A stretch of DNA of 64,000 nucleotides, from the NCBI GenBank assembly GCA_019240405.1, contig JAFAYL010000013.1:62001-126000 (forward strand), written 5' to 3'. This DNA is from Acidobacteriaceae bacterium (GTDB taxonomy: Bacteria > Acidobacteriota > Terriglobia > Bryobacterales > Bryobacteraceae). Of the stretch, positions 1-64,000 are shown piece by piece. Position 1 is the first letter of the stretch. The number at the start of each line of letters is the position of its first letter. A program made the translations under genes and the position numbers. Under the pieces are notes generated by a model that was not told where the DNA came from, ran no database searches, and saw nothing but the letters and a program-made list of their open reading frames with translations.

Positions 1-105
1 ACGGCTCACTACCAAGCGTGGCGGGATAGCGTAACGGAGATGATGACCGAACCTAGGAGCAGCGTTCAATTTACTAACCTGTTTCCACCCGACGAAAGTT
101 GGTGA
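1..105 (+). CDS. 3' end of an unidentified gene (partial)
   Basis: Frame 1 is open from the first base of the window to a TGA at 103-105, giving 34 C-terminal residues ending in FTNLFPPDESW. The stop overlaps the ATG of the downstream alcohol dehydrogenase (TGATG), the usual layout of translationally coupled genes, so I take this as the tail of a real gene in the same operon. I do not recognise the family from so short a tail. The rest of the gene lies to the left of the window. Confidence 0.55.
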   Translation, partial: TAHYQAWRDSVTEMMTEPRSSVQFTNLFPPDESW

Positions 106-1256
106 TGCAATTTGATTTCGCTACCTCGGCGCGAGTTGTATTTGCGCGAGGAGCAATCGCTCAATTGCCGAGTATTGTCGGTGAGTTCGGCAGACGAGTG
201 CTGCTTGTTACGGGGCGCGATTCCAGGCGCGCCTCGAAGCTGGTTGGCGAACTGCAGCGGGCCGGCATCGAAGTCTTTGTTTTTGCGGTGGATGGCGAGC
301 CGACGCTGGAAATTGTCCGACAGGGCGTGAAGTCTGCGCGAGAGCGCGCTGAAGTTGTGACCGGCTTCGGCGGAGGGAGCGCGATTGATGCCGCCAAAGC
401 GATCGCGGCACTGGCTCCGAATTCCGGCGAGCCGCTCGACTATTTGGAGATTATCGGCAAGGGACACGCTCTCGAACGCTCCACGTTGCCGTTCATCGCT
501 GTTCCGACAACTGCGGGAACGGGCGCCGAAGTGACGCGCAATGCGGTCCTCGATTCGCCCGAGCATGGAATCAAAGCGAGTTTGCGGAGCCCGCAGATGC
601 TTGCGAAAGCGGCGTTGATTGATCCTGAATTGACCCTAAATCTGCCGGCGAACCTGACCGCCAGCACGGGTTTAGATGCATTGACGCAACTGATTGAGCC
701 CTACGTTTCAGCTCGCGCAAACCCGCTCACGGATATGTTTTGCGTGGAAGGAATGAAAGGCGTTGCAAGGTTCTTAAAGATTGCCTACCGGGACGGCCAA
801 AATTGCGAAGCGCGCGAGTCCATGTCTTTTGCTAGTCTGTTGGGCGGTCTGGCGCTGGCTAATGCAGGACTTGGGGTGGTGCACGGTTTCGCGGCACCTC
901 TTGGCGGGATGCTTCACGCCGCCCACGGCGCGTTGTGCGCGGCTGTGTTGCCGCATGGGATGGCGATGAATATTCGCGCGCTGAGGGATCGCGCTCCTGG
1001 CGATAGCGCGATCGAACGATATCGGAAAATTGCGCGAATTTTGACAGGCAACTCGACAGCCGAACCCGAGGATGGAGCGGAATGGGTCGGCGTCCTTTGT
1101 CAGGACCTTTCAATTGCACCTCTTCGCGCGCACGGTCTCGAGGCGCTGCAAATACCTGTGCTCGTCGCAAGGGCTGCCAGAGCAAACAGCATGAAGGGCA
1201 ACCCCGTTGAGTTGAGTCAAGCCGAATTGACGGAAATCGCTGAGCGGGCGCTGTGA
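105..1256 (+). CDS. Iron-containing alcohol dehydrogenase family protein
   Basis: NAD(P)-dependent oxidoreductase of the Fe-ADH (group III) family, cytoplasmic, about 383 aa, normal length. Seen: the nucleotide-binding GGGSAID motif near residue 90 and the metal-site helix GLDALTQLIEPYVS near 190. The later histidines lie in HGFAAPLGG and LHAAHGALC (about 260 and 275). In FucO-type enzymes the metal ligands are D, H, H, H; here the second ligand position (DALTH in relatives) is Q, so metal use may differ. ATG at 105 is chosen over the TTG at 99 because it overlaps the stop of the preceding frame (TGATG) and GAAAG lies six bases upstream. The substrate cannot be inferred; maleylacetate reductase is an alternative within the same fold. 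Confidence 0.88.
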   Translation: MQFDFATSARVVFARGAIAQLPSIVGEFGRRVLLVTGRDSRRASKLVGELQRAGIEVFVFAVDGEPTLEIVRQGVKSARERAEVVTGFGGGSAIDAAKAIAALAPNSGEPLDYLEIIGKGHALERSTLPFIAVPTTAGTGAEVTRNAVLDSPEHGIKASLRSPQMLAKAALIDPELTLNLPANLTASTGLDALTQLIEPYVSARANPLTDMFCVEGMKGVARFLKIAYRDGQNCEARESMSFASLLGGLALANAGLGVVHGFAAPLGGMLHAAHGALCAAVLPHGMAMNIRALRDRAPGDSAIERYRKIARILTGNSTAEPEDGAEWVGVLCQDLSIAPLRAHGLEALQIPVLVARAARANSMKGNPVELSQAELTEIAERAL

Positions 1257-1263
1257 ACGGAAA

Positions 1264-1287
1264 GGGACGAGGCGCGTGCCTCGCCCC
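1264..1287. repeat. GC-rich palindrome after the Fe-ADH gene
   Basis: GGG-A-CGAGGC (1264-1273), loop GCGT, GCCTCG-C-CCC (1278-1287): a 6-bp perfect stem extended by 3 bp beyond one A/C mismatch. It lies just downstream of the Fe-ADH stop and upstream of the M16 peptidase gene. No T-run follows, so it is not a classical intrinsic terminator. Its form resembles dispersed palindromic repeats of other bacterial genomes, but no second copy is evident in this window. Confidence 0.45.
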
Positions 1288-1325
1288 TACTTGAGGGGAC
1301 GTTTGTAAGCTGAGGGTATCTTCTA

Positions 1326-3992
1326 ATGCGATTTGTTACTCGTTGTTTCACAGGTATCCTGCTGCTCGGCGGCGTTGTGATGAGCTTGCCTGCTCAAAGC
1401 GCGAACACGAATGTCACGCGCACGACGCTCGACAATGGTCTGCGCGTCGTAATTATTCGCGATGAGCTCGCTCCTGTTGTCACAATCGAAGACAACTACC
1501 TGGTAGGCGCTGACGAGACACCGGCAGGATTTCCGGGCATGGCGCATGCTCAGGAGCACATGACATTTCGAGGATGTTCGGGGCTGAGCGCCGATCAAAT
1601 CGCGGCGATCTACGCGCAGTTGGGATCCGACCAGAATGCGCAAACACAGCAGAACGTAACGCAGTACTTCGCGACGGTTCTCACGAAAGACCTGGATATC
1701 GCGCTTCGCGTGGATGCCGCCTGCATGGCAGATATTGGCGACACGCAAGAGGAGTGGGCCGCCGAACGGGGAGCGATTGAGCAGGAAGTTGCGCGCGATC
1801 TCTCGAATCCAACTTACAAATTCATCACTCGCCTCAACAAGGATTTATTTGCGGGCACGCCATACGAACATGACGCGCTGGGTACGAAAGCGTCCTTCGA
1901 TCAAACGACGGGCGAAATGTTGAAGAAGTTCTATCGCAACTGGTATGCGCCGAACAACGCGATTCTGGTGATCACTGGGGATATCGATCCTGCTTCGACG
2001 CTGGCGAAAATCAAGCAGTATTACGGCTCTATTCCGCGCCGGACGGTTCCCGCGCGGCCCGCAATTGATCTACAAACCGTTTCGGCGGATTCCTTCACTC
2101 TGGACAGCAACCTGCCATACGTGCTTACGTTTGTGTCGTTCCGGTTTCCGGGAACGGACACCCCCGATTTTGCGGCTGCCCGAGTTTTGAGCGACGTGCT
2201 CTCAAGCCAAAGAGCCAACTTATATGCTTTGGTGCCGCAGGGCAAAGCGCTTGGCACCGAGTTCGCGTTGCTCGAGACATATCCGAAAGCTAGCGCGGCT
2301 TTTGCTGTAGCCGCGATTCCGGGCGAAGTAAATGCTTCGGCATTAAGCGCCGAGGTAAAGAAGATACTTAGCGATTACGCAACCAAAGGAATTCCGTCTG
2401 ACCTCGTGGAAGCGGCTAAGAAAGGTGAGATTGCGAGCGCCGAGTTTGCCCGCAACTCGATTTCAAATCTCGCCGCACTTTGGTCACAAGCCCTGGCGTC
2501 AGAAGGCCGGCAGTCACCCGAAGAAGATGTGGAAGCGATTAAGCGCGTGACGATAGACGATGTCAATCGTGTCGCCAAGAAGTACCTGCTGGAGCAAAAT
2601 GCGATTGTCGCGACGCTCAAGCCCGCCCCGTCCGGCGAGGCGGTTTCCGGTAAGGGTTTTGGCGGCACGGAAACCACGACCACGGCCCCGACAAAACCGG
2701 TTCAACTGCCCGATTGGGCTGAAGCGGCCGTGAAATCGCTCGGCATTCCGCAGCCCAACCTGCATCCAGCCGATTTAACGCTGCCGAACGGGATCCGGCT
2801 CATTGTTCAAACAGAAAAGATCAGCCCGACGGTAACGCTCGCCGGCTCGATAAAGCAGCAGACGCAACTTGAAACGCCTCCGGGCAAGGATGGCGTTTCC
2901 GATGTATTAGAAGGGCTGTTCTCTTACGGCACGAAAACTCTGGACCGGCTTGCGTTTCAAAAGGCGCTTGATGATATTGCGGCTTCCGAATCGGCAGGCG
3001 CGAACTTCAGTTTGAAGGTTTTGAAACAAGATTTCGAGCGCGGGGTTGAGCTGCTTGCGGATAATGAGCTGCACCCGGCGTTGCCGGCCAATGCCTTCAA
3101 AGTCGTCCAGCAGCAGACCGCGCAATTAACGGCGGGAGTTCTGCAGAGTCCGGGTTATCGAATGGACCGGGCGCTAGAGCATGCGCTGCTTCCGAAGGGC
3201 GATCCGCTGCTGAGGGAAACGACGCCCGAGACCGTGGGCGCCCTGAACTATGACGATATTGGCTCGTATTACCAGAGCACGTTCCGGCCTGATCTGACAA
3301 CCATTTCGGTGATTGGCGATGTTACGCCCGAGGAAGCGCGCGCGGTAATCGAGAAATATTTTGGACAGTGGAAAGCCTCTGGCCCTAAGCCGCCAGTAGT
3401 GCTGCCGCCTGTTCCAGCGAACAAGGCGAGCGCAGTGAACGTACCGGATCCGACACAGGTTCAGGACAGCGTGGATCTCTCCGAACAGGTGGAGCTGAAC
3501 CGATTCAATCCCGAGTATTACGCGCTGCAGTTAGGAAACCATGTGCTCGGCGGCGGCTTCTATGCGACGCGGCTGTATCGCGATGTTCGCGAAAAGGCTG
3601 GGTATGTGTACTACATCGAAAATACGCTACATGCAGGAGAAAGCCGGGCGACGTTCAGCATTACTTACGGATGTGACCCGCAGAACGTTTCAAAGGCACG
3701 GGCGCTGATTCAGCAGGAATTGGTTGCGATGCAAAAGACGGAGGTGACGCCAGCGGAACTTCAGCAGGCAAAAGCCATGCTTCTGCGGCAGATGTCACTT
3801 CGCGAGGCAAGCGAGGATGCGATTGGCGGAAGCCTGCTGGGTTATGCCGAGATTGGTTTACCGCTTGACGAGCCACATCGCGCGGCTGAGCGTTACTTCA
3901 AGATGACGGCTGGGGACGTCCGAGCGGCGTTTTCGAAGTGGATTGATCCAGCGGGTTTCGTTCAGGTGGTGCGGGGACCGGCGCCCCAATAG
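1326..3992 (+). CDS. M16-family zinc metallopeptidase, two-lobed, secreted
   Basis: Insulinase/pitrilysin-type peptidase of 888 aa holding two M16 units in one chain. A signal peptide covers about residues 1-25 (ends near LPAQSA), so it acts in the periplasm or outside. The N-terminal unit carries the inverted zinc motif HAQEH at about 74-78, with a distal Glu in AIEQEV near 154, the expected spacing. The C-terminal unit (from about 480) has the fold but no HxxEH, so it is the non-catalytic half that closes the chamber. Members degrade peptides, but the substrate here is unknown. The gene stands alone; its 3' end overlaps the convergent permease gene by 31 bases. Confidence 0.93.
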   Translation: MRFVTRCFTGILLLGGVVMSLPAQSANTNVTRTTLDNGLRVVIIRDELAPVVTIEDNYLVGADETPAGFPGMAHAQEHMTFRGCSGLSADQIAAIYAQLGSDQNAQTQQNVTQYFATVLTKDLDIALRVDAACMADIGDTQEEWAAERGAIEQEVARDLSNPTYKFITRLNKDLFAGTPYEHDALGTKASFDQTTGEMLKKFYRNWYAPNNAILVITGDIDPASTLAKIKQYYGSIPRRTVPARPAIDLQTVSADSFTLDSNLPYVLTFVSFRFPGTDTPDFAAARVLSDVLSSQRANLYALVPQGKALGTEFALLETYPKASAAFAVAAIPGEVNASALSAEVKKILSDYATKGIPSDLVEAAKKGEIASAEFARNSISNLAALWSQALASEGRQSPEEDVEAIKRVTIDDVNRVAKKYLLEQNAIVATLKPAPSGEAVSGKGFGGTETTTTAPTKPVQLPDWAEAAVKSLGIPQPNLHPADLTLPNGIRLIVQTEKISPTVTLAGSIKQQTQLETPPGKDGVSDVLEGLFSYGTKTLDRLAFQKALDDIAASESAGANFSLKVLKQDFERGVELLADNELHPALPANAFKVVQQQTAQLTAGVLQSPGYRMDRALEHALLPKGDPLLRETTPETVGALNYDDIGSYYQSTFRPDLTTISVIGDVTPEEARAVIEKYFGQWKASGPKPPVVLPPVPANKASAVNVPDPTQVQDSVDLSEQVELNRFNPEYYALQLGNHVLGGGFYATRLYRDVREKAGYVYYIENTLHAGESRATFSITYGCDPQNVSKARALIQQELVAMQKTEVTPAELQQAKAMLLRQMSLREASEDAIGGSLLGYAEIGLPLDEPHRAAERYFKMTAGDVRAAFSKWIDPAGFVQVVRGPAPQ

Positions 3993-4702
3993 AGGAGCCA
4001 GGTTCCAATACAGAGAAGAATCGCGGAGACTATTCTGCGAAAGAGTTTGTCGGGGATTTTTTGGAGAACGCGCTCACCGGTGAGGGTTCCAATCACGACG
4101 CCAATAACGGCGGCGAGCAGAGCGGGCCAAGTGCTAAGGATGCGGGCCGATTCGGTGATGAAGTAAACCGGCATTCGCACGGCATCCACTATTAGCGCAA
4201 TGGCTGTGGCCGTGGCTACGAATGCGGGTCCGCTAACCCCTAAACCAAGCATGGCTGCGGAACGGATGCCGCCCTGATTTCCGACTAGCCCTCCGAATCC
4301 GCCTGAAACAGCGCCCGCGATCCAGGCGGCGGTGCGTCCGAAACGCAACCGGTCGGAATAACCAGTTAAGCCGAGGACGGCGGCAAAGATTAGCAGCAAG
4401 GCAAGCACGACACTCAGCAGCACGTTTTGAACATAGACATGCAACATAGCCCCAGCAAGCGCACCGATTGCGTTCATCACGCCGAATCCCCAAAAGACGT
4501 TGCGATCGACATGGGTGCGTAATCTCCAGAAGCGCACGGCAGTGGCGATAACGTGGGGAATCGAGACGGCAGCTACGGCTGTCTTCATGCCGTACTGCGA
4601 TGCGACGAGTGGCGTGAGAATGCTGCCGATGCCGAATCCGGCGATAGACGCGATTGCGCTCGCCAACACCGCCACGATCGCGACGGTGAAATCAAGAATC
4701 AC
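3962..4702 (-). CDS. TSUP family (TauE/SafE) membrane permease
   Basis: Inner-membrane protein of 246 aa with about eight hydrophobic segments and two internally similar halves. Each half has a glycine-rich turn: SIAGFGIGSILTPL near residues 18-31 and SGGFGGLVGNQGG near 135-148. This is the pattern of the TauE/SafE sulfite/organosulfonate exporter family, which moves sulfur-containing or small organic anions. The substrate cannot be read from the sequence. It ends inside the 3' end of the convergent M16 peptidase gene and begins six bases after the stop of the glycoamylase-family gene on the same strand, so those two are probably co-transcribed. Confidence 0.85.
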   Translation of the reverse strand: MILDFTVAIVAVLASAIASIAGFGIGSILTPLVASQYGMKTAVAAVSIPHVIATAVRFWRLRTHVDRNVFWGFGVMNAIGALAGAMLHVYVQNVLLSVVLALLLIFAAVLGLTGYSDRLRFGRTAAWIAGAVSGGFGGLVGNQGGIRSAAMLGLGVSGPAFVATATAIALIVDAVRMPVYFITESARILSTWPALLAAVIGVVIGTLTGERVLQKIPDKLFRRIVSAILLCIGTWLLYWGAGPRTT

Positions 4703-4708
4703 CGCGAA

Positions 4709-6073
4709 TCAACCTCTACGCACTTCCAGCTCGTCTTGCTCAGCTTTATAGGAGACGGCATAGGTTTCGAATCCGGCCCGCTGAAAGCCGCGCTGGGCTT
4801 CACGATTTTTCATGAATGTGTTCCAGACGAAGCCGGTTCGCAGATTCTCGGCCATCAGCATGGTAATCCCGGTATCGATGCCAATTACATCCGTGTCGTA
4901 CCAGTTTCTCAGCGGATTGAACGCGTCCACGAAACCGTAGCGGCACCACGCGCGGGGATAGCCATTCTTGATGGATTTCAAAACGCGCAGGGTCGCTTGC
5001 GGCAGGAAGGCTAGCGAGCCGCCCGCAGCGCTTGGTACAACGGTTCCGTCAATAGGTCCCATTGCCGGAGGTCCGCCCCACGCGACATAACCCTGTGCGG
5101 AATCGGAAGCGGTGATACCCCACAAATCGTCGTTGTAATCGGGAAATTGTTTTCCAAGCTCGATGCAGAACAGGCGGTGCACTTCAGTGGCGATGATTGA
5201 GTTGAGGAAGTAATCCGCATAACGATCGCGCCTTCCGCGGAAATCGAACCACGCCTGAGAAAACTGGTGCACGAAGAGCGGGGCGTAGGAACCGATGTAG
5301 CGCAGGCCGTCGTATTCGAAGATCTCACGTTTCCAAGCATTCCAGGCTTCGGCCGGCAAAGCATGTGTCGAAGAACCGAGCCCGAAGAGATACATCATCA
5401 TGAGCTCGCTGTAAAGATCCCAGCGATTCGGCAGGAAGCCCGTTTGTGGGGACCATCCATGCGGCAGAAGCGTTGTGTCCTCGGACAACCAGGTCCACTC
5501 TACGCGGTTGAGAATGGCATAGGCGAGGCGAGTGATCTCCGAGTGGGCGAAATGCTGGCGGCAGGTGAGCACTCCACAGAGCAGGATCGCGGTATCAATG
5601 GAGGAGACTTCGGAATCGAGCATGCGCTCGCCAGTTTTTACGTTGGCGAAATGATAGAAGAACCCGCGATGGGTGGGCATTTTTTCCAGTAAGAAATGCA
5701 GAGCGGTGAAGACTCGTTTGTGCGCGTCTTGAGTTGTGACGTGTCCGCGCGCGTGCCCGATGCAAATCGCGGTGAGGCCGAAACCTGTAGCCGCGATGCT
5801 TGCGATCAGGGTGGTGTCGGCGGCCCGAACGTTACAGCGATCTTTCACGAGGCCTGTTTCCGGATCCGCCTGCTCGAGAAAGAACAGCAGGTTGGCGCTT
5901 TCGAGCTCGTCCAGAAATTGATCATCTTCGGCGGAAATGGTTTCGGTTGTGACGGACGGCGGGGTGCGTCGATCTTGAAATCCAGATAACAGCGGGCTAG
6001 CTATGGTCCCGAACACTCCGCCTAAGATGCCTCGCCGCGAGAGGCGCGGGCGATCGGGATGTGTAGCACGCAC
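4709..6073 (-). CDS. Tat-exported glycoamylase-family (GH144-like) protein
   Basis: 454-aa protein with a twin-arginine leader (SRRGILGG at about residues 12-19, then a hydrophobic stretch), so it should be exported folded. The body matches the glycoamylase domain (PF10091), characterised members of which (GH144) are endo-beta-1,2-glucanases. Recognisable blocks are SEVSSIDTAILL, GITASDSAQGYVAWGGPP and the C-terminal DTDVIGIDTGITMLMAEN with the aromatic tail following it. The family name is historical and does not imply starch cleavage. It is followed after six bases by the TSUP permease and is divergent from the anchored protein at 6147. A role in cyclic or linear beta-1,2-glucan breakdown is inference. 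Confidence 0.8.
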   Translation of the reverse strand: MRATHPDRPRLSRRGILGGVFGTIASPLLSGFQDRRTPPSVTTETISAEDDQFLDELESANLLFFLEQADPETGLVKDRCNVRAADTTLIASIAATGFGLTAICIGHARGHVTTQDAHKRVFTALHFLLEKMPTHRGFFYHFANVKTGERMLDSEVSSIDTAILLCGVLTCRQHFAHSEITRLAYAILNRVEWTWLSEDTTLLPHGWSPQTGFLPNRWDLYSELMMMYLFGLGSSTHALPAEAWNAWKREIFEYDGLRYIGSYAPLFVHQFSQAWFDFRGRRDRYADYFLNSIIATEVHRLFCIELGKQFPDYNDDLWGITASDSAQGYVAWGGPPAMGPIDGTVVPSAAGGSLAFLPQATLRVLKSIKNGYPRAWCRYGFVDAFNPLRNWYDTDVIGIDTGITMLMAENLRTGFVWNTFMKNREAQRGFQRAGFETYAVSYKAEQDELEVRRG

Positions 6074-6107
6074 GCAAATACTGTAAACGATCGCGTTCGC
6101 GCGTCTT

Positions 6108-6140
6108 AGAATTCCTTACGGGAGAGAATTCTTACGGGAG
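6108..6140 (+). repeat. Tandem duplication containing the ribosome-binding site
   Basis: AGAATTCCTTACGGGAG (6108-6124) is followed directly by AGAATTCTTACGGGAG (6125-6140), the same unit minus one C. Each copy carries a GGGAG Shine-Dalgarno core. The second core lies six bases before the GTG at 6147 and supports that start codon. It looks like a recent slippage or tandem duplication. Confidence 0.7.
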
Positions 6141-6146
6141 CAGCGC

Positions 6147-7148
6147 GTGACACGAGGGCATAGGGTCGATATCACGGCCGCGGCGATTGTGATCCTCGGC
6201 GTTGTTGCTGCGGGCGTGGCGGCGATCCGGCTTCGTCCTGTTCCGGAAGTTACGATTGCGGGCGCGGTTCTCGTGAATAATAAGGATCCAAGAAAACAGG
6301 TTCCAATTCCAGATGCGGAGATCACGGCGAGGAGCGGGCCGGCAACGGGCGAATGCAAATCTGACTCGACCGGCTTTTTTCAGCTCACGTTTAAACCGAG
6401 CATCAGGCTGGGGCAATTCGTTACGCTCCGCGCTGAGCGCGCAGGCTACGAACCATTCGAAATTACGAAGCCGGCCAGGGATGGAATTTGGGTCATCGGC
6501 ATGACGCCAGTTCCCACAACCGCTCGAAGCGACGCGGCTACTCAGGCGATTGTTATCTCAGATGTCCGGCTGAGATATTCCGTGAAGACTACGACAACGA
6601 TGAATGTCGGACCTTTCGGCAAGATGTTTGAAGTTCCAGGCACGAACGGCGTCCCTTGCGGGGAGCGTCCTCCCTGTTCGCCCGATGGCAAGTGGAAGGC
6701 AAACGTGGTTTCTTTGTCGCTGGACGCCGGAGAAGGAAATGCGTTTAGCGATCTGCGCGTCTCGTGCATCGCGGGACCGTGTTCTTTCGCAGAACGTGAG
6801 CCGACGCAATGGGCGAAATCCGGCCGCGTGGCTAAGGTGGCGGCCTTTGGGTGGGCGAGTACCACGACCTTTTTGGTGGAGGCGCAGGTGGTTCGCACGA
6901 ACCCTACTGTGCTCCTCCGGCAGTCGTACCCAATTGTATTTGGGCAAACCATGAATTTCACATTGCCGGCGGGCGCGGAAGGGCCGAGCATCGAGGCGTC
7001 TCTCAACAAAACCGACATTGTGTTTCCGCTTGGACCGGATTTGAGGCTTTCCTGGGCCGATTGCACCGTGAAGGTGGATGCCGATCAATCGAAATTGATC
7101 CGGTGCGAGCTCAAACCGGGATACCGATTCCAAGGCTCGGGCAGCTGA
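6147..7148 (+). CDS. Membrane-anchored carboxypeptidase-regulatory-like domain protein
   Basis: 333-aa protein beginning at GTG 6147, with GGGAG six bases upstream. One hydrophobic segment (about residues 9-27) looks like an uncleaved anchor, so the rest should face the periplasm. Residues 34-120 form a beta-rich module that alternates a glycine-rich VTIAGAV strand, a PIPDAEITARSG turn and an AERAGYEPFEI strand, as in CarboxypepD_reg domains. The remaining 200 residues carry several cysteines (GVPCGERPPCSPDG, CIAGPCSF), which could form disulfides, but I do not recognise a family. No catalytic motif is visible. Structural or polymer-binding work at the cell surface is inference. Confidence 0.7.
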   Translation: MTRGHRVDITAAAIVILGVVAAGVAAIRLRPVPEVTIAGAVLVNNKDPRKQVPIPDAEITARSGPATGECKSDSTGFFQLTFKPSIRLGQFVTLRAERAGYEPFEITKPARDGIWVIGMTPVPTTARSDAATQAIVISDVRLRYSVKTTTTMNVGPFGKMFEVPGTNGVPCGERPPCSPDGKWKANVVSLSLDAGEGNAFSDLRVSCIAGPCSFAEREPTQWAKSGRVAKVAAFGWASTTTFLVEAQVVRTNPTVLLRQSYPIVFGQTMNFTLPAGAEGPSIEASLNKTDIVFPLGPDLRLSWADCTVKVDADQSKLIRCELKPGYRFQGSGS

Positions 7149-7290
7149 GCTTTAGGAGCTGATTCAGGGTTTGGTGGAAGGCGCGGTCGTGCGTGGTTTG
7201 ATAGCGGAGGTAGAGTGGGAAGCGTCTGTCGCTTCGGAAGCCTGGAATTCGGCATGCAGCGATCTTGCACATGAGTCCTTCTTCGACAAT
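7146..7290 (-). pseudogene. Possible C-terminal remnant of a multicopy acidobacterial protein
   Basis: The gap between the anchored protein and ligD is open on the minus strand for a piece reading RRFPLYLRYQTTHDRAFHQT and then LNQLLKL. To me it resembles the conserved tail (RYE-T-DR-FHR-LNELLKL pattern) of a repeated acidobacterial family of unknown function. The piece has no start or N-terminal domain of its own and runs into the end of ligD, so if real it is a fragment. The match is from memory of the pattern, hence the low confidence. Confidence 0.3.
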
Positions 7291-7295
7291 ATCCG

Positions 7296-9869
7296 TTACG
7301 TCCGTTTCTTAGCGCGTTTCGCGCCCGCTCTTGGCTGGGCCCCTTCGTTGATGCGCTCCAGCGCATGCTCGAGCCGCTGCCCGCCTTCTAGTACCGGTGC
7401 GAACAAATCCCCCACCCGTTCGAATCTCTCAATCGTGTTATCGATTCGAAAATCGGTTGGCGATAATCCCTGCTTAACTTCGTCCCAATGAAGCGGTGTA
7501 GCAACCGGAGCTCCATCATGCGCACGTACCACATATGGCGCGGCGATCGTCTTACTCATCCCGATTTGAAGATAGTCGAAATAGACTCGTCCTTTTTTGC
7601 GTTTCTCGACGCTCCTCGGCGTAGTGAACAGATTTGGCTCGCGCTCGAGCGCGAGATGTGACAATAGCTCGGCGAAACTGCGAACCTGCTCATACGTATA
7701 AACGGACTCGAGCGGAACGTAAATGTGCATACCGTCGCCGCCTGTGGTTTTTGGATAGCCTTTCAAGCCCACGCCGACCAGCACTTCGCGAACCAAAAGC
7801 ATCGCTTCAATGATCTGATCGAACGACGTGTCCACCGGGTCGAAATCCAGAAGCATCCAATCCGGATGCTCCAGGCTTCCCATGCGGCTCATCCAGGGAT
7901 TCTGATCGATGCAGCCGAGATTCGCCAGGTAGAGAAGTGTCGCCCTGCTATCCGCAATGACGTAATGATTTGCTTTCGAGCTTTCCTGAATCGGTTCGCA
8001 GCGCATCCACTCCGGGAAGTGCGAGGGAGCATCTTTCTGGAAGAAGTACTCTTTTTTGATTCCGTTTGGGTAGCGCTTGAGCGACAACGGCCGGTCCTTC
8101 AAATGTGGCAACAGCCAAGGCGCCACTCGATCGTAGAACTGGATGAGATCGCGCTTCTTCCAGCCGTCCTTAGGGAAGAAAACTTTGTCGAGATTCGTGA
8201 ACTTAAGCCGGTGACCCGCCACAGTCGCGGTCACCTCACGTCCCGTTAAGTCGAGATCATTGCGGCGCTCTGGTGTTAGACCTTCCGCCGCCGTCTCCTG
8301 AACTACTTCATCCGCTGGCTTATCCTCGCGCAAGCCGACGAAAACCGGCGCGCGCAGAATGTTGTCCTGCGTCCATTCGAGAAACCGCACCTGGCAAACA
8401 ACCTCAGGACGGACCCAAGTGACATCCTTCATATTCGGCTTCTTCTCGAACGGGCATGTCTTCGTAATAAGAGGCTCCAAGCGTTTGTGGATGATTTTCA
8501 TGAGCTTCTGATCGAAACCTGTCCCGACTTGGCCGACGTGCCGCAGCTTTCCATCATCCCGGACGCCCAAGACCAGCGAGCCGAAATACTCGCGCTCTCC
8601 CTTCGTGAATCCACAAATCACGAACTCCTGTTCATTCAGAACCTTCAGCTTCAGCCAGCAAGTGGAACGGCGCGATTCATAGACGCTTCTGCGATCCTTC
8701 GCAACAATGCCCTCCAGCCCCATCGCCCGCGCGGCGTCGAACATCTGCTCGCCGCCCGTTTCGAAAGCTCCGGAGATTCTGATTTGCTCGTTAGGTGTGG
8801 CCAAACTTTCGAGAAGCCGCTTGCGCTCTTCGAGAGGCACCTTGCGCAGATCGTAGCCATCGACGTAAAGCACATCAAAGAGGAAGAGGGTCACCGGCGT
8901 GGTTTGCGCGAGCCGTGGAACTGCATTGAGGTTCGCAGAAATCCGAGGCTGGATCAGTTCGAAACGCGCGCGGCCCTGCTCGTCCAAAACGCAAATTTCG
9001 CCGTCCAGCCAAGCTGTTTTCGCATTCACTTGATTCACCAGCGCCTGCAGCTCCGGATATTGCTTCTCGCTTCGCTTGCCCCGGCGGGAATGGATCTCGA
9101 GATCGCCATTTTTCACCAGACACAGCGCGCGAACGCCATCCCACTTGATTTCATAGATCCACTGCGAGCCGGGCGGAACTTTGGTAACCGCCGTTGCCAT
9201 CATAGGCTCCAGATTCGTTGGGATGGGGCTTTTGCGTGCGCCCTGCAGGTCCGCGGGTTTTAGCTGGTCGATGTCCTCAGCAATCTCGTCTTGGCTGCGA
9301 TGAGTTGCGACACTCCAGGCAAACTGATTGATGTCGTAACCCGGAACCGCAAATTCGTCGGGCTTCTTGATCAGCAGCCACTCATTCCCTTTTCCAGCGT
9401 GTTTCATATGCACGATGACGAAGGCGCCGTTCAATTTAGCGCCGTGCAACTGAAATTTGAAATCCCCGCGATCTAACTGCGCCTGCACATCCGGCTCACC
9501 GATCACTTCATAGGTGCCCTTGTCCCAGAGCATGACGCTCCCGGCCCCGTAGTTTCCTTCCGGTATGTTGCCTTCGAAGGTGCCGTAGTCGAGTGGATGA
9601 TCCTCTACCTTCATCGCCAGTGATTTTCGTTTTGGATCCAAGCTGGGGCCCTTTGGAACCGCCCAGCTTACGAGCACTCCATTCACTTCCAAGCGGAAAT
9701 CGTAATGCAGCCGGGTGGCATCGTGGCGCTGCACGCAGAAGAATCCACCCCACTCGCCGCTGTGCGTCTGAGGAATCTCCGGTTTCGGCTCCGGCGTCTT
9801 TTCGAAATGCCGCTTGCGTGCGTATTCTTTCAGGCCCACGGTTCTTCGAGTTATTAATCCTGCGGCCAT
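7296..9869 (-). CDS. ligD: Multifunctional ATP-dependent DNA ligase LigD (PE-ligase-polymerase)
   Basis: 857-aa bacterial non-homologous end-joining enzyme, which processes, fills and seals double-strand breaks together with Ku. Domain order is phosphoesterase-ligase-polymerase. The 3'-phosphoesterase (about 15-170) has RHDATRLHYDFRLE and DHPLDYGTFEGNIPEG. The ATP ligase (about 215-530) has the adenylated lysine in EIKWDGVRA at about K242. The AEP-type polymerase (about 550-850) has FTNLDKVFFP and the metal-binding LLDFDPVD. It is divergent from dnaG, with about 70 bases between the two starts. No ku gene lies in the window, so the partner must be elsewhere. Confidence 0.96.
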   Translation of the reverse strand: MAAGLITRRTVGLKEYARKRHFEKTPEPKPEIPQTHSGEWGGFFCVQRHDATRLHYDFRLEVNGVLVSWAVPKGPSLDPKRKSLAMKVEDHPLDYGTFEGNIPEGNYGAGSVMLWDKGTYEVIGEPDVQAQLDRGDFKFQLHGAKLNGAFVIVHMKHAGKGNEWLLIKKPDEFAVPGYDINQFAWSVATHRSQDEIAEDIDQLKPADLQGARKSPIPTNLEPMMATAVTKVPPGSQWIYEIKWDGVRALCLVKNGDLEIHSRRGKRSEKQYPELQALVNQVNAKTAWLDGEICVLDEQGRARFELIQPRISANLNAVPRLAQTTPVTLFLFDVLYVDGYDLRKVPLEERKRLLESLATPNEQIRISGAFETGGEQMFDAARAMGLEGIVAKDRRSVYESRRSTCWLKLKVLNEQEFVICGFTKGEREYFGSLVLGVRDDGKLRHVGQVGTGFDQKLMKIIHKRLEPLITKTCPFEKKPNMKDVTWVRPEVVCQVRFLEWTQDNILRAPVFVGLREDKPADEVVQETAAEGLTPERRNDLDLTGREVTATVAGHRLKFTNLDKVFFPKDGWKKRDLIQFYDRVAPWLLPHLKDRPLSLKRYPNGIKKEYFFQKDAPSHFPEWMRCEPIQESSKANHYVIADSRATLLYLANLGCIDQNPWMSRMGSLEHPDWMLLDFDPVDTSFDQIIEAMLLVREVLVGVGLKGYPKTTGGDGMHIYVPLESVYTYEQVRSFAELLSHLALEREPNLFTTPRSVEKRKKGRVYFDYLQIGMSKTIAAPYVVRAHDGAPVATPLHWDEVKQGLSPTDFRIDNTIERFERVGDLFAPVLEGGQRLEHALERINEGAQPRAGAKRAKKRT

Positions 9870-9942
9870 TATGCCAGCCTTCCGCCTATTCGATTGATCT
9901 TGCTAAGCTGAGAGCACACTCTCCGATTTTCTGCAGTTCGCG

Positions 9943-11709
9943 ATGAATTTTGCCGAACAGCTTAAGGGTCAGCTCGACATTGTTGAGGTTGTCGGGCAGT
10001 ACGTTCGCCTGAAGCGTTCCGGCGCCGGCCCGCGCTACGTAGGCCTGTGCCCTTTTCACTCAGAGAAAACTCCCTCATTCGGCGTTCACAGCGTTCTTCA
10101 GTTCTATAAATGCTTCGGGTGTGACGCGGGCGGCGATGTATTCAAGTTCGTGATGGAGATAGAGAACCTCACGTTCCCCGAGGCGCTGAAGTTTCTTGCG
10201 GAACGTTACGGCATCCCGATTCCCGAACGCCGGGCGCCTGACGATCCGGAAACGCAACGGCGCGACGCATTGCTCGAAATGCATGAGATCGCGGCCCAAG
10301 TCTTTCAAGAGAATCTGCGCGGCCGGCCGGGAGCCGAGGCGCGAAGCTATTTAGAATCGCGAGGAGTATCGCGCGAATCAATCGACGAATTTCGTTTGGG
10401 GCTTTCCGATGCATCGGGTCAGCAACTGCATCAAAAATTGCGAAGGTTTGGACCGGCATTACTGGAGGAATCGGGTCTGATTGTGAAGCGGCAAGACGAC
10501 GGCGGCTTCTACGATCGCTTTCGCTCGCGCCTGATGTTTCCGATCCATACTGAATCGGGGAAAGTGGTCGCCTTCGGCGGAAGGGCTCTCCGGGCAGGCG
10601 ACGAACCAAAGTACCTGAATTCGCCCGAAACCAAGATCTATAAAAAATCCTCGATTCTATACAACTTGCATCGAGCGAAAGTCGACGCCCGGAAGCAAAA
10701 CCGCATGATTCTCGTTGAAGGCTACATGGACGTGATCGGGATCTATTCGGCGAGCATTCACGAAGTAGTCGCAAGCTGCGGAACGTCGCTCACCATTGAT
10801 CAGGTACGGTCGATTAAACGCCAGATCGCGCACGTTCAGGCGAGTACAGGCCAAATTGTTCTGAATTACGATGCGGACGACGCGGGTGTGAGGTCAACTG
10901 AAAAATACATCGCAACGTTACTTAGCGAAGGTTTGCGGGTAAAGGTGATGGAGCTTCCAAACGGAATTGATGCCGATGAGTACATCCAGCAACACGGGGC
11001 CGACGCTTATCGCAGACAGCTCGACGAAGCAGCATCATATTTTCACTGGCTGGCAGCTCGCGCCAGAGAGCGATTCGATATGAACTCTGCGGAAGGCCGC
11101 GTGGATGCGTTCAAGTTCATGGTCCCCTCCATACGCGAACTCAGTGATCCAGTGGAGCGGGGCGCTGTGGCGCGGGAGGCCGCTGAATTATTAGGCGTTG
11201 ATCGAGAGGCCGTTCGCGAACATCTCCGGCGAGCGCCTGCGCCGGCATCGCACAACCCCGCGAAACGCAGTTCCCCCATTCTTCCGCCCAACGAAAAGTT
11301 GTTGCTCAACTGCGTTCTCTTGAGCGCCGATGCGCGATGTGAAATAAAAAAATTCGCCATCCGCCCGGAGATTCTCAACCTGCTCGAATTGAGAAGTGTC
11401 TTCGAGGCTTGGCTTCAGCTTGAAGAAGAAGGAGTAGAATTCTCGCTCCCAGCGCTCACCAGCCGCCTCGATCCGCGCCTTGCCCGGATTGTGACAGACC
11501 TGAGTTTTTCGGAGTTAGGAATGACGCAAGAAGATGCGCTCGATCAGGCGCTTCATTGCCTCCGAGCGCTTGAAGCAAAGGCGATTGACGCCGCCCGCAG
11601 TGATTTGCGGCACCGCATCCGGGAGCTTGAGAAACAGGGAAATTTTTCCGAAGCGTTCGAGTTAATGAATCAATTCGATTTGACAAAGAACGCATCTTCC
11701 GGGACGTAA
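9943..11709 (+). CDS. dnaG: DNA primase DnaG
   Basis: 588-aa replicative primase that lays RNA primers at the fork together with DnaB helicase. The N-terminal CHC2 zinc finger has C36, H39, C57 and C60 (LCPFHSEKTPSF, FYKCFGC). The TOPRIM fold follows with the catalytic Glu in ILVEGYMD (about E259) and the metal-binding NYDADDAG (about D310/D312). The C-terminal helical part, about 430-588, should bind DnaB. Length is normal. It is followed by rpoD after about 120 bases, the core of the classical macromolecular-synthesis operon; rpsU, often first in that operon, is absent here. Confidence 0.97.
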   Translation: MNFAEQLKGQLDIVEVVGQYVRLKRSGAGPRYVGLCPFHSEKTPSFGVHSVLQFYKCFGCDAGGDVFKFVMEIENLTFPEALKFLAERYGIPIPERRAPDDPETQRRDALLEMHEIAAQVFQENLRGRPGAEARSYLESRGVSRESIDEFRLGLSDASGQQLHQKLRRFGPALLEESGLIVKRQDDGGFYDRFRSRLMFPIHTESGKVVAFGGRALRAGDEPKYLNSPETKIYKKSSILYNLHRAKVDARKQNRMILVEGYMDVIGIYSASIHEVVASCGTSLTIDQVRSIKRQIAHVQASTGQIVLNYDADDAGVRSTEKYIATLLSEGLRVKVMELPNGIDADEYIQQHGADAYRRQLDEAASYFHWLAARARERFDMNSAEGRVDAFKFMVPSIRELSDPVERGAVAREAAELLGVDREAVREHLRRAPAPASHNPAKRSSPILPPNEKLLLNCVLLSADARCEIKKFAIRPEILNLLELRSVFEAWLQLEEEGVEFSLPALTSRLDPRLARIVTDLSFSELGMTQEDALDQALHCLRALEAKAIDAARSDLRHRIRELEKQGNFSEAFELMNQFDLTKNASSGT

Positions 11710-11832
11710 ATCCTGTTGTACTATTAGGAGTCGAAGGACACGTGGGGCTCTCTTCAGATTTGGGGTTTGGCAAAACTCGCGCTTTATTTACTCGCCGGAA
11801 GATTCCAACGGCACGTTTGTTGAAGGCAGTTG

Positions 11833-13482
11833 ATGCAAGAAGTAAACGATAAGGGATTCGCGCTGTACGGCGAGACCGATACAGTCGTTCACGACCAGTT
11901 GAGCAACGGCGCCGGTCTTCACGATCTTTTTGAAGAGTTCGATGCATCCGTTGAGCTGCTGGAAGAGCCAAAGGACTTCGATAAGAAAGAAGATGAAGCG
12001 GAAGAGCTTTCAGATGCCGATCTAGCGCCAGGCGCTCTGGATAAGAGCAACGACTCCGTTCGCGTTTATTTGCGCGAAATGGGCATGGTTCCGTTGCTCA
12101 CGCGCGAAGGAGAAATTGAGCTTGCCAAGCAAATCGAGCGTGGCGAGAACGCGGTCCGAAAAGCTCTCTCCCGGTCGCGTTTGATTATCCGGCTTTTGTT
12201 CGAGACGCGGCACGACGTGGAGCGCGGCTCGACTTCAATTCTCGATGTCCTTCAGGCGCCGGATCCTCAGCTTCCGCGGGATGAAGAAGACTCTGTCCGC
12301 GCGCTCAGGCAACAGTTCCTCGAGGCCATGCATGATATCGAGAAACTGTACCGGCGAGCGCAGAACACCCAGCAAAAACTCATTGCTGTCTCTCGCAATC
12401 TCAAGCCAAAACAATACCGAAAGCTCCGGTTTGAACATGCTCGATTAATGGTTTGGGTGTCGCAACAGATACGCGGCATCCCTTTCTCCGTTAATTTTCA
12501 GCGCTCGTTGGGCCGGAGCTTGAGAGGGGTTGTCGATCAACTACGCCCGTTGGAGCAACAGATCGCGCGCGTGCAGCGCAAGCTGGAACAACCCACGGTC
12601 GCCGAGTCTAATTCGGCACCGGCTTTGCGCAGAGAGTTGAAAGCTCTCTCGAGCCGGCTTCAACAGCTCGAAGACGAATCCGGGGCAACGGCGACAGAGC
12701 TGCGGCGTACTTTGCAAATTGTGGAGCGCGGCGAAATCGAGACCGAGTCCGCAAAAAAGAGATTGATTGAGGCGAATCTGCGGCTGGTTGTATCAGTAGC
12801 GAAACGCTATACGAACCGGGGCATGCAATTTCTAGATTTGATCCAGGAGGGCAACATCGGCCTGATGCGTGCCGTCGATAAATTCGACTACAAGCGCGGC
12901 TACAAATTCTCCACCTACGCCACGTGGTGGGTTCGGCAAGCAGTGACCCGCGCGATTGCCGATCAGGCGCGCACCATTCGAATTCCCGTGCACATGATCG
13001 AGACCATTAACAAGCTGGTCCGGCTGCAGCGCATCATGCAGCAGGAGCTCGGGCGCGAACCCACTACAGAGGAGTTGGCGGACCGAATGGAGCTTACAGC
13101 CAGCAAGATTCGCCGCGTTTTGCGGATCGCACAGGAGCCAATCTCGCTGCAAACCCCAGTGGGCGAGGAAGAGGAATCGAATCTAGGAGACTTTCTCGTC
13201 GACAGCCGGATGATCTCGCCTTCTGATGCTGTAATTAATCTCAACCTGCGCGAGCAGACGGCGGAAGTTCTCAAAACGCTTAGCCCGCGCGAAGAAAAGA
13301 TTGTAAAAATGCGATTCGGATTGCAGGACGGAAGCGAGCACACGCTGGAGGAAGTCGGGCAGAACTTCGCTGTGACGCGGGAACGAATCCGCCAGATTGA
13401 GGCGAAAGCGCTTCGTAAGCTTCGTCACCCCAGCCGAAGTCATCGCCTGCGCAACTTCCTCGAGAACGGTGCGCCTTCGTAG
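11833..13482 (+). CDS. rpoD: Primary sigma factor RpoD (sigma-70)
   Basis: Housekeeping sigma factor of 549 aa that directs RNA polymerase to -10/-35 promoters. Region 1.2 is near [20 protein letters not shown] (about 57-76). A long variable linker follows (about 120-300). Region 2 (about 308-378) includes the -10-reading [17 protein letters not shown]. Region 3 spans about 388-465. Region 4 (about 475-535) has the -35 helix [22 protein letters not shown] 11833 is preferred over TTG 11830 because GAAGG lies six bases upstream of it. It is in line with dnaG and is followed by nth with a one-base gap, so the three are likely co-transcribed. Confidence 0.97.
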
Positions 13483-13483
13483 C

Positions 13484-14206
13484 ATGGCCGGCGTATCGGC
13501 AGCCAGCGTTACTCCCGTTCATCCAGTCACCCCTCCGAGAAGAGTTCCAAAGCCAAAAAATTCCGCCGAGCGAAGAGCGCGGGTGACTCGCATCCTCGAC
13601 GAACTAGATCGGCTTTTTCCAGCTGCCACGTGTGCGCTCCGTCACAAGAACGCGTGGCAGCTTTTGGTCGCCACAATTCTCTCCGCCCAATGCACCGACG
13701 AGCGCGTTAACAAAGTGACTCCTGGACTGTTCGAGAAGTACCCGACAATTCAAGATTTCGCGAGCGCATCGCAAGATGAGCTAGCGCAAGATATCCGGTC
13801 CACCGGCTTCTTTAATAACAAGGCGCGATCGCTGATCGCGGCGGGGAAAAAGATTCTCGCCGACTACAAGGGCAAAGTGCCAAGAACGATGGACGAGATG
13901 CTTTCAATTCCCGGAGCTGCCCGCAAAACCGCCAACGTCGTTCTTGGAACCGCTTACGGCATCCCTTCCGGCGTGGTGGTAGACACGCACGTGCAACGCA
14001 TTTCACAACGGCTTGACCTGACAAAAAATGAAGATCCAGCAAAGATCGAACTCGACTTGATAAAAATCATCCCGAAATCGAAGTGGATCTTGTTTTCGCA
14101 CCAGGTAATTCATTTCGGGCGACAGATCTGCATTGCGCGCAGACCGCGATGTTCGAATTGCCCGCTCGATCCGATCTGCTACGCCAAGGACAAAACGCTC
14201 GCTTGA
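13484..14206 (+). CDS. nth: Endonuclease III (DNA glycosylase/AP lyase)
   Basis: Base-excision repair enzyme that removes oxidised pyrimidines and cuts the abasic site. About 240 aa from ATG 13484, one base after the rpoD stop; the open frame reaches further up inside rpoD, but that part does not look like Nth. Seen: the helix-hairpin-helix IPGAARKTANVVLG with the catalytic Lys, the catalytic Asp in VVVDTHVQRIS, and the iron-sulfur loop C-x6-C-x2-C-x5-C at the C-terminus (CIARRPRCSNCPLDPIC). The usual LPGVG of the hairpin is IPGAA, a mild variation. The tail overlaps the start of the next gene by four bases. Confidence 0.95.
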   Translation: MAGVSAASVTPVHPVTPPRRVPKPKNSAERRARVTRILDELDRLFPAATCALRHKNAWQLLVATILSAQCTDERVNKVTPGLFEKYPTIQDFASASQDELAQDIRSTGFFNNKARSLIAAGKKILADYKGKVPRTMDEMLSIPGAARKTANVVLGTAYGIPSGVVVDTHVQRISQRLDLTKNEDPAKIELDLIKIIPKSKWILFSHQVIHFGRQICIARRPRCSNCPLDPICYAKDKTLA

Positions 14207-15162
14207 AAACTGAGCACGCCTACGGCCGGCTCTATCTCGGAATTGATGGAGGGCAGTCAAGCACGACTGCGCTGATCGCCGGAGAGACCGGGCGTGTCAT
14301 CGGGCGCGGCTGGGGAGGGCCATGCAATCACATTTCCGGAGCGGAAGGCAAAAAGAGGTTTCGCGATGCGGTGAGCACATGCGTTTCGCAAGCGTGCCTT
14401 GAAGCCGGCGTTGATGCCAATAACGTGACGTTCGCAAGCGCGTGCCTCGGATTCAGCGGAGGGCCGGACGACAAAGAAAAATATTCGAGAGAGCTAATTC
14501 GAAGCCGGCAATACAAGATCACGCACGATGCCGAGATCGCGCTTTCTGGTGCAACCGCTGGAGACCCTGGAGTGATTATCATTGCGGGCACTGGCTCTAT
14601 GGCCTTCGGGCGAAATGCTGAACAGCAGACTGCGCGGGCAGGCGGTTGGGGTTACATTTTCGGCGACGACGGTGGCGCGTTCGATATTGTTCGACGGGCG
14701 CTGCGGGCTGCTTTGCAATATGAAGAAGGCTGGGGGCAGGCGACAGTGCTCCGAGACCTCTTACTGAAAGAGATTGGGGTGCAGACGGCCAATAAATTGC
14801 TTCACCTTTTCTATACGCCTGAGTACCCTCGCAGCCGAGTGGCGTCCTTTTGCCCGCTAGTGATGCAAGCTGCGGGAAAAGGAGATGCACCCGCACGGGC
14901 CATTATCGAGAGGGCAGCCGCCAATCTATCACGGTTGGTTGAAGGCGTATATCGCCAGCTTTTCCCGTCGCCAGCAAGCGTATTGGTGAGCTACATCGGA
15001 GGAGTGTTTCAGAGCGCATTACTGCTCGAGGCGTTCATGAGCTCTGTCCACCGATCGATTGCGTGCGAACCAATCCCGCCGCGTTTCGATCCCGCAGCAG
15101 GCGCTCTGCTAGAAGCGTTCCGCATGGATGGGAGAGCCGGAGTCCAGCTTACTCGCTCGTAA
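14203..15162 (+). CDS. BadF/BadG/BcrA/BcrD-type ATPase, N-acetylglucosamine-kinase-like
   Basis: About 319-aa protein of the actin/hexokinase/Hsp70 ATPase fold. The phosphate-1 motif YLGIDGGQSSTTALI comes right after the start, a second conserved block ITHDAEIALSGATAG near 105, and the phosphate-2 motif IIIAGTGSMAFG with GGWGYIFGDDGG near 130-160. These are typical of the N-acetylglucosamine kinase/BadF group, which phosphorylates amino sugars or couples ATP to reductases; I favour an amino-sugar kinase since no reductase partner is nearby. The start is taken as TTG 14203, overlapping the nth stop; an ATG at 14149 in the same frame would add 18 unrelated-looking residues. The 3' end overlaps convergent treY by 14 bases. 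Confidence 0.82.
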   Translation: MKTEHAYGRLYLGIDGGQSSTTALIAGETGRVIGRGWGGPCNHISGAEGKKRFRDAVSTCVSQACLEAGVDANNVTFASACLGFSGGPDDKEKYSRELIRSRQYKITHDAEIALSGATAGDPGVIIIAGTGSMAFGRNAEQQTARAGGWGYIFGDDGGAFDIVRRALRAALQYEEGWGQATVLRDLLLKEIGVQTANKLLHLFYTPEYPRSRVASFCPLVMQAAGKGDAPARAIIERAAANLSRLVEGVYRQLFPSPASVLVSYIGGVFQSALLLEAFMSSVHRSIACEPIPPRFDPAAGALLEAFRMDGRAGVQLTRS

Positions 15163-17794
15163 GCAGCGCCACCGGGAACGGGTCTAAGACTTCGGAGACA
15201 GCAAGTTGGCAGCCTTTGTGAACCGCGCCTGAAAGCTGGTTGCGCCAATTGCCACAAGGCATCTCTATGGACGTATCGCCCCAGCACCTATCCAACTTCA
15301 AAACAAGCCGCGGTACCAGCACTGCAATATCATCGCCACGCATGTACGCAACCGCATGTTGGGCTTTTGCCCCTTCGGCCGGGAGCGGCCGATAGGGAGC
15401 GCCGTCCTGAAATGCGGATACATATTGGCGGCGAATGCGGAGCGTATGATAAATAGTCCAGAGTTTCGGCAGCCCCTCATCGATTCTTTTCCAAACCTCT
15501 TCAACTGCTAGATTCGGCAACTCGCCCAAGATGCGCCGGCGCAGTTCGTAATCCACAGGCCGGCGGTTGTCCGGGTCAACTAGACTGAGATCCCAGAGCT
15601 CAGAGCCTTGATACGTATCCGGAATGCCGGGCGACGTAAGTTTTAACAGAACTTGTGAAAGTGAGTTCACGCGGCCCGGCTGAATGAGCGGTTGAACAAA
15701 TGCTTTGAGCTCGCCAAGGAATGTTGGGTCTTCGTAAAGCGCCCTAACGAACTCACGCGTTGCCTTTTCAAACGCTTCATTGGGCGCGTGCCACGAGGTG
15801 TGCTGTTTCGCCTCCCGGCATGCCTTCTCCACATAGGGATTCAGCCTGTCACAAGAGATCGGCCATGCGCCGATCAGAGTCTGATAGAGGAGATACTCGG
15901 TGTTGCGATCCGGCCAATCGTCGGTTTTGAACTTCTCGTTTGAGGCTGCCCACTTCTCGACGGCGGCCTTCCACAATTCCGGAATCTCTGAAAGCACATT
16001 GATCCGCGCTCGGACGTCTTCGCTGCGCTTCGTATCGTGAGTGGACGAGGCGAGCATCGTGCGCGGCCGGGTTTTCTGTACTTCGAGACAGAAGTTATGA
16101 AAGCTCTCGACCGGACACCCAAAACAGCCCGGATCACCGCCCACTTCATTCAGGGATATCAGACGATTGAAACAATAGAACGCGGTATCCTCTACGCCTT
16201 TCGCCATGGCGGCACCGGTGAATTGCTGAAATCGACGCACGAATTCAGACTCCATCGCGCCGCGGACGCGCAGGGTGAGCACGTCAGCCAAAAAGTCGAG
16301 GAGTTCGGGATCGACCTGCGGCCGGTTCGCCTTTGCTGCCTCAATCGCCTGGCCAATATAGCGCTCGTCTTCCGGACTCATCTCATTCCGATCCGGCACC
16401 ACATACGTCCGGTACACCAGAAAACCCGCAACAACCTCACGGATTGCGCGAATAATATCGTGCCGCGTATAGTCCCGTCGATCACGATGACATTCGCAAA
16501 TTTCCGAAAACAGGGAGGTCAGACGGTTGACGTCACTTCCCAGAAGCTCGCGCATGACGAGGTGCTTCTTGTCTCTGCAGATTGCGGCGTAATCGGTCGA
16601 CTCGCCAGTGAAGTTCGCGTAAAGATCCGTAAAAGCCCGTGCATTTTCAGGGTCGACAAACAACCCGCCGGATTGATTCAGGTAGTCATAACCTGTGGTG
16701 CCGTCGATGGGCCATGAAGGCAACAGTTCACCTGGTTCCAATATTTTTTCCGCCACAATCCACACCTCTGGAGCGGCCTCGCGAAGATGCTCGAAATATT
16801 CACGCGGATCGCGCAACCCATCCGGATGATCGACACGTATTCCATCGAGCACGCTCTCGCGAAGCCACCCGAGAATAAGCGCATGAGTGTCGGCAAACAC
16901 CTGCGGATTCTCCATTTGCAATCCAACCAGCGTGTTCACATCGAAGAACCTGCGATAACTGAGTTCCTGCTCTGCAGTGCGCCAATACGCGAGGCGGTAA
17001 TTCTGACGTTCCAGAAAGTCGTCGAGTGCATTCACATCCGCATTGAACTTAGCTATCACGGAATCCACTGCCTCCGCGATAGAAGGCATTTCCGCGAATA
17101 ACCGCTCCATCAAACCACGAATTACTTCTTTGTCCCGATGCCGCTCGGCCACACTCGAGCGATTCTTGAGTCCGGCATCGGGTAAGCGCGCGAGTGAATC
17201 CGACAAGAAGCCCAGATAATCGGAACTGATTTGAAAAGCCGCGGAACCAATGATGGACGGCAACGATTTGGGCGCGACCGGCAGTTCATGCTCGAAATAC
17301 TTCAAGTAAAATTCGCCGCCCTGCCTTTTGATCTGAATTTCGCCTTTACTGAGCACGCGGCCGTAGTGGTCACCCAGTATTGGAACCAAGAGCTTATTTC
17401 GAAGTTTTTCTTCTTGCGATCGCCAGTCGATATCGAAATACCCCGCGTATCGGCTCGCCGGTCCGTTCTCGAGCACATCCCACCAGTAGCGATTGCGACG
17501 CCCGCTAATCGCCATGTGATTCGGAACAACGTCGAGCACTTGTCCCAGACCGCACGTGCCGAGGCGTTTCGAGAAACGCTCATGGGCTTCACTTCCGCCC
17601 AGCTCTTCGTTTACTTTGTGATGATCGACAACATCGTATCCATGCTGGCTTCCCGGCGCGGCCTGCAGGTACGGCGACGTGTAGACGTGAGAGATTCCGA
17701 GCTGCTGGAGGTAATCAGCGATCGCAGCCGCCTCGTCGAACCCAAAATCTGCATGCAGTTGGAGCCGGTAGGTCGCTACAGGAATTCTGGGCAC
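15149..17794 (-). CDS. treY: Malto-oligosyltrehalose synthase TreY
   Basis: 881-aa GH13 enzyme that converts the reducing-end glucose of malto-oligosaccharides or glycogen fragments to a trehalosyl unit; TreZ then releases trehalose. The N-terminal PVATYRLQLHADFGFDEA and YTSPYLQAAPGSQHGYDVVD blocks are diagnostic. The barrel nucleophile region is GIRVDHPDGLRDP and the acid/base region VWIVAEKILEPGE. Family-specific insertions bring it to the expected length. No treZ lies beside it, though a GlgX-type debranching enzyme is present at the right end of the window. Trehalose is a common osmoprotectant in soil bacteria. It converges on the BadF-type ATPase gene. Confidence 0.95.
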   Translation of the reverse strand: MPRIPVATYRLQLHADFGFDEAAAIADYLQQLGISHVYTSPYLQAAPGSQHGYDVVDHHKVNEELGGSEAHERFSKRLGTCGLGQVLDVVPNHMAISGRRNRYWWDVLENGPASRYAGYFDIDWRSQEEKLRNKLLVPILGDHYGRVLSKGEIQIKRQGGEFYLKYFEHELPVAPKSLPSIIGSAAFQISSDYLGFLSDSLARLPDAGLKNRSSVAERHRDKEVIRGLMERLFAEMPSIAEAVDSVIAKFNADVNALDDFLERQNYRLAYWRTAEQELSYRRFFDVNTLVGLQMENPQVFADTHALILGWLRESVLDGIRVDHPDGLRDPREYFEHLREAAPEVWIVAEKILEPGELLPSWPIDGTTGYDYLNQSGGLFVDPENARAFTDLYANFTGESTDYAAICRDKKHLVMRELLGSDVNRLTSLFSEICECHRDRRDYTRHDIIRAIREVVAGFLVYRTYVVPDRNEMSPEDERYIGQAIEAAKANRPQVDPELLDFLADVLTLRVRGAMESEFVRRFQQFTGAAMAKGVEDTAFYCFNRLISLNEVGGDPGCFGCPVESFHNFCLEVQKTRPRTMLASSTHDTKRSEDVRARINVLSEIPELWKAAVEKWAASNEKFKTDDWPDRNTEYLLYQTLIGAWPISCDRLNPYVEKACREAKQHTSWHAPNEAFEKATREFVRALYEDPTFLGELKAFVQPLIQPGRVNSLSQVLLKLTSPGIPDTYQGSELWDLSLVDPDNRRPVDYELRRRILGELPNLAVEEVWKRIDEGLPKLWTIYHTLRIRRQYVSAFQDGAPYRPLPAEGAKAQHAVAYMRGDDIAVLVPRLVLKLDRCWGDTSIEMPCGNWRNQLSGAVHKGCQLAVSEVLDPFPVALLTSE

Positions 17795-17910
17795 TCTGAT
17801 TATGAGGGTACTTTAGTACGAATTGTTCCAAGCTGCCTGTTCATCATCTCGCCTCTCTCCTATGGATACTTCTGAAATCGGTGGAGCGCTTAGGCTTGCC
17901 CGTCCCTTGT

Positions 17911-17940
17911 TTGACACCCAAAATTCCGATTCGCTAGACT
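17911..17940 (+). promoter_or_regulatory. Predicted sigma-70 promoter of the rplM operon
   Basis: TTGACA (17911-17916), an 18-base spacer, then TAGACT (17935-17940): a perfect -35 and a 4/6 -10 box about 40 bases before the L13 start. It is the best promoter match seen in this window and fits a highly expressed ribosomal-protein operon. Confidence 0.6.
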
Positions 17941-17980
17941 AAAGATTCGAGGAATCGAACCGAAGAGAATAAGTTTGTCC

Positions 17981-18430
17981 ATGCGAACTGAGATCCCGTC
18001 GAAGAGTGAAATTACTCGAACCTGGCACGTCATTGACGCCGAATCCGCCGTTCTCGGCAGAGTGGCAAGCCGCGCGGCTATGCTCTTGATGGGCAAACAC
18101 AAACCCACGTATGCGCCATCACTCGATACGGGTGATCACGTCATCATCGTCAATGCAGCCAAGGTGAAGCTCACAGGCGGCAAAGAAGGTCAAAAGGTAT
18201 ATCGGCGTCACACCGGTTATCCAGGCGGCCTGATCGAGACCGGCGCTCGCCGGATGCGCGAAACGCGCCCCGAGCGAATGGTCGAACTTGCCATTTCCGG
18301 CATGCTTCCGAAAACAAAGCTGGGAAAACAGATGTACCGGAAGCTAAAGGTATATGCCGGCGAGCATCACCCGCATCAGGCGCAAAAACCGGCTCCGCTT
18401 TCCCTGGCAAATCGTGACGGCGGAAAATAG
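17981..18430 (+). CDS. rplM: 50S ribosomal protein L13
   Basis: 149-aa large-subunit protein, among the first to bind 23S rRNA. Seen: TWHVIDAESAVLGRVAS near the start, LLMGKHKPTYAPSLDTGDHVIIVNA, the YRRHTGYPGG loop and the KLKVYAGEHHPHQAQKP tail, all family landmarks. ATG 17981 is used; an in-frame TTG at 17975 sits at better spacing from AAGAGA (17963-17968) and may be the true start, adding two residues. It is followed after 15 bases by rpsI, the nearly universal pairing. Confidence 0.97.
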   Translation: MRTEIPSKSEITRTWHVIDAESAVLGRVASRAAMLLMGKHKPTYAPSLDTGDHVIIVNAAKVKLTGGKEGQKVYRRHTGYPGGLIETGARRMRETRPERMVELAISGMLPKTKLGKQMYRKLKVYAGEHHPHQAQKPAPLSLANRDGGK

Positions 18431-18445
18431 AAAGAAAGGATTGTA

Positions 18446-18844
18446 GTGCCAGCGAAGTTAGTTCAGCAGTTAGGGACCGGCCGCCGAAAAACAGCTACCA
18501 CACGCGTGATTCTGCGGCCCGGCAAGGGCACGATCACGGTAAACGGCCGCCCCTTTGAAAATTATTTTGTGAACGAATCCGCCCGCGCCTATGTGCGGCA
18601 GCCGCTGCTCGCGACTGAAACCGCGGAACGATTCGATATTTTGATCCGCGCCCACGGCGGCGGAGTCAGTGGACAGGCCGGGGCTGCGCGCCTTGGCATT
18701 GCCCGTGCATTAATTGAATTCAATTCCGAGTTGCGCGGTAAGCTCAAGCAACTCGGGTTTCTTACGCGCGACGCTCGCGCACATGAACGAAAGAAATACG
18801 GTCAGAAGGGCGCCCGCAAACGGTTTCAGTTTTCCAAGCGGTAG
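18446..18844 (+). CDS. rpsI: 30S ribosomal protein S9
   Basis: 132-aa small-subunit protein whose C-terminal tail reaches the P-site tRNA. The GTG start at 18446 has AAAGAAAGGA just upstream. Landmarks are [19 protein letters not shown] near the N-terminus, the [19 protein letters not shown] block and the basic C-terminus ending RFQFSKR. It forms an operon with rplM. Confidence 0.97.
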
Positions 18845-18877
18845 TTTCTTCTGGTTCTTCGTTCCAACTCAATACCC

Positions 18878-18901
18878 GCTAAACGCCTTTGTGCGTTTGG
18901 C
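18878..18901 (+). promoter_or_regulatory. Hairpin between rpsI and rpsB
   Basis: GCTAAACGC (18878-18886) pairs with GCGTTTGGC (18893-18901), nine pairs with one T-G wobble, around a CTTTGT loop. It sits in the 144-base leader before rpsB and has no T-run after it, so it is not an ordinary terminator. It could be an attenuator, an mRNA-processing site or part of an S2 feedback element; the last is inference from its position. Confidence 0.45.
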
Positions 18902-18988
18902 TAAACCCGGATACCATGAGAACCGCGCAAAATTCCGCTTTGGGCCGCGCGAATCTGATTGGTTCCGCGAAGCTAAATAAGGAGATAG

Positions 18989-19888
18989 ATGCCGTCAATT
19001 TCGATGAAGGAATTGCTCGAAGCCGGCGTTCACTTCGGGCACCAGACCAAGCGCTGGAATCCAAAGATGAAGGAGTACATCTTTGGCGAACGTAATGGGA
19101 TCTACATTGTCGATCTGCAGAAGACGCTGAAGCTCTTCAAAGATGCGATGCGCTACGTAGGCGAAATGGCTGCGCAGGGCAAGACAGTTCTGTTTGTTGG
19201 TACAAAACGTCAAGCTCAGGAAGCCGTGGCAGAAGAGGCGACGCGCTGCAGCCAGTTCTATGTGAACCAGCGCTGGCTCGGCGGACTGCTCACGAACATA
19301 GTCACGGTGCAGCGCTCCATCAAGCGGCTGAAGGAATTGGATGCCATGTCCGCGGAGAATGCTTACGAGGGCCGAGCCAAGAAAGAAGTCGGGCGACTCG
19401 AACGCGAGCGCAAACATCTTCAGCAGAACCTGGCAGGCATTAAAGACATGAACGGCTTGCCTGACCTGCTGTTCGTCATCGATTCAAACAAAGAGGCAAT
19501 AGCGGTTAAGGAAGCTCGCAAGCTTGGAATACCCGTGGTCGCGGTTGTCGATACGAATTGCGATCCCGACGAAGTGGACTATGTCATCCCGGGAAACGAT
19601 GACGCGCTGCGTGCGATCCGCCTATTCACGACAAAGATCGCAGACGCCGTGATCGAGGGCCGCTCGCTCGCAACGGAGCAGGAATTCGCCGCCGAGAAGA
19701 TCGTGAGTGAGGAAGAGGCGCCGGCCGAGCACACTCCCGAAGAGTATACGCAATACATGGACCCTAAGTACGCCGAGCAATTGATGTCGGAGAGCCTTGC
19801 GGCGAGCGAGCCAGAGCCGGCGCCGAGAAAAGGTCCTGGAAGCGAAGCCTCTGAGGAATTAGCCAGCACAACTGTTAGCGAGCACTAA
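18989..19888 (+). CDS. rpsB: 30S ribosomal protein S2
   Basis: 299-aa protein of the small-subunit body, with AAGGAGA a few bases before the ATG. Seen: [20 protein letters not shown] at the N-terminus, FVGTKRQAQ near 70, [10 protein letters not shown] near 95, and [21 protein letters not shown] near 190. The last 60 residues are an acidic low-complexity extension ([23 protein letters not shown]) beyond the roughly 240-aa core, common in some phyla. It is paired with tsf as in most bacteria. Confidence 0.97.
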
Positions 19889-19909
19889 TTCCTTAGACAC
19901 GACTGAAAC

Positions 19910-19940
19910 GGGCGGCCGGCTAGAAGTGGTCTGGCCGCCC
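19910..19940 (+). promoter_or_regulatory. Strong GC hairpin between rpsB and tsf
   Basis: GGGCGGCCGG (19910-19919) pairs with CTGGCCGCCC (19931-19940), ten pairs with one G-T wobble and an 11-base loop. It starts 22 bases after the rpsB stop. AAAGCTTG follows, with no T-run, so it may act as a partial terminator or RNA-stability element that sets the S2 to EF-Ts ratio. That role is inferred from position. Confidence 0.5.
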
Positions 19941-20012
19941 AAAGCTTGTAAGTAGGTATCGCGCATCCCCGGATTTTACGCGTGCTTGAAAATAGAAATT
20001 TAGAGGAAGTAG

Positions 20013-20990
20013 ATGGCTGACATTACACCAGAAATGGTAAAGAGACTGCGCGAGCGAACTGGCGCAGGCATCATGGACTGCAAACGGGCCCTCGTGGCAG
20101 CTAATGGCGACATGGCTGAAGCGGAGGTCATTCTTCGGAAGCAAGGGATCGCTTCAGCCAGCAAGAAAGAAAGCCGCTCGACGAAACAGGGCCTGATCGG
20201 ATCCTTTATCAGTCCCGACGGGAAATTGGGCGTCCTGGTTGAGGTGAACTGCGAATCAGACTTTGTCGCCCGTACTGAAGATTTTCAGCAATTGACCGCA
20301 GACGTAGCGGCTCATATCGCGGAAACCAAGCCCAAAGTGGTGCGGATCGATGAGGTCACCGAGGCAGAGCGCGCAAATTTCCGGAAGCACCACGCGTTAT
20401 ACGAGCAAAAGTTTGCCAAAGATCAAGACACAACCGTCGGCGAGCTGGTCAGAACAAAAATCGCGAAATTGGGCGAGAACATCGCAGTTTCGAGATTCAT
20501 CGTGTTCGAGGTCAATGGCCATGGGATCGCTGGGAATTACATTCACACGGGCGGCCAAATAGGAGCGCTACTCGAGCTCCGCACCAACTCTGACGAGGTT
20601 GTCCGAAAGCCCGAATTTCAAGCGCTGGTGCGTGATATAGCTATGCAAATAGCGGCTGCCGCTCCGCAATGGGTGAGCAAGGCCGACGTTCCCGCCAGCC
20701 TCTTGGAAAAAGAACGCGAGATTCAGCGCGACCGCGTACGCAACGAGGGCAAACCGGAAAAGATGCTCGACAAAATTGCCGAAGGTAGAATGAGCAAATT
20801 TTACGAAGAGGTATGTTTGCTGGAGCAGCCTTTCATCCGGGAGAACACAACATCTGTGGCAGATCTCATAAAGAGCGTTAGCGGGAAGCTCGGCGACAAT
20901 ATCGAGGTATCCCGGTTCGTGCGATATAAAGTGGGCGATGCGATGGATGTCCCTGGCGTGCAGGAGAGTCCTCTTCCAGTGACCGCGTAA
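20013..20990 (+). CDS. tsf: Translation elongation factor Ts
   Basis: 325-aa nucleotide exchange factor that recycles EF-Tu-GDP. It opens with a UBA-like helical domain and the signature [23 protein letters not shown], then [19 protein letters not shown] in the core. The rest is a duplicated core ending in a C-terminal helical module (LEQPFIRE). It is somewhat longer than the E. coli protein (283 aa), with a longer second half. AGAGGAAG lies directly upstream of the ATG. Confidence 0.97.
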
Positions 20991-21051
20991 AGAAACCGCC
21001 TATTTTGCTCGAGGCCTGCTCAGGCGCAATGCGAAGGCTGATGGAGGCGAA

Positions 21052-21759
21052 ATGACGCGTTACCAACGAGTTCTGTTAAAGATCAGTGGTGAAGCTCTCG
21101 CTGGCCCCAGTTCTTTTGGACTGGATCCGGATCGCGTCATGGCTCTTGCGGCCGAGGTGGCGGAAGTTGCGAAGGCGGGCGTTCAAATCGGGCTTGTTGT
21201 AGGAGGCGGCAATATCTTTCGCGGCGTCGCGGCAGCCGCTCACAGTATGGATCGCGTGACCGGCGATCACATGGGCATGCTCGCAACCGTCATCAACGCG
21301 CTTGCATTCCAAGATGCTTTAGAGCGGCAAGGCGTCCCGACGCGTGTCATGACTGCCATTGAGATGCATCAAGTGGCCGAGCCATACATCCGGCGGCGCG
21401 CCATTCGCCATCTCGAAAAAGGTCGCGCGGTTCTCTTTGCAGCGGGAACTTCGAATCCCTATTTTTCAACCGATACGGCAGCCACCTTGCGCGGGCTCGA
21501 AATACACGCCGAGATCATCGCAAAAGGGACGAGCGTTGACGGTGTCTATGATAAGGATCCGAAGAAATACGTGAACGCAGTGAAATATCCCGAGGTGAGT
21601 TACACGGAGGTTCTGTCCAAGGACCTGGGCGTAATGGACGCTTCTGCCGTAGCAATGTGCCGGGATAACGGGATGCCTATTACGGTCTTCGATCTCAACG
21701 TGAACGGCAATATAATGCGAATGGCGATGGGCGAGCCGGTAGGAACCATTATTCGCTGA
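21052..21759 (+). CDS. pyrH: UMP kinase
   Basis: 235-aa amino-acid-kinase-fold enzyme that phosphorylates UMP to UDP and is essential for pyrimidine nucleotides. Seen: [11 protein letters not shown] at the start, [10 protein letters not shown] near 47, [20 protein letters not shown] near 70, [17 protein letters not shown] near 130 and the C-terminal [14 protein letters not shown] is upstream. It lies between tsf and frr, the conserved arrangement. Confidence 0.97.
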
Positions 21760-21776
21760 ATCGCAATTCTTCATAT

Positions 21777-22382
21777 ATGAAACAAGAACATCAAGCAGGT
21801 GTTGGCACGAGCGCGTTTCGAAGCACAAAAGACATAGAGACAAACGCACGCACCAGAATGGAGAAGGTGCTATCGGAATTGCAGCAGGAGATGACGCACA
21901 TCCGAACGGGACGCGCGTCGATTAGCTTGCTCGATAGCGTGCGTGTCGAATACTATGGATCCCCAGTTCCGCTGAACCAAGTGGCGCAACTTCATGTGCC
22001 GGAACCGGCCATGATCACAGTTCAGCCGTGGGATACCTCCATGATCGGCGTTATCGAGAAGGCGATCCGCAATGCCGATCTTGGACTCAATCCTTCCAAT
22101 GACGGCAAAATCGTGCGTGTGCCCATTCCGCCATTAACCGAAGAGCGCCGCCGGGATCTGGCGAAAAAACTCAGCCATCTAGCTGAAGAGCGGCGGGTCG
22201 GGCTGCGAAATATCCGCCGCGACGCGAACGAGCATTTGAAGAAGATGCTCAAAGACAAAGCGATCAGCGAAGACGAAGAGCGTCAAGCCCTCGATGCCAT
22301 TCAAAAACTGACTGATAGCCAAATCTCAAAGATCGACCAGGCGGCAAAGGCGAAAGAGAAAGAGATTTTGGAGTTCAAATAG
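21777..22382 (+). CDS. frr: Ribosome-recycling factor
   Basis: 201-aa protein that, with EF-G, splits the post-termination ribosome. Landmarks are HIRTGRASISLLDSVRVEYYGSPVPLNQVA and the hinge PIPPLTEERRRDLAK followed by the long third helix. About 15 extra residues precede the usual core start; an internal start near TRMEKVL would give a shorter protein lacking part of helix 1, so the long form is kept. It lies 17 bases after pyrH. Confidence 0.95.
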   Translation: MKQEHQAGVGTSAFRSTKDIETNARTRMEKVLSELQQEMTHIRTGRASISLLDSVRVEYYGSPVPLNQVAQLHVPEPAMITVQPWDTSMIGVIEKAIRNADLGLNPSNDGKIVRVPIPPLTEERRRDLAKKLSHLAEERRVGLRNIRRDANEHLKKMLKDKAISEDEERQALDAIQKLTDSQISKIDQAAKAKEKEILEFK

Positions 22383-22394
22383 GGCGGCGCTGAC

Positions 22395-25300
22395 GTGCGA
22401 TCTTTCGTTACTGCCCTGCTCTTCACGCAAGCGGTTATTTCCGCAACAGCTTTACAAGTCGACCGCAGTTACTTCGCGGAAATGCGATACCGCCTCATCG
22501 GGCCTTTTCGCGGCGGCCGCACGGTTGCCATCAGCGGCGTTGTCCAACAACCGGACGTCTTTTACATGGCGCCTAACAACGGGGGAGTTTGGAAAAGCTC
22601 GGATTACGGCAACACATGGACGCCGATTTTCGACGGCCAAGATACTGGCTCAATTGGCGCGCTTGCCGTAGCTCCTTCCGATCCGAATATTGTTTATGTC
22701 GGCAGCGGCGAAGGTCTGCAGCGTCCGGATCTTTCCGTCGGAGATGGAATTTACAAGTCCACAAATGCCGGAAAAACTTGGGAGCACCTTGGCCTCAGAG
22801 ATGGCTATCAAATTCCCAGCATCATTGTCGATCCCACGGATCCAAACCGGCTCTTTGTGGCGGTTCTCGGCCATCCCTACGGACCAAATAGGGAGCGCGG
22901 AGTGTATCGATCCACGGACGGAGGCAAATCGTTCGAGCGCGTCCTTTACAAAGACGAGAACACAGGAGCAGTTGAGGTAAGATTCGATCCATCCAACTCG
23001 CAGGTGATCTATGCTTCGCTGTGGTCTGCACGGCAAGCGCCATGGGAAATCGGAAACTCGTTTAGCGGACCAGGAAGCGGGCTCTTCAAATCGACTGACG
23101 GCGGAACTACGTGGCGTCAGCTCACTCAAGGAGTTCCGATGATCGAGCAAGGCCTGGGACGCATCGGATTCACTATTGCTCCAAGTAATACGAAGCGGAT
23201 GTATGCATTGATGGACGCTTCTCCCGCATTCGGCGGCCTCTACCGTTCGGACGACGCGGGTGAAACTTGGCGCAAGATCAACAGTGAAGAGCGTCTGTGT
23301 GGTCGCGGATCCGATTTCGCCGGCGTCGAGGTCGATCCCAAAAACGAAGACAAACTTTACATCGCCAACACGACAACCTATCGCTCGACTGACGCGGGTG
23401 TTTCGTTCATCGGGATCAAAGGCGCGCCGGGCGGCGACGATTATCACACCATCTGGATCAACCCTCAGAACCCGGACATTATTTTTCTCGGAGTGGATCA
23501 AGGCGCAACGCTCAGCGTGAACGGCGGGAAAACATGGAGTTCCTGGTATAACCAACCGACCGCGCAGTTCTATCACGTGATCACAGACAATCGCTTCCCG
23601 TATTGGGTCTATGGCGGGCAGCAAGAAAGCGGATCCGTCGGCATCGAAAGCAGGAGCGATGACGGTTCCATCAGCTTCCGCAACTGGCACCCCGTAGGCC
23701 TTGAAGAGTACGGCTACGTCGCGCCCGATCCGCTGAATCCGGATCTTATCTATGGCGGCAAGATCACTCGTTTTGATTGGAGAACGGGAGCCGTGCAGGA
23801 TATCAGCCCGCAAGTCTTCCGGGGCAAATACCGCTTCGTGCGAACCATGCCGGTGCTCTTTTCGCCCATTGATCCGCGCACGCTGTATCTCGGCTCCAAC
23901 GTCCTTTTCAAAACCACGAATGGAGGGAATAGCTGGGAGGTTATCAGTCCTGACTTGACGCGCCAGCAATGGGAAATGCCGGCCGTGATTCAGGCATTTG
24001 AATCGAAGGATCCGGAGAAAGGACAGCACCGCGGGGTGATTTACACCGTCTCGCCTTCGCCCAAAGACATCAATCTGATCTGGGCGGGCACAGATGACGG
24101 TCTCATTCACGTGACACACGATGGCGGAAAAACTTGGGACAACGTGACCCCTCCCGCGCTCACGCCCTGGAGCAAAGTTTCGCTGATGGACGCATCACAC
24201 TTCGATACAGGCGCCGCGTACGCGGCGGTCAATCGCTTCCGCTTAGATGACCTGAAGCCGCATATCTACCGCACGCGTGATGGCGGAAAGACATGGACGG
24301 AAATTGTGAAGGGCCTCCCTGAGCGGGCGGTTGTCAATGCGGTACGCGAGGATCCGAAGCGCCAGGGACTCCTTTTTGCCGGAACCGAAATTGGCGTGTT
24401 CATCTCGTTTGACGATGGCGAGGACTGGCAGCCGCTGCAGTTGAATCTTCCTGTCACCTCGGTCCGCGACCTTGTCATTCACGACGACGATCTCATAGTC
24501 GCAACGCATGGCCGCTCCTTTTGGATCCTGGACGACATCACGCCGCTACGTCAGATTTCGGAAAACACTTCGGGATCGAGCGCCTTCCTGTTCGCGCCCG
24601 AGACTGCGATTCGCTGGCGCTGGAACCGCAATACCGATACGCCTCTCCCGCCAGAAGAACCGGTGGGTCAAAATCCTCCAGATGGCGCGATCATCGATTA
24701 CAGAGTACCGGGAGATGGCGGAACGGTCACTCTGGAAATTTTCGATTCCAAGAATCAATTAATACGGCGTTATTCAAGCGAGGACAAACCTGACGTAACG
24801 GAAGCGGAATTAGAGAAGGAGTTACACGTTCCGACATATTGGGTACGGCTTCCGAAAATTCTGTCCGCGGCCCTCGGTACGCATAGATTTGTTTGGGACC
24901 TCCATTACCCCCCGCCAAAAGCGCTGCATCACGATTACCCGATTTCGGCCATTTACCGCGATACTCCGAGAGTGCCGCTTGGTCCGTGGGCTTTGCCGGG
25001 GCAATACACCGTTAAGCTGACCGTCGCCGGAAAAGTGTTCTCCCAGCCTCTGATTGTCGTTATGGACCCGCGAATTAAAACGTCCACGGCGGATCTCGAA
25101 CAACAGCTCACTTTATCGCTTCAAATTTCGGAAATGATGCGAGACGATTACGATGCGCTTACTCAACTTCGCCGGCTGCGCGACCAGATGAAGCGACTCG
25201 ACGCGAAGCAGGCCGGCAGCCTGAAGGACGCTCTTGCCGATTTCGCTAAACAACTGCTTGCTCTTCAGGGTGCGACTGGTCCGCGATTCGGCGAGCCCAA

Positions 25301-25544
25301 CCCTTCGGCTCACGCAAACCTGAGCTCTATCAATAACGAGCTCGCGCATGTTCTCGAGATCCTTCAAGGCTCCGACAGCGCCCCCACGACGCAGGCTATA
25401 GCAGCAGTTCAGGAGCTGAGAAACGAGCTTCAGGACCAGCTAAGCGCTTGGGATCAATTAAGAACAACCCAGCTTCAAAATCTAAACAGGCAACTACGTA
25501 AGGCAAATCTCCCAGCGCTTACGAATGCGCCGGCTGCTCCATAG
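22395..25544 (+). CDS. Secreted sortilin/VPS10-like BNR beta-propeller protein
   Basis: 1049-aa protein with a signal peptide (about residues 1-19). About ten Asp-box (S-x-D-x-G-x-T-W) repeats are spread over residues 70-690, for example SSDYGNTW, STNAGKTW, STDGGTTW, SDDAGETW, THDGGKTW and TRDGGKTW. They form one or two seven- to ten-bladed propellers of the sortilin/sialidase type. The C-terminal 300 residues hold a beta domain and a helical tail (DQLRTTQLQNLNRQLRKA). Such proteins are abundant in Acidobacteriota and probably bind or cleave extracellular glycans or peptides, but no catalytic residues are recognisable. The GTG start lies 12 bases after frr, so it may be read from the ribosomal operon. 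Confidence 0.85.
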   Translation: MRSFVTALLFTQAVISATALQVDRSYFAEMRYRLIGPFRGGRTVAISGVVQQPDVFYMAPNNGGVWKSSDYGNTWTPIFDGQDTGSIGALAVAPSDPNIVYVGSGEGLQRPDLSVGDGIYKSTNAGKTWEHLGLRDGYQIPSIIVDPTDPNRLFVAVLGHPYGPNRERGVYRSTDGGKSFERVLYKDENTGAVEVRFDPSNSQVIYASLWSARQAPWEIGNSFSGPGSGLFKSTDGGTTWRQLTQGVPMIEQGLGRIGFTIAPSNTKRMYALMDASPAFGGLYRSDDAGETWRKINSEERLCGRGSDFAGVEVDPKNEDKLYIANTTTYRSTDAGVSFIGIKGAPGGDDYHTIWINPQNPDIIFLGVDQGATLSVNGGKTWSSWYNQPTAQFYHVITDNRFPYWVYGGQQESGSVGIESRSDDGSISFRNWHPVGLEEYGYVAPDPLNPDLIYGGKITRFDWRTGAVQDISPQVFRGKYRFVRTMPVLFSPIDPRTLYLGSNVLFKTTNGGNSWEVISPDLTRQQWEMPAVIQAFESKDPEKGQHRGVIYTVSPSPKDINLIWAGTDDGLIHVTHDGGKTWDNVTPPALTPWSKVSLMDASHFDTGAAYAAVNRFRLDDLKPHIYRTRDGGKTWTEIVKGLPERAVVNAVREDPKRQGLLFAGTEIGVFISFDDGEDWQPLQLNLPVTSVRDLVIHDDDLIVATHGRSFWILDDITPLRQISENTSGSSAFLFAPETAIRWRWNRNTDTPLPPEEPVGQNPPDGAIIDYRVPGDGGTVTLEIFDSKNQLIRRYSSEDKPDVTEAELEKELHVPTYWVRLPKILSAALGTHRFVWDLHYPPPKALHHDYPISAIYRDTPRVPLGPWALPGQYTVKLTVAGKVFSQPLIVVMDPRIKTSTADLEQQLTLSLQISEMMRDDYDALTQLRRLRDQMKRLDAKQAGSLKDALADFAKQLLALQGATGPRFGEPNPSAHANLSSINNELAHVLEILQGSDSAPTTQAIAAVQELRNELQDQLSAWDQLRTTQLQNLNRQLRKANLPALTNAPAAP

Positions 25545-25790
25545 CTGCAGCCGCTACGGGATTGCTTCCGCCATTCGGCAACATCTGCACTTTAATCGCC
25601 GGCATACCAACAACTTCATAGGTCCGAAGCGATGCTAACGCCGGTTCGATCCAGCTCAACAAGCAGATCGCGGCTGATCTTGCTCTTTACCTCGCGGATC
25701 CCGGAATCGTGAAACAATAAACCGAACTGCCATCTCTAGCCAGTTGTTGGTTAAGCAGTCTTGCATCGCCATCCCCGATTCCATGCTAGC
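25519..25790 (-). pseudogene. Decayed C-terminus of an MscS-type mechanosensitive channel
   Basis: On the minus strand three frames in sequence give one recognisable protein tail: LTNNWLEMAVRFIV, then HDSGIREVKSKISRDLL plus VELDRTGVSIAS, then TYEVVGMPAIKV. These follow the order of the C-terminal domain of small-conductance mechanosensitive channels (NW-E-VRF strand, an amphipathic helix, a YEVVG strand). The shifts are near 25708 (one extra base) and near 25625 (bases lost). No membrane domain remains: upstream is the intact isomerase gene, whose TAG overlaps the remnant. The residual stop at 25519 lies inside the end of the sortilin-like gene. This explains nearly all of the 241-base gap. 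Confidence 0.7.
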
Positions 25791-26685
25791 CAGCGGAGAA
25801 ATACTTCCTGCTCATCTCGCGCAAAAATGCGAGCGACTGCGCCATCTCGTCCATTCCTTTCATGCCGTCTTCGATGCTGACCCATCCTTTATAGTTGTGT
25901 TCGGCCAATATGCGAAAGATGGCATCGTAATCGTTCAATCCCTGGCCCGTAACCCCGTGACGAAGCTTCTCTGAGTATCCGAGAACTCCGTCACTCTGCC
26001 GCAGTTCATCGAGAGTGGCGTCATGCGCGAGATACCGGTCGCTCGCGTGCATGCTGACCACGCGATCTGCAACGGCTCGCAATAATTCGATAGGGTCATC
26101 ACCGGCAACGATAGCGTTCGAAGGATCATACTGCACGCCGAAGTGGCTGCGATCAGGAACCGCTTTCACAATCTCGAGAAAGCGATCCATTCTTTGGGCG
26201 AATTCCGGGTATTTCCAGAAGCCGTCCTTGTAGTGGTTCTCGAGTCCAAGCACAATATCGTGCTCTCTCGCGATCGGCAACAGTTGTTCAATTGCGTCCA
26301 GCACCCATTCTTTTCCTTGCTCCCAGCTCACCTCCGGATAGCGCTGTCCTGTCAAAATGCGACACGCCGCGCCAGGCCCGCCCAGGCGCAGCGTGATCCG
26401 GATCATCTCGGCTTCACGCGCAATTTCCGCTTTTCGTTTATCCGGCTCGGGACTCGTGAAATCCGGAGAGCAACACAGCATCGGCATGGCGAAACCTGCC
26501 GCGTGAATCGCCTCCCTCACCCCGTCGATGTAATTATCCTCAAGACTCTTAAAAAACCGGTCATACATCTCGAGGCCATCTGCATCGAGCTGCCGGGCCA
26601 TCTCGATCCATTCGAAAACGGACATGCGCCCGCTAACAATCTGCTCCAAGTAGCACTTCGGAAAAGCCGCAATTTGAAGAGGCAT
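25786..26685 (-). CDS. Sugar phosphate isomerase/epimerase (xylose isomerase-like TIM barrel)
   Basis: 299-aa AP-endonuclease-2-type TIM barrel, cytoplasmic. Metal-binding residues are seen in LGLENHYKD (Glu), HFGVQYDPSNAIVAGDD (Asp), VSMHASDR (His) and VSIEDGM (Glu near the C-terminus). Relatives epimerise or isomerise ketoses and ketose phosphates (UlaE, IolE, DTE types). It is the last gene of a three-gene minus-strand operon with the dehydrogenase (22 bases upstream) and the HUMPS enzyme, so it probably interconverts the sugar those enzymes make or use. The substrate is unknown. Immediately downstream is the mechanosensitive-channel remnant. Confidence 0.82.
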   Translation of the reverse strand: MPLQIAAFPKCYLEQIVSGRMSVFEWIEMARQLDADGLEMYDRFFKSLEDNYIDGVREAIHAAGFAMPMLCCSPDFTSPEPDKRKAEIAREAEMIRITLRLGGPGAACRILTGQRYPEVSWEQGKEWVLDAIEQLLPIAREHDIVLGLENHYKDGFWKYPEFAQRMDRFLEIVKAVPDRSHFGVQYDPSNAIVAGDDPIELLRAVADRVVSMHASDRYLAHDATLDELRQSDGVLGYSEKLRHGVTGQGLNDYDAIFRILAEHNYKGWVSIEDGMKGMDEMAQSLAFLREMSRKYFSAG

Positions 26686-26707
26686 TATGGAGGCCGCCCG
26701 AGCTCCA

Positions 26708-27745
26708 TCAGGGCGTCAAAACCGCCTTTACCAATTCGCCCCTGTGCATCTTTTCGAAGCAGTCCAGCCACTCGGAAAGCTGCGCCACTCGACTGATCAT
26801 CGGCTCAACGTTGATCTGACCCGACACAATCATCGCGATGACTCGCTCCCACACCGGCCAGTTATGCGAGAAACTGCCCTGAATAGTCGCGTTCTTTTGC
26901 ACTGCCGGATCCAGGCTGAAGTTCATGGGTTGCGGGCCCCAGCCAACCTTTATGATTTGCCCCGCGGGACGGACAACTTGCATTGCGAGCTGCAGAGCCG
27001 CCGACGCTCCAGACGCGTCGACCACAACGTCCACTCCAAGACCATTCCCGACCTCCTTGACGTATTCAGCAACTTCACCTTCAAGCGTTTCATCAGCGCC
27101 GAGCGCGCGAGCCACTGCGAACCGGACCCGGTCAGCAGGCAAACCGGCCACGATCACACGCCCAGCGCCACTGAGCTTCGCCATCAGCGCGCAGATTAAG
27201 CCAATCGGCCCTGGCCCAATAACGAGAACATCATCTCCCGGCCGGACCCGACCATTGATGCACACCGCGTTATACGCGACACAGCACGGTTCAGTGAGCG
27301 CGGCATTCTCAAAGGCGACGCCCGCGGGAATGCGGTGTAAACAGCGCTCAGGCACTCGCACAAAATTCGCCATCGCGCCATCCACTCCATAGCCGAATCC
27401 GCGCCGAGCCGGGTCAAGATTGTACAAACCGCTCCGGCTGAAGGATGACGACTCATCGATCACAGCAGCCGTCTCGCTTACCACCCGATCCCCTTCCGCG
27501 AAACCTGAAACGCGAGCTCCGGTTTTTGCAACCGTCCCCGCAAACTCATGTCCCAAGATGCATGGATAATTCACAGGCCAGCTTGCGGATCCACGCCACT
27601 GATGGAGATCGCTTCCGCACACGCTGACTGCGCCCACCCGCAGTAGCACATCGCGCTCGCCAATCTCGGGAACAGGTACCTCCCGCATCTCAACCGACAG
27701 CGGCTCCCGGGCATAGTTCACTACAGCCGGCATCGTCCCGCTCAT
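26708..27745 (-). CDS. Zinc-type (MDR) sugar alcohol dehydrogenase, structural-zinc lobe degenerate
   Basis: 345-aa medium-chain dehydrogenase resembling sorbitol/threonine dehydrogenases. Catalytic-zinc residues are present: SVCGSDLH near 39 and GHEFAG near 66. The Rossmann motif VIGPGPIG lies near 165. The four-cysteine structural-zinc lobe (CG-C-YC-G-YNLC in relatives) reads VIDESSSFSRSGLYNLDP, with every Cys replaced, as in some dehydrogenases that have lost that metal. The start is ATG 27745, overlapping the HUMPS stop (ATGA); the longer frame to 27799 lies inside the upstream gene. Its operon position suggests a C4-C6 polyol or keto-sugar substrate. Confidence 0.85.
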   Translation of the reverse strand: MSGTMPAVVNYAREPLSVEMREVPVPEIGERDVLLRVGAVSVCGSDLHQWRGSASWPVNYPCILGHEFAGTVAKTGARVSGFAEGDRVVSETAAVIDESSSFSRSGLYNLDPARRGFGYGVDGAMANFVRVPERCLHRIPAGVAFENAALTEPCCVAYNAVCINGRVRPGDDVLVIGPGPIGLICALMAKLSGAGRVIVAGLPADRVRFAVARALGADETLEGEVAEYVKEVGNGLGVDVVVDASGASAALQLAMQVVRPAGQIIKVGWGPQPMNFSLDPAVQKNATIQGSFSHNWPVWERVIAMIVSGQINVEPMISRVAQLSEWLDCFEKMHRGELVKAVLTP

Positions 27746-28458
27746 GCGACGGGCTCCTTTCCGACAGGTACGTCTCCGTACGCATGCACGCGTTCGCAAA
27801 TTAACCGCAGTACGCCCTCCACATCTCCGGCACCTGTCCGGAACGCATGTGCATCAATCGCCAAAGGGGCCCCAATCACAACCAATGGCGCGCCGTATCG
27901 CGGTGTTTCAATGGCCTGTTCCAGCGTCAGGCCGCCGACCGCCTGCACTGCAACGGACACTGCCTCAACCACTTCGCGCAAACGGTCCAAAGGGCTCGGC
28001 ATGCTCAGCCCTCGCTCGGCGCGAAGCGTACGCACGTCAAAGCCGATATGGTGAATCACGTAATCGCAGCCGAGCTCCTCGAGCCGTTTCGCGCCCGCAA
28101 CGGGGTCCGGCATCGCCATGTTGTCGCCCATCACCTTCACTCCAAAATCAGCTCCAGCTTTGACGACCAGTTCAACGGTTTCCGTGTGGGCCTGGCCCAT
28201 CACCACGACCATCGCCGCACCCGCCTTCGCTATGATCTCAGCCTCTAGCCATCCTCCGTCCATGGTTTTGAGGTCCGCCACAATCGGTGTCTCGGGGTAT
28301 CGCGCGTGCAGCTCTCTTACACCGCGCATTCCCTCGGCAATAATCAGCGGGGTCCCCACTTCCAACCAATCGACTCCTGCTCGCAGGCCCGACTCTGCTG
28401 TTCGAATCGCCTCTTCCAAATCTGTCAGGTCAAGCGAGAGTTGTACGGTGGCCTTCAT
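27742..28458 (-). CDS. HUMPS-family enzyme (hexulose-6-P synthase / ketogulonate-6-P decarboxylase type)
   Basis: 238-aa orotidine-5'-monophosphate-decarboxylase-superfamily barrel. The metal- and substrate-binding set of the family is complete: E33 in DWLEVGTPLI, and D62, K64 and D67 in VADLKTMDGG. The later phosphate-binding loops QAVGGLTLEQA and LVVIGAPL are also present. Members either condense formaldehyde with ribulose-5-P (Hps) or decarboxylate 3-keto-gulonate-6-P (UlaD). DLKTMD is typical of Hps, but no hexuloisomerase is adjacent; instead a dehydrogenase and an epimerase follow, which fits an Ula-like or new catabolic route better. It is the first gene of the operon. Confidence 0.85.
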   Translation of the reverse strand: MKATVQLSLDLTDLEEAIRTAESGLRAGVDWLEVGTPLIIAEGMRGVRELHARYPETPIVADLKTMDGGWLEAEIIAKAGAAMVVVMGQAHTETVELVVKAGADFGVKVMGDNMAMPDPVAGAKRLEELGCDYVIHHIGFDVRTLRAERGLSMPSPLDRLREVVEAVSVAVQAVGGLTLEQAIETPRYGAPLVVIGAPLAIDAHAFRTGAGDVEGVLRLICERVHAYGDVPVGKEPVA

Positions 28459-28527
28459 CGTGCTCGGGCTACCTGATTATCCAATGTCAATCATGGTTCT
28501 TTCCGATAAGAGTCTTTGAGAACCGGC

Positions 28528-28547
28528 GCGGGATGAGAAAGTCCCGC
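28528..28547. terminator. Small hairpin in the gap before the TadG-like gene
   Basis: GCGGGA (28528-28533) and TCCCGC (28542-28547) form a 6-bp stem with an 8-base loop, between the divergent HUMPS and TadG-like genes. No T-run is present on either side, so a terminator role is weak; a leader hairpin for the plus-strand gene is equally possible. Confidence 0.25.
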
Positions 28548-28585
28548 CATCCGTTTCACTAAATCTAGGTAGCGGTGTCGACGAT

Positions 28586-30118
28586 TTGCCGATAAGATAC
28601 TACAACTTACGACCTCGGTCGAGAAAAAATGAGCGAGGGGCCTCCTTAATCCTCCTCACGTTCATGATTACGACCGTCGTGCTTCCTTTGGTCGGCCTCG
28701 CAATTGACGGCAGTGTCGGCTACTGGTTAAAGGCCAAGCTTTCCTCCGCTGTAGATGCTGCAGCTCTCGCCGCGGGCCGGTCGCTCAGCGTAGGTCTAAC
28801 GTTGCAGGCGCAAATCAACTCTGCTACGCAAACCGCGCAAACCTACTTCGCGGCGAACTTTCCAACTGGGTTGATGGGTACCGCGCTTGTCGGGGGGCAG
28901 CCAAACGTTGCAATCGCACAAACCGGCACACACACCCGCACCGTAACTGTAAGCGCGACCGTCACAGCGCCACTCTATTTCATGCCGATTCTCGGCATTA
29001 GAACAGCAACATTAGCAGCAACTGGTCAGGCCACTCGCCGGGATGCAAACGTCATGCTCGTGCTCGACCGCTCTAACTCGATGAACGTCACAAGTTCCTG
29101 CGCTCCGATGGTGGCGTCGGCACAAAGCTTCGTAAACCAATTTGTAGATGGTCGAGACCAAGTGGGACTCATCACGTTTCAGACGGGAGCAAACGTCGAT
29201 TATGCGCCGACGATCCACTTCAAATCCAACTCTCCCAGCTTGAATTCGGTGTTAAACACTCTGCAGTGCACGGGCGATACAAGTTCCGCGCAAGCTTTGA
29301 GCATGGCCTATACCGAAATCAAGAACGTGATAAATCAACCCGGCGCGCTCAATGTCGTCCTATTCTTTACTGACGGTCAGCCGAATGGATTGGTGGCCAC
29401 TTTTCCAATTAAGACGCAGGCCGACATCCGCTATGATCCTGGCGTCAATCAACCGCCTCCCATGCTGTACAACACTAATCCGGCTAATCTGATACCAGAG
29501 CCAGTCAGTGGATGCAACATCCACGATAATCTGACTGGCGTGATCGCCGACGGCTCCCAGGAGACAGGGCTGCCGCTGAATGCCACGGGTTATACCGCAG
29601 CCGTTCTAAGCGCCGCGGGTGTTCCGATTTCATCTACTGCGAGTCCAACAACTATCAACGCTCCGGGTTGCATGTTTCCCAATTCCAATTGGCAGTACTC
29701 GATATATGGGCGCGTGGATGTGGCCTACATTCCAACTACCGATGCGTACGGAAACTCAGTCGTCGATGGCAACTACAAGCCTCTCGATCTGTTTCCCAGC
29801 GGCAATCCGTACGTCGGCCAAATCCGCCCCGATATGCCGCGAACCGCCAGATACGCGTCTGAAAATGCCGCTGATTCCGCAGCGATGACGATTCGCTCGG
29901 ATAGCACGTACGGCACGATCATATATTCAATCGGACTGGGCGGAAATGAGGCCATGCCAATCGATACCGATTTCCTGGAGCGGGTAGCTAATGATCCGCG
30001 CGCCTCGAATTTCGACTCAACCAAGCCGGTAGGGCTCTTCATCTACGCTTCCAACAAAAGCGAGCTCTCTTCCGCCTTCCAGCAGATTGCCTCGCAGATT
30101 CTGCGCCTATCTCAATAG
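28586..30118 (+). CDS. TadG-like pilus-assembly protein with von Willebrand A domain
   Basis: 510-aa protein with an N-terminal TadE/TadG signature: the short basic leader RSRKNERGAS, a hydrophobic segment at about 20-41, then DAAALAAGRSL. This is the layout of pseudopilin-like Tad proteins. A vWA domain starts near 153 with the MIDAS motif VLDRSNSMN (D161, S163, S165) and continues to the C-terminus with inserts. It should be inner-membrane anchored with the vWA domain outside, binding partners through a metal ion. No other tad genes (cpaF, tadB, flp) are in the window. The start is TTG 28586, with no clear Shine-Dalgarno, so the N-terminus is uncertain. Confidence 0.78.
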   Translation: MPIRYYNLRPRSRKNERGASLILLTFMITTVVLPLVGLAIDGSVGYWLKAKLSSAVDAAALAAGRSLSVGLTLQAQINSATQTAQTYFAANFPTGLMGTALVGGQPNVAIAQTGTHTRTVTVSATVTAPLYFMPILGIRTATLAATGQATRRDANVMLVLDRSNSMNVTSSCAPMVASAQSFVNQFVDGRDQVGLITFQTGANVDYAPTIHFKSNSPSLNSVLNTLQCTGDTSSAQALSMAYTEIKNVINQPGALNVVLFFTDGQPNGLVATFPIKTQADIRYDPGVNQPPPMLYNTNPANLIPEPVSGCNIHDNLTGVIADGSQETGLPLNATGYTAAVLSAAGVPISSTASPTTINAPGCMFPNSNWQYSIYGRVDVAYIPTTDAYGNSVVDGNYKPLDLFPSGNPYVGQIRPDMPRTARYASENAADSAAMTIRSDSTYGTIIYSIGLGGNEAMPIDTDFLERVANDPRASNFDSTKPVGLFIYASNKSELSSAFQQIASQILRLSQ

Positions 30119-30144
30119 TCGAGCTTAGATTTCGCTCCACAGAG

Positions 30145-31392
30145 CTACGGGAATAACTTCTCAATTTCCGTATAAAGCTGCCGGTCCCAATGATTGAAGC
30201 GCTCGATCACTTTGCGCGTTTCTTCATCACATCTTTCGGGCCGCGTGCCTCGATTCACTATCGCAAGGGATGAACGGGGCTTCCAACTGAACTTCGTCTG
30301 AAGCGCCGCATACGCTTCATCGGCTCGGTCCTGATAACCGACGTATGAAAACCGCGTTTTCAAATGATGAACGGCCAGATCATAGGCCCGCTGATCTACG
30401 CGCCCGGGCGGCACGTCCTTTTCATCCACGCCGGCGAAGCAACGAACCATGAGGTTGTCGAGATTCACCGTCATGCCCCGTTCAAGCATTTCGGCAAGAG
30501 ACAGGCGTGAACTCCCATGCCGCGCCAACCCAGGCTGCATTTCGAGCATGTAACAGTAATGCGAAAGAATTCGCTCGGTGGGGTCCCGAACAATGGTGAC
30601 ATAGGTGGATTCCTGCGGGAGATGTGCGTGAACACCGTACTGGAAATGTCCTATAACCAAGCGAAATTTCGCGCGCTGTTCTAGAGGCAGTGCTTCGAAA
30701 TGCCCGGCCAGAAAACCGGGAGGATCCGGATACAAATAAGCCACTTCAGACGGCTTATAGTTTTCGATCATCACCTCTCGGAACGCAGTGCCAGCCGTCT
30801 TAGCTATGTGCATGAACAGAATTGCCTCGCGCTGCCTTGGTCCGTCACGGCGAGGTATTTCCGCAGTCAGTGGTGAATTCGGCACCAACCTCCCATCTGC
30901 GAATGTTGCCTCCACGCGGGCTTTCGATTTGGCTTGCCCGTCCCGCGTTAAATCGAAATAGAAGGCGTGTTGTCCAACATCCGGCCGGTAATGCACGGCA
31001 AGAACTTCACTGCATAGTTCGCCGTCAAGGTAGATATTGAGTTTTCCTGCGCGAGAAGGGTTGTTCCTATCAAAAGCCCAGCCGTAGATTTCGCCGCCGG
31101 CAATTCCATCAACCCGGCCCAGCATGTCTGGCTTGGAGGTATTCGCACCGTTCGTTTTGCGCCGCCCGACCAGGTAATAAAACGCTAGCTTCAGCTTCTG
31201 ATCTCTTCCCGTTCGCCGCGATGCGATCAGAGCGTAGGCCAGCAGTCCCCCGAAAGCCACAACAGTGTATGGAGAGTGGACGATCTCCTTCATGTAAAAC
31301 AAGCAGACGGCAGCAAGAGCCACGCTGGAAATTGCAATGGCGAACAGCACGGATCGCGAGCGGAGGCGGGGAAAATAGTCGAGCAATTGCAT
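30145..31392 (-). CDS. Membrane-anchored sulfotransferase family protein
   Basis: 415-aa protein. Two hydrophobic segments (about 17-33 and 41-57) anchor it. Residues 90-165 form a beta module with GRVDGIAGGEIYGWAFDRNN and IYLDGEL, a pattern met in surface-glycan enzymes. The catalytic sulfotransferase domain (about 185-415) has the PAPS 5'-phosphate loop LFMHIAKTAGTAFREVM and the 3'-phosphate motif IVRDPTERILSHY. It would transfer sulfate from PAPS to a carbohydrate or lipid at the membrane. No PAPS-synthesis genes lie nearby. It is divergent from the metal transporter. Confidence 0.82.
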   Translation of the reverse strand: MQLLDYFPRLRSRSVLFAIAISSVALAAVCLFYMKEIVHSPYTVVAFGGLLAYALIASRRTGRDQKLKLAFYYLVGRRKTNGANTSKPDMLGRVDGIAGGEIYGWAFDRNNPSRAGKLNIYLDGELCSEVLAVHYRPDVGQHAFYFDLTRDGQAKSKARVEATFADGRLVPNSPLTAEIPRRDGPRQREAILFMHIAKTAGTAFREVMIENYKPSEVAYLYPDPPGFLAGHFEALPLEQRAKFRLVIGHFQYGVHAHLPQESTYVTIVRDPTERILSHYCYMLEMQPGLARHGSSRLSLAEMLERGMTVNLDNLMVRCFAGVDEKDVPPGRVDQRAYDLAVHHLKTRFSYVGYQDRADEAYAALQTKFSWKPRSSLAIVNRGTRPERCDEETRKVIERFNHWDRQLYTEIEKLFP

Positions 31393-31527
31393 CGGTTCGC
31401 TATGTAGGCATCATTTCACACGCCCTGCAGAAGGCCAGAACATCTTAGTTGTTATCAGCTGCTTATAGATGAAACGTAAAGTAGAACAACATCATAATTT
31501 TGCCGGTGCCATACTGATGTTTTGAGC

Positions 31528-33429
31528 ATGCTTCGCAATCGCACTGCCGAGGTACCAGCATACTCTCTTCCTGAAATCCACCAGAGCGTCGCTACTTCTC
31601 ACTCCAGATTTTGGAGACGCCTCTTCGCGTTTGCGGGACCCGCCTATCTCGTCAGCGTCGGCTACATGGATCCGGGGAACTGGGCCACCGATCTAGAGGG
31701 CGGAGCGCGTTTCGGGTACCGCCTCCTGTGGGTACTCGTTCTTTCCGATCTCATGGCGCTGCTGCTTCAGACGTTAAGTTCGCGTCTCGGCATCGTAAGC
31801 CGGCGCGACCTCGCCCAAGCCTGCCGCGATGAATATCCAAGGGCTGTATCGTACACGCTTTGGGTGCTTTGCGAGCTCGCCATTATCGCCTGCGATCTGG
31901 CCGAAGTGCTGGGTGCCGCGATCGGCCTGAATCTGTTGTTCCATTTACCGCTGCTTGCCGGAGTTCTGATTACCGCCGCCGATGTCTTGTTAGTCCTCTG
32001 GCTCACTCGCCTCGGAATACGAGTGGTCGAGGCCTTTGTATTAGCGCTTATTGCTACGATCGCGGGCTGCTTCGCGTTCGAGATCTTCCTCGCCCATCCA
32101 CACGTGCCGGAAATCACCAGCGGCTTGCTTCCGCGCCTGAACTCACAAACTCTGTATATTGCCGTGGCCATCTTTGGAGCCACTGTTATGCCGCACAACC
32201 TGTATCTCCACTCGGCGCTCGTTCAGACCCGTCAAATCGGTGAGACGACGGAAGACAAACGCCGCGCGTGCCGCTTCAACTTCCTCGATTCCGCGCTCGC
32301 TCTCAATGGCGCTTTGTTTGTGAACGCTGCCATTCTCGTGATGTCCGGCGCAGTGTTTTTCAAGCGTCACATCGTGGTTACCGAGATTCAGCAGGCTCAC
32401 CAACTTCTTTCGCCGCTCTTAGGGACAGCTCTCGCGAGCGTATTGTTTGGCACTGCTCTGCTCTGCTCCGGATTATCTTCCACTCTCACCGGCACAATGG
32501 CTGGGCAGATTGTCATGGAAGGCTTCTTGCGTTTCAGGATGCAGCCTTGGCTCCGCCGCGCGGTCACCCGTTGTCTTGCCATCGCGCCAGCCGCGTTGAC
32601 GATTTATATATTCGGCGCTTCCGGCACCTACAAGCTAATCATCATCAGCCAAATCATTCTCAGCCTGCAATTGCCATTTGCCGTCATTCCTCTATTGCAC
32701 TTCACGAGCGACCGCAAGCGAATGGGTCCGTTCGTTAACGGCGTATGGCTGCAAATAGGGGCATGGCTGTGCGCCGCGTTCATTCTCGTTCTGAATATTT
32801 GGTTTCTCTGGAGTCAGGCGGGCGCGTGGATTTCACAAAGCGCCAACCATCGCTCCACCTTGATGTTCGTATCTCTGGTTGTTGGACTCGCGTTCATCGC
32901 GCTTCTCGCCATGATTACCTGCTGGCCTTGGCTCCATCGCGCGCCTCTCGTTGCGGAGCGTGTGGCAGTTACTGTGCCTGAAGACGCCGCGCCTGTATTT
33001 CCTTCGCGTACCTATTCGCGTATTCTCGTTCCGCTTGATCACAGCCCGGCCGATCACGAAGCGCTCGGGAATGCCCTTGCTCTCGCCAAATCGCATCATG
33101 CAAAGATCATTCTTTTGCACGTAGAAGAAGGTGTCACCAGCCAAATGTTTGGTTCGCTCTCCTCAACTGCCGAGATTACGGAAGGCCAGGATTATCTCGC
33201 AAATGTCGTCTCTTGCTTGCGGCAGCAAAATGTGAACGTCGATGTAGTCGTGCGGCACGGAAATAATCCCGCGAAAGAAATCGCCTCCGCGGCTCAAGAG
33301 GTCCATCCCGATCTCCTCATCATGGCTTCGCACGGCCACCGCGGCTTAAAGGACCTTATATTTGGAACGACGATCAACTCTGTCCGCCATCGGGTCAAAG
33401 CGCCGCTTCTGATCGTCCGCCAATCATAA
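31528..33429 (+). CDS. Nramp-type divalent metal transporter fused to a UspA domain
   Basis: About 633-aa protein. Residues 25-480 are an Nramp (MntH) transporter with roughly 11 membrane segments and the family motifs YMDPGNWATDL (TM1 metal ligands) and VMPHNLYLHS (TM6). After a linker, residues 496-633 are a universal-stress domain: ILVPLDHSPADHEAL at its start and the nucleotide motif SHGHRGLKDLIFGTT with the G-9x-G-T spacing kept (the first glycine of the motif is Ala). Import of Mn2+/Fe2+ gated by nucleotide binding in the cytosolic domain is an inference. ATG 31528 is chosen; a TTG at 31522 is in frame. hldD follows nine bases later. Confidence 0.9.
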   Translation: MLRNRTAEVPAYSLPEIHQSVATSHSRFWRRLFAFAGPAYLVSVGYMDPGNWATDLEGGARFGYRLLWVLVLSDLMALLLQTLSSRLGIVSRRDLAQACRDEYPRAVSYTLWVLCELAIIACDLAEVLGAAIGLNLLFHLPLLAGVLITAADVLLVLWLTRLGIRVVEAFVLALIATIAGCFAFEIFLAHPHVPEITSGLLPRLNSQTLYIAVAIFGATVMPHNLYLHSALVQTRQIGETTEDKRRACRFNFLDSALALNGALFVNAAILVMSGAVFFKRHIVVTEIQQAHQLLSPLLGTALASVLFGTALLCSGLSSTLTGTMAGQIVMEGFLRFRMQPWLRRAVTRCLAIAPAALTIYIFGASGTYKLIIISQIILSLQLPFAVIPLLHFTSDRKRMGPFVNGVWLQIGAWLCAAFILVLNIWFLWSQAGAWISQSANHRSTLMFVSLVVGLAFIALLAMITCWPWLHRAPLVAERVAVTVPEDAAPVFPSRTYSRILVPLDHSPADHEALGNALALAKSHHAKIILLHVEEGVTSQMFGSLSSTAEITEGQDYLANVVSCLRQQNVNVDVVVRHGNNPAKEIASAAQEVHPDLLIMASHGHRGLKDLIFGTTINSVRHRVKAPLLIVRQS

Positions 33430-33438
33430 GCTCTGGGG

Positions 33439-34473
33439 ATGACCGATCTTTCACGAGGACGAATTCTCGTAACCGGAGGCGCTGGTTTCATTGGAAGCGC
33501 TCTCATCACCGCGCTCAATCGCCGCGGCCTCAACAATATCCTCGTAGCCGATTTCCTCGGCGAGGACGAAAAATGGAAGAATCTCGCTCCGCTCCAATTC
33601 GCCGATTATCTCGAGGCCGATGATCTACTCGCGCGTATAGATACCGCGCCTCATCTGTTCAGTAACATCGCAACAGTCTTCCATTTGGGCGCGTGCACTG
33701 ATACAAGCGAAGCCGATGCCGCTTACCTGATCCGGAATAACTTCGAGTGCACAAAGTCGCTCGCGCATTTCGCGCTTGAGGGCGGGCGTCGTTTTGTCTA
33801 CGCATCCTCGGCCGCCACCTACGGCGCGCTCGGAGCCAGTTTGCCTGAGACAGTATCGCTCGCGAGTCTGCGGCCGCTGAACATGTATGCCTATTCGAAG
33901 CATCTGTTCGACTGCTATGCGGAACGCGCCGGAATTTTGCCTCGGATCAGCGGCCTAAAATACTTCAACGTGTTCGGGCCCAATGAAGATCATAAGGGCG
34001 ACATGCGAAGCGTTGTTCACAAAGCCTTTCATCAAATTCGGGAAAGCGGCCGACTTTCGTTGTTCAAGAGTTACCGGCCCGAGTTCCCTGATGGCGGCCA
34101 GCGGCGTGATTTTATATACGTCAAAGACGCCGCGGCTGCCACAATCTTCCTCGCTGAGAACGTGAATGGAGAAGGATTATTCAATATCGGTTCCGGTGAA
34201 GCAACCACGTGGCTCTCGCTGGCTGATGCGATCTTCGGCGCGCTTGGCCGGCAGACCGACATCGACTTTATCGACATGCCGGAAACACTTCGCGAGAAAT
34301 ATCAGTACTACACATGCGCGAACATCAGCAAGCTTCGCGCGGCCGGATTCACACAACCCATCACACCTCTCGCAGACGCGGTTCGCGACTACGTTCACAA
34401 CTATTTACTGCCCCGACGCCGGCTCGGCGATGAAGCGGCCCCAGTAGCTCAAAAACCGACCACGGGACTCTGA
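33439..34473 (+). CDS. hldD: ADP-L-glycero-D-manno-heptose-6-epimerase
   Basis: 344-aa short-chain dehydrogenase-type epimerase of the heptose pathway for LPS core. Seen: the Rossmann motif ILVTGGAGFIGSALI at about 9-23, the family block VFHLGACTDTSEADA near 76, the catalytic Y-x3-K in MYAYSKHLFDCYAE near 150, and FNVFGPNEDHKGDMRSVVHKA. The C-terminal tail after YVHNY is 20 residues longer than usual. It acts in the cytoplasm on ADP-D-glycero-heptose. It is directly downstream of the transporter, probably in one transcript, with no functional link obvious. Confidence 0.9.
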   Translation: MTDLSRGRILVTGGAGFIGSALITALNRRGLNNILVADFLGEDEKWKNLAPLQFADYLEADDLLARIDTAPHLFSNIATVFHLGACTDTSEADAAYLIRNNFECTKSLAHFALEGGRRFVYASSAATYGALGASLPETVSLASLRPLNMYAYSKHLFDCYAERAGILPRISGLKYFNVFGPNEDHKGDMRSVVHKAFHQIRESGRLSLFKSYRPEFPDGGQRRDFIYVKDAAAATIFLAENVNGEGLFNIGSGEATTWLSLADAIFGALGRQTDIDFIDMPETLREKYQYYTCANISKLRAAGFTQPITPLADAVRDYVHNYLLPRRRLGDEAAPVAQKPTTGL

Positions 34474-34501
34474 ACGACGAGCTAATTTCTATACTTGTCG
34501 T

Positions 34502-34981
34502 ATGTTCTTTCGCCGCCGAGACGCCAAGCCGCCCACCTTCGCCGAGCGTATAGAATTGCTCCGCCAAGCTGGATTCTCTGCTGAAAATCTCCCCGATGGA
34601 CGAGTCAAAATCACGAAGCATGGTGTCGGCGCCATCATCGGAGATAAGGGAAAGAATCAACCGGAGATCGAGAAAGCCGGCATTTTGGTTGGTCCGGAAA
34701 TCGCCACCTTGCTCAACGCCGGTTATCAAATTTTCCTCGAAACTCCCACAGGCAAACGACTGCCTGCTACCGCCAAAGAGCTCAAAGCACTGCATGAGTT
34801 TGAGGAAGACGTAAAAGAAGCGCTTGGGCTCGTGAGTCTCTATAACACTTCGCTTGGCACCACCAGCCAGAAGCACGAGTATGATCGCGTTCTCAATCGG
34901 GATGTAGGCCGCCAACCAAAACCTTGGGAAACCAAACAGCACCGGGCCGTGGCGCCGCACACCAAGGGCTCGTTCTCTTAA
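34502..34981 (+). CDS. Conserved hypothetical protein
   Basis: 159-aa soluble protein, not recognised. It starts with a basic stretch (FFRRRDAKPPTFAER). About residues 20-90 look like one compact alpha/beta domain: GRVKITKHGVGAIIGDKG, a central GILVGPEIATLLNAGY, and FLETPTGKRLPAT. A helix ELKALHEFEEDVKEALGL and a polar tail follow. No signal peptide, membrane segment or metal motif is seen. It lies 28 bases after hldD on the same strand and may share its transcript. Codon use and length argue for a real gene. Confidence 0.7.
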   Translation: MFFRRRDAKPPTFAERIELLRQAGFSAENLPDGRVKITKHGVGAIIGDKGKNQPEIEKAGILVGPEIATLLNAGYQIFLETPTGKRLPATAKELKALHEFEEDVKEALGLVSLYNTSLGTTSQKHEYDRVLNRDVGRQPKPWETKQHRAVAPHTKGSFS

Positions 34982-35006
34982 CCTTTCGTTTTGTGAAGAT
35001 GCTTGG

Positions 35007-35807
35007 TTACAGTGGCTTCGGATCTTCTTCGAGCAACTGTTTGAACGCGGGATCCGTTTTGAGTGAAGCGAACTCCGGCATATCCGGAATCTTCTTGCGA
35101 TCCTTTATACCCTCTTCGAGAGCCTTCCGTAGGTAGATCAGAGCGCGTTCCTTAGCGCCCGATTTCGCGTACGACTTAGCCAAATACAAATGGAATGTTG
35201 CCCGTTCACCGATAGTGCGCTCTTGCAGGAGTGTGCCGAACGTGCTGTGATGCTCAAAAATATCCGGGTCGAGCTTCAGCGCCTGATCGTACCATTCCAT
35301 GGCCTGGTTATAGTCCTTCCGCGAAAAATAGGCCGCCCCGAGATTCGCTTCGATGGAGGCCGAAGGACCTGAATACTTCAGCGCGCGCTTGTAATAACCG
35401 ATTGCGCGACGGTAATTCGTTTGCGCGTAATAGATCGTTCCAAGGTTGTTGATGGCTTCAGCGTATTTCGGATCCAACTTCACTGCGCGCTCGTAGTTCT
35501 TCTTCGCAAGGCCGAACTCCATGAGCTGATGGAAAGCGATACCGATCTTGTTCGCGAGAACAGGGGAATCGGCCGGTCCTTCGCGGTACATATCAATGGC
35601 TTCTCGATACATCTTTCGCGCCATATAAATGTCGCCGCGCATCTCAGTGGTGAGAAGCGGAGCAGGCGGCGAGTTGAGCGGCGTGTTGGTAGCAGCGGAA
35701 GCCCGTAGGCCGGAATCCGTTACCGTCGATTGTTGCGCGAGACTCCCGAACGGAGCGAGCGATACTGCCAGACAGCAGGCGAAACGTAACCCAGAGAAAG
35801 AGATCAC
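35007..35807 (-). CDS. Secreted TPR-repeat protein
   Basis: 266-aa protein with a signal peptide (about 1-24, ending SLAQQ). Five to six tetratricopeptide-like helix pairs follow from about residue 55, e.g. YAEAINNLGTIYYAQTNYRR, EANLGAAYFSRKDYNQAMEW and HLYLAKSYAKSGAKERALIY. It acts in the periplasm, most likely as a protein-binding scaffold. It stands downstream of the bifunctional PBP gene on the same strand, with a 59-base gap, so a role in envelope assembly is possible but unproven. Confidence 0.8.
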   Translation of the reverse strand: MISFSGLRFACCLAVSLAPFGSLAQQSTVTDSGLRASAATNTPLNSPPAPLLTTEMRGDIYMARKMYREAIDMYREGPADSPVLANKIGIAFHQLMEFGLAKKNYERAVKLDPKYAEAINNLGTIYYAQTNYRRAIGYYKRALKYSGPSASIEANLGAAYFSRKDYNQAMEWYDQALKLDPDIFEHHSTFGTLLQERTIGERATFHLYLAKSYAKSGAKERALIYLRKALEEGIKDRKKIPDMPEFASLKTDPAFKQLLEEDPKPL

Positions 35808-35866
35808 AATACGATCCCCCTTTGTCTTGTACTATATACCTTTTCAAGCCAGAACGGGGGAACCGT

Positions 35867-38389
35867 TTACCGGAAAATGTTTTTCAACCTGTCCAGAAAA
35901 CCGGGCTTCTTCTCTTTTGGCTTTTCTCGCTGGGGGGTCGGAAAGTCCTGGTTCGGCAAAGCTTGTGCGGTGGTTACCGGGGCCGGAGCCGCATTCGCTC
36001 CGTTTCCTGCGGGTGCAGTTTGGGCCGGCGTCTCCCAACCCGCAATCTGTGTTGATCCGCCCTGGTGGAGCGTACAGAACTGCACAGGTTGCGTCCCCAG
36101 CAGATAGTAGTCGGTCTGAACTTCTGGACACGCGCTCGTTGCGAGCTGGCCCGTTAATGGATCGATTTGCGCGCTCACCACGCCTTCGGGCACAGCAAAA
36201 TCCGAAACGTCTCTGTAAGCGCGATGCTTGTGAGCGCGCTTCATGAACTCAGTCCAAATCGGAAGCGCCGCCTTCGCGCCGTCCAATTTCAGATCCTGAT
36301 AATCGTCAAGACCCACCCACACGATGCATAGAAGCTTCGTCGTGAAGCCTGCAAACCATGCGTCGTGAGACGTGCCAGTCTTGCCTGCTGCCGGGAGCGT
36401 GAAGCCGCGCCCCCGAACGCCGGCCCCCGAACCGCTTCGAAGCACTTCCTGCATCAGGTTCACCATCATGTAATTAACGCGCGGATCGAGGATCTTCTTG
36501 GTCTCTGGTTCAGAAGTCCAGATGTCGTTTCCGTCTTTGTCCACAATTTTGGAGACGAAGCGCGGCTTCACCAGTACCCCACCGTTTGCAAACATTGTGT
36601 AAGCAGTGGCGATTTCAAGCGGAGTCACATCGTAAGCTCCTAAAGCCATCGCGGGGGTGGCGCGAATGTCGGTAAGGCCGGCTTTATGCGCCAAATCTGC
36701 AACCGCCCCGTATCCAGTAGCTTCAGCCACTTCCACTGTAGGCACGTTCAGTGATTTCGCGAGCGCCTCGCGTAAGGTCACCGTCCCGTTCCAATCTCCG
36801 CGATGATAGTCCATTGGCTCATACGTTTGCCCGTTGTAGTAGAACGTGCGCGGCTCGTCTTCCAACGTTGTAGACGGTGTAATTGGATCGGGGCGGCCCG
36901 AAAGTCCGGTATTCAAGGCCGCGGCGTAGACGAATGGCTTGAAAATACTTCCCGAGGGCCGCTTAGCAACGATGTGATTCAACTGGCTCACGCCATAATT
37001 CTTTCCCCCAATCAGCGCTTTCACCTCGCCTGTATGTGGATCGAGGCAGATCAACGCGATTTGGGGATCTTCTATCGCGACCCCCTGCTTCCTGCGCTTG
37101 GCAGCCAAAACCTCTATCTCATGTATGCCCAACGCAACGGCTGCCGCTGCATCACGCTGCAGATCAAGATCCAAGGTCGTGTAAATCTTCGAGCCGGAGG
37201 CCTGAAAATCGCGATCTTGGAAATGTTCACTGAGGCGCTCGTTCACAAGATCGACAAAATATGGTGCATCTGCCGATTCGATGCCTTGTTTCGCAATGAC
37301 CATCGGTACAGCCTTGGCCTCGGCATATTGCGATTCAGTAATGTAGCCGTTGTCAAGCATCAGCTTGAGCACTGTATCTCGCCGCGCTTTGGCGCGTTCC
37401 GGCCACCGCACCGGATTTCTAAAGCTCGGCTCTTGAATCAACCCTGCCAGAGTTGCGGCTTCGGGCAGCGACAATTGCCGTATGTCTTTGCCGAAGTACG
37501 CCTGTGCAGCCTCCCCGAATCCGCGAATCGCAAAGGATCCGCGGCGGCCGAGGTCCACCTGGTTGGCATAGTATTCGAAAATCTTCTGTTTCGTAAGCTT
37601 TCGCTCCAGGTGAATCGTAATCAGCAGCTCGTCGAATTTGCGCCCGAACGTCTTGCGGCTATCGAGCCACAAGTTTCGGGCAAGCTGCTGGGTAATCGTC
37701 GAAGCGCCTTGTGCGTTGCGTCTTGCTTTTATATCGACGAACAGCGCTTTTATGATCCTGATAGGATCGAATCCGGAGTGCTGAAAAAAGCGCTTGTCTT
37801 CTATAGAAACGACCGCATGCACCAGAACCGGGGGAATGTCTTCGTACCTCACCAGCCGCCGTTTTTCGCGATTCTTATCGAATAGGCTGCTGAGAACCTG
37901 CGGTTCTATCGTGTATTCCGTCCTCGGTGTGTTGTCGCTGAGTGAAATAACTGAAGAGATTTTGCCGTCCGTGAACCGAATAACTCCAGGCTCTGAGGCC
38001 GCGTGAGATTCGGGTCCGGGGAAAATCTCAATTGCATCCGGGCGCAAATGATACCAGCCAGTGATATTCGAGCGCGCATCCTCGCCGTAGCCGCTTTCGC
38101 GGAGGCGCGTGGCGAACTGCAAAGGCGTGCCGCGGTCTCCGATTCCTATCGCTTCAGGCGCCGCATAAAGGAGCGAAGAATTAGGGAACGGGCCCTGGGT
38201 CAGCTTCTCGTCGGTTAACCGTGCGTACTTGGCGTAGAGAAACCAAACCACTCCCAGTGCAATCAACAGCGTCGCGAGCGTGCCGAAAAATACGGATTTT
38301 TCGACAGGAGTAAGCGGCCGCGATGGCCGGGCAGCAGAAGAGCGCCGTGGAGACTTTTTCTTCGGGGAAAATCTAAGGCGTACAGGCAA
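35867..38389 (-). CDS. Bifunctional penicillin-binding protein 1 (glycosyltransferase/transpeptidase)
   Basis: 840-aa class A PBP. A basic N-terminus and one membrane helix (about 33-52) are followed by a UB2H-like segment (about 70-160, as in PBP1b). The GT51 domain has the catalytic Glu in SIEDKRFFQHSGFDP and QLARNLWLDSRKTFGRK. The transpeptidase domain has the active Ser in RPSGSIFKPFVYA, the SLN motif in LAKSLNVPTVE and the KTGTS box. A low-complexity Pro/Ala tail ends it. It polymerises and cross-links peptidoglycan. The start is TTG 38389 without a clear Shine-Dalgarno, so the exact N-terminus is uncertain. Confidence 0.93.
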   Translation of the reverse strand: MPVRLRFSPKKKSPRRSSAARPSRPLTPVEKSVFFGTLATLLIALGVVWFLYAKYARLTDEKLTQGPFPNSSLLYAAPEAIGIGDRGTPLQFATRLRESGYGEDARSNITGWYHLRPDAIEIFPGPESHAASEPGVIRFTDGKISSVISLSDNTPRTEYTIEPQVLSSLFDKNREKRRLVRYEDIPPVLVHAVVSIEDKRFFQHSGFDPIRIIKALFVDIKARRNAQGASTITQQLARNLWLDSRKTFGRKFDELLITIHLERKLTKQKIFEYYANQVDLGRRGSFAIRGFGEAAQAYFGKDIRQLSLPEAATLAGLIQEPSFRNPVRWPERAKARRDTVLKLMLDNGYITESQYAEAKAVPMVIAKQGIESADAPYFVDLVNERLSEHFQDRDFQASGSKIYTTLDLDLQRDAAAAVALGIHEIEVLAAKRRKQGVAIEDPQIALICLDPHTGEVKALIGGKNYGVSQLNHIVAKRPSGSIFKPFVYAAALNTGLSGRPDPITPSTTLEDEPRTFYYNGQTYEPMDYHRGDWNGTVTLREALAKSLNVPTVEVAEATGYGAVADLAHKAGLTDIRATPAMALGAYDVTPLEIATAYTMFANGGVLVKPRFVSKIVDKDGNDIWTSEPETKKILDPRVNYMMVNLMQEVLRSGSGAGVRGRGFTLPAAGKTGTSHDAWFAGFTTKLLCIVWVGLDDYQDLKLDGAKAALPIWTEFMKRAHKHRAYRDVSDFAVPEGVVSAQIDPLTGQLATSACPEVQTDYYLLGTQPVQFCTLHQGGSTQIAGWETPAQTAPAGNGANAAPAPVTTAQALPNQDFPTPQREKPKEKKPGFLDRLKNIFR

Positions 38390-38446
38390 ATGTGGGGCCT
38401 ACGACACTAATTTTCTCATCCTGCCCGATTCGGCCCATTATTCTGC

Positions 38447-38890
38447 TCATCTATGGGCCTCGTACGACTCGAGCTCCTTCCAGATGTTGTCGTCGTGCGG
38501 CTCCCAATCCGGAAATTGCCGCCCGGTGATCTGCAGCTCCTCGATCCTCAACGTTCCATGCCCAAAGGGACAAATGAGCTCCGTTTTCGGCCGGCCGAAC
38601 GTGACCATGTGTCCCCAAGAGCCCGTCACGATCGGCATGATCAGCCGCCGGTGACAGGTCCGGCAGCGCCGCCGGTGATCCCAGATGATTACAGAACAGA
38701 GTCCCGCGCCAGTCAGCCAAACGGCGAAAATTGCGAATGTAAACGGTAGGTCATGCAGAAACATAACCGGCGGTGGCCCAAATCGGGTCGGCGGCGGGAT
38801 CGGGAACAGGTGTTCCACGGTAAATTGCAGCCCGAAGATGACTCCGGCAGCGATGGCAAGTTTACCGATCAGATACAGCCAGTGCCTCAT
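38447..38890 (-). CDS. Hypothetical two-helix membrane protein with possible zinc ribbon
   Basis: 147-aa protein with two hydrophobic segments (about 6-26 and 46-68) and a cytosolic C-terminal half. That half carries CRTCHRR and, 30 residues on, CPFGHG: a C-x2-C pair with Cys and His that could bind zinc. I do not recognise the family. It lies upstream of the PBP gene on the same strand, about 57 bases away, and downstream of proline dehydrogenase. Confidence 0.65.
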   Translation of the reverse strand: MRHWLYLIGKLAIAAGVIFGLQFTVEHLFPIPPPTRFGPPPVMFLHDLPFTFAIFAVWLTGAGLCSVIIWDHRRRCRTCHRRLIMPIVTGSWGHMVTFGRPKTELICPFGHGTLRIEELQITGRQFPDWEPHDDNIWKELESYEAHR

Positions 38891-38943
38891 TACTTCTATT
38901 AGACCCCTTTTCCGGAACTCAGGGTTCCCTCTTCATCTAACAT

Positions 38944-39858
38944 TCAACTTCGAATCACGTTCTTTGCCAAAAACAGCAGGTTTGCAGGGCGCTCTGCCAG
39001 GCGCCGCATGAAGTAGGGGTACCAGGCGTCGCCATACGGAACATACAAGCGAAGCCGGAACCCCTTGCCAACGAGTTGCCGCTGCAGATCGCGGCGAATT
39101 CCATAGAGCATTTGAAATTCAAAACGATCAGGCGAGATCTTTTGTTCCTTTACGTGACGTTGCGCTTCGCGGATGATGTTCTCATCGTGACTTGCAATCG
39201 CTGGATACGTACCGTTGTCCAACAATAGCTTCATCAGCTTGACGTAGTTCGCATCTACGTCGTTCTTTTCCGGAAAAGCGGCGGTTGCCGGTTCACGGTA
39301 CGCCCCTTTGCACAAGCGAACCGGTATCCGCTGTTCCGATAAGCTTCGGATATCCGCTTCGCTGCGATACAGGTAGGCTTGAATCACAGCGCGCACCCGG
39401 TCCGGAAATCGTTGGTGGATATGGCTGACAACTCCGAGCGTCCGATCCGTATACTCACTCGACTCCATGTCGATCTCCACCCGGCTATTCATTGCGTTTG
39501 CCCGCTCAACCAGCGATAGAACGTTTTTTAGGCACGCATCTTCCGAAAAATCCAAGCCGAATTGCGTAAGCTTAATGGAGACGGTCGCCGGCAGATGCGC
39601 GCGTTCGATCTCCGCAAGCGCCTGCAGATAACAGGTCTTCGAATGGGCGGCTTCGTCGAGCGATGTGACATTCTCGCCAAGAAAATCAAGGGTCCCGAGC
39701 ATTCGCTCTTTAGATAATTTTTCGAGGACGCTGATCCCATCGGATAATGCTCGCCCCGCGATGAAGCGCGACGTTAACCTGCGGGAAAGCGGCGAATCCT
39801 CCACCCAATGACGCAACCAGCCCTGCTGGGATAGATATAAGAGCGTTTGGCGAAGCAT
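38944..39858 (-). CDS. Proline dehydrogenase
   Basis: 304-aa stand-alone FAD enzyme oxidising proline to pyrroline-5-carboxylate and feeding electrons to the quinone pool. It has the beta8-alpha8 barrel blocks SIKLTQFGLDF, VEIDMESSEYTDRTL and VRLCKGAYREPATAAFP, plus the C-terminal helix segment LRLYVPYGDAWYPYFMRRLAERP that contacts proline, all typical. The partner P5C dehydrogenase is not in the window. It is divergent from the alcohol dehydrogenase at 39929. Confidence 0.92.
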   Translation of the reverse strand: MLRQTLLYLSQQGWLRHWVEDSPLSRRLTSRFIAGRALSDGISVLEKLSKERMLGTLDFLGENVTSLDEAAHSKTCYLQALAEIERAHLPATVSIKLTQFGLDFSEDACLKNVLSLVERANAMNSRVEIDMESSEYTDRTLGVVSHIHQRFPDRVRAVIQAYLYRSEADIRSLSEQRIPVRLCKGAYREPATAAFPEKNDVDANYVKLMKLLLDNGTYPAIASHDENIIREAQRHVKEQKISPDRFEFQMLYGIRRDLQRQLVGKGFRLRLYVPYGDAWYPYFMRRLAERPANLLFLAKNVIRS

Positions 39859-39928
39859 TCCGTTTGGGTGTGGTGGAGCGTTCCGGCCTTTTCCAATATA
39901 ACGATAGGATCATTCGAGAAGAGAAAAC

Positions 39929-40921
39929 ATGCACGCTGCGGTTCTTACTTCGCCTCAAAGCATTTCGAACCACCCGCTAGAGATTCGAGAAGTTCCGCAG
40001 CTCGAGCCCCAACCCGGTCATGTCGTGCTGCGCGTGCGGGCCTGTGGCGTTTGTCGTACAGATTTGCACATTGTGGAAGGCGAGCTGCCGCCCCTTCGCC
40101 AAACAGTCATTCCCGGTCATCAGATCGTTGGCGAAATCGTCGCGGGAGGAACCCCGGAGCTTCCCGCAGGCACGCGAGTCGGCGTCTCATGGATGGGCGG
40201 AACCGACGGCACTTGTTGGTATTGCCGGCACAACAAAGAAAACCTCTGCGATTCGCCGGTGTTCACCGGGTATTCCGTCGACGGGGGATACGCTGAATAC
40301 GCCCGTGCCCACGCGGACTTTGTTTTTTCCCTTCCCGCCGCCCTCGATGATCTGCATGCCGCGCCACTCTTGTGCGCCGGCATCATCGGTTTTCGTAGCC
40401 TCCGTGTCGCAGGTGTCGAGCCGGGCGAGCGAGTCGGATTGTTCGGATTCGGAGCTTCAGCCCACCTCGCCATCACAGTTCTGCGCGCCTGGAACTGCGA
40501 AATTTACGTTTCCACCCGAGGCGAATCCCACCGCCAGCTCGCCGGCTCTTTGGGAGCTACTTGGGTAGGCGCCGAACGTGATCGGCCGCCCATCGAGCTT
40601 GACCGCGCGATAACCTTCGCGCCCAGTGGCGACGTCGTGGTTGCAGCACTCGCCAGCCTGCGAAAGGGCGGCGTCGTCGCGATCAACGCCATTCATCTGG
40701 ATCGCATCCCTGAGTTCGATTACGATCGCCTGCTGTGGGGTGAGCGCCAGCTTCGCAGCGTAGCCAATATGACTCGATCGGATGCTCGGGATTTCCTTCA
40801 GATCGCAGCAGACATTAAATTGAATCCGCAAGCAACCACATTTCCGCTGGCCCAGGCCAATGAAGCATTGAACGCAGTAAAGAACGACGCCATCTATGGC
40901 GCCGCTGTAATTGTGCCTTAA
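39929..40921 (+). CDS. Zinc-dependent alcohol dehydrogenase (AdhA-like)
   Basis: 330-aa medium-chain dehydrogenase. Catalytic-zinc residues are in RACGVCRTDLH (near 38) and IPGHQIVGEIV (near 60; relatives have GHE). The structural-zinc loop GTDGTCWYCRHNKENLC keeps three Cys, with Asp at the first position, usual in this subgroup. The Rossmann motif LFGFGASAHL lies near 175, where relatives have G-x-G-x2-G. Probably an NAD(P)-linked aldehyde/primary-alcohol enzyme. It stands alone between the divergent proline dehydrogenase and the convergent isomerase gene. Confidence 0.88.
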   Translation: MHAAVLTSPQSISNHPLEIREVPQLEPQPGHVVLRVRACGVCRTDLHIVEGELPPLRQTVIPGHQIVGEIVAGGTPELPAGTRVGVSWMGGTDGTCWYCRHNKENLCDSPVFTGYSVDGGYAEYARAHADFVFSLPAALDDLHAAPLLCAGIIGFRSLRVAGVEPGERVGLFGFGASAHLAITVLRAWNCEIYVSTRGESHRQLAGSLGATWVGAERDRPPIELDRAITFAPSGDVVVAALASLRKGGVVAINAIHLDRIPEFDYDRLLWGERQLRSVANMTRSDARDFLQIAADIKLNPQATTFPLAQANEALNAVKNDAIYGAAVIVP

Positions 40922-40931
40922 CGTCGGCGCT

Positions 40932-41780
40932 CTATGCTGAGGCGTGCAGATTGTGGTAGGCGATCAAACAACGTTCAGCCGTCTCTAGTTCCGGATACTG
41001 GCTGCCTTCTTGCTCTATCAGGTAATACTCAAGCCCTCCGGTCCCCTCGGCGGCGGCGAAGATTTTCTTCCACGGCGCGACCCCTTCGCCAAATAGAACG
41101 CGATACCCGTTTTCAGGCGACCAATCCTTGCAATGAATGGAACGGATACGTCCTGGATTGCTATTAATCCATTCCACAGGATCGGCTCCCGCCTCAAGAC
41201 ACGTCCCTACGTCGAGCTGAAGCATCACGCTCTTATCCGTATTTGCCGCGATCACCTCCAAAGGACGTTGTCCACTGATCGGTTTCCATTCAAGCTCATG
41301 ATTGTGATAGCCCGCGTGAAGTCCGTGAGACTTCAGCGTATCGTTCGCGCCGTTTAGGACATCAATGATTCGTTTCCACTCGTCCAAAGTGCCGATCTCA
41401 CCCGGATGCGCCAACACAACATAGTGCGTGCCGAGAGCGCGGTTCAATTCGATCGTTCTTTCTATTCCGTCGGGCTTCAGCGACTTGAGCTCGTTATGCG
41501 TCGAGTAGCAGCGAACCTTGAGCGTATTGAGTTGGGTGCGGACTTGCTTTGCATACTCAGGCGTCCAGTCATAATACGGAGCGTAAAATTCGACGCACTC
41601 GTAACCCATTTTCGATACGCTGTCGAGCGTCGCGGGAAGGTTTTTTTTCACCTCTTCGCGCACTGAATACAGCTCTAGACCAACCGGCTTTTGCTGCTCG
41701 GCAAGAGCTCGCATCGCAAAAGGCGCAGTTCCGGCAAGGGCGAGAAATGAACGGCGTGATAGAAATCTCTTGATTGTCAT
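40932..41780 (-). CDS. Tat-exported sugar phosphate isomerase/epimerase-like protein
   Basis: 282-aa TIM-barrel protein of the xylose isomerase-like class, with a Tat leader (RFLSRRSFLALAG). It is therefore exported, unlike the cytosolic relative at 25786. Metal-site blocks are AGYHNHELEW, MLQLDVGTCLEAG and SIHCKD. Such exported forms are common in Acidobacteriota and Planctomycetota; the substrate is unknown. ATG 41780 is chosen because the Tat motif begins just after it; the open frame runs on to 41888 into the phosphatase gene. It follows the SpoIIE phosphatase by 16 bases on the same strand. Confidence 0.85.
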   Translation of the reverse strand: MTIKRFLSRRSFLALAGTAPFAMRALAEQQKPVGLELYSVREEVKKNLPATLDSVSKMGYECVEFYAPYYDWTPEYAKQVRTQLNTLKVRCYSTHNELKSLKPDGIERTIELNRALGTHYVVLAHPGEIGTLDEWKRIIDVLNGANDTLKSHGLHAGYHNHELEWKPISGQRPLEVIAANTDKSVMLQLDVGTCLEAGADPVEWINSNPGRIRSIHCKDWSPENGYRVLFGEGVAPWKKIFAAAEGTGGLEYYLIEQEGSQYPELETAERCLIAYHNLHASA

Positions 41781-41796
41781 TTCGAATCGCACGATA

Positions 41797-43254
41797 TCAC
41801 ATGGAATGTGGGCTTTGAGATACAGTGCTTTCGCCGTGGCAGAAGTCAATAACCAACAGCGTGAGATCGTCATCCTGCCTGCGCGCATTCGAGTTCCCCG
41901 ACCACGCGCGCAGATCAGCTAAAAGCGCGTCGGCAAATTGATCGGCTGAGAGATTATGGTGACGGGCGATACACGAATCGATTCCGTCCCCAAAGCACTG
42001 CTCGGCGTGATTGGTGGCTTCGAGCAGTCCATCCGTATAGAGAAGCAGGCGGTCACCGGGCGAAAGCGGAATGTCCAGCTTTGGATATGTTTCGTTCGCT
42101 CGAAAGCCAAGGAAAAGACCGTTGTTCTCATAGCGCTCAACGTTCTGTTCCGAAGCTCGCCAAACGATAAGCGGCGGATGCCCGGCGCCGGAATACGTCG
42201 CGGCGCGATGACAAGCATCAATCACGAGATATCCCGCCGTTAAGTATTTACTCCGCAATTGATTGCAGAAGACCTCGTTCAAGCCGGAAATGACGAGTGA
42301 GGGGTCACCCGCGTGAGGCTGCTGCGACGCGAGAGCGACTTTGACCATCGACGCGATCAGCGCAGCGGGCATTCCATGACCGGCAACATCGGCGACCAGT
42401 ATTCCGAGGCGGTTGGAATCTACAGGGGCGAAATCGTAAAAATCGCCCGCGACCGTTGCCATGGGTGAGTATCGGGCGGCGATTCGCACGCCGGCAATCT
42501 GCGGCGCCTCAGCCGGCAAGATGGATGATTGTATCTGGCGCGCGGACGCCATTTCTTGCTCTACGGCCAAGAGTCTTCTTTCATTGCGAATAGCGCGCCG
42601 GACGGCGATGATTCCAAGCGTGCACGTGTAAGTAAAGAAGCCTATTGGCTCAGCCTGAAAGCGGGGAGGCGCCCAATGGTCTTCAAAAATGAATGCAATG
42701 AAGATTCCGAGGCCAATCAAGAAAATCTTTGCGTCCGCGAATTGCGGAGGCCGATAGCCTTTACTTACATTCAACAAAAAGATAAACAGGAGCAGCGGAA
42801 GGAGTAGAATTCTCGCGGGCTCTGGAAGCCGGTAGGGATTTCCACTTAACACGCCAACCATGAGGCCAATGAAGGCGTAGCCTGCCAGGATCCAAACGCC
42901 CCAGCGCACGGACGATCGCCAGCCTCGGCCGAAAACCTCCTCGAGCAACAGAGTTGCTGGAATCACGATGAGAAAGTCTCCCCATGCGACGAAATAGTCG
43001 CGCCAGTATTGCGACACCCCAAACGTAACTCGGATTAGCGGATTCTTAACGAGCGCACGAAGACCATAGATGAGGGCGTTGAGCCCGAACCAGAGAAGGA
43101 TTCGCTCGTTCGACCTCCGCCGCACAATCCAAAGAGCCAGACCGGCCAGACCGGAGAACAGAATCAGAAAACCGAGCGACAGCAGGAAAATGTTTTCGAC
43201 CAGCAGGGATTGAAGACGAACCTGAGCGAGTCGTCCGATGTCCTGCGGCCCCAT
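41797..43254 (-). CDS. Integral-membrane PP2C-type (SpoIIE/RsbU) serine phosphatase
   Basis: 485-aa protein. Residues 20-220 hold about seven membrane segments. A linker helix RRLLAVEQEMASARQIQSSILP precedes the SpoIIE phosphatase domain (about 255-470). The metal-binding aspartates are seen in VAGDFYDFAPV, LVADVAGHGMPAAL, LLLYTDGLLEA and RQDDDLTLLV. Such enzymes dephosphorylate anti-sigma-antagonist proteins in partner-switching systems; no anti-sigma or STAS partner lies next to it. The membrane part may sense a lipid or envelope signal. It is followed by the Tat-exported isomerase. Confidence 0.9.
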   Translation of the reverse strand: MGPQDIGRLAQVRLQSLLVENIFLLSLGFLILFSGLAGLALWIVRRRSNERILLWFGLNALIYGLRALVKNPLIRVTFGVSQYWRDYFVAWGDFLIVIPATLLLEEVFGRGWRSSVRWGVWILAGYAFIGLMVGVLSGNPYRLPEPARILLLPLLLFIFLLNVSKGYRPPQFADAKIFLIGLGIFIAFIFEDHWAPPRFQAEPIGFFTYTCTLGIIAVRRAIRNERRLLAVEQEMASARQIQSSILPAEAPQIAGVRIAARYSPMATVAGDFYDFAPVDSNRLGILVADVAGHGMPAALIASMVKVALASQQPHAGDPSLVISGLNEVFCNQLRSKYLTAGYLVIDACHRAATYSGAGHPPLIVWRASEQNVERYENNGLFLGFRANETYPKLDIPLSPGDRLLLYTDGLLEATNHAEQCFGDGIDSCIARHHNLSADQFADALLADLRAWSGNSNARRQDDDLTLLVIDFCHGESTVSQSPHSM

Positions 43255-43450
43255 GAAATCACATTCTATAGAGCAGACAAGCTATTGCTGTTCGTGCGAA
43301 ATCGAAATCAGCCTATCCGCAATCGGTCAGTCGAAATCCGGCCGCTGATTGGGGATTGTGCTCATAACGTTGAAAACTGCCTTTTCCGCTATATCGAACC
43401 TTTGGCACCCAGAATGCGTCTCCTGAAATTTGCCTCCTGGCAGCGCTCCG

Positions 43451-44002
43451 ATGGTTCAACAGCAGCCCTTGTATTTAATCTTGCCCTCGAACGACAGCAC
43501 ATTGGCGGTCGAGATATATAAGACCGGATTGACGAGGCGAAAAAAGCACCTTCTTTTCTTTGAGAAATTCCGAGGCGAGCTTACCTTTTCTGCCAATCTC
43601 TCGGAGCCGTCCAAGATCAAACTTGAAGTCGACTCCACAAGCATCGCGTGCCGTGATAAATGGCTCTCGCCAAAACGACAGGAACAAATCTCCCGTTACG
43701 CGACGGATGTTCTGGCTCCGAATCTACACCCCGAAATCCAGTTTCAATCGACGTCTTTTTCGCGAAAGCCCATCCGCGGCTTCGAAATCGAGGGGATGCT
43801 CAGGGTTCGCGATACCAACCGGGCAGTTAAGGTCAACATCGTCATAAACCAAACCAAGCCCGATATCCTGCAAATTGACGGAGATGCCACGTTCCGGTTG
43901 AGCGACTTCGGCATCAACCGCCATTTCTCGTGGTTCGGACTCGTTCGCACTGAGGACGAGGTACTGGTTCGGTTGCTGCTCTGGGCAACGCGGCAGGCTT
44001 GA
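43451..44002 (+). CDS. YceI-like family protein
   Basis: 183-aa beta-rich protein similar to the lipocalin-like YceI family: DSTLAVEIYKTGLTRRKKHLLFF near the start, then FSANLSEPSKIKLEVDSTSI, HPEIQFQSTSFSRKP, FEIEGMLRVRDTNRAVKVNI and LSDFGINRHFSW in the family order. Members bind isoprenoid quinones or lipids, mostly in the periplasm, but no signal peptide is visible here, so this one may stay in the cytosol. ATG 43451 is used; a TTG at 43430 would add seven residues. Divergent from the SpoIIE phosphatase gene. Confidence 0.75.
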   Translation: MVQQQPLYLILPSNDSTLAVEIYKTGLTRRKKHLLFFEKFRGELTFSANLSEPSKIKLEVDSTSIACRDKWLSPKRQEQISRYATDVLAPNLHPEIQFQSTSFSRKPIRGFEIEGMLRVRDTNRAVKVNIVINQTKPDILQIDGDATFRLSDFGINRHFSWFGLVRTEDEVLVRLLLWATRQA

Positions 44003-44041
44003 AACTCTAAATCGCTTGGCCCGAGTTGGCAAGCTGAAAGC

Positions 44042-44746
44042 ATGGCTTCTCGACGCGACTGGTGGCGTCTCGTTGTCGGGCTGATTGTATTCAGCGCGGC
44101 CTTCGGATACCTCGAGGCCGCGGTCGTTGTTTATCTTCGTGCTCTGTATGCGCCAGTGCGCATGCATTTCTACCCTTCTATCTCCGCGACGGACCTCTTT
44201 CCGCTGATAACCACGGAACAACTGAGCTCGCTTGGCGAGCAGCACGCTTTGCGACTGAGGACGGAACTCGGCCGCGAAGCGGCAACTATCGCGATGCTTG
44301 CCGGCGTAGCGATAGTCGCGGCCCGCAATCTTCGAGAATGGGTGGCGGCATTCGTGTTCTGTTTCGGAATCTGGGATATCGTCTTTTATCTCTCTCTGGA
44401 GCTGTTGCTCAACTGGCCCCGCTCCATACTCGCTTGGGATATTCTGTTCCTGCTTCCGGTGCCATGGGTTGGCCCTGTTCTAGCGCCTGTGCTGATCTCG
44501 ATCTCAATGGTCGCGGCTGGCTTTACCGTGCTCTGGCGCGAGTACCGCGGGAGACCGCTTTCCATTACACGACTGCGATGGGCAGCGATTCTAGCCGGCG
44601 GCGCAATTGTGGTTCTCGCGTTCGTGTGGGATTTCCGCAATACAATCCACGGCGGAAACCCGAATCCATTCAATTGGGCCCTTTTCTTCACCGGCGAGTT
44701 GTTCGGGCTTCTTGCTTTTGCCGGTGCGCTCAGGAGCACGCGATGA
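44042..44746 (+). CDS. Hypothetical membrane protein, six helices
   Basis: 234-aa integral membrane protein, not recognised. Hydrophobic segments lie near 11-33, 80-98, 100-122, 135-160, 178-200 and 212-230. Between the first two is a polar stretch with YAPVRMHFYPSISATDLFP, probably periplasmic. The gene follows YceI by 39 bases and overlaps the next small membrane-protein gene by ATGA, so the pair is likely translated together. Confidence 0.7.
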   Translation: MASRRDWWRLVVGLIVFSAAFGYLEAAVVVYLRALYAPVRMHFYPSISATDLFPLITTEQLSSLGEQHALRLRTELGREAATIAMLAGVAIVAARNLREWVAAFVFCFGIWDIVFYLSLELLLNWPRSILAWDILFLLPVPWVGPVLAPVLISISMVAAGFTVLWREYRGRPLSITRLRWAAILAGGAIVVLAFVWDFRNTIHGGNPNPFNWALFFTGELFGLLAFAGALRSTR

Positions 44747-44931
44747 AGCGGCTCAGCTCGCGGTGGCTCGCTTGGTGGTATTTCACCATCGCCCTTGGAT
44801 TTGCCCTGCTTGCTGTCAACCGCGCCATTATTGGAGAAAAGTTTTGGTTGATTGCCTTGCGCGTGATTCTTGCTTTAGGATTCGGCACGCTTTCGCTGAT
44901 GGAGTTTCGAGCCAAAGATGGAAGGCGCTAG
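44743..44931 (+). CDS. Small two-helix membrane protein
   Basis: 62-aa protein from ATG 44743, whose first bases overlap the TGA of the preceding gene (ATGA). It contains two hydrophobic segments (about 9-25 and 34-53) with a basic N-terminus (MKRLSSR) and a basic end (RAKDGRR). A longer open frame in this phase begins at 44062, but it is a shadow of the overlapping gene. Function unknown; probably a partner of the six-helix protein. Confidence 0.6.
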   Translation: MKRLSSRWLAWWYFTIALGFALLAVNRAIIGEKFWLIALRVILALGFGTLSLMEFRAKDGRR

Positions 44932-44936
44932 AAAAC

Positions 44937-44974
44937 CAGCGCACCGCCAAGAGGAAGGTCCGCACGGTGCGCTG
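44937..44974. ncRNA. Tandem hairpin 1 between convergent genes
   Basis: CAGCGCACCG (44937-44946) pairs perfectly with CGGTGCGCTG (44965-44974) around an 18-base purine-rich loop containing AGAGGAAGG. It stands just after the small membrane-protein stop and before the convergent S53 gene. No T-run follows directly. It may be a bidirectional terminator, an RNA-stability element or a structured element of another kind. Confidence 0.45.
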
Positions 44975-45000
44975 AAACTGGTCTGTCAATAAAAGAAGGC

Positions 45001-45032
45001 GGCGCGCCGCGAGGAGGACAGAACGGCGCGCC
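45001..45032. ncRNA. Tandem hairpin 2, related to hairpin 1
   Basis: GGCGCGCCG (45001-45009) pairs with CGGCGCGCC (45024-45032), nine perfect pairs with a 14-base loop containing GAGGAGGA. The stem has the same pattern as hairpin 1 (GCGC-R-CCG ... CGG-Y-GCGC), with A-T in one copy replaced by G-C in the other: a compensatory change. The loop keeps a similar purine block, so the two look like diverged copies of one structured unit. Confidence 0.45.
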
Positions 45033-45051
45033 CGGGTAAAGTCTGGGAAGC

Positions 45052-46956
45052 CTAGTGGGGGTAGGTTGTGGGAAGGTTTTTGTTCACTTGATAGATATCC
45101 CAGGATCCGAGACCGGTGACGTAATCGTATCCGGGAAGTGCGCTGAACAATCCGTTCGAGCCGGTCTGCACGTCGTTGAAATAAAGACTGCTGGGGGCAA
45201 CGGGCGGCGGCCCGGCGGCGGCCCCGTTCGCCAGTTGGTAGATCAACGGGCCAGCGAAACCGAGATTTACCTTCTGATACTTCAGGTGGTCTGCCACAAT
45301 TCGCGCCCATGATCCCATCGAGAGCGGAGACGAGAGGCTAGTGCCCCCGATCAGTTCGGTGGTGCCGGCTACATACGTATTAGCTGAACAAATTGCCAGC
45401 CCCGTGCCGCCGGCGCACATTGCGACGTCCGGGACACCCCTACAGCCCGTCGGGCAGCCCACCTGGCTGTTTATCTCAGCGCTGGGGACGATCGCCACCG
45501 TACCCGATCCTTTGTAGGCTTGCCAAAATGGTGGGGTTTCAAAGTAGCTGGGGCCGCCGCCGCTCGCCTCCCAGGCAGTTTCTATGCTGTAGGTATAGTC
45601 GGCCTGCGTCAAGAGGTTCGTTCCGCCTGAAGCGATCACATACGGCGAGGAAGCCGGATAAGAAGTGTCCGGAGGTCCAGAAAGGGGCACGCCGTTGGTT
45701 CCAACAACCGGGCACGCTGACCCTTGATCGTCCGAAGAGGCAAAAGGAGTGATGCCCTGCAAGGCTGCTTCCGCGAACGCTATGTCATCAACCGTCATTG
45801 CGCCGTCGAGATACGGAAAGTCCTCGCACTCGCCGAACGACATATTAAAGCCTTTCACCTTGTTGTCTGTAACGGCTTTATTAATCGCAAGAGCAATGTC
45901 TGAATCCGTCAATGATGTGGCTACATAGAAATAAAGATTCTTTGCCTGAACTGCGATTCCTGTAGAACTTTGTGAATCGAGATCCCATTCGCCAGCGCCA
46001 GAGGTGTCTGGGCTCGGTATTCCGGCGTAAACAATGGTTACCGGAGTCGCCGGTAATTTATAGAATTGCTCGAACAGATAGAGGTCGTGTATTACGCCTG
46101 TCGAATTGCTGTTGGGAGCCCCGGAGACGGGGGGTGGCTGTGTAACGGCAACAGGGCAGTTCGAGTTCTTGTTAATACACCCCAAATTGCCTTCCGCAAT
46201 GATTCCAATCGAAGTGGTAGATCCCGTCGCGAGCTTCTGCTTGAGACCAGTCGCGTTTGGATTGCTTTCGTTAGGGTACGCGGCATCATAAGCGATCTGG
46301 TACTGCCAAGGACTGTAGACCTCGTTCGCCGGATCAGGCGTTCCGCAGGGGCCAGGCGAGCAGGCAGTCAATTTAGTTGCGCCGGTGTGCAGCGCCTGAA
46401 CGTTGTTCAACCCCAACACCGCCGAAACGGTCCCGGCGAGCGACATGGGTACCTGTGCATCTACCGTGTTCGCGATCAGGGTCTTGCCGTTTTCCGAGAA
46501 CTGAGCGAGAGAGGTATTAAATGCCGCTTCAACAGCCCCAGCCGTGGCATCGCCCTGAACGAGCAGTTGATTCTCTTCCACCCGCAGGTTCTTGAACCCA
46601 TAGCTGGAGAGGTAGTTCTCAACCGCCTGTACCTGTGCGGTCGTCGGCCCGAATTGCGCGACGAACTGGCTCACGGTGAAAAACTGTCCGTAGAGCGGGT
46701 CGCCGGCCGTAATCATGCGTTTGAGGGTCGGTTGGATCTGGGATTGATTCCGAACCTGCAAACCCACAACAATATGCATCGGAGTGGAAGCCGGCACCGC
46801 GCCAAGTAGAGTTGCATTCTTCAGCGGAAGCGCTTTTGTCGCCGTCGAAACCCATTGCGCTTGAGCTGCTCCGAATGTAAGCGTCATCAAGATCGCCGGG
46901 CACAGGACGGTCATCCCAGTGCGCCGGAGGCGAGAAAGTATAGATTCTGTTTTCAT
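45052..46956 (-). CDS. S53 family serine peptidase (sedolisin, pro-kumamolisin type), copy A
   Basis: 634-aa secreted protease. Signal peptide about 1-33, propeptide about 45-190 (pro-kumamolisin activation domain), then the catalytic domain. The catalytic Glu and Asp are in GEWDLDSQSSTGIA (E323, D327), the oxyanion Asp in FASSDDQGSACP (about 409) and the Ser in IGGTSLSSPL (S540). The C-terminal FNDVQTG...GYDYVTGLGS resembles the calcium site of sedolisins. It is active in acidic surroundings by analogy. ATG 46956 with GGAG eight bases upstream is chosen over the longer frame to 47061, which lies inside copy B. It follows copy B by 26 bases. Confidence 0.93.
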   Translation of the reverse strand: MKTESILSRLRRTGMTVLCPAILMTLTFGAAQAQWVSTATKALPLKNATLLGAVPASTPMHIVVGLQVRNQSQIQPTLKRMITAGDPLYGQFFTVSQFVAQFGPTTAQVQAVENYLSSYGFKNLRVEENQLLVQGDATAGAVEAAFNTSLAQFSENGKTLIANTVDAQVPMSLAGTVSAVLGLNNVQALHTGATKLTACSPGPCGTPDPANEVYSPWQYQIAYDAAYPNESNPNATGLKQKLATGSTTSIGIIAEGNLGCINKNSNCPVAVTQPPPVSGAPNSNSTGVIHDLYLFEQFYKLPATPVTIVYAGIPSPDTSGAGEWDLDSQSSTGIAVQAKNLYFYVATSLTDSDIALAINKAVTDNKVKGFNMSFGECEDFPYLDGAMTVDDIAFAEAALQGITPFASSDDQGSACPVVGTNGVPLSGPPDTSYPASSPYVIASGGTNLLTQADYTYSIETAWEASGGGPSYFETPPFWQAYKGSGTVAIVPSAEINSQVGCPTGCRGVPDVAMCAGGTGLAICSANTYVAGTTELIGGTSLSSPLSMGSWARIVADHLKYQKVNLGFAGPLIYQLANGAAAGPPPVAPSSLYFNDVQTGSNGLFSALPGYDYVTGLGSWDIYQVNKNLPTTYPH

Positions 46957-46982
46957 ATGTAGCTCCAAGAGTGATCCTTCTA

Positions 46983-48866
46983 TCAATGGTTGTAAGTTGA
47001 GGGGAACGTATACAGCAGTCTCAAGATGTCCCATGAACCGAGGCCGGTGACGTAATCCCAACCGGGAGTCGCCTGATACAGTCCATTGGGGCCGGCCACG
47101 ACGTCATTGAACCCCGTAATGGTCTGGCCAACACCGGGTGCGGTGCCGGAGGAATACTGGTAAATCAACGGCCCAGCGAAACCAAGCTTTTGGCTATGCG
47201 CCATTTCGATCCGCGCGTACGCTCCCATAGCGAGCGGCGAAGACAAGCTGGTTCCACCCTCGCAACAGGTTTGGGCGCCGCCGGTACCAGTCTTCGGATC
47301 CGAACCCTCATAAATGATGGCGCCGCAAATGTTCGGCTCTCCGCACATGGCTGTATCGGGTAAACCTCTCTGGCCCGCTGCGGCGCTGGGAACTGCAGTG
47401 GCCTCCCAGAAGGGCGAGGTCTCGAACGCGCTGATGCCGCCGCCGCTGAACTCCGCACCCAATTCGAAATCATAGGTGTAGTTCGCATTCGTGTACAGAT
47501 CGGTCGCACCGACCGCGATCACGTAGGGTGAGCTGGCCGGATAGGAGACATCCGGCGGTCCCGAACCCGGCACGCCATTAGTCGGAGCTATGGGGCAGGC
47601 CGAGCCATTGTCGTCGGAAGAAGCGAAGGTCGTCTGGCCCTGTAACGCGGCTTGGGCGAACGCCATGTCGCCCGTGATCATAAAACCGTCAAGATAGGGG
47701 AATGACTCGCACTCGCCAAGCGAAATGCTGAACAGTTTTGCCTTACCATCGGACGCGTACTTATTGATCGTCAGTGCGATATCGGAATCAGTAAGGGACG
47801 TGGCGACGTAAAAGTAATACCGGAGCACCTCATTCGCGATTCCGGTAGAGGTCTGGGAATCGAGATCCCATTCCACGGCGCCGCTCGTATCGGCCGACGG
47901 CTTGCCGGTGTAAACCACGCTGACCGGATCGAGCGGCAGTTGGTAATTGTGCCAATAAAGATACAAATCTTTTAAGACGCCCGTGGATTTCGCCGACGGC
48001 GTTCCCGAAACGACTATTTCACTTACATTTCCTGTGAAGGCAGAGTCGGGAGGGGGGCACCCGGTTGTCCCACTCATGCACCCCATGTCCCCTTCCGCAA
48101 TACTGCCGATTGGTGTGTTACACGCCGGGTTTACTTTTTGCTTGAGCTTGTTAGCGTTCACGTTACCCGCGGTTGGGTAGGCGGCGTTGTACGCGATTTG
48201 GTATTGCCACGGAGTAAAAGAAGTATTGGCAAGTGGTTGGCTAGGTGGGGGACACGTGGGCGGAGTGCAAGGATCTGTCGATTTCACTAGAGGCGTGTGC
48301 AACACCTCAAAATTGTTGAGTCCGAGCACGGCGACCACGATGCCCGACAGCGCCGTCGGAACCTGTGCATCCAAAGTGTTGGCGAACACGGTCTTTCCAC
48401 TTACTTGGAAACTCGAGATACCCGTATTGAAAGCCGCTTCCACCTGGCTAGCCGTTCCATCAGCCTGTATGAGAAGCCGGTTCGGTTCTACTTGCAGATT
48501 TTGAAATCCCTGGCTGGAAAGGTAATTCTCAACCAGCGTGACCTGCGCCGTACTGGGTGAAAATTGGGAAACGAACTGTTCCGGGGTGTAGGTCGTCATG
48601 AAGAGCGGATCGCCGGGGGTATTCATCCGCTTCAGGATCACAGGGATTTGCGCCCCGTTCTGAACGTTTAAGCCCACGAGAATGTGCATGGGCGTGGAGG
48701 TGTCGACGGGACCGATCAAGCTCGCGTCTTTTAGCAAAGGCGAAAGTGCCTTCGTATGAGTGGAAACCCATTGCGCTTGTGCGGTAGCCAGCGCAAGGGA
48801 AAGAACTACCACCGGGCAGAGGCGGAAAAGCCTACGGCCCGACAGGCTGCCAAAGGGAATTTGCAT
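46983..48866 (-). CDS. S53 family serine peptidase (sedolisin), copy B
   Basis: 627-aa secreted paralogue of copy A in the same operon. Signal peptide about 1-31, propeptide 45-190. Catalytic Glu and Asp in VEWDLDSQTSTGIA (E332, D336), oxyanion Asp in FASSDDNGSACP and the Ser in CEGGTSLSSPLAMG. The calcium-site block FNDVVAGPNG...GWDYVTGLGSWD is also present. Compared with copy A it has an extra Cys-rich insertion before the Ser (GGAQTCCEG), which could alter specificity. ATG 48866 with GGAG nine bases upstream is the start. All catalytic residues are intact, so both copies should be active proteases. Confidence 0.93.
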   Translation of the reverse strand: MQIPFGSLSGRRLFRLCPVVVLSLALATAQAQWVSTHTKALSPLLKDASLIGPVDTSTPMHILVGLNVQNGAQIPVILKRMNTPGDPLFMTTYTPEQFVSQFSPSTAQVTLVENYLSSQGFQNLQVEPNRLLIQADGTASQVEAAFNTGISSFQVSGKTVFANTLDAQVPTALSGIVVAVLGLNNFEVLHTPLVKSTDPCTPPTCPPPSQPLANTSFTPWQYQIAYNAAYPTAGNVNANKLKQKVNPACNTPIGSIAEGDMGCMSGTTGCPPPDSAFTGNVSEIVVSGTPSAKSTGVLKDLYLYWHNYQLPLDPVSVVYTGKPSADTSGAVEWDLDSQTSTGIANEVLRYYFYVATSLTDSDIALTINKYASDGKAKLFSISLGECESFPYLDGFMITGDMAFAQAALQGQTTFASSDDNGSACPIAPTNGVPGSGPPDVSYPASSPYVIAVGATDLYTNANYTYDFELGAEFSGGGISAFETSPFWEATAVPSAAAGQRGLPDTAMCGEPNICGAIIYEGSDPKTGTGGAQTCCEGGTSLSSPLAMGAYARIEMAHSQKLGFAGPLIYQYSSGTAPGVGQTITGFNDVVAGPNGLYQATPGWDYVTGLGSWDILRLLYTFPSTYNH

Positions 48867-48997
48867 ATACGTAGCTCCAGAAGAATATTGGGCAGCGCCC
48901 GATTGGGTTTTGGACAACTGCGAGACCCCGGCTCAGCGGCTCTCTCGGTTCGCTGAACACGTAATCGGATGGTTTGATATCAGCTATAAAATTTTGT

Positions 48998-49040
48998 TAC
49001 TCAAGTATTTTTTTTTCGAAGAAAATAATCAAGTTGAGTA
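48998..49040. promoter_or_regulatory. AT-rich dyad in the divergent promoter region
   Basis: TACTCAA (48998-49004) and TTGAGTA (49034-49040) form an exact inverted repeat flanking an A/T-rich core with TTCGAA near its centre. It is in the 249-base gap between the S53 operon (minus) and the propeller gene (plus). It could be a regulator-binding site for either or both promoters; no protein is assigned. Confidence 0.35.
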
Positions 49041-49115
49041 AGTGTATTTATTACAGGCAGAAATTACAGCGCGCTTCTTTCTTACGTGTGCCGCGCTTGT
49101 CAGAGAATAGGTGAC

Positions 49116-50141
49116 ATGTTGCGCTTATCCATATACCTCTTCCTCGCGTTGCTTTGCGTTGTAAACTGGGTAGCCCCCGGAGCGCCGAATCAAATGCAGC
49201 ATAAACGTCTCATGCTGGTTGTCAGCAAGGGCCTTCCCGGAATCACGATTTATGATGCTGTGGCAGAGGAACCTGTCTGTCGAGCCACAATGGGCATCAG
49301 CCCGCACGAAGCCGCGTTTTCACTGGACGGCAAGCAAGCCTATGTGCCCGTGTACGGTTCGAGCGGGGTCGGCCAGCCCGGCACGGATGAGCATGTCCTG
49401 CACTTCATTCGAACCTCGGATTGTAAGGAAATCGGCACGCTCGATACCGGCGAAAATAAGCGCCCTCACGGGATTGCCGTTGGGCGCAGCGGCACAATCT
49501 ATCTCACCGCCGAGATCGCGCAATCTGTCCTTTTGATATCGCCGCAAGACAGGCAGATCATCGCCACGATTCCCACCCGTTCGCCGTATTCGCACATGAT
49601 CGCCCTCACCCAAGACGAGAAGACGATCTACGTCAGTAATGTGCAATCGAAGACAGTGTCGGTACTAAACGTACCGGAACGGAAACTCGCGGCCCTAATT
49701 CAGACGGGATCGGAAAACCAGAGAATGACCCTAAGTCCGGACGAGCGCTGGTTTGTAACCAATCTCGGACCGGAGCACAAGATTGCGTTCTACCGGACTT
49801 CGGATAACGCCCTCGATTTTACGATTCCGGTCGACGGAACTCCCTTCGTTTCGAAGTTCAGCGCGGATGGAAAATTTCTATATAACGCCGGACACGACAA
49901 TGGGCGAATACAGGTTTGGAAAGTTGATGTCGGCCAGAGAAAGGTCGTCGCAAAGACGCGCGATAACTTAGGAACGAATGCCGGATCACTCGAAGTGAAC
50001 CCGTTCAACCATCTCGTGTACGTAAGTGATCAGGACACGAACCGGATCAGCGAAATCGACCCGGAAAACTGGTCGGTGAAGAAACAACTGGCCGCCGATA
50101 AGCGCCCGGATGCGATGGCGTTCATCGAAGTTCAGCAGTAA
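49116..50141 (+). CDS. Secreted YncE/YVTN-type beta-propeller protein
   Basis: 341-aa protein with an N-terminal hydrophobic leader (LRLSIYLFLALLCVVNWV), so exported. Residues 40-340 are seven short beta-propeller repeats of about 42 aa, e.g. FSLDGKQAYVPVYG, ALTQDEKTIYVSNVQSKTVS, TLSPDERWFVTNLGPEHK and FSADGKFLYNAGHDNGRIQ. Such YVTN/cytochrome-D1-like propellers serve as binding scaffolds or as lactonase-type enzymes; no catalytic motif is evident. ATG 49116 is preferred over the TTG at 49086. Divergent from the S53 operon. Confidence 0.82.
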   Translation: MLRLSIYLFLALLCVVNWVAPGAPNQMQHKRLMLVVSKGLPGITIYDAVAEEPVCRATMGISPHEAAFSLDGKQAYVPVYGSSGVGQPGTDEHVLHFIRTSDCKEIGTLDTGENKRPHGIAVGRSGTIYLTAEIAQSVLLISPQDRQIIATIPTRSPYSHMIALTQDEKTIYVSNVQSKTVSVLNVPERKLAALIQTGSENQRMTLSPDERWFVTNLGPEHKIAFYRTSDNALDFTIPVDGTPFVSKFSADGKFLYNAGHDNGRIQVWKVDVGQRKVVAKTRDNLGTNAGSLEVNPFNHLVYVSDQDTNRISEIDPENWSVKKQLAADKRPDAMAFIEVQQ

Positions 50142-50155
50142 CTCTTCCCTCATAA

Positions 50156-51796
50156 TCAACGCCGCCGCCTTTGTACATTTACCTGAACAACAGGGTCGCC
50201 CGGTAGCGGAACTTCAATAGATTGCGCTTCAGCCAAGTATGGCGCAACGACGGAAGCATCACGGTATGCTAAATCGCGTCCATCATCAATCGCGAGCAAA
50301 GCATAACGCCCAGGCGGGGCGAAATTCAGCGTAAATGTTCCATCGCTGTCACTTTGATCGCGCGGAATATATAGGCCATGACTGCCATCTCGCGGCAAGA
50401 GCAGCACCATCGCCCCTGCGAACGGTTTCCCATCCTTCATAGCGACGCCATTCACACGCGCAAGACCCTTACGAGCAACAATCGAGATCCGAACAGTAGC
50501 GCCATCGGAAATTTCGAGAATTCCATTTGAATAAGCCGCGCCTTTTACCGAAATCGAATGAATGTACAACTGAGTTGTATTCGCCAATCGAATTTCATAG
50601 CGCCCAGATCGAATGCCAACATCTGAAATTCTGAAGGAGCCGTCTTGAGCCGTGAAGCCCGCGATCGTCTGGCCGCTATTCACATGCGTGAGTGTAACGG
50701 CTAGCCCCTGAGAAAGATCGCTTCCATCCACCTGTATTTGCCCTGAAATACTCGTTTGGGACGCCTCGCCAAAATCCAACGTCGAGTTGCTGTTGAGCTC
50801 GAGAATCTTTGTCCTGGCCACGCTAATCGAGCCTTGCTCGAATTGTTGCGCGCTCAACAAATAGCGACCCGGTGCAAGGCCCATAAATTGGCGCCCGTTA
50901 GAGTCGAAGGATTGGATTGCATTCGTTGGTATTGGAACGCCGCCCGGTCCAAGAGCGAAAACCCCAAAAGACATGTTTTGATTCTGCGACGTCGCGTCAC
51001 CCGGCAAATCCAGATGCAACGCTGGAACTGGACGGAGATTCATGGACACTTCAACCCGATCCCCTTCGGAGAGCGTAATAGGCGAAGCGGCAGCCGGGTC
51101 AATAGCATCCGCGTAGTACGTCAGCGGATAAGCAACATCCAACTCGGCGCGACTCTTGTTCTCTTCGAGGTCGGGCGATCCGGGGCCGGAGGATGAATTC
51201 TGCGCCGGCACATTTTGCGCATACCAAGGGCGAGCAGAGACTGCTACAAAATACGTCCCTGACGCCAGACGTGCAAAACGGAAGGCCCCCGCCGAATCGG
51301 TCATCACCTGCGTCTGCATGACGATCTGCGATCGCCCGGAGAAGACGCCTTTGTGAAACAGAAAAACCTGCGCGTTGCGAACACCTTCCCCTTCCTCATC
51401 GACCACGGAGCCTGTAATTCTCGCGCCTCGTGCAAGAGCAAAGACGACATGCTCGGAATCGAGGTTCGGACCTACCGCTATCGCCGTTGCGTATTCCTCG
51501 TTTTGCTCGAGCGCTTGAGCCGCGTTGCGCGTTTGAGCCTCGAGTGAATACTTTCCGGCGGCAAGTCCGGTAAAGGCGAATCGCCCGTCATCCGACGTCG
51601 TGCAAGCGAGCTGCCGCTCACGATTCTCAACCGGAATCAAAAGCACATGCGCGCGCTTGATAGGCTGATTCGTGCCATGCTCGACCAGAACCCCGGCAAT
51701 CGTGAAGCTGTCTTGATGCGATGGCGAAGTCTGAGAACCAGCGCTCAGTGAACAGAGGCATGCAGCCAAAAAAAGAAGGAGCGCTTTCCGTATCAC
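50156..51796 (-). CDS. Secreted carboxypeptidase-regulatory-like repeat protein, copy 2
   Basis: 546-aa protein with a signal peptide (about 1-22). It is built from at least five beta-sandwich repeats of the carboxypeptidase-regulatory type: FTIAGVLVEHGTNQPIKRAHVLL, ITGSVVDEEGEGVRNAQVFL, SISGQIQVDGSDLSQGLAVTL and ARVNGVAMKDGKPFAGAMVL, each followed by a DG-F/L-F-x-G-L-P-x-G-x-Y strand. Such repeats bind or build surface polymers. It starts with GTG overlapping the upstream stop (GTGA), so it is translationally coupled with copy 1. No enzyme motif is seen. Confidence 0.82.
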   Translation of the reverse strand: MIRKALLLFLAACLCSLSAGSQTSPSHQDSFTIAGVLVEHGTNQPIKRAHVLLIPVENRERQLACTTSDDGRFAFTGLAAGKYSLEAQTRNAAQALEQNEEYATAIAVGPNLDSEHVVFALARGARITGSVVDEEGEGVRNAQVFLFHKGVFSGRSQIVMQTQVMTDSAGAFRFARLASGTYFVAVSARPWYAQNVPAQNSSSGPGSPDLEENKSRAELDVAYPLTYYADAIDPAAASPITLSEGDRVEVSMNLRPVPALHLDLPGDATSQNQNMSFGVFALGPGGVPIPTNAIQSFDSNGRQFMGLAPGRYLLSAQQFEQGSISVARTKILELNSNSTLDFGEASQTSISGQIQVDGSDLSQGLAVTLTHVNSGQTIAGFTAQDGSFRISDVGIRSGRYEIRLANTTQLYIHSISVKGAAYSNGILEISDGATVRISIVARKGLARVNGVAMKDGKPFAGAMVLLLPRDGSHGLYIPRDQSDSDGTFTLNFAPPGRYALLAIDDGRDLAYRDASVVAPYLAEAQSIEVPLPGDPVVQVNVQRRRR

Positions 51797-53457
51797 GGCT
51801 GATTACTCCTCCTTGCGATTAGCTCAACCGTGACATTCGCTTTTTCATTTGCGCCAACTGTAATTTGCTGCCCGGCATAATCCTTCAATACTTCCGGATT
51901 GGCGTATTCAAGCCCTTGAAGATCCGAAAGGGCATAGACGTGGTAAGTGCCGGGACGTAAACCCCCGAAGCTAAAACTGCCATTGGGCTGCGTGGGCATG
52001 GTTTGCGGTTCGCTCGCGAGGAAATCAGGAACCAGGAGTGCAAACCCTTGCAGGTTATGAGTCTCGGAGCGAACCGTGCCGGTGATATTCGCGCAGTCGT
52101 TTCTGAGAGAAACAGCGATCGGCTCCGGCCGCGCGCCCGGCGCAACCGACAGATCGCTTCGCGTCAGGTCAACGTTTCCCATACTGATGGAGTCCACACA
52201 CTCCGTGCCGAATGCCTGCGCTGAAACTCTGTAGCGCCCGGGCAGAACTCCGCGAAACACCTGCGACCCAGGAGCATCCTCCGGTTGGGGAGCTGCATAG
52301 AAGCGTCGAGCGCTGTTGTCGGATGGAATCAACTGAACCTGTATACCCGGCCCCTGCGCCGGACCATTTACTGAACCACTCACGTAATTCTGAAGTTGGG
52401 GAGCCGCTTGGTTGACAGCAGAAGAATGGTTCACGTTCACCGGAATATCAGCAGCCCGCTGCAACAAGACCTGAAGGTCCGAGAGATCGGATCCACTCAC
52501 TGTGACATCTTGCCGGGCGTAGTACATGCCTCCTTGATTGTCATTTGAGTTAAAAATGAGAGTCCAAGACCCAGGAGGGACTCCTCTGAGAAAAAAGTGG
52601 CCGGTTCGCTGATCGAATTGCCACGAGGATATCCCAGTTTGTTGACCGTCCGTTTCTTCAAACGAGAGGCCAACGCCGTTCTGAGCCCCGGCGATCACCC
52701 CGCTAATCGTGAATGCTGGTGCTTCGTGAAGCGTCACATCGGCTTCGATTTGATCTCCAGGTCGCAGTTCAATGGGTTGTGCGGTAGAGCGATCTAAACC
52801 AGCCGGATAATACTGCGACGGGTAAACAGAAGGCGGATTAGCCCACGATGCCGCCAGCACGGGACGCATCGCAGTGTGGAGGAAGTAACGTCCTGGTACT
52901 AGACCGTCGAAGTGATACGCGCCGTCGTCGTCGGTCGCAATTCCCATCGGACTTTGAACTTGCTTTCGACCCTCAACAATTTCTTCGGACAACAGTTGTA
53001 TTGATACCTGCGCGATGGGTTCGCCCTCGGAATCAACCACGTGTCCGCCGATCCGAGCTTCTGGGACTAGCTGAACGCGCAGTTCATTTGTGCCCGGACC
53101 GACGGTAAACGAATTCGCTTGAGAGGACATGAAAGCAGGATGTAGAACTTGTTGATCGAAGAATCCTGGTTTCTCGGCCGTTACAAACACTTGCCCCTCA
53201 GGAATGTCAGTCATCTGAAAGCGCCCGTCCGTACCCGTAAAGCAGGAGAACTGACCCGTTCCGTTTATGTGAACCAGAGCGCGGCGAATGGCCTCACCTG
53301 TCGCCGAATTCACAACAACTCCGGTTACCGTGTACTTCTTTGCGTTTTGATATGTAGACCCCGGAGAGATTTGTCTTTCGAGCACCTGAGCGCCGCAGAG
53401 CAAGCCGCCACAAATAGCAGCCAGCGAGACCGAGAAGATCGACCGGCGCAGACTCAT
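51793..53457 (-). CDS. Secreted carboxypeptidase-regulatory-like repeat protein, copy 1
   Basis: 554-aa paralogue of the coupled downstream protein. Signal peptide about 1-23, then repeats such as YTVTGVVVNSATGEAIRRALV, IGGHVVDSEGEPIAQVSIQL and ITGTVRSETHNLQGFALLV, each ending in a glycine-tyrosine turn (LVPGRYFLH, VLPGRYRVS, LRPGTYHVY). The layout is the same as copy 2, so the pair looks like an old tandem duplication. It is first in the two-gene unit and divergent from the aminotransferase. Confidence 0.82.
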   Translation of the reverse strand: MSLRRSIFSVSLAAICGGLLCGAQVLERQISPGSTYQNAKKYTVTGVVVNSATGEAIRRALVHINGTGQFSCFTGTDGRFQMTDIPEGQVFVTAEKPGFFDQQVLHPAFMSSQANSFTVGPGTNELRVQLVPEARIGGHVVDSEGEPIAQVSIQLLSEEIVEGRKQVQSPMGIATDDDGAYHFDGLVPGRYFLHTAMRPVLAASWANPPSVYPSQYYPAGLDRSTAQPIELRPGDQIEADVTLHEAPAFTISGVIAGAQNGVGLSFEETDGQQTGISSWQFDQRTGHFFLRGVPPGSWTLIFNSNDNQGGMYYARQDVTVSGSDLSDLQVLLQRAADIPVNVNHSSAVNQAAPQLQNYVSGSVNGPAQGPGIQVQLIPSDNSARRFYAAPQPEDAPGSQVFRGVLPGRYRVSAQAFGTECVDSISMGNVDLTRSDLSVAPGARPEPIAVSLRNDCANITGTVRSETHNLQGFALLVPDFLASEPQTMPTQPNGSFSFGGLRPGTYHVYALSDLQGLEYANPEVLKDYAGQQITVGANEKANVTVELIARRSNQP

Positions 53458-53555
53458 TGTGCTCGTACCATCTTAGAAACCGTGGCATTCGCTCCGGTTC
53501 CAAAAATCTTGATGGACGGGCTGGTGATCAGCCCGCATGATGCTATAAGGCTAGT

Positions 53556-54752
53556 GTGTCTATGCAGCTAGCGAAGCGAATGGAACGACTCGGCGGCGAA
53601 GGAGCTTTTGAAGTTCTGGTGCGAGCGCGCGCGCTGAAAGCCCGGGGCCGGGACATCATTCATCTCGAAATTGGCGAGCCCGATTTCCCCACGCCCTCCA
53701 ACATTATTGAAGCCGCAAAAAAGGCGCTCGATGAAGAATGGACTCACTACGGACCGACGCAAGGGTTTCCGGAATTACGCCAGGCGATCGCCCGTTATAT
53801 TTCTAAGACCCGCAATATCAATGTCGGCGGTCAGCACGTGTGCGTTGTACCCGGAGGCAAGCCCATCATTTTCTTCCCCATGATGGCGCTGTTAGAACCG
53901 GACGACGAAGTCATCTACCCCAATCCGGGGTTTCCGATTTACGAATCGATGATCAATTTTCTCGGGGCAACCCCGGTGCCCATTCCTCTGGTTGAAAATC
54001 GCGGCTTTACGTTCGATCTCGACCGCTTGCGCGACAGCATCACCGATCGCACGAAAATGCTAGTGCTCAACTCGCCTCAAAATCCGACTGGCGGACTAAT
54101 TCCTGAGGAGGACATTCGCGCCATTGCGGATCTCGTCGAAGGCCGGGATCTGATCATTTTGTCGGATGAAATTTACACGCGAATCTACTATACGAAGGAT
54201 GCGCCATTCTCCATCGCAAGCCTTCCCGGAATGCTCGAGAAAACGATTATTCTGGACGGTTTCTCGAAGACATACGCCATGACAGGCTGGCGCATCGGCT
54301 ACGGCGTGATGCCCGAGTGGCTTGTTGAAGCGGTGAATAAGCTAATGGCGAATTCAAATTCCTGCACGGCCAGCTTTACCCAGCGTGCGGCGATCGAGGC
54401 GCTCGAAGGCCCTCAGGATTCGGTCAAGTCGATGGTCAAGGAATTCAAGCGACGGCGAGATGCCTTCTGCGCGGCTTTGAATGAGATACCGGGCTTTCGC
54501 TGCGCTCTTCCGGGTGGCGCCTTTTATGCGTTTGTCAACGTGCAGGACACAGGCATGCCGTCCAAAGTACTCGCAGATTATTTGCTTGAGAAAGCGGGAG
54601 TATCTTGCCTCGACGGCGCTGCGTTTGGCGCTTACGGTAACGGCTATATCCGGTTCAGTTACGCCAACTCGCTCGAAAATTTGATGGAAGCAGCCAAGCG
54701 GATCAAATCAGTTTCAAAACGTTGGACGCAAGTCCATGCAGTAATATCTTGA
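53556..54752 (+). CDS. Pyridoxal-phosphate aminotransferase, class I/II
   Basis: 398-aa fold-type I aminotransferase of the AspC/subgroup I-gamma type. Seen: the N-terminal block IHLEIGEPDFPTPSNII, the PLP-Asn region LNSPQNPTGGLI near 170, the cofactor Asp in ILSDEIYTRIYY, the Schiff-base Lys in DGFSKTYAMTGWRIGYG near 235, and the substrate Arg in GYIRFSYANS near 370. It transfers amino groups between amino and keto acids; the exact pair is not readable. GTG 53556 is five bases from TAAGG, and ATG 53562 is a close alternative. Confidence 0.9.
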   Translation: MSMQLAKRMERLGGEGAFEVLVRARALKARGRDIIHLEIGEPDFPTPSNIIEAAKKALDEEWTHYGPTQGFPELRQAIARYISKTRNINVGGQHVCVVPGGKPIIFFPMMALLEPDDEVIYPNPGFPIYESMINFLGATPVPIPLVENRGFTFDLDRLRDSITDRTKMLVLNSPQNPTGGLIPEEDIRAIADLVEGRDLIILSDEIYTRIYYTKDAPFSIASLPGMLEKTIILDGFSKTYAMTGWRIGYGVMPEWLVEAVNKLMANSNSCTASFTQRAAIEALEGPQDSVKSMVKEFKRRRDAFCAALNEIPGFRCALPGGAFYAFVNVQDTGMPSKVLADYLLEKAGVSCLDGAAFGAYGNGYIRFSYANSLENLMEAAKRIKSVSKRWTQVHAVIS

Positions 54753-54806
54753 AAGCCTCGACAATGTCTTAGCGAGGCAAAAGAATCTTCAGTCTTGGAG
54801 AGAAGC

Positions 54807-55889
54807 ATGAATTACGGGCTCAACATTCGCCAGGATGGCGCGCTCGATTTCGTATCGCTCGGCGCGCTGGTCCATCGCCTTGATCCGGGAATCATTCCAT
54901 TCCGTAAAGCAACCCGCTGCGATATTCACGTAAGCGGCGGTGAATTCAATGTGGCGGCGAATCTATCCGACTGCTTCCGGATGAAAACGGCGATTGCCTC
55001 AGCGATGGTCGATTATCCAATAGGTGATCTCGTCGCCGAGCGCGTACGGGCGATGGGCGTGAAGCCGTTTTACAAGCATTTCAAGCACGACGGAGTGTCC
55101 GGGCCGAATATCGCAACTGTCTACAGCGATCGAGGTCAAGGCGTGCGGCCGCCCGTCGTCTTTTACAACCGCTCGAATGAGGCCGGTGCGCTGCTCAAGC
55201 CGGGCGACTTCGACTGGAATTCAATCTTTAGCGGCGGCGTGCGCTGGTTTCATAGCGGAGGAATCTTCGCCGCCCTCTCGAACACGACCGGAGACCTGGC
55301 CATCGAAGGAATGGAAGCCGCGAAAGCGGCAGGTGCCGTAGTCTCCTTTGACCTCAACTATCGCGAAAAGCTATGGAGCGCTGTCGGCGGGCACCAGCGA
55401 GCGCTAGACGTTCTGGATCACATCGTGAAGAATGTGAGCGTTCTTGTCGGTAATGAAGAGGATCTGCAGAAGGGTTTGGGGATTCCCGGCCCCGAAGTCG
55501 CGGCCAAATCCAAGCTGGATCCCAGCGCGTTTTTTGGGATGATCGATCGCGTCGTTCAGAAGCATCCGCAAATCAAAATCCTCGCGACTACGCTGCGTGA
55601 AGTTCACTCGACGAACCGGCACAGTTGGAGCGCCGTTGCGTGGATCGACGGCAAAACTCATGTCGCGCCAACCGCCGAACTCGATGTGTACGATCGCGTG
55701 GGCGGCGGAGATGGATTCGCAGCCGGATTCTTCTATGGCTTGCTAACCGGCCGGCCCGCCGAAGAAGCTGTCAAGCTCGGCTGGGCGCACGGCGCCCTCC
55801 TCACGACCTTCCCCGGCGACACAACCATGGCAACGCTCGATCAAGTCGAGAGTTTCGCAAAGGGCGGCTCGGCGAGAATACAGCGCTAG
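54807..55889 (+). CDS. PfkB-family sugar kinase (2-dehydro-3-deoxygluconokinase-like)
   Basis: 360-aa ribokinase-type kinase from ATG 54807; GGAGAGA is directly upstream, so the TTG at 54795 is unlikely. Seen: the N-terminal SLGALVHRLDPG, substrate loop SGGEFNVAANLSDC near 50, DLNYREKLW near 190 and the anion-hole motif VGGGDGFAAGFFYG with its catalytic Asp near 315. The VGGGD form is common in KDG kinases, suggesting phosphorylation of a keto-deoxy sugar acid. It follows the aminotransferase by about 55 bases; no KDPG aldolase is near. Confidence 0.85.
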   Translation: MNYGLNIRQDGALDFVSLGALVHRLDPGIIPFRKATRCDIHVSGGEFNVAANLSDCFRMKTAIASAMVDYPIGDLVAERVRAMGVKPFYKHFKHDGVSGPNIATVYSDRGQGVRPPVVFYNRSNEAGALLKPGDFDWNSIFSGGVRWFHSGGIFAALSNTTGDLAIEGMEAAKAAGAVVSFDLNYREKLWSAVGGHQRALDVLDHIVKNVSVLVGNEEDLQKGLGIPGPEVAAKSKLDPSAFFGMIDRVVQKHPQIKILATTLREVHSTNRHSWSAVAWIDGKTHVAPTAELDVYDRVGGGDGFAAGFFYGLLTGRPAEEAVKLGWAHGALLTTFPGDTTMATLDQVESFAKGGSARIQR

Positions 55890-56114
55890 GCAGGCTGCTG
55901 AAAAATGACAAGTCCTCGCTTAGATTCTCTCCAGGGACCGCGATTTTCTCCCCACGGAAGAGTTCGTCGCCCATCAATTACCCATTTGAAGAGGATTCAA
56001 AAAAGCGAATCGTTGGAGAATTAACCGCGGCCCAAGTGACAAGAGGTACCTCTAACAAAAGTTGAGAAATCTCGACAGAAGGGTGACAGGGTTGGGCGGT
56101 TAGTGAGGTGATGA

Positions 56115-57212
56115 ATGTCAGGCAAGCTCCTTAAGCGTGGAGTATCTATGCTTATGTTGTCTGCCCTTGCGTTTGCTTCGAGCGAGGACAAAATGTCGCT
56201 CGACGAACTTGTGCAACGTCACGTCCAGGCCCTCGGGGGCCAAGACAAGATTGATGCGGTGCAGTCAACAATCACGCACGCTGTGTATCGGGAAGGAACC
56301 TTTGCGATTCCGGACGCCTTCGTAGCCAAAATGCGTCCCTGCTACAAAACGATTTGCGACCCGAGGGCGAAGCTGGGTGACGTGTGTGAGGGATACGACG
56401 GCAGCGCATGGGAATGGTATGCCGATCCGGGAGTTGTGCTCCGCGTCGTCGGAGCTGCCGCCGCGGCCACACGGCACGGAACCGAATTCATCGACTCGTT
56501 GGTGGATTACAAATCTCGAGGAACGAAGGTTGAACTGGTGGGCATCGATAGATTCAGCGACACGCGCGTATACAAGCTGCGTGTCATTCTTGCCGACGGG
56601 TTCGAGAAGGACGTATTTGTCGACCAACAATCATTTCTAATTGTCGGCGACCGGCGCTCGGCTCCGATCCATGCCTTCGGCGAGCCCGTGCGGTCAGAAA
56701 ATCGGATTGGTGACTACCGGCCTGTAAAGGGTGTTCTCTTCCCTTTCTCATTTGTGGAAGTCGAGATCGGTACGGGAAAAGAGTTGAACCGACTCACGAT
56801 TCAGTCCATTACGATAAATCCAAAGTTGGACGCGGCCTTCTTTGGACCTCCACAGTATTCCCGTACTCCGTTGCAGCAATTCCTCGAACAGCTATTCATG
56901 GAACGCACAGACCCGATCTCTGTTCTCAGCACATATCGAGAGTTTCGAGCGGCGAATCCCGAGTTGGATACCCGCGAAGGGGTTGAATTTATTGGCTACC
57001 AAATGGCGAAGATGGGTGACCAAAAAGGAGCAATAGCGCTGCTGAGGGCAAATGGTGAGGACTACCCCCACTCGGCGAGTGCGCAGTACGGCTTAGGTCG
57101 AGCCTATAAGGCGGCCGGTGATCTGGAAGATGCCCGGACAGCATTCCGACAGGCACTGCAGATTGATCCCAGTTTCAAAAAAGCTAGTGACGGCCTAAAT
57201 GCGTTGCGGTAA
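56115..57212 (+). CDS. Secreted LolA-like protein with C-terminal TPR pair
   Basis: 365-aa protein with a short leader ending near ALAFASS. The N-terminal part MSLDELVQRHVQALGGQDKI follows the acidobacterial pattern of outer-membrane lipoprotein-sorting-like proteins (D-x2-V-x-(K/R)-(H/N)-(V/I)-x-A-x-G-G). The middle (about 60-240) is beta-rich, e.g. VELVGIDRFSDTRVYKLRVI. The C-terminus (about 300-365) holds two TPR helix pairs (SAQYGLGRAYKAAGDLEDAR). Possible role in lipid or lipoprotein handling in the periplasm; this is an inference from the fold pattern. The 225 bases before it show no gene. Confidence 0.65.
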   Translation: MSGKLLKRGVSMLMLSALAFASSEDKMSLDELVQRHVQALGGQDKIDAVQSTITHAVYREGTFAIPDAFVAKMRPCYKTICDPRAKLGDVCEGYDGSAWEWYADPGVVLRVVGAAAAATRHGTEFIDSLVDYKSRGTKVELVGIDRFSDTRVYKLRVILADGFEKDVFVDQQSFLIVGDRRSAPIHAFGEPVRSENRIGDYRPVKGVLFPFSFVEVEIGTGKELNRLTIQSITINPKLDAAFFGPPQYSRTPLQQFLEQLFMERTDPISVLSTYREFRAANPELDTREGVEFIGYQMAKMGDQKGAIALLRANGEDYPHSASAQYGLGRAYKAAGDLEDARTAFRQALQIDPSFKKASDGLNALR

Positions 57213-57330
57213 TTAGATCACGCACCTGGCGGGGAAGAGCATTTCCAGTTTGATTTCGGTCTCAACAGAAGTAGAGGCGCCGGTTATTTGTTTGGAAACG
57301 AGATTTGATGCTGACTTTTTCTGCAACCTG

Positions 57331-59187
57331 CTAGGACAGAACCTGTTCTGATTCGGTTCTTCGCCTCCGCAGCGGCATACGCAGCCGGAGCACCCGCGCG
57401 CGCGCTCGTTCCTCTTCGAGATTGCGGCTTCTTGCCCGCAGCAAATCGTCGAGCGAGATCATGCCGATTAATCGTCTTGTTTCGTCCCGCTCGACGACCG
57501 GCATGCGCGTGAAACCAGATTCAACCATTCGATAGACCACAACCCGCAAAGGTTCATCCGGATAGGCAACAACCGGTTTTCGAGAGGCAACGTCGCAAAG
57601 GCGCTCAATGGACGCAGTCAGCTTCGTTTCGTCGAACAGCCTCAACAGATGGTTTCGGCTGACTACGCCCAACACACGCCTGTCCCCGTCAACCACCGGG
57701 AAAATGTGTTGACCGTGCGGCTTCTGCTGCGGATGAATTAAAGCTCGCGCTTCTTCAAGAGTTCCGTCTTCGGGAAGCGCAACTACATTGGTTCGCATGA
57801 CTTCGCGGACGAAGAGAATCTCGAGCGGATCAATCGCATACTCGCGGCTTAAGTGATAGCCGCGGCGCGAGATTTTTTCGGTAAGTATCGAGCGTTTTAA
57901 CGTCAGCACAGTAAACGCGTGCCCTAGGAAGCAAGCCACAACCAGCGGCAATAGCATGTTGAAGTCGTGCGTTAGCTCGAGCGCAAACACGATTCCGGTG
58001 AACGGCGATCTCATAGTGCCTCCGAGAATCGCACCCATGCTGACGAGCGGCCAAAAGCCGTGCCCGAAGTGAGGCAAGAACCACCCCTCAAGCCCACCCA
58101 ATGCAGCGCCCATCATCAACAGCGGAGCCAAAACGCCGCCCGAAGTACCGGATCCAAGTGAGATGATCCAAATGGCTGATTTAACCAGCAGGACTCCGAG
58201 AAGAAACTTGAATACCGTATCTCCCTTCAGCAAAAGCCCGATCGTGTCGTAGCCAACTCCTAATGCCTGCGGAAAAATCAGCCCGCCGATCCCGACGAAT
58301 AGGCCGCCGATCGCAGGCCACCACATCCAATGAATAGGTAATTTTTGAAAGAAATCCTCCGCCGCGTAGACGCCCACCGTCAGTAATGCCGAAAGCGCTC
58401 CCGCAAGGACCCCCGTGATAGCGCAGCCGATCAACCCTTCGGCGCCGATAAACGCTGGATGAGCTGGAACCGGGAACAATGGGCCCATTCCGAGGATGTA
58501 GCGCCTCGCGGCTCCTGCTGTCGCACTCGCGAGCGCAACAGGAATGGCGCTGCGCGGCTTCCATTCGAACAAGAGCAGCTCGACAGCGAGCAGCACGGCA
58601 GAAAGCGGCGCAGCAAATGTGGCCGACATACCTGCGGCTGCACCCGCAACCAGCAACGTCTTGCGTTCCACGCTGGTCAGATGGAAGAACTGCGCGATCA
58701 TTGACCCGAACGCGCCGCCCGTCATAATAATGGGCCCTTCCGCGCCAAACGGGCCGCCCGAGCCGATAGAAATCGCTGCCGAAAGCGGCTTCAAAACGGC
58801 TAAGCGCGGATGAACGCGGCTGCCGTTCATCAAGATCGATTCGATCGCCTCGGGAATACCATGCCCTCGAATGCGCTCGGATCCATAGCGCGCCATCAAT
58901 CCGACAATCAGAGATCCGATAACGGGAATTGCTATTGCAAAAACGCCAAGATGATTGCCCGCCGGAGAAGAGAGCGCAGTATTGAAACGCTGGTAATAGA
59001 ACAGATTTGTAAACAAGCCGATGAGCTTGAGTAAAAACCAGGCAACGAAAGAACTGATCACGCCGATCGCGATTGCTAGCAGAGAAATCGGTATGACTCG
59101 CGTCGTCGTCGTGAAGTCGCCCAGTTCTTCTGCTGCTTTTTTCTGCTTGTGATGTAGGGTCTCGCGGTTCGTAGCTGTGGCGCTCAT
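57331..59187 (-). CDS. ClC-family chloride channel/antiporter with two CBS domains
   Basis: 618-aa membrane protein. About 18 helical segments of the ClC fold cover residues 30-440, with the selectivity motifs GSGGPFGAEGP (relatives have G-R/K-E-G-P; Ala replaces Arg here) and GTSGGVLAPLL. Two CBS domains follow (about 465-580), VREVMRTNVVALPEDGTLEEA and RKPVVAYPDEPLRVVVYRMV, which bind adenine nucleotides in relatives. It exchanges Cl- for H+ or conducts Cl-. Its ATG overlaps the stop of the upstream MarR gene (ATGA), so the two are one operon. Confidence 0.92.
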   Translation of the reverse strand: MSATATNRETLHHKQKKAAEELGDFTTTTRVIPISLLAIAIGVISSFVAWFLLKLIGLFTNLFYYQRFNTALSSPAGNHLGVFAIAIPVIGSLIVGLMARYGSERIRGHGIPEAIESILMNGSRVHPRLAVLKPLSAAISIGSGGPFGAEGPIIMTGGAFGSMIAQFFHLTSVERKTLLVAGAAAGMSATFAAPLSAVLLAVELLLFEWKPRSAIPVALASATAGAARRYILGMGPLFPVPAHPAFIGAEGLIGCAITGVLAGALSALLTVGVYAAEDFFQKLPIHWMWWPAIGGLFVGIGGLIFPQALGVGYDTIGLLLKGDTVFKFLLGVLLVKSAIWIISLGSGTSGGVLAPLLMMGAALGGLEGWFLPHFGHGFWPLVSMGAILGGTMRSPFTGIVFALELTHDFNMLLPLVVACFLGHAFTVLTLKRSILTEKISRRGYHLSREYAIDPLEILFVREVMRTNVVALPEDGTLEEARALIHPQQKPHGQHIFPVVDGDRRVLGVVSRNHLLRLFDETKLTASIERLCDVASRKPVVAYPDEPLRVVVYRMVESGFTRMPVVERDETRRLIGMISLDDLLRARSRNLEEERARARVLRLRMPLRRRRTESEQVLS

Positions 59188-59633
59188 GAGGATCTCCTGG
59201 GATGATCGGTCGCATTATGCGCAACGGCATGAAGCGCTTCGGAAAGCGCTGGACCGGAATTCTGCAGCTCTTGCCAGTGCAAGACAGAAAGGCTGCGCAA
59301 CAACTGTTCACCGTGAGATGTGAGCTCGATGAGAACCTCGCGGCGATCCTCTTCGTTGTGACGGCGAATGAGAGCTCCCCGCTCGACAAGGCGGTTAATC
59401 AGCTCCACCGTGCTGTGATGGCGCAAGCATAACCGGGTTGACAGCGCGGTTACAGTTGGGCGAGTTCCTTCGGGTAGTCCTTTAATCGCTAGCATCAGTT
59501 GGTGCTGCTGCGGCTCGATTCCGGTGGAGCGTGCGGCTTCTTCACTGAAGTGAAGAAACTGGCGGATACGGTAGCGGAACTCCGCAAGTTGCCGGTAACC
59601 GGCCAATGACACATCTGGTTGAGTTGCTGTCAC
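59184..59633 (-). CDS. MarR-family transcriptional regulator
   Basis: 149-aa winged-helix repressor/sensor. The DNA-reading helix is in TVTALSTRLCLRHHSTVELINRLVERGALIRR, followed by the wing HNEEDRREVLIELTSHGEQLL. It dimerises through N- and C-terminal helices. The GTG start at 59633 lies 12 bases from an imperfect palindrome in the upstream region, a likely operator. It overlaps the ClC gene, so it probably controls that gene and itself; the ligand is unknown. Confidence 0.9.
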   Translation of the reverse strand: MTATQPDVSLAGYRQLAEFRYRIRQFLHFSEEAARSTGIEPQQHQLMLAIKGLPEGTRPTVTALSTRLCLRHHSTVELINRLVERGALIRRHNEEDRREVLIELTSHGEQLLRSLSVLHWQELQNSGPALSEALHAVAHNATDHPRRSS

Positions 59634-59644
59634 CTGAAAGCTAT

Positions 59645-59665
59645 TTATATCGTATCACGACATAA
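59645..59665. promoter_or_regulatory. Palindrome upstream of the MarR gene, candidate operator
   Basis: TTATATCGT-ATC-ACGACATAA at 59645-59665: two 9-base arms with one mismatch around a 3-base spacer. It is 12 bases before the GTG of the MarR gene and 66 bases before the divergent ImuA-like gene. Size and form suit a MarR-dimer site and imply autoregulation; inference from position. Confidence 0.5.
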
Positions 59666-59690
59666 TTCGCCTGTCCTCCCTCTCTTGATT

Positions 59691-59707
59691 TTTAAGCACA
59701 GTTTAAG
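59691..59707 (+). promoter_or_regulatory. Direct repeat upstream of the ImuA-like gene
   Basis: TTTAAG at 59691-59696 and again at 59702-59707, 11 bases apart, one helical turn. It lies 24 bases before the ATG of the ImuA-like gene. It could be a regulator site or a -35/-10 region element; no LexA-type palindrome is visible here. Confidence 0.3.
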
Positions 59708-59730
59708 TCAAAATCGGTGTAGGCGAATAA

Positions 59731-60408
59731 ATGGCGAATACAGCCGCTTTACTTCGCGCTCAAGAGCTCTGGAAACCAGCTTCCCGGCTCCCTTTAGTCC
59801 GTGATGAGCCGGTTTTCCTTCCACTTGAAGTACCAGCGCTTAAGCGGCTCTGGAAAAAAGGCTTAACTCGCGGCGGAATCGCTGAAGTGTATGGGAATCG
59901 TTCCTCTGGCCGCACGTCGGTGTATCTGCATATTCTGGCGCAAGTGACAGCACGAGGCGAAGTCTGCGCCGTCGTCGATTTGCACAATAGCTTTCATCCC
60001 GGTTCCGCTGCTACGGTTGGAGTGCGATTAGAGCAACTGCTTTGGGTCCGTTGCCAGGGAAATGCCGAACATGCAATGCACGCAGCCGACCTGTTGCTCC
60101 ATGCCGGCGGCTTCGGCGCGGTTGTTTTGGATCTCTGCGAAGCCAGTGCTCGCGTGTTGAATCGCATTCCTTTGTCGTATTGGTATCGCTTCCGGCGAGC
60201 TATAGAAAACACTCCGGCCATTTTAGTTGTATGCAGCGGAATTCAACAGGTTAAATCCTCAGCCAACAGCAGTCTGTGGCTCAAACGTAAGGCATTACAT
60301 TGGTCCGGCCAAGCGCCTTTTTATCTGTTGCGCAGTTTAGAATTCACCGCGGCGCTGCGAACTCCACGGGCGGTGTCCCCACCCCTTTCGATTCGGGCGG
60401 TGACATAG
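59731..60408 (+). CDS. ImuA-like RecA-fold protein
   Basis: 225-aa protein with a RecA-type core: KGLTRGGIAEVYGNRSSGRTSVYLHIL carries a P-loop-like GNRSSGRTS with Arg in place of the Walker Lys. A hydrophobic strand AVVDLHNSFHP follows near 88, and LLHAGGFGAVVLDLCEA near 130 matches the Walker B position. These features, plus the ImuB-like gene two bases after its stop, identify an ImuA/SulA-like accessory protein of a translesion-synthesis mutasome. Loss of the Walker Lys suggests weak or no ATPase activity. Confidence 0.72.
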   Translation: MANTAALLRAQELWKPASRLPLVRDEPVFLPLEVPALKRLWKKGLTRGGIAEVYGNRSSGRTSVYLHILAQVTARGEVCAVVDLHNSFHPGSAATVGVRLEQLLWVRCQGNAEHAMHAADLLLHAGGFGAVVLDLCEASARVLNRIPLSYWYRFRRAIENTPAILVVCSGIQQVKSSANSSLWLKRKALHWSGQAPFYLLRSLEFTAALRTPRAVSPPLSIRAVT

Positions 60409-60410
60409 CC

Positions 60411-61718
60411 ATGTATGCGTGTCTTTATCGGCCGGCAGCAGAGGATGCGGCCAATAGGCTTCTCGAATTAGCGCTCCATTTTTCTCCTGCTGTTGAACGC
60501 ACTTCCAGCGATACGGTTGTCTTCTCAATCGTTTCATTACGCAAGCTGATGGGATCGCCGCACCAGATTGCTTCAGAAATTTGCCGCCTCGGATACGAAC
60601 AGAAACTCGAAGCTAATCTGGCGATCGCCTCGAATCCGGATACGGCAATTTTGTTGGCGCGCAATTGCGCTGGAGTAATTCTGGTAACCCCGGGAGAAGA
60701 AAATTTCAAGTTGGCTTCTCTGCCTCTCGCCTGCCTATTTGCCGTCCAGACAAATGTGAGCTTGGATTTGCTCGAGACGCTACAACGGTGGGGCCTAAAA
60801 ACGTGTGGAGATTTAGCTGCATTGCCGGAACAAGGCATAGCGGAGCGCTTAGGAGCGACTGGCATTTACCTCCGCAATCTGGCCTGCGGAAAAATCAATC
60901 GGGCGCTTCGTATTCCACCGCCAAAAACCAGTTATGAAGAGCGGATGGAACTGGAGCATCCCATCGCTTTGCTGGAGCCGCTCCTATTTTTATTCAGCCG
61001 GATCCTGAACGAGTTATGCGGGCGATTGCGAGCGCAATCGCAAGGTGCATGCGCGCTTGAAGCTCGGTTGGAATTGGAAGAACAAAAGAAATATCGCTGT
61101 GAGTTGGAATTTCCAGTTCCTCTTACCGAAAGCGCTGCCATGCTGAAGCTCTTACAGCTTCATTTAGAGCGCCATGCTCCCGAAGCGCCCATTCTTGCTT
61201 TTACGTTGCGGCTGAAGACAACCGAGCCGCGGCGTGTGCAACACGGATTCTTTCTTCCACCCGCTCCACCGGCAGACAAGCTCGAGCTCACTTTGGCTCG
61301 CATTGAAGGAATGGTAGGAAAACAAAATGTTGGCGCGCCGGTGTTGCTGAATACGCACCGGCCGGATGCGTTTCAAATAGCGCCATTTCATGTGCCGGAC
61401 ATGGAAATGGTCCAGAAAAGTCTCCATACGGAAACCCCGGCAGATCAACAGGTACTCCGCTTGGCTATACGCCTGTTTCGTCCCGCGTTGTATGCCAATG
61501 TAAAAGTCGCGGGAACGGCTCCTCAAGGCGTGAGTGCGCCCGGGGTGCAAGGAAACGTAATACGATCAGCCGGTCCTTGGAAGACCTCCGGCGAATGGTG
61601 GGCATCCACATCCTGGATACGCGAAGAATGGGATGTGGCGTTAGATGACGGAGCGCTTTATCGCATCTATCAAGAATCGCCAAGCCGAGAATGGTATGTA
61701 TACGGCATATACGATTAA
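60411..61718 (+). CDS. ImuB-like Y-family polymerase homologue, shortened and apparently non-catalytic
   Basis: 435-aa protein starting at ATG 60411. It opens like ImuB (MYACLY) but moves at once to the later palm helix (LLELALHFSPAVE). The first palm strand and fingers region of roughly 60-90 residues, which bears the first catalytic Asp, are missing. At the second site relatives with activity have D-E, but here the strand is TVVFSIVSLRKLMG. The thumb (TLQRWGLKTCGDLAALPEQG) and little-finger/C-terminal regions are present. ImuB normally acts as a clamp-binding, inactive scaffold for DnaE2. No DnaE2 gene follows. This form could be an old degenerate or a purely structural version. Confidence 0.75.
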   Translation: MYACLYRPAAEDAANRLLELALHFSPAVERTSSDTVVFSIVSLRKLMGSPHQIASEICRLGYEQKLEANLAIASNPDTAILLARNCAGVILVTPGEENFKLASLPLACLFAVQTNVSLDLLETLQRWGLKTCGDLAALPEQGIAERLGATGIYLRNLACGKINRALRIPPPKTSYEERMELEHPIALLEPLLFLFSRILNELCGRLRAQSQGACALEARLELEEQKKYRCELEFPVPLTESAAMLKLLQLHLERHAPEAPILAFTLRLKTTEPRRVQHGFFLPPAPPADKLELTLARIEGMVGKQNVGAPVLLNTHRPDAFQIAPFHVPDMEMVQKSLHTETPADQQVLRLAIRLFRPALYANVKVAGTAPQGVSAPGVQGNVIRSAGPWKTSGEWWASTSWIREEWDVALDDGALYRIYQESPSREWYVYGIYD

Positions 61719-61787
61719 AAGCTGTCGCCCGTAACTGACAAGATTCCGAGTAGCTTGGAAACGTAAGCTGACCTACAATAACAACCG

Positions 61788-62288
61788 TTGGAGATTACGC
61801 CCGAACACCCGCCATCTTGTCCCGAGAGCGGCCCAAACCTGAGCGCCGAAACCTTCGCTGAAGCGTATCGAACCGGCTTATCTATAACCGAGCGCTTCCT
61901 TATATCGCGGGGCTGTCCCCTCGATATGGCTGAGGAACTGGCGCAGGCCGCGTGGACAAAGGGCTGGCAGTACCTGCCTCAACTCCGGGATCCAAATTTG
62001 CTCGTTCACTGGGTCAATTCGATTGCGCTCAACTTGAGGCGGGGAATGAGCCGCATGCCAATGCTGCTACCGCTTCAGGAATGCGGGCAGCCGCCCAGCT
62101 TGGACAGGAATATCGATTTGGAGCGAGCCCTGGCTCAGCTCGCCGCGCCAGATCGAAAGTGGATTGAAAGCTTTTATCTCGAGGGCTTCGCGATTCGAGA
62201 GCTTGCGAGAAAAGGTATGAGGTCCGAAGGCTCGCTGAGGATTCGTCTTCACAGAATTCGCAAAAAGATAAGACACAGATTGAGCTGA
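61788..62288 (+). CDS. ECF-like RNA polymerase sigma factor
   Basis: 166-aa protein with a sigma region 2-like helix bundle (ITERFLISRGCPLDMAEELAQAAW, HWVNSIALNLRR, about 35-100) and a region 4-like helix-turn-helix (APDRKWIESFYLEGF, IRELARKGMRSEGSLRIRLHR, about 118-160). The only start in frame after the TAA at 61779 is TTG 61788, with no clear Shine-Dalgarno, so expression is uncertain. No anti-sigma gene is adjacent on either side. It lies 69 bases after the ImuB-like gene. Confidence 0.68.
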   Translation: MEITPEHPPSCPESGPNLSAETFAEAYRTGLSITERFLISRGCPLDMAEELAQAAWTKGWQYLPQLRDPNLLVHWVNSIALNLRRGMSRMPMLLPLQECGQPPSLDRNIDLERALAQLAAPDRKWIESFYLEGFAIRELARKGMRSEGSLRIRLHRIRKKIRHRLS

Positions 62289-62295
62289 CCCCCCT

Positions 62296-64000
62296 CTAGC
62301 GCTTCACTTCTGTCTCGCAGAAGAGCACTGCGGAGTGTTCGATCATGTCGTACGGCTCTCCTTGTTTAATCGAACGGCGCTCCGTGCGCGCCGGATCGCG
62401 CGTATCAATGAGAACTTCCCAATTGCAGGCGCCTGTACAAGCCGGAAGATAAAACCGAATGTGCTCGTGATGCGGATTCAGGCACAATAGAAAACTGTCG
62501 TCAATAATCGGCTCGCCATACTGATCCACATCGTCCAACGTTCTTCCGCTGAGCCGCATGCCTAAACAGCGAACCCATCCTGCCTTCCACTCGTCTTCTG
62601 TCATGCGCTGACCATCCGGACGGTACCAGCCGACATCTTGAACATCCAGCCCATCGAGATGGCGCTCCTCGGCGGTGGGGCTGATGTCGCTATCTTGAAA
62701 GAATTTTCTTCTGTGGAAGTTCGGATGGTTTTTACGGAGCTGAATCAGGTTGATCGCGAATTCCGCTAACGCCTTCTTGCGATCGTCTGGATTCCAGTTC
62801 ACCCAACTGATTTCGTTGTCTTGCGCATAGGCGTTGTTATTGCCCCGCTGCGTGCGGCCGAGCTCATCGCCTGCAAGAATCATCGGCACGCCTTGAGAGA
62901 GCAACAAGGTCGTCAGCATATTGCGTTTTTGACGGTCACGAAGCTCGATAATTCGCGGGTCGTCACTCGGGCCTTCTACGCCGCAATTCCACGAGTAGTT
63001 GGCGTTTGTCCCGTCCTGATTGCCTTCGCCGTTCGCCTCATTGTGTTTCTGATCATAAGTAACCAGGTCCTGCAGCGTGAATCCGTCATGAGCCGTAACG
63101 AAATTGATGCTCGCCGAAGGCCGGCGCCCATCGCGCTTATATAGATCGCTGCTTCCGGTCAGACGATATCCGAGCTCGTGCAACTGGCCGTCGTCTCCCT
63201 TCCAATACCGGCGCACGACATCACGGTATTTCCCATTCCACTCGGCCCACAACGCAGGAAAGTGTCCCACTTGATATCCGCCCTCGCCGACATCCCAAGG
63301 TTCGGCAATCAGCTTGACTTTCGAAATCACCGGGTCTTGATTGATGACATCAAAGAACGCGGAGAGACGGTCGACATCGTGGAGCTCTCGTGCGAGCGCA
63401 GCCGCAAGATCGAAGCGGAATCCATCAACGTGCATCTCGAGCACCCAATAACGCAAGCTGTCCATCACGAGCTTGAGAACCTGCGGATGACGGACGTTCA
63501 GAGTGTTTCCAGTCCCCGTGTAATCCATGTAATAGCGAGGATTGTCCTCCAGCAGCCGGTAGTAAGTGGGATTGTCTACGCCACGAAAGCTGAGCGTCGG
63601 GCCCATCTGATTTCCCTCGGAGGTGTGGTTATAGACAACGTCAAGAACGACTTCAATGTTCGCGCGGTGAAGCTCGCGGACCATGGTTTTGAATTCGCCG
63701 ATTTGCTGGCCGCGATCGCCCGAGCTTGAATAGCGGCTCTCGGGCGAGAAGAAATTCGTCGTGTTGTATCCCCAATAATTCTGCAGTCCTTTATCGAGCA
63801 GAATTTTGTCATCGAGAAAGCTGTGCGTGGGCATTAACTCGATTGCCGTCACGCCAAGTTTCTTGAAGTAGTCGAGTATCGGCGGAGAAACCAGGCCTAG
63901 ATATGTCCCGCGGAGATTTTCAGGAACCTCCGGGTGCTCTACCGTGAAGCCTTTCACATGCAATTCATAAATGATGGAATCGTGCAAGTGAGTGTCCGGC
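62296..64000 (-). CDS. glgX: Glycogen debranching enzyme GlgX (5' part outside window)
   Basis: GH13 enzyme that hydrolyses alpha-1,6 branch points of phosphorylase-limit glycogen. The visible 568 residues start within the barrel ([14 protein letters not shown]). Seen: [16 protein letters not shown], the nucleophile region [15 protein letters not shown], the acid/base region [20 protein letters not shown], and [14 protein letters not shown], all landmarks of isoamylase/GlgX. The C-terminal beta domain ends at 62296. The frame stays open to the window edge, and the usual N-terminal CBM48 module (about 140 aa) must lie beyond it. It may supply linear glucans for TreY. Confidence 0.93.

Follow-up and report, generated by a model that had tools for sequence, protein, structure and literature searches.

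In the known ImuA-ImuB-DnaE2 system, ImuB binds the sliding clamp through a clamp-binding motif and ImuA through a RecA-NT motif (PMC10421592, PMC11791113), and published models place the DnaE2 contacts on the thumb and the ImuB-C domain of ImuB (PMC12926913). Timinskas et al. 2026 (PMC12926913) describe deletions of structural elements in many ImuBs, even the most reduced of which retain thumb, little finger and ImuB-C. The same paper treats ImuA3 as the ATPase-type class of ImuA, and states that no multisubunit complex containing a bacterial Y-family member has an experimental structure. Systems composed of an inactive PolY, a standalone ImuB-C, DnaE2 and RecA also exist, as described in PMC6511836. 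The passages of PMC12926913 considered here name no fingers-only deletion, Acidobacteriota pattern or split cassette, although its supplement may have them. In the literature surveyed on ImuB, DnaE2, the mutasome, inactive Y-family proteins, acidobacterial LexA and its SOS box, no recurrent acidobacterial fingers-only deletion was found, nor a split cassette with a common box, nor the box itself.

The window analyzed here is a stretch of 64,000 nucleotides from the genome of an Acidobacteriaceae bacterium (4.45 Mb, 63 contigs). We consider it highly likely that it carries an SOS-regulated ImuA-ImuB mutasome accessory operon, in which the adaptor ImuB has undergone a clean deletion of its fingers and from whose cassette dnaE2 has moved.

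The imuA-imuB locus and its neighbours

The two genes lie on the forward strand, imuA directly 5' of imuB and 2 bases apart (Table 1). ImuA has RecA-fold homology (Pfam PF00154, E 3.8e-15) and matches the ImuA model NF033429 with E 1.1e-7, which is under the model cut-off. Its orthologues adjoin imuB in relatives. Together with the open reading frames and the Y-family matches of ImuB, these data bear out the ImuA-ImuB pair that a sequence-only reading had placed at 59731-61718. As that reading had noticed, the Walker A lysine position of ImuA is occupied by Arg, and the intact Lys of ImuA3 is thus missing. Among the acidobacterial ImuA ORFs tabulated, Arg occurs in 79/98 and Lys in 16/98, the Arg-type ORFs lying beside a fingerless ImuB in 47 cases and beside a fingered one in 32. 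Since Arg is usual, it was rejected as a special trait of this ImuA. Three more ORFs of RecA-like length (G000:C9:207976, C46:75882 and C11:56035) match ImuA with similar strength, so the genome may contain several RecA copies.

Table 1. Features of the imuA-imuB locus, in window coordinates.
Feature	Position	Strand	Description
Putative LexA operator TTCGCCATTTATTCGCC	59722-59738	-	spans the imuA ATG at 59731; exact match to TTCGN3TTTNTTCGCC
imuA	59731-60408	+	RecA-like mutasome accessory protein, 225 aa; Walker A reads GNRSSGRTS
imuB	60411-61718	+	fingerless, catalytically dead Y-family adaptor, 435 aa; Y-family matches, AlphaFold2 model
First palm beta-strand MYACLY, residues 1-6	60411-60428	+	alignment; model strand 2-6
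Junction, residues 7-12	60429-60446	+	about 70 fingers residues absent relative to full-length ImuB; alignment, models, profiles
Rest of palm, about residues 13-95	60447-60695	+	without the metal-binding acids as a set; limits approximate
Thumb, about residues 97-165	60699-60905	+	model elements, PDB structure alignment; limits approximate
Little finger, about residues 176-271	60936-61223	+	model, structure alignment; limits approximate
Putative beta-clamp-binding motif QHGFF, residues 277-281	61239-61253	+	motif class conservation; binding predicted
RecA-NT-like motif, residues 289-313	61275-61349	+	presumed ImuA contact; conserved helix 3' of clamp motif
ImuB-C domain, residues 351-435	61461-61715	+	conserved AGPW..SGEWW..EWD core common with long ImuBs; beta-rich in model
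Sigma-like ORF	61788-62288		3' of imuB; clear region-4 match

Upstream of imuA, on the opposite strand, a MarR-type regulator recurs beside imuA in 8/16 close loci. A large membrane-protein gene (57331-59187, also opposite and 5' of imuA), which we take to encode a ClC channel, recurs in 6/16. The sequence-only reading had also pointed to a sigma factor following imuB. This ORF is real and matches region 4, with no region-2 family listed in the Pfam scan, but tblastn gave no hits to it in 27 related stretches (two of them dnaE2 loci, and several ending soon after imuB), which leaves a role in the cassette unsupported.

ImuB has lost its fingers domain

The ImuB product starts with ATG at MYACLY, which aligns with LYASLH of full-length ImuBs from relatives of the same order. 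In this alignment the first palm strand is followed by an absence of about 70 residues and then by the helix preceding the second palm strand, with long and fingerless ImuBs aligning on either side of the gap. The Pfam IMS profile (148 positions) was matched over positions 72-145 by the window ImuB, 4-147 by a full-length order-relative ImuB and 1-148 by the genome's own DinB. PF00817 scored 21.8 bits in the window ImuB when searched alone (cut-off 23.2) and 23.7 bits in the genome search. Y-family homology is clear from the ImuB profile A3 (E 4e-11 against Pol IV 4irc) and from folds that match Dpo4 and Pol IV. When 47 ImuBs (44 fingerless) were combined into a profile, its matches to Dpo4 and Pol IV (4irc) began only at residues 81 and 82, respectively; a profile of mostly fingered ImuBs extends back to Dpo4 residue 42 and 4irc residue 26. 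We take the Dpo4 fingers to be about residues 11-77.

The AlphaFold2 model of ImuB, built from a 47-row alignment, had a mean pLDDT of 88.6 and a pTM of 0.56, a value that makes the domain placement unsure. Mean pLDDT was at least 87 in each ten-residue block of residues 1-270, and residues 271-350 were of low confidence. The model shows a strand at 2-6, a helix at 13-24, strands at 28-32 and 35-39, and further elements after them. Its residues 1-272 align to Dpo4 (1jx4) residues 2-341, with 264 aligned residues, Z 16.4 and an rmsd of 13.9, which suggests that the domains are placed differently; the first aligned residues are model residue 1 and Dpo4 residue 2. At the gap, the model of a long relative's ImuB has a strand (49-53), two helices (56-60 and 69-79) and a strand (86-89), where the window ImuB has nothing; only the order of elements was used from this long model, owing to its low confidence (mean pLDDT 68.1, 9 sequences).

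When a fingers-segment profile was run over all frames of the window, no match was found near imuB (best E 0.021, at 57335), while the own DinB gave 1.8e-9. The fingers domain usual for ImuB is therefore missing from the protein, which has palm elements, then thumb, little finger and the C-terminal parts. The sequence-only reading had proposed a loss of about 60-90 N-terminal residues. It was right that a large part of the N-terminal module is absent, but the loss is internal, comprises about 70 fingers residues and leaves MYACLY in place. With the first strand kept and no fingers match near imuB, an N-terminal truncation was rejected: the change is a clean internal deletion of the Y-family fingers domain.

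The same reading had called this ImuB non-catalytic, and the alignment agrees. The Asp pair on the first strand of the own DinB is replaced by Y and P, and the second catalytic site reads DT instead of DE, so that only its Asp is kept, though not in all kin. The catalytic acids are also absent, as a set, from long order-relative ImuBs.

Behind the little finger, an alignment to ImuB for the clamp-binding motif, proposed earlier as a check, gave QHGFF as the predicted site, which is weaker than QxxLF. The motif class Q..[LIMF][FWYL] is present in 59/60 fingerless and 41/42 fingered ImuBs. It is followed by a conserved helix (288-302) in the right place for RecA-NT, judged by alignment and position without a motif model, and this order of motifs matches the description in PMC11791113. 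The invariant core of ImuB-C aligns with that of full-length ImuBs.

The fingerless ImuB is a conserved gene

Fingerless ImuB is encoded in 10/12 same-genus genomes, where the frames are open without internal stops and conserved columns run along the whole protein; the main matches of the nine others are 61-67% identical. In G005 the gene consists of two contig-edge pieces, and in G007 it ends at the contig end. The two genomes without a genus-type ImuB are G004, which is 79% complete, and G002, whose cassette is of another type. Two fingerless imuB copies are found in strain KBS 96, the record of which carries no MAG label.

At 435 aa, against open frames of 502-609 aa in order relatives (family f3), the gene could be taken for a pseudogene in decay or for an artefact of annotation or sequencing, and an error removing codons after MYACLY had been named as one way in which the palm might appear shortened. 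Such an error is excluded by the conservation in the genus and in KBS 96, and no frame of the window encodes a fingers-like segment close to imuB. The uninterrupted frames, the conserved columns and the two copies in one strain thus refute this explanation, to which we give practically no weight.

In KBS 96 the two copies (L056 and L060) lie on a single scaffold, each within an imuA-imuB-dnaE2 cassette. For L056, tblastn found imuA and dnaE2 in several pieces, as if frameshifted, and for L060 in one piece each. On G005:C83 (L043), in a genome with 7% estimated contamination, part of another imuB-dnaE2 pair was seen (40% and 63% identical).

dnaE2 is present in the genome and linked to fingerless imuB in relatives

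Contrary to the earlier claim that DnaE2 is absent, the genome search that the sequence-only reading had recommended found two DnaE-type polymerases as well as DinB. The one on contig C22 matches the NCBIfam model NF004225 (error-prone DNA polymerase) with 1211 bits against a cut-off of 939 and is DnaE2; the other is presumably DnaE1. Orthologues of this dnaE2, at least 75% identical, occur in 10/12 same-genus genomes, including that of the window. The C22 protein is 69% identical to the DnaE2 encoded directly 3' of fingerless imuB in L060 of KBS 96 and 74% identical to that in L055, a MAG. About 640 bases separate imuB and dnaE2 in L055, and the KBS 96 copy in L056 matches in several pieces.

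The sequence-only reading had suggested a mutasome reduced to clamp or scaffold functions or one serving another polymerase. In the second case a reduced scaffold that had dropped DnaE2 would work with, for example, DnaE1 or DinB. DinB and the presumed DnaE1 are present, imuAB and dnaE2 lie on separate contigs, and imuB is not followed by dnaE2 at 10/13 close fingerless loci whose downstream DNA exceeds 2.6 kb. Yet dnaE2 does follow at the other three (L055, L056 and L060), and in the survey described below it lies directly 3' of imuB at 39/60 fingerless and 33/42 fingered loci, short flanks and contig edges being counted as they are. The wide presence of the orthologue in the genus, and a box at dnaE2 that is the same as at imuA and lexA, also speak against service to another polymerase. 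So does G002, from which the genus types of ImuA, ImuB and DnaE2 are all absent and in which another type of each is found; this replacement fits a functional unit, though it is a single event. The partial sets in G003 (78% complete, ImuA-ImuB without DnaE2) and G004 (DnaE2 without ImuA-ImuB) may be due to incompleteness. We regard service to another polymerase as quite improbable. The survey linkage and the counts at close loci indicate instead that a fingerless ImuB is mostly part of a complete cassette and that dnaE2 was moved away in the window's lineage. As dnaE2 is unlinked in the window's own genome, the ImuB-DnaE2 partnership there is read from the orthologues and the shared box.

A common putative LexA box

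A 17-bp box, TTCG-N3-TTT-N-TTCGCC, which is an 11-bp direct repeat, is common to lexA, imuA and dnaE2. It is present at lexA in 11/11 same-genus genomes tested, with 0 mismatches (G004 left out), at imuA in 15/15 close loci tested, with 0-1 mismatches (L032 and L055 left out), and at dnaE2 in 9/9 tested, with 0-2 mismatches (10 genomes with an orthologue, minus G001; 1 mismatch in the window's genome), counts that describe and do not test the pattern, because it was read from the same promoters. Outside the genus, imuA of G013 has the box with 1 mismatch. In the sister genus (n=2), L073 has it with 1 mismatch, as does L067 when a wider stretch is searched (5 mismatches in the first stretch). 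The other-type cassette of G002 carries it with 1 mismatch. It was found neither at the own dinB (best 5 mismatches) nor in the imuB-dnaE2 intergenic stretch of L055 (best 4 mismatches). The candidate operator for the window's genus thus stands at 59722-59738 of the window and at L045, L040 and relatives.

None of 1170 letter-shuffled stretches reached 1 mismatch, and 0.34% reached 2. Genome-wide, at up to 1 mismatch, the box was not commoner than its reversed control (15 sites versus 13); 3/15 of these sites lie at lexA, imuA and dnaE2, and 2/4 exact sites at lexA and imuA. One of the 12 other sites, L198 (G000:C34:78344-78360), lies with one mismatch just 5' of the gene for a radical-SAM protein (Pfam: Radical_SAM only), which in our view resembles spore-photoproduct-lyase-type enzymes. 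Sites L189, L196, L200 and L201 each precede a long open frame by at most 100 bases.

Judged by its promoter positions, the box may be the LexA operator, and the common box at imuA, dnaE2 and lexA means that the split imuAB and dnaE2 loci probably form one LexA regulon. A dnaE2 elsewhere in the genome under what looks like classical regulation is the situation that the sequence-only reading had itself set against a mutasome without DnaE2.

Distribution and phylogeny of fingerless ImuBs

A search of the phylum gave matches in 256/396 genomes, the weakest of which may be other Y-family proteins. The survey comprised 89 loci (L064-L152), 30 of them the tool's best matches and 59 chosen by hand. 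The own copy (L064) was left out, 81 loci were classified, and L111, L129, L133, L135, L139, L146 and L152 remained unclassified for want of an anchor segment or for too low a score. Nine loci repeating genomes already included (L047, L048, L050-L053, L057, L058 and L061) were left out throughout. Scored with the fingers profile, 104 acidobacterial ImuBs fell into 42 with E up to 1.7e-9 and 62 with E of at least 0.0026, and the cut-off of E 1e-6 was set within this gap. The tree rows were the classified acidobacterial ImuBs except two contig starts (L066 and L092), the window ImuB, nine plasmid-borne proteobacterial ImuBs and the G002 protein. Its 113 rows comprise 62 without and 51 with fingers, a proportion that gives no estimate of frequency because of the way in which the survey loci were chosen.

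The window ImuB falls in a clade of 16 rows, all fingerless (SH-aLRT 99). By parsimony this quick tree, in which 34/110 inner branches are open and which carries a long-branch warning, requires at least five changes of the fingers state, four of them forced by starred branches. A single clade of all 62 fingerless rows was rejected (p 9e-48). The fingerless ImuB of G002 is a case separate from the acidobacterial rows: it lies in a proteobacterial-type clade whose nine plasmid members in the sample all have residues at the place of the fingers, eight of the nine scoring up to 1.6e-5 and the ninth 0.0041. With the 61 acidobacterial fingerless rows placed as one clade, the AU test was borderline (p 0.045), so how many losses took place inside the phylum is uncertain. 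This value and the quick nature of the tree, with its open branches, speak for a single ancient deletion that descent and transfer have spread, the recurrence in the phylum being only apparent; the forced changes and the position of the G002 protein make this history unlikely in our opinion. Loss of the fingers was probably repeated.

In G002 the proteobacterial-type imuA-imuB-dnaE2 cassette on C29 (L039) stands in place of the genus type, with an ImuB that is also fingerless and with the same box. The fingerless ImuBs of L081, L144, L106, L117, L114 and L083 have a variable, low-complexity linker where the fingers would be, which is long in L081, L144 and L106.

Proposed mechanism and significance

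In the mechanism that we propose, DNA damage would release LexA from two matching boxes, one over the imuA start codon and one at the distant dnaE2. ImuB would dock on the sliding clamp via QHGFF and the little finger, its RecA-NT-like helix would bind ImuA, and its thumb and ImuB-C would recruit DnaE2, by which the synthesis, presumably mutagenic, would be carried out. The palm sheet may have been retained because it is closed without the fingers and carries the thumb. In active Y-family polymerases the fingers contact the template base and the incoming nucleotide; as they serve nucleotide selection there, an adaptor that is dead can do without them. In this ImuB, the segments for which a partner contact is known or modelled have survived and the lost part belongs to the polymerase, which fits the clamp and scaffold role that the sequence-only reading had put forward.

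A more far-reaching version, which we offer tentatively and hold to be doubtful, is that excision of the fingers is a recurrent, selected remodelling of acidobacterial ImuB that frees space over the primer end for DnaE2 on a clamp-bound platform of palm, thumb and little finger, and that in the window's genus the operon became two LexA-controlled loci and retained its function.

These observations bear on the role of the dead polymerase core of ImuB in the mutasome. The fingers alone have been lost, in a natural and conserved change that was probably repeated, and this shows which part is dispensable as against the constrained palm, thumb, little finger and ImuB-C. The fingerless ImuB is also a compact protein for structural work, and the common promoter box is a candidate LexA operator for the window's group.

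Comparison with known systems

The window ImuB shares the fold of palm, thumb and little finger with the active Y-family polymerases DinB and Dpo4. It differs from them in lacking the catalytic acid set and the fingers and in having a RecA-NT-like motif and ImuB-C in addition. As in the systems outlined in PMC6511836, a modular mutasome would be built around a dead Y-family protein; unlike in those, ImuB-C is fused and ImuA is present. Like the reduced ImuBs of PMC12926913, it retains ImuB-C, little finger and thumb, and also the palm. Since it fits the description given in that paper, it belongs to the reduced ImuBs known since 2026. With the known ImuA-ImuB-DnaE2 system the locus has in common the dead Y-family core, the clamp motif, the RecA-NT-like motif, ImuB-C, imuA upstream and putative LexA control, and it differs from that system in an ImuB without the fingers domain and in a dnaE2 located outside the operon.
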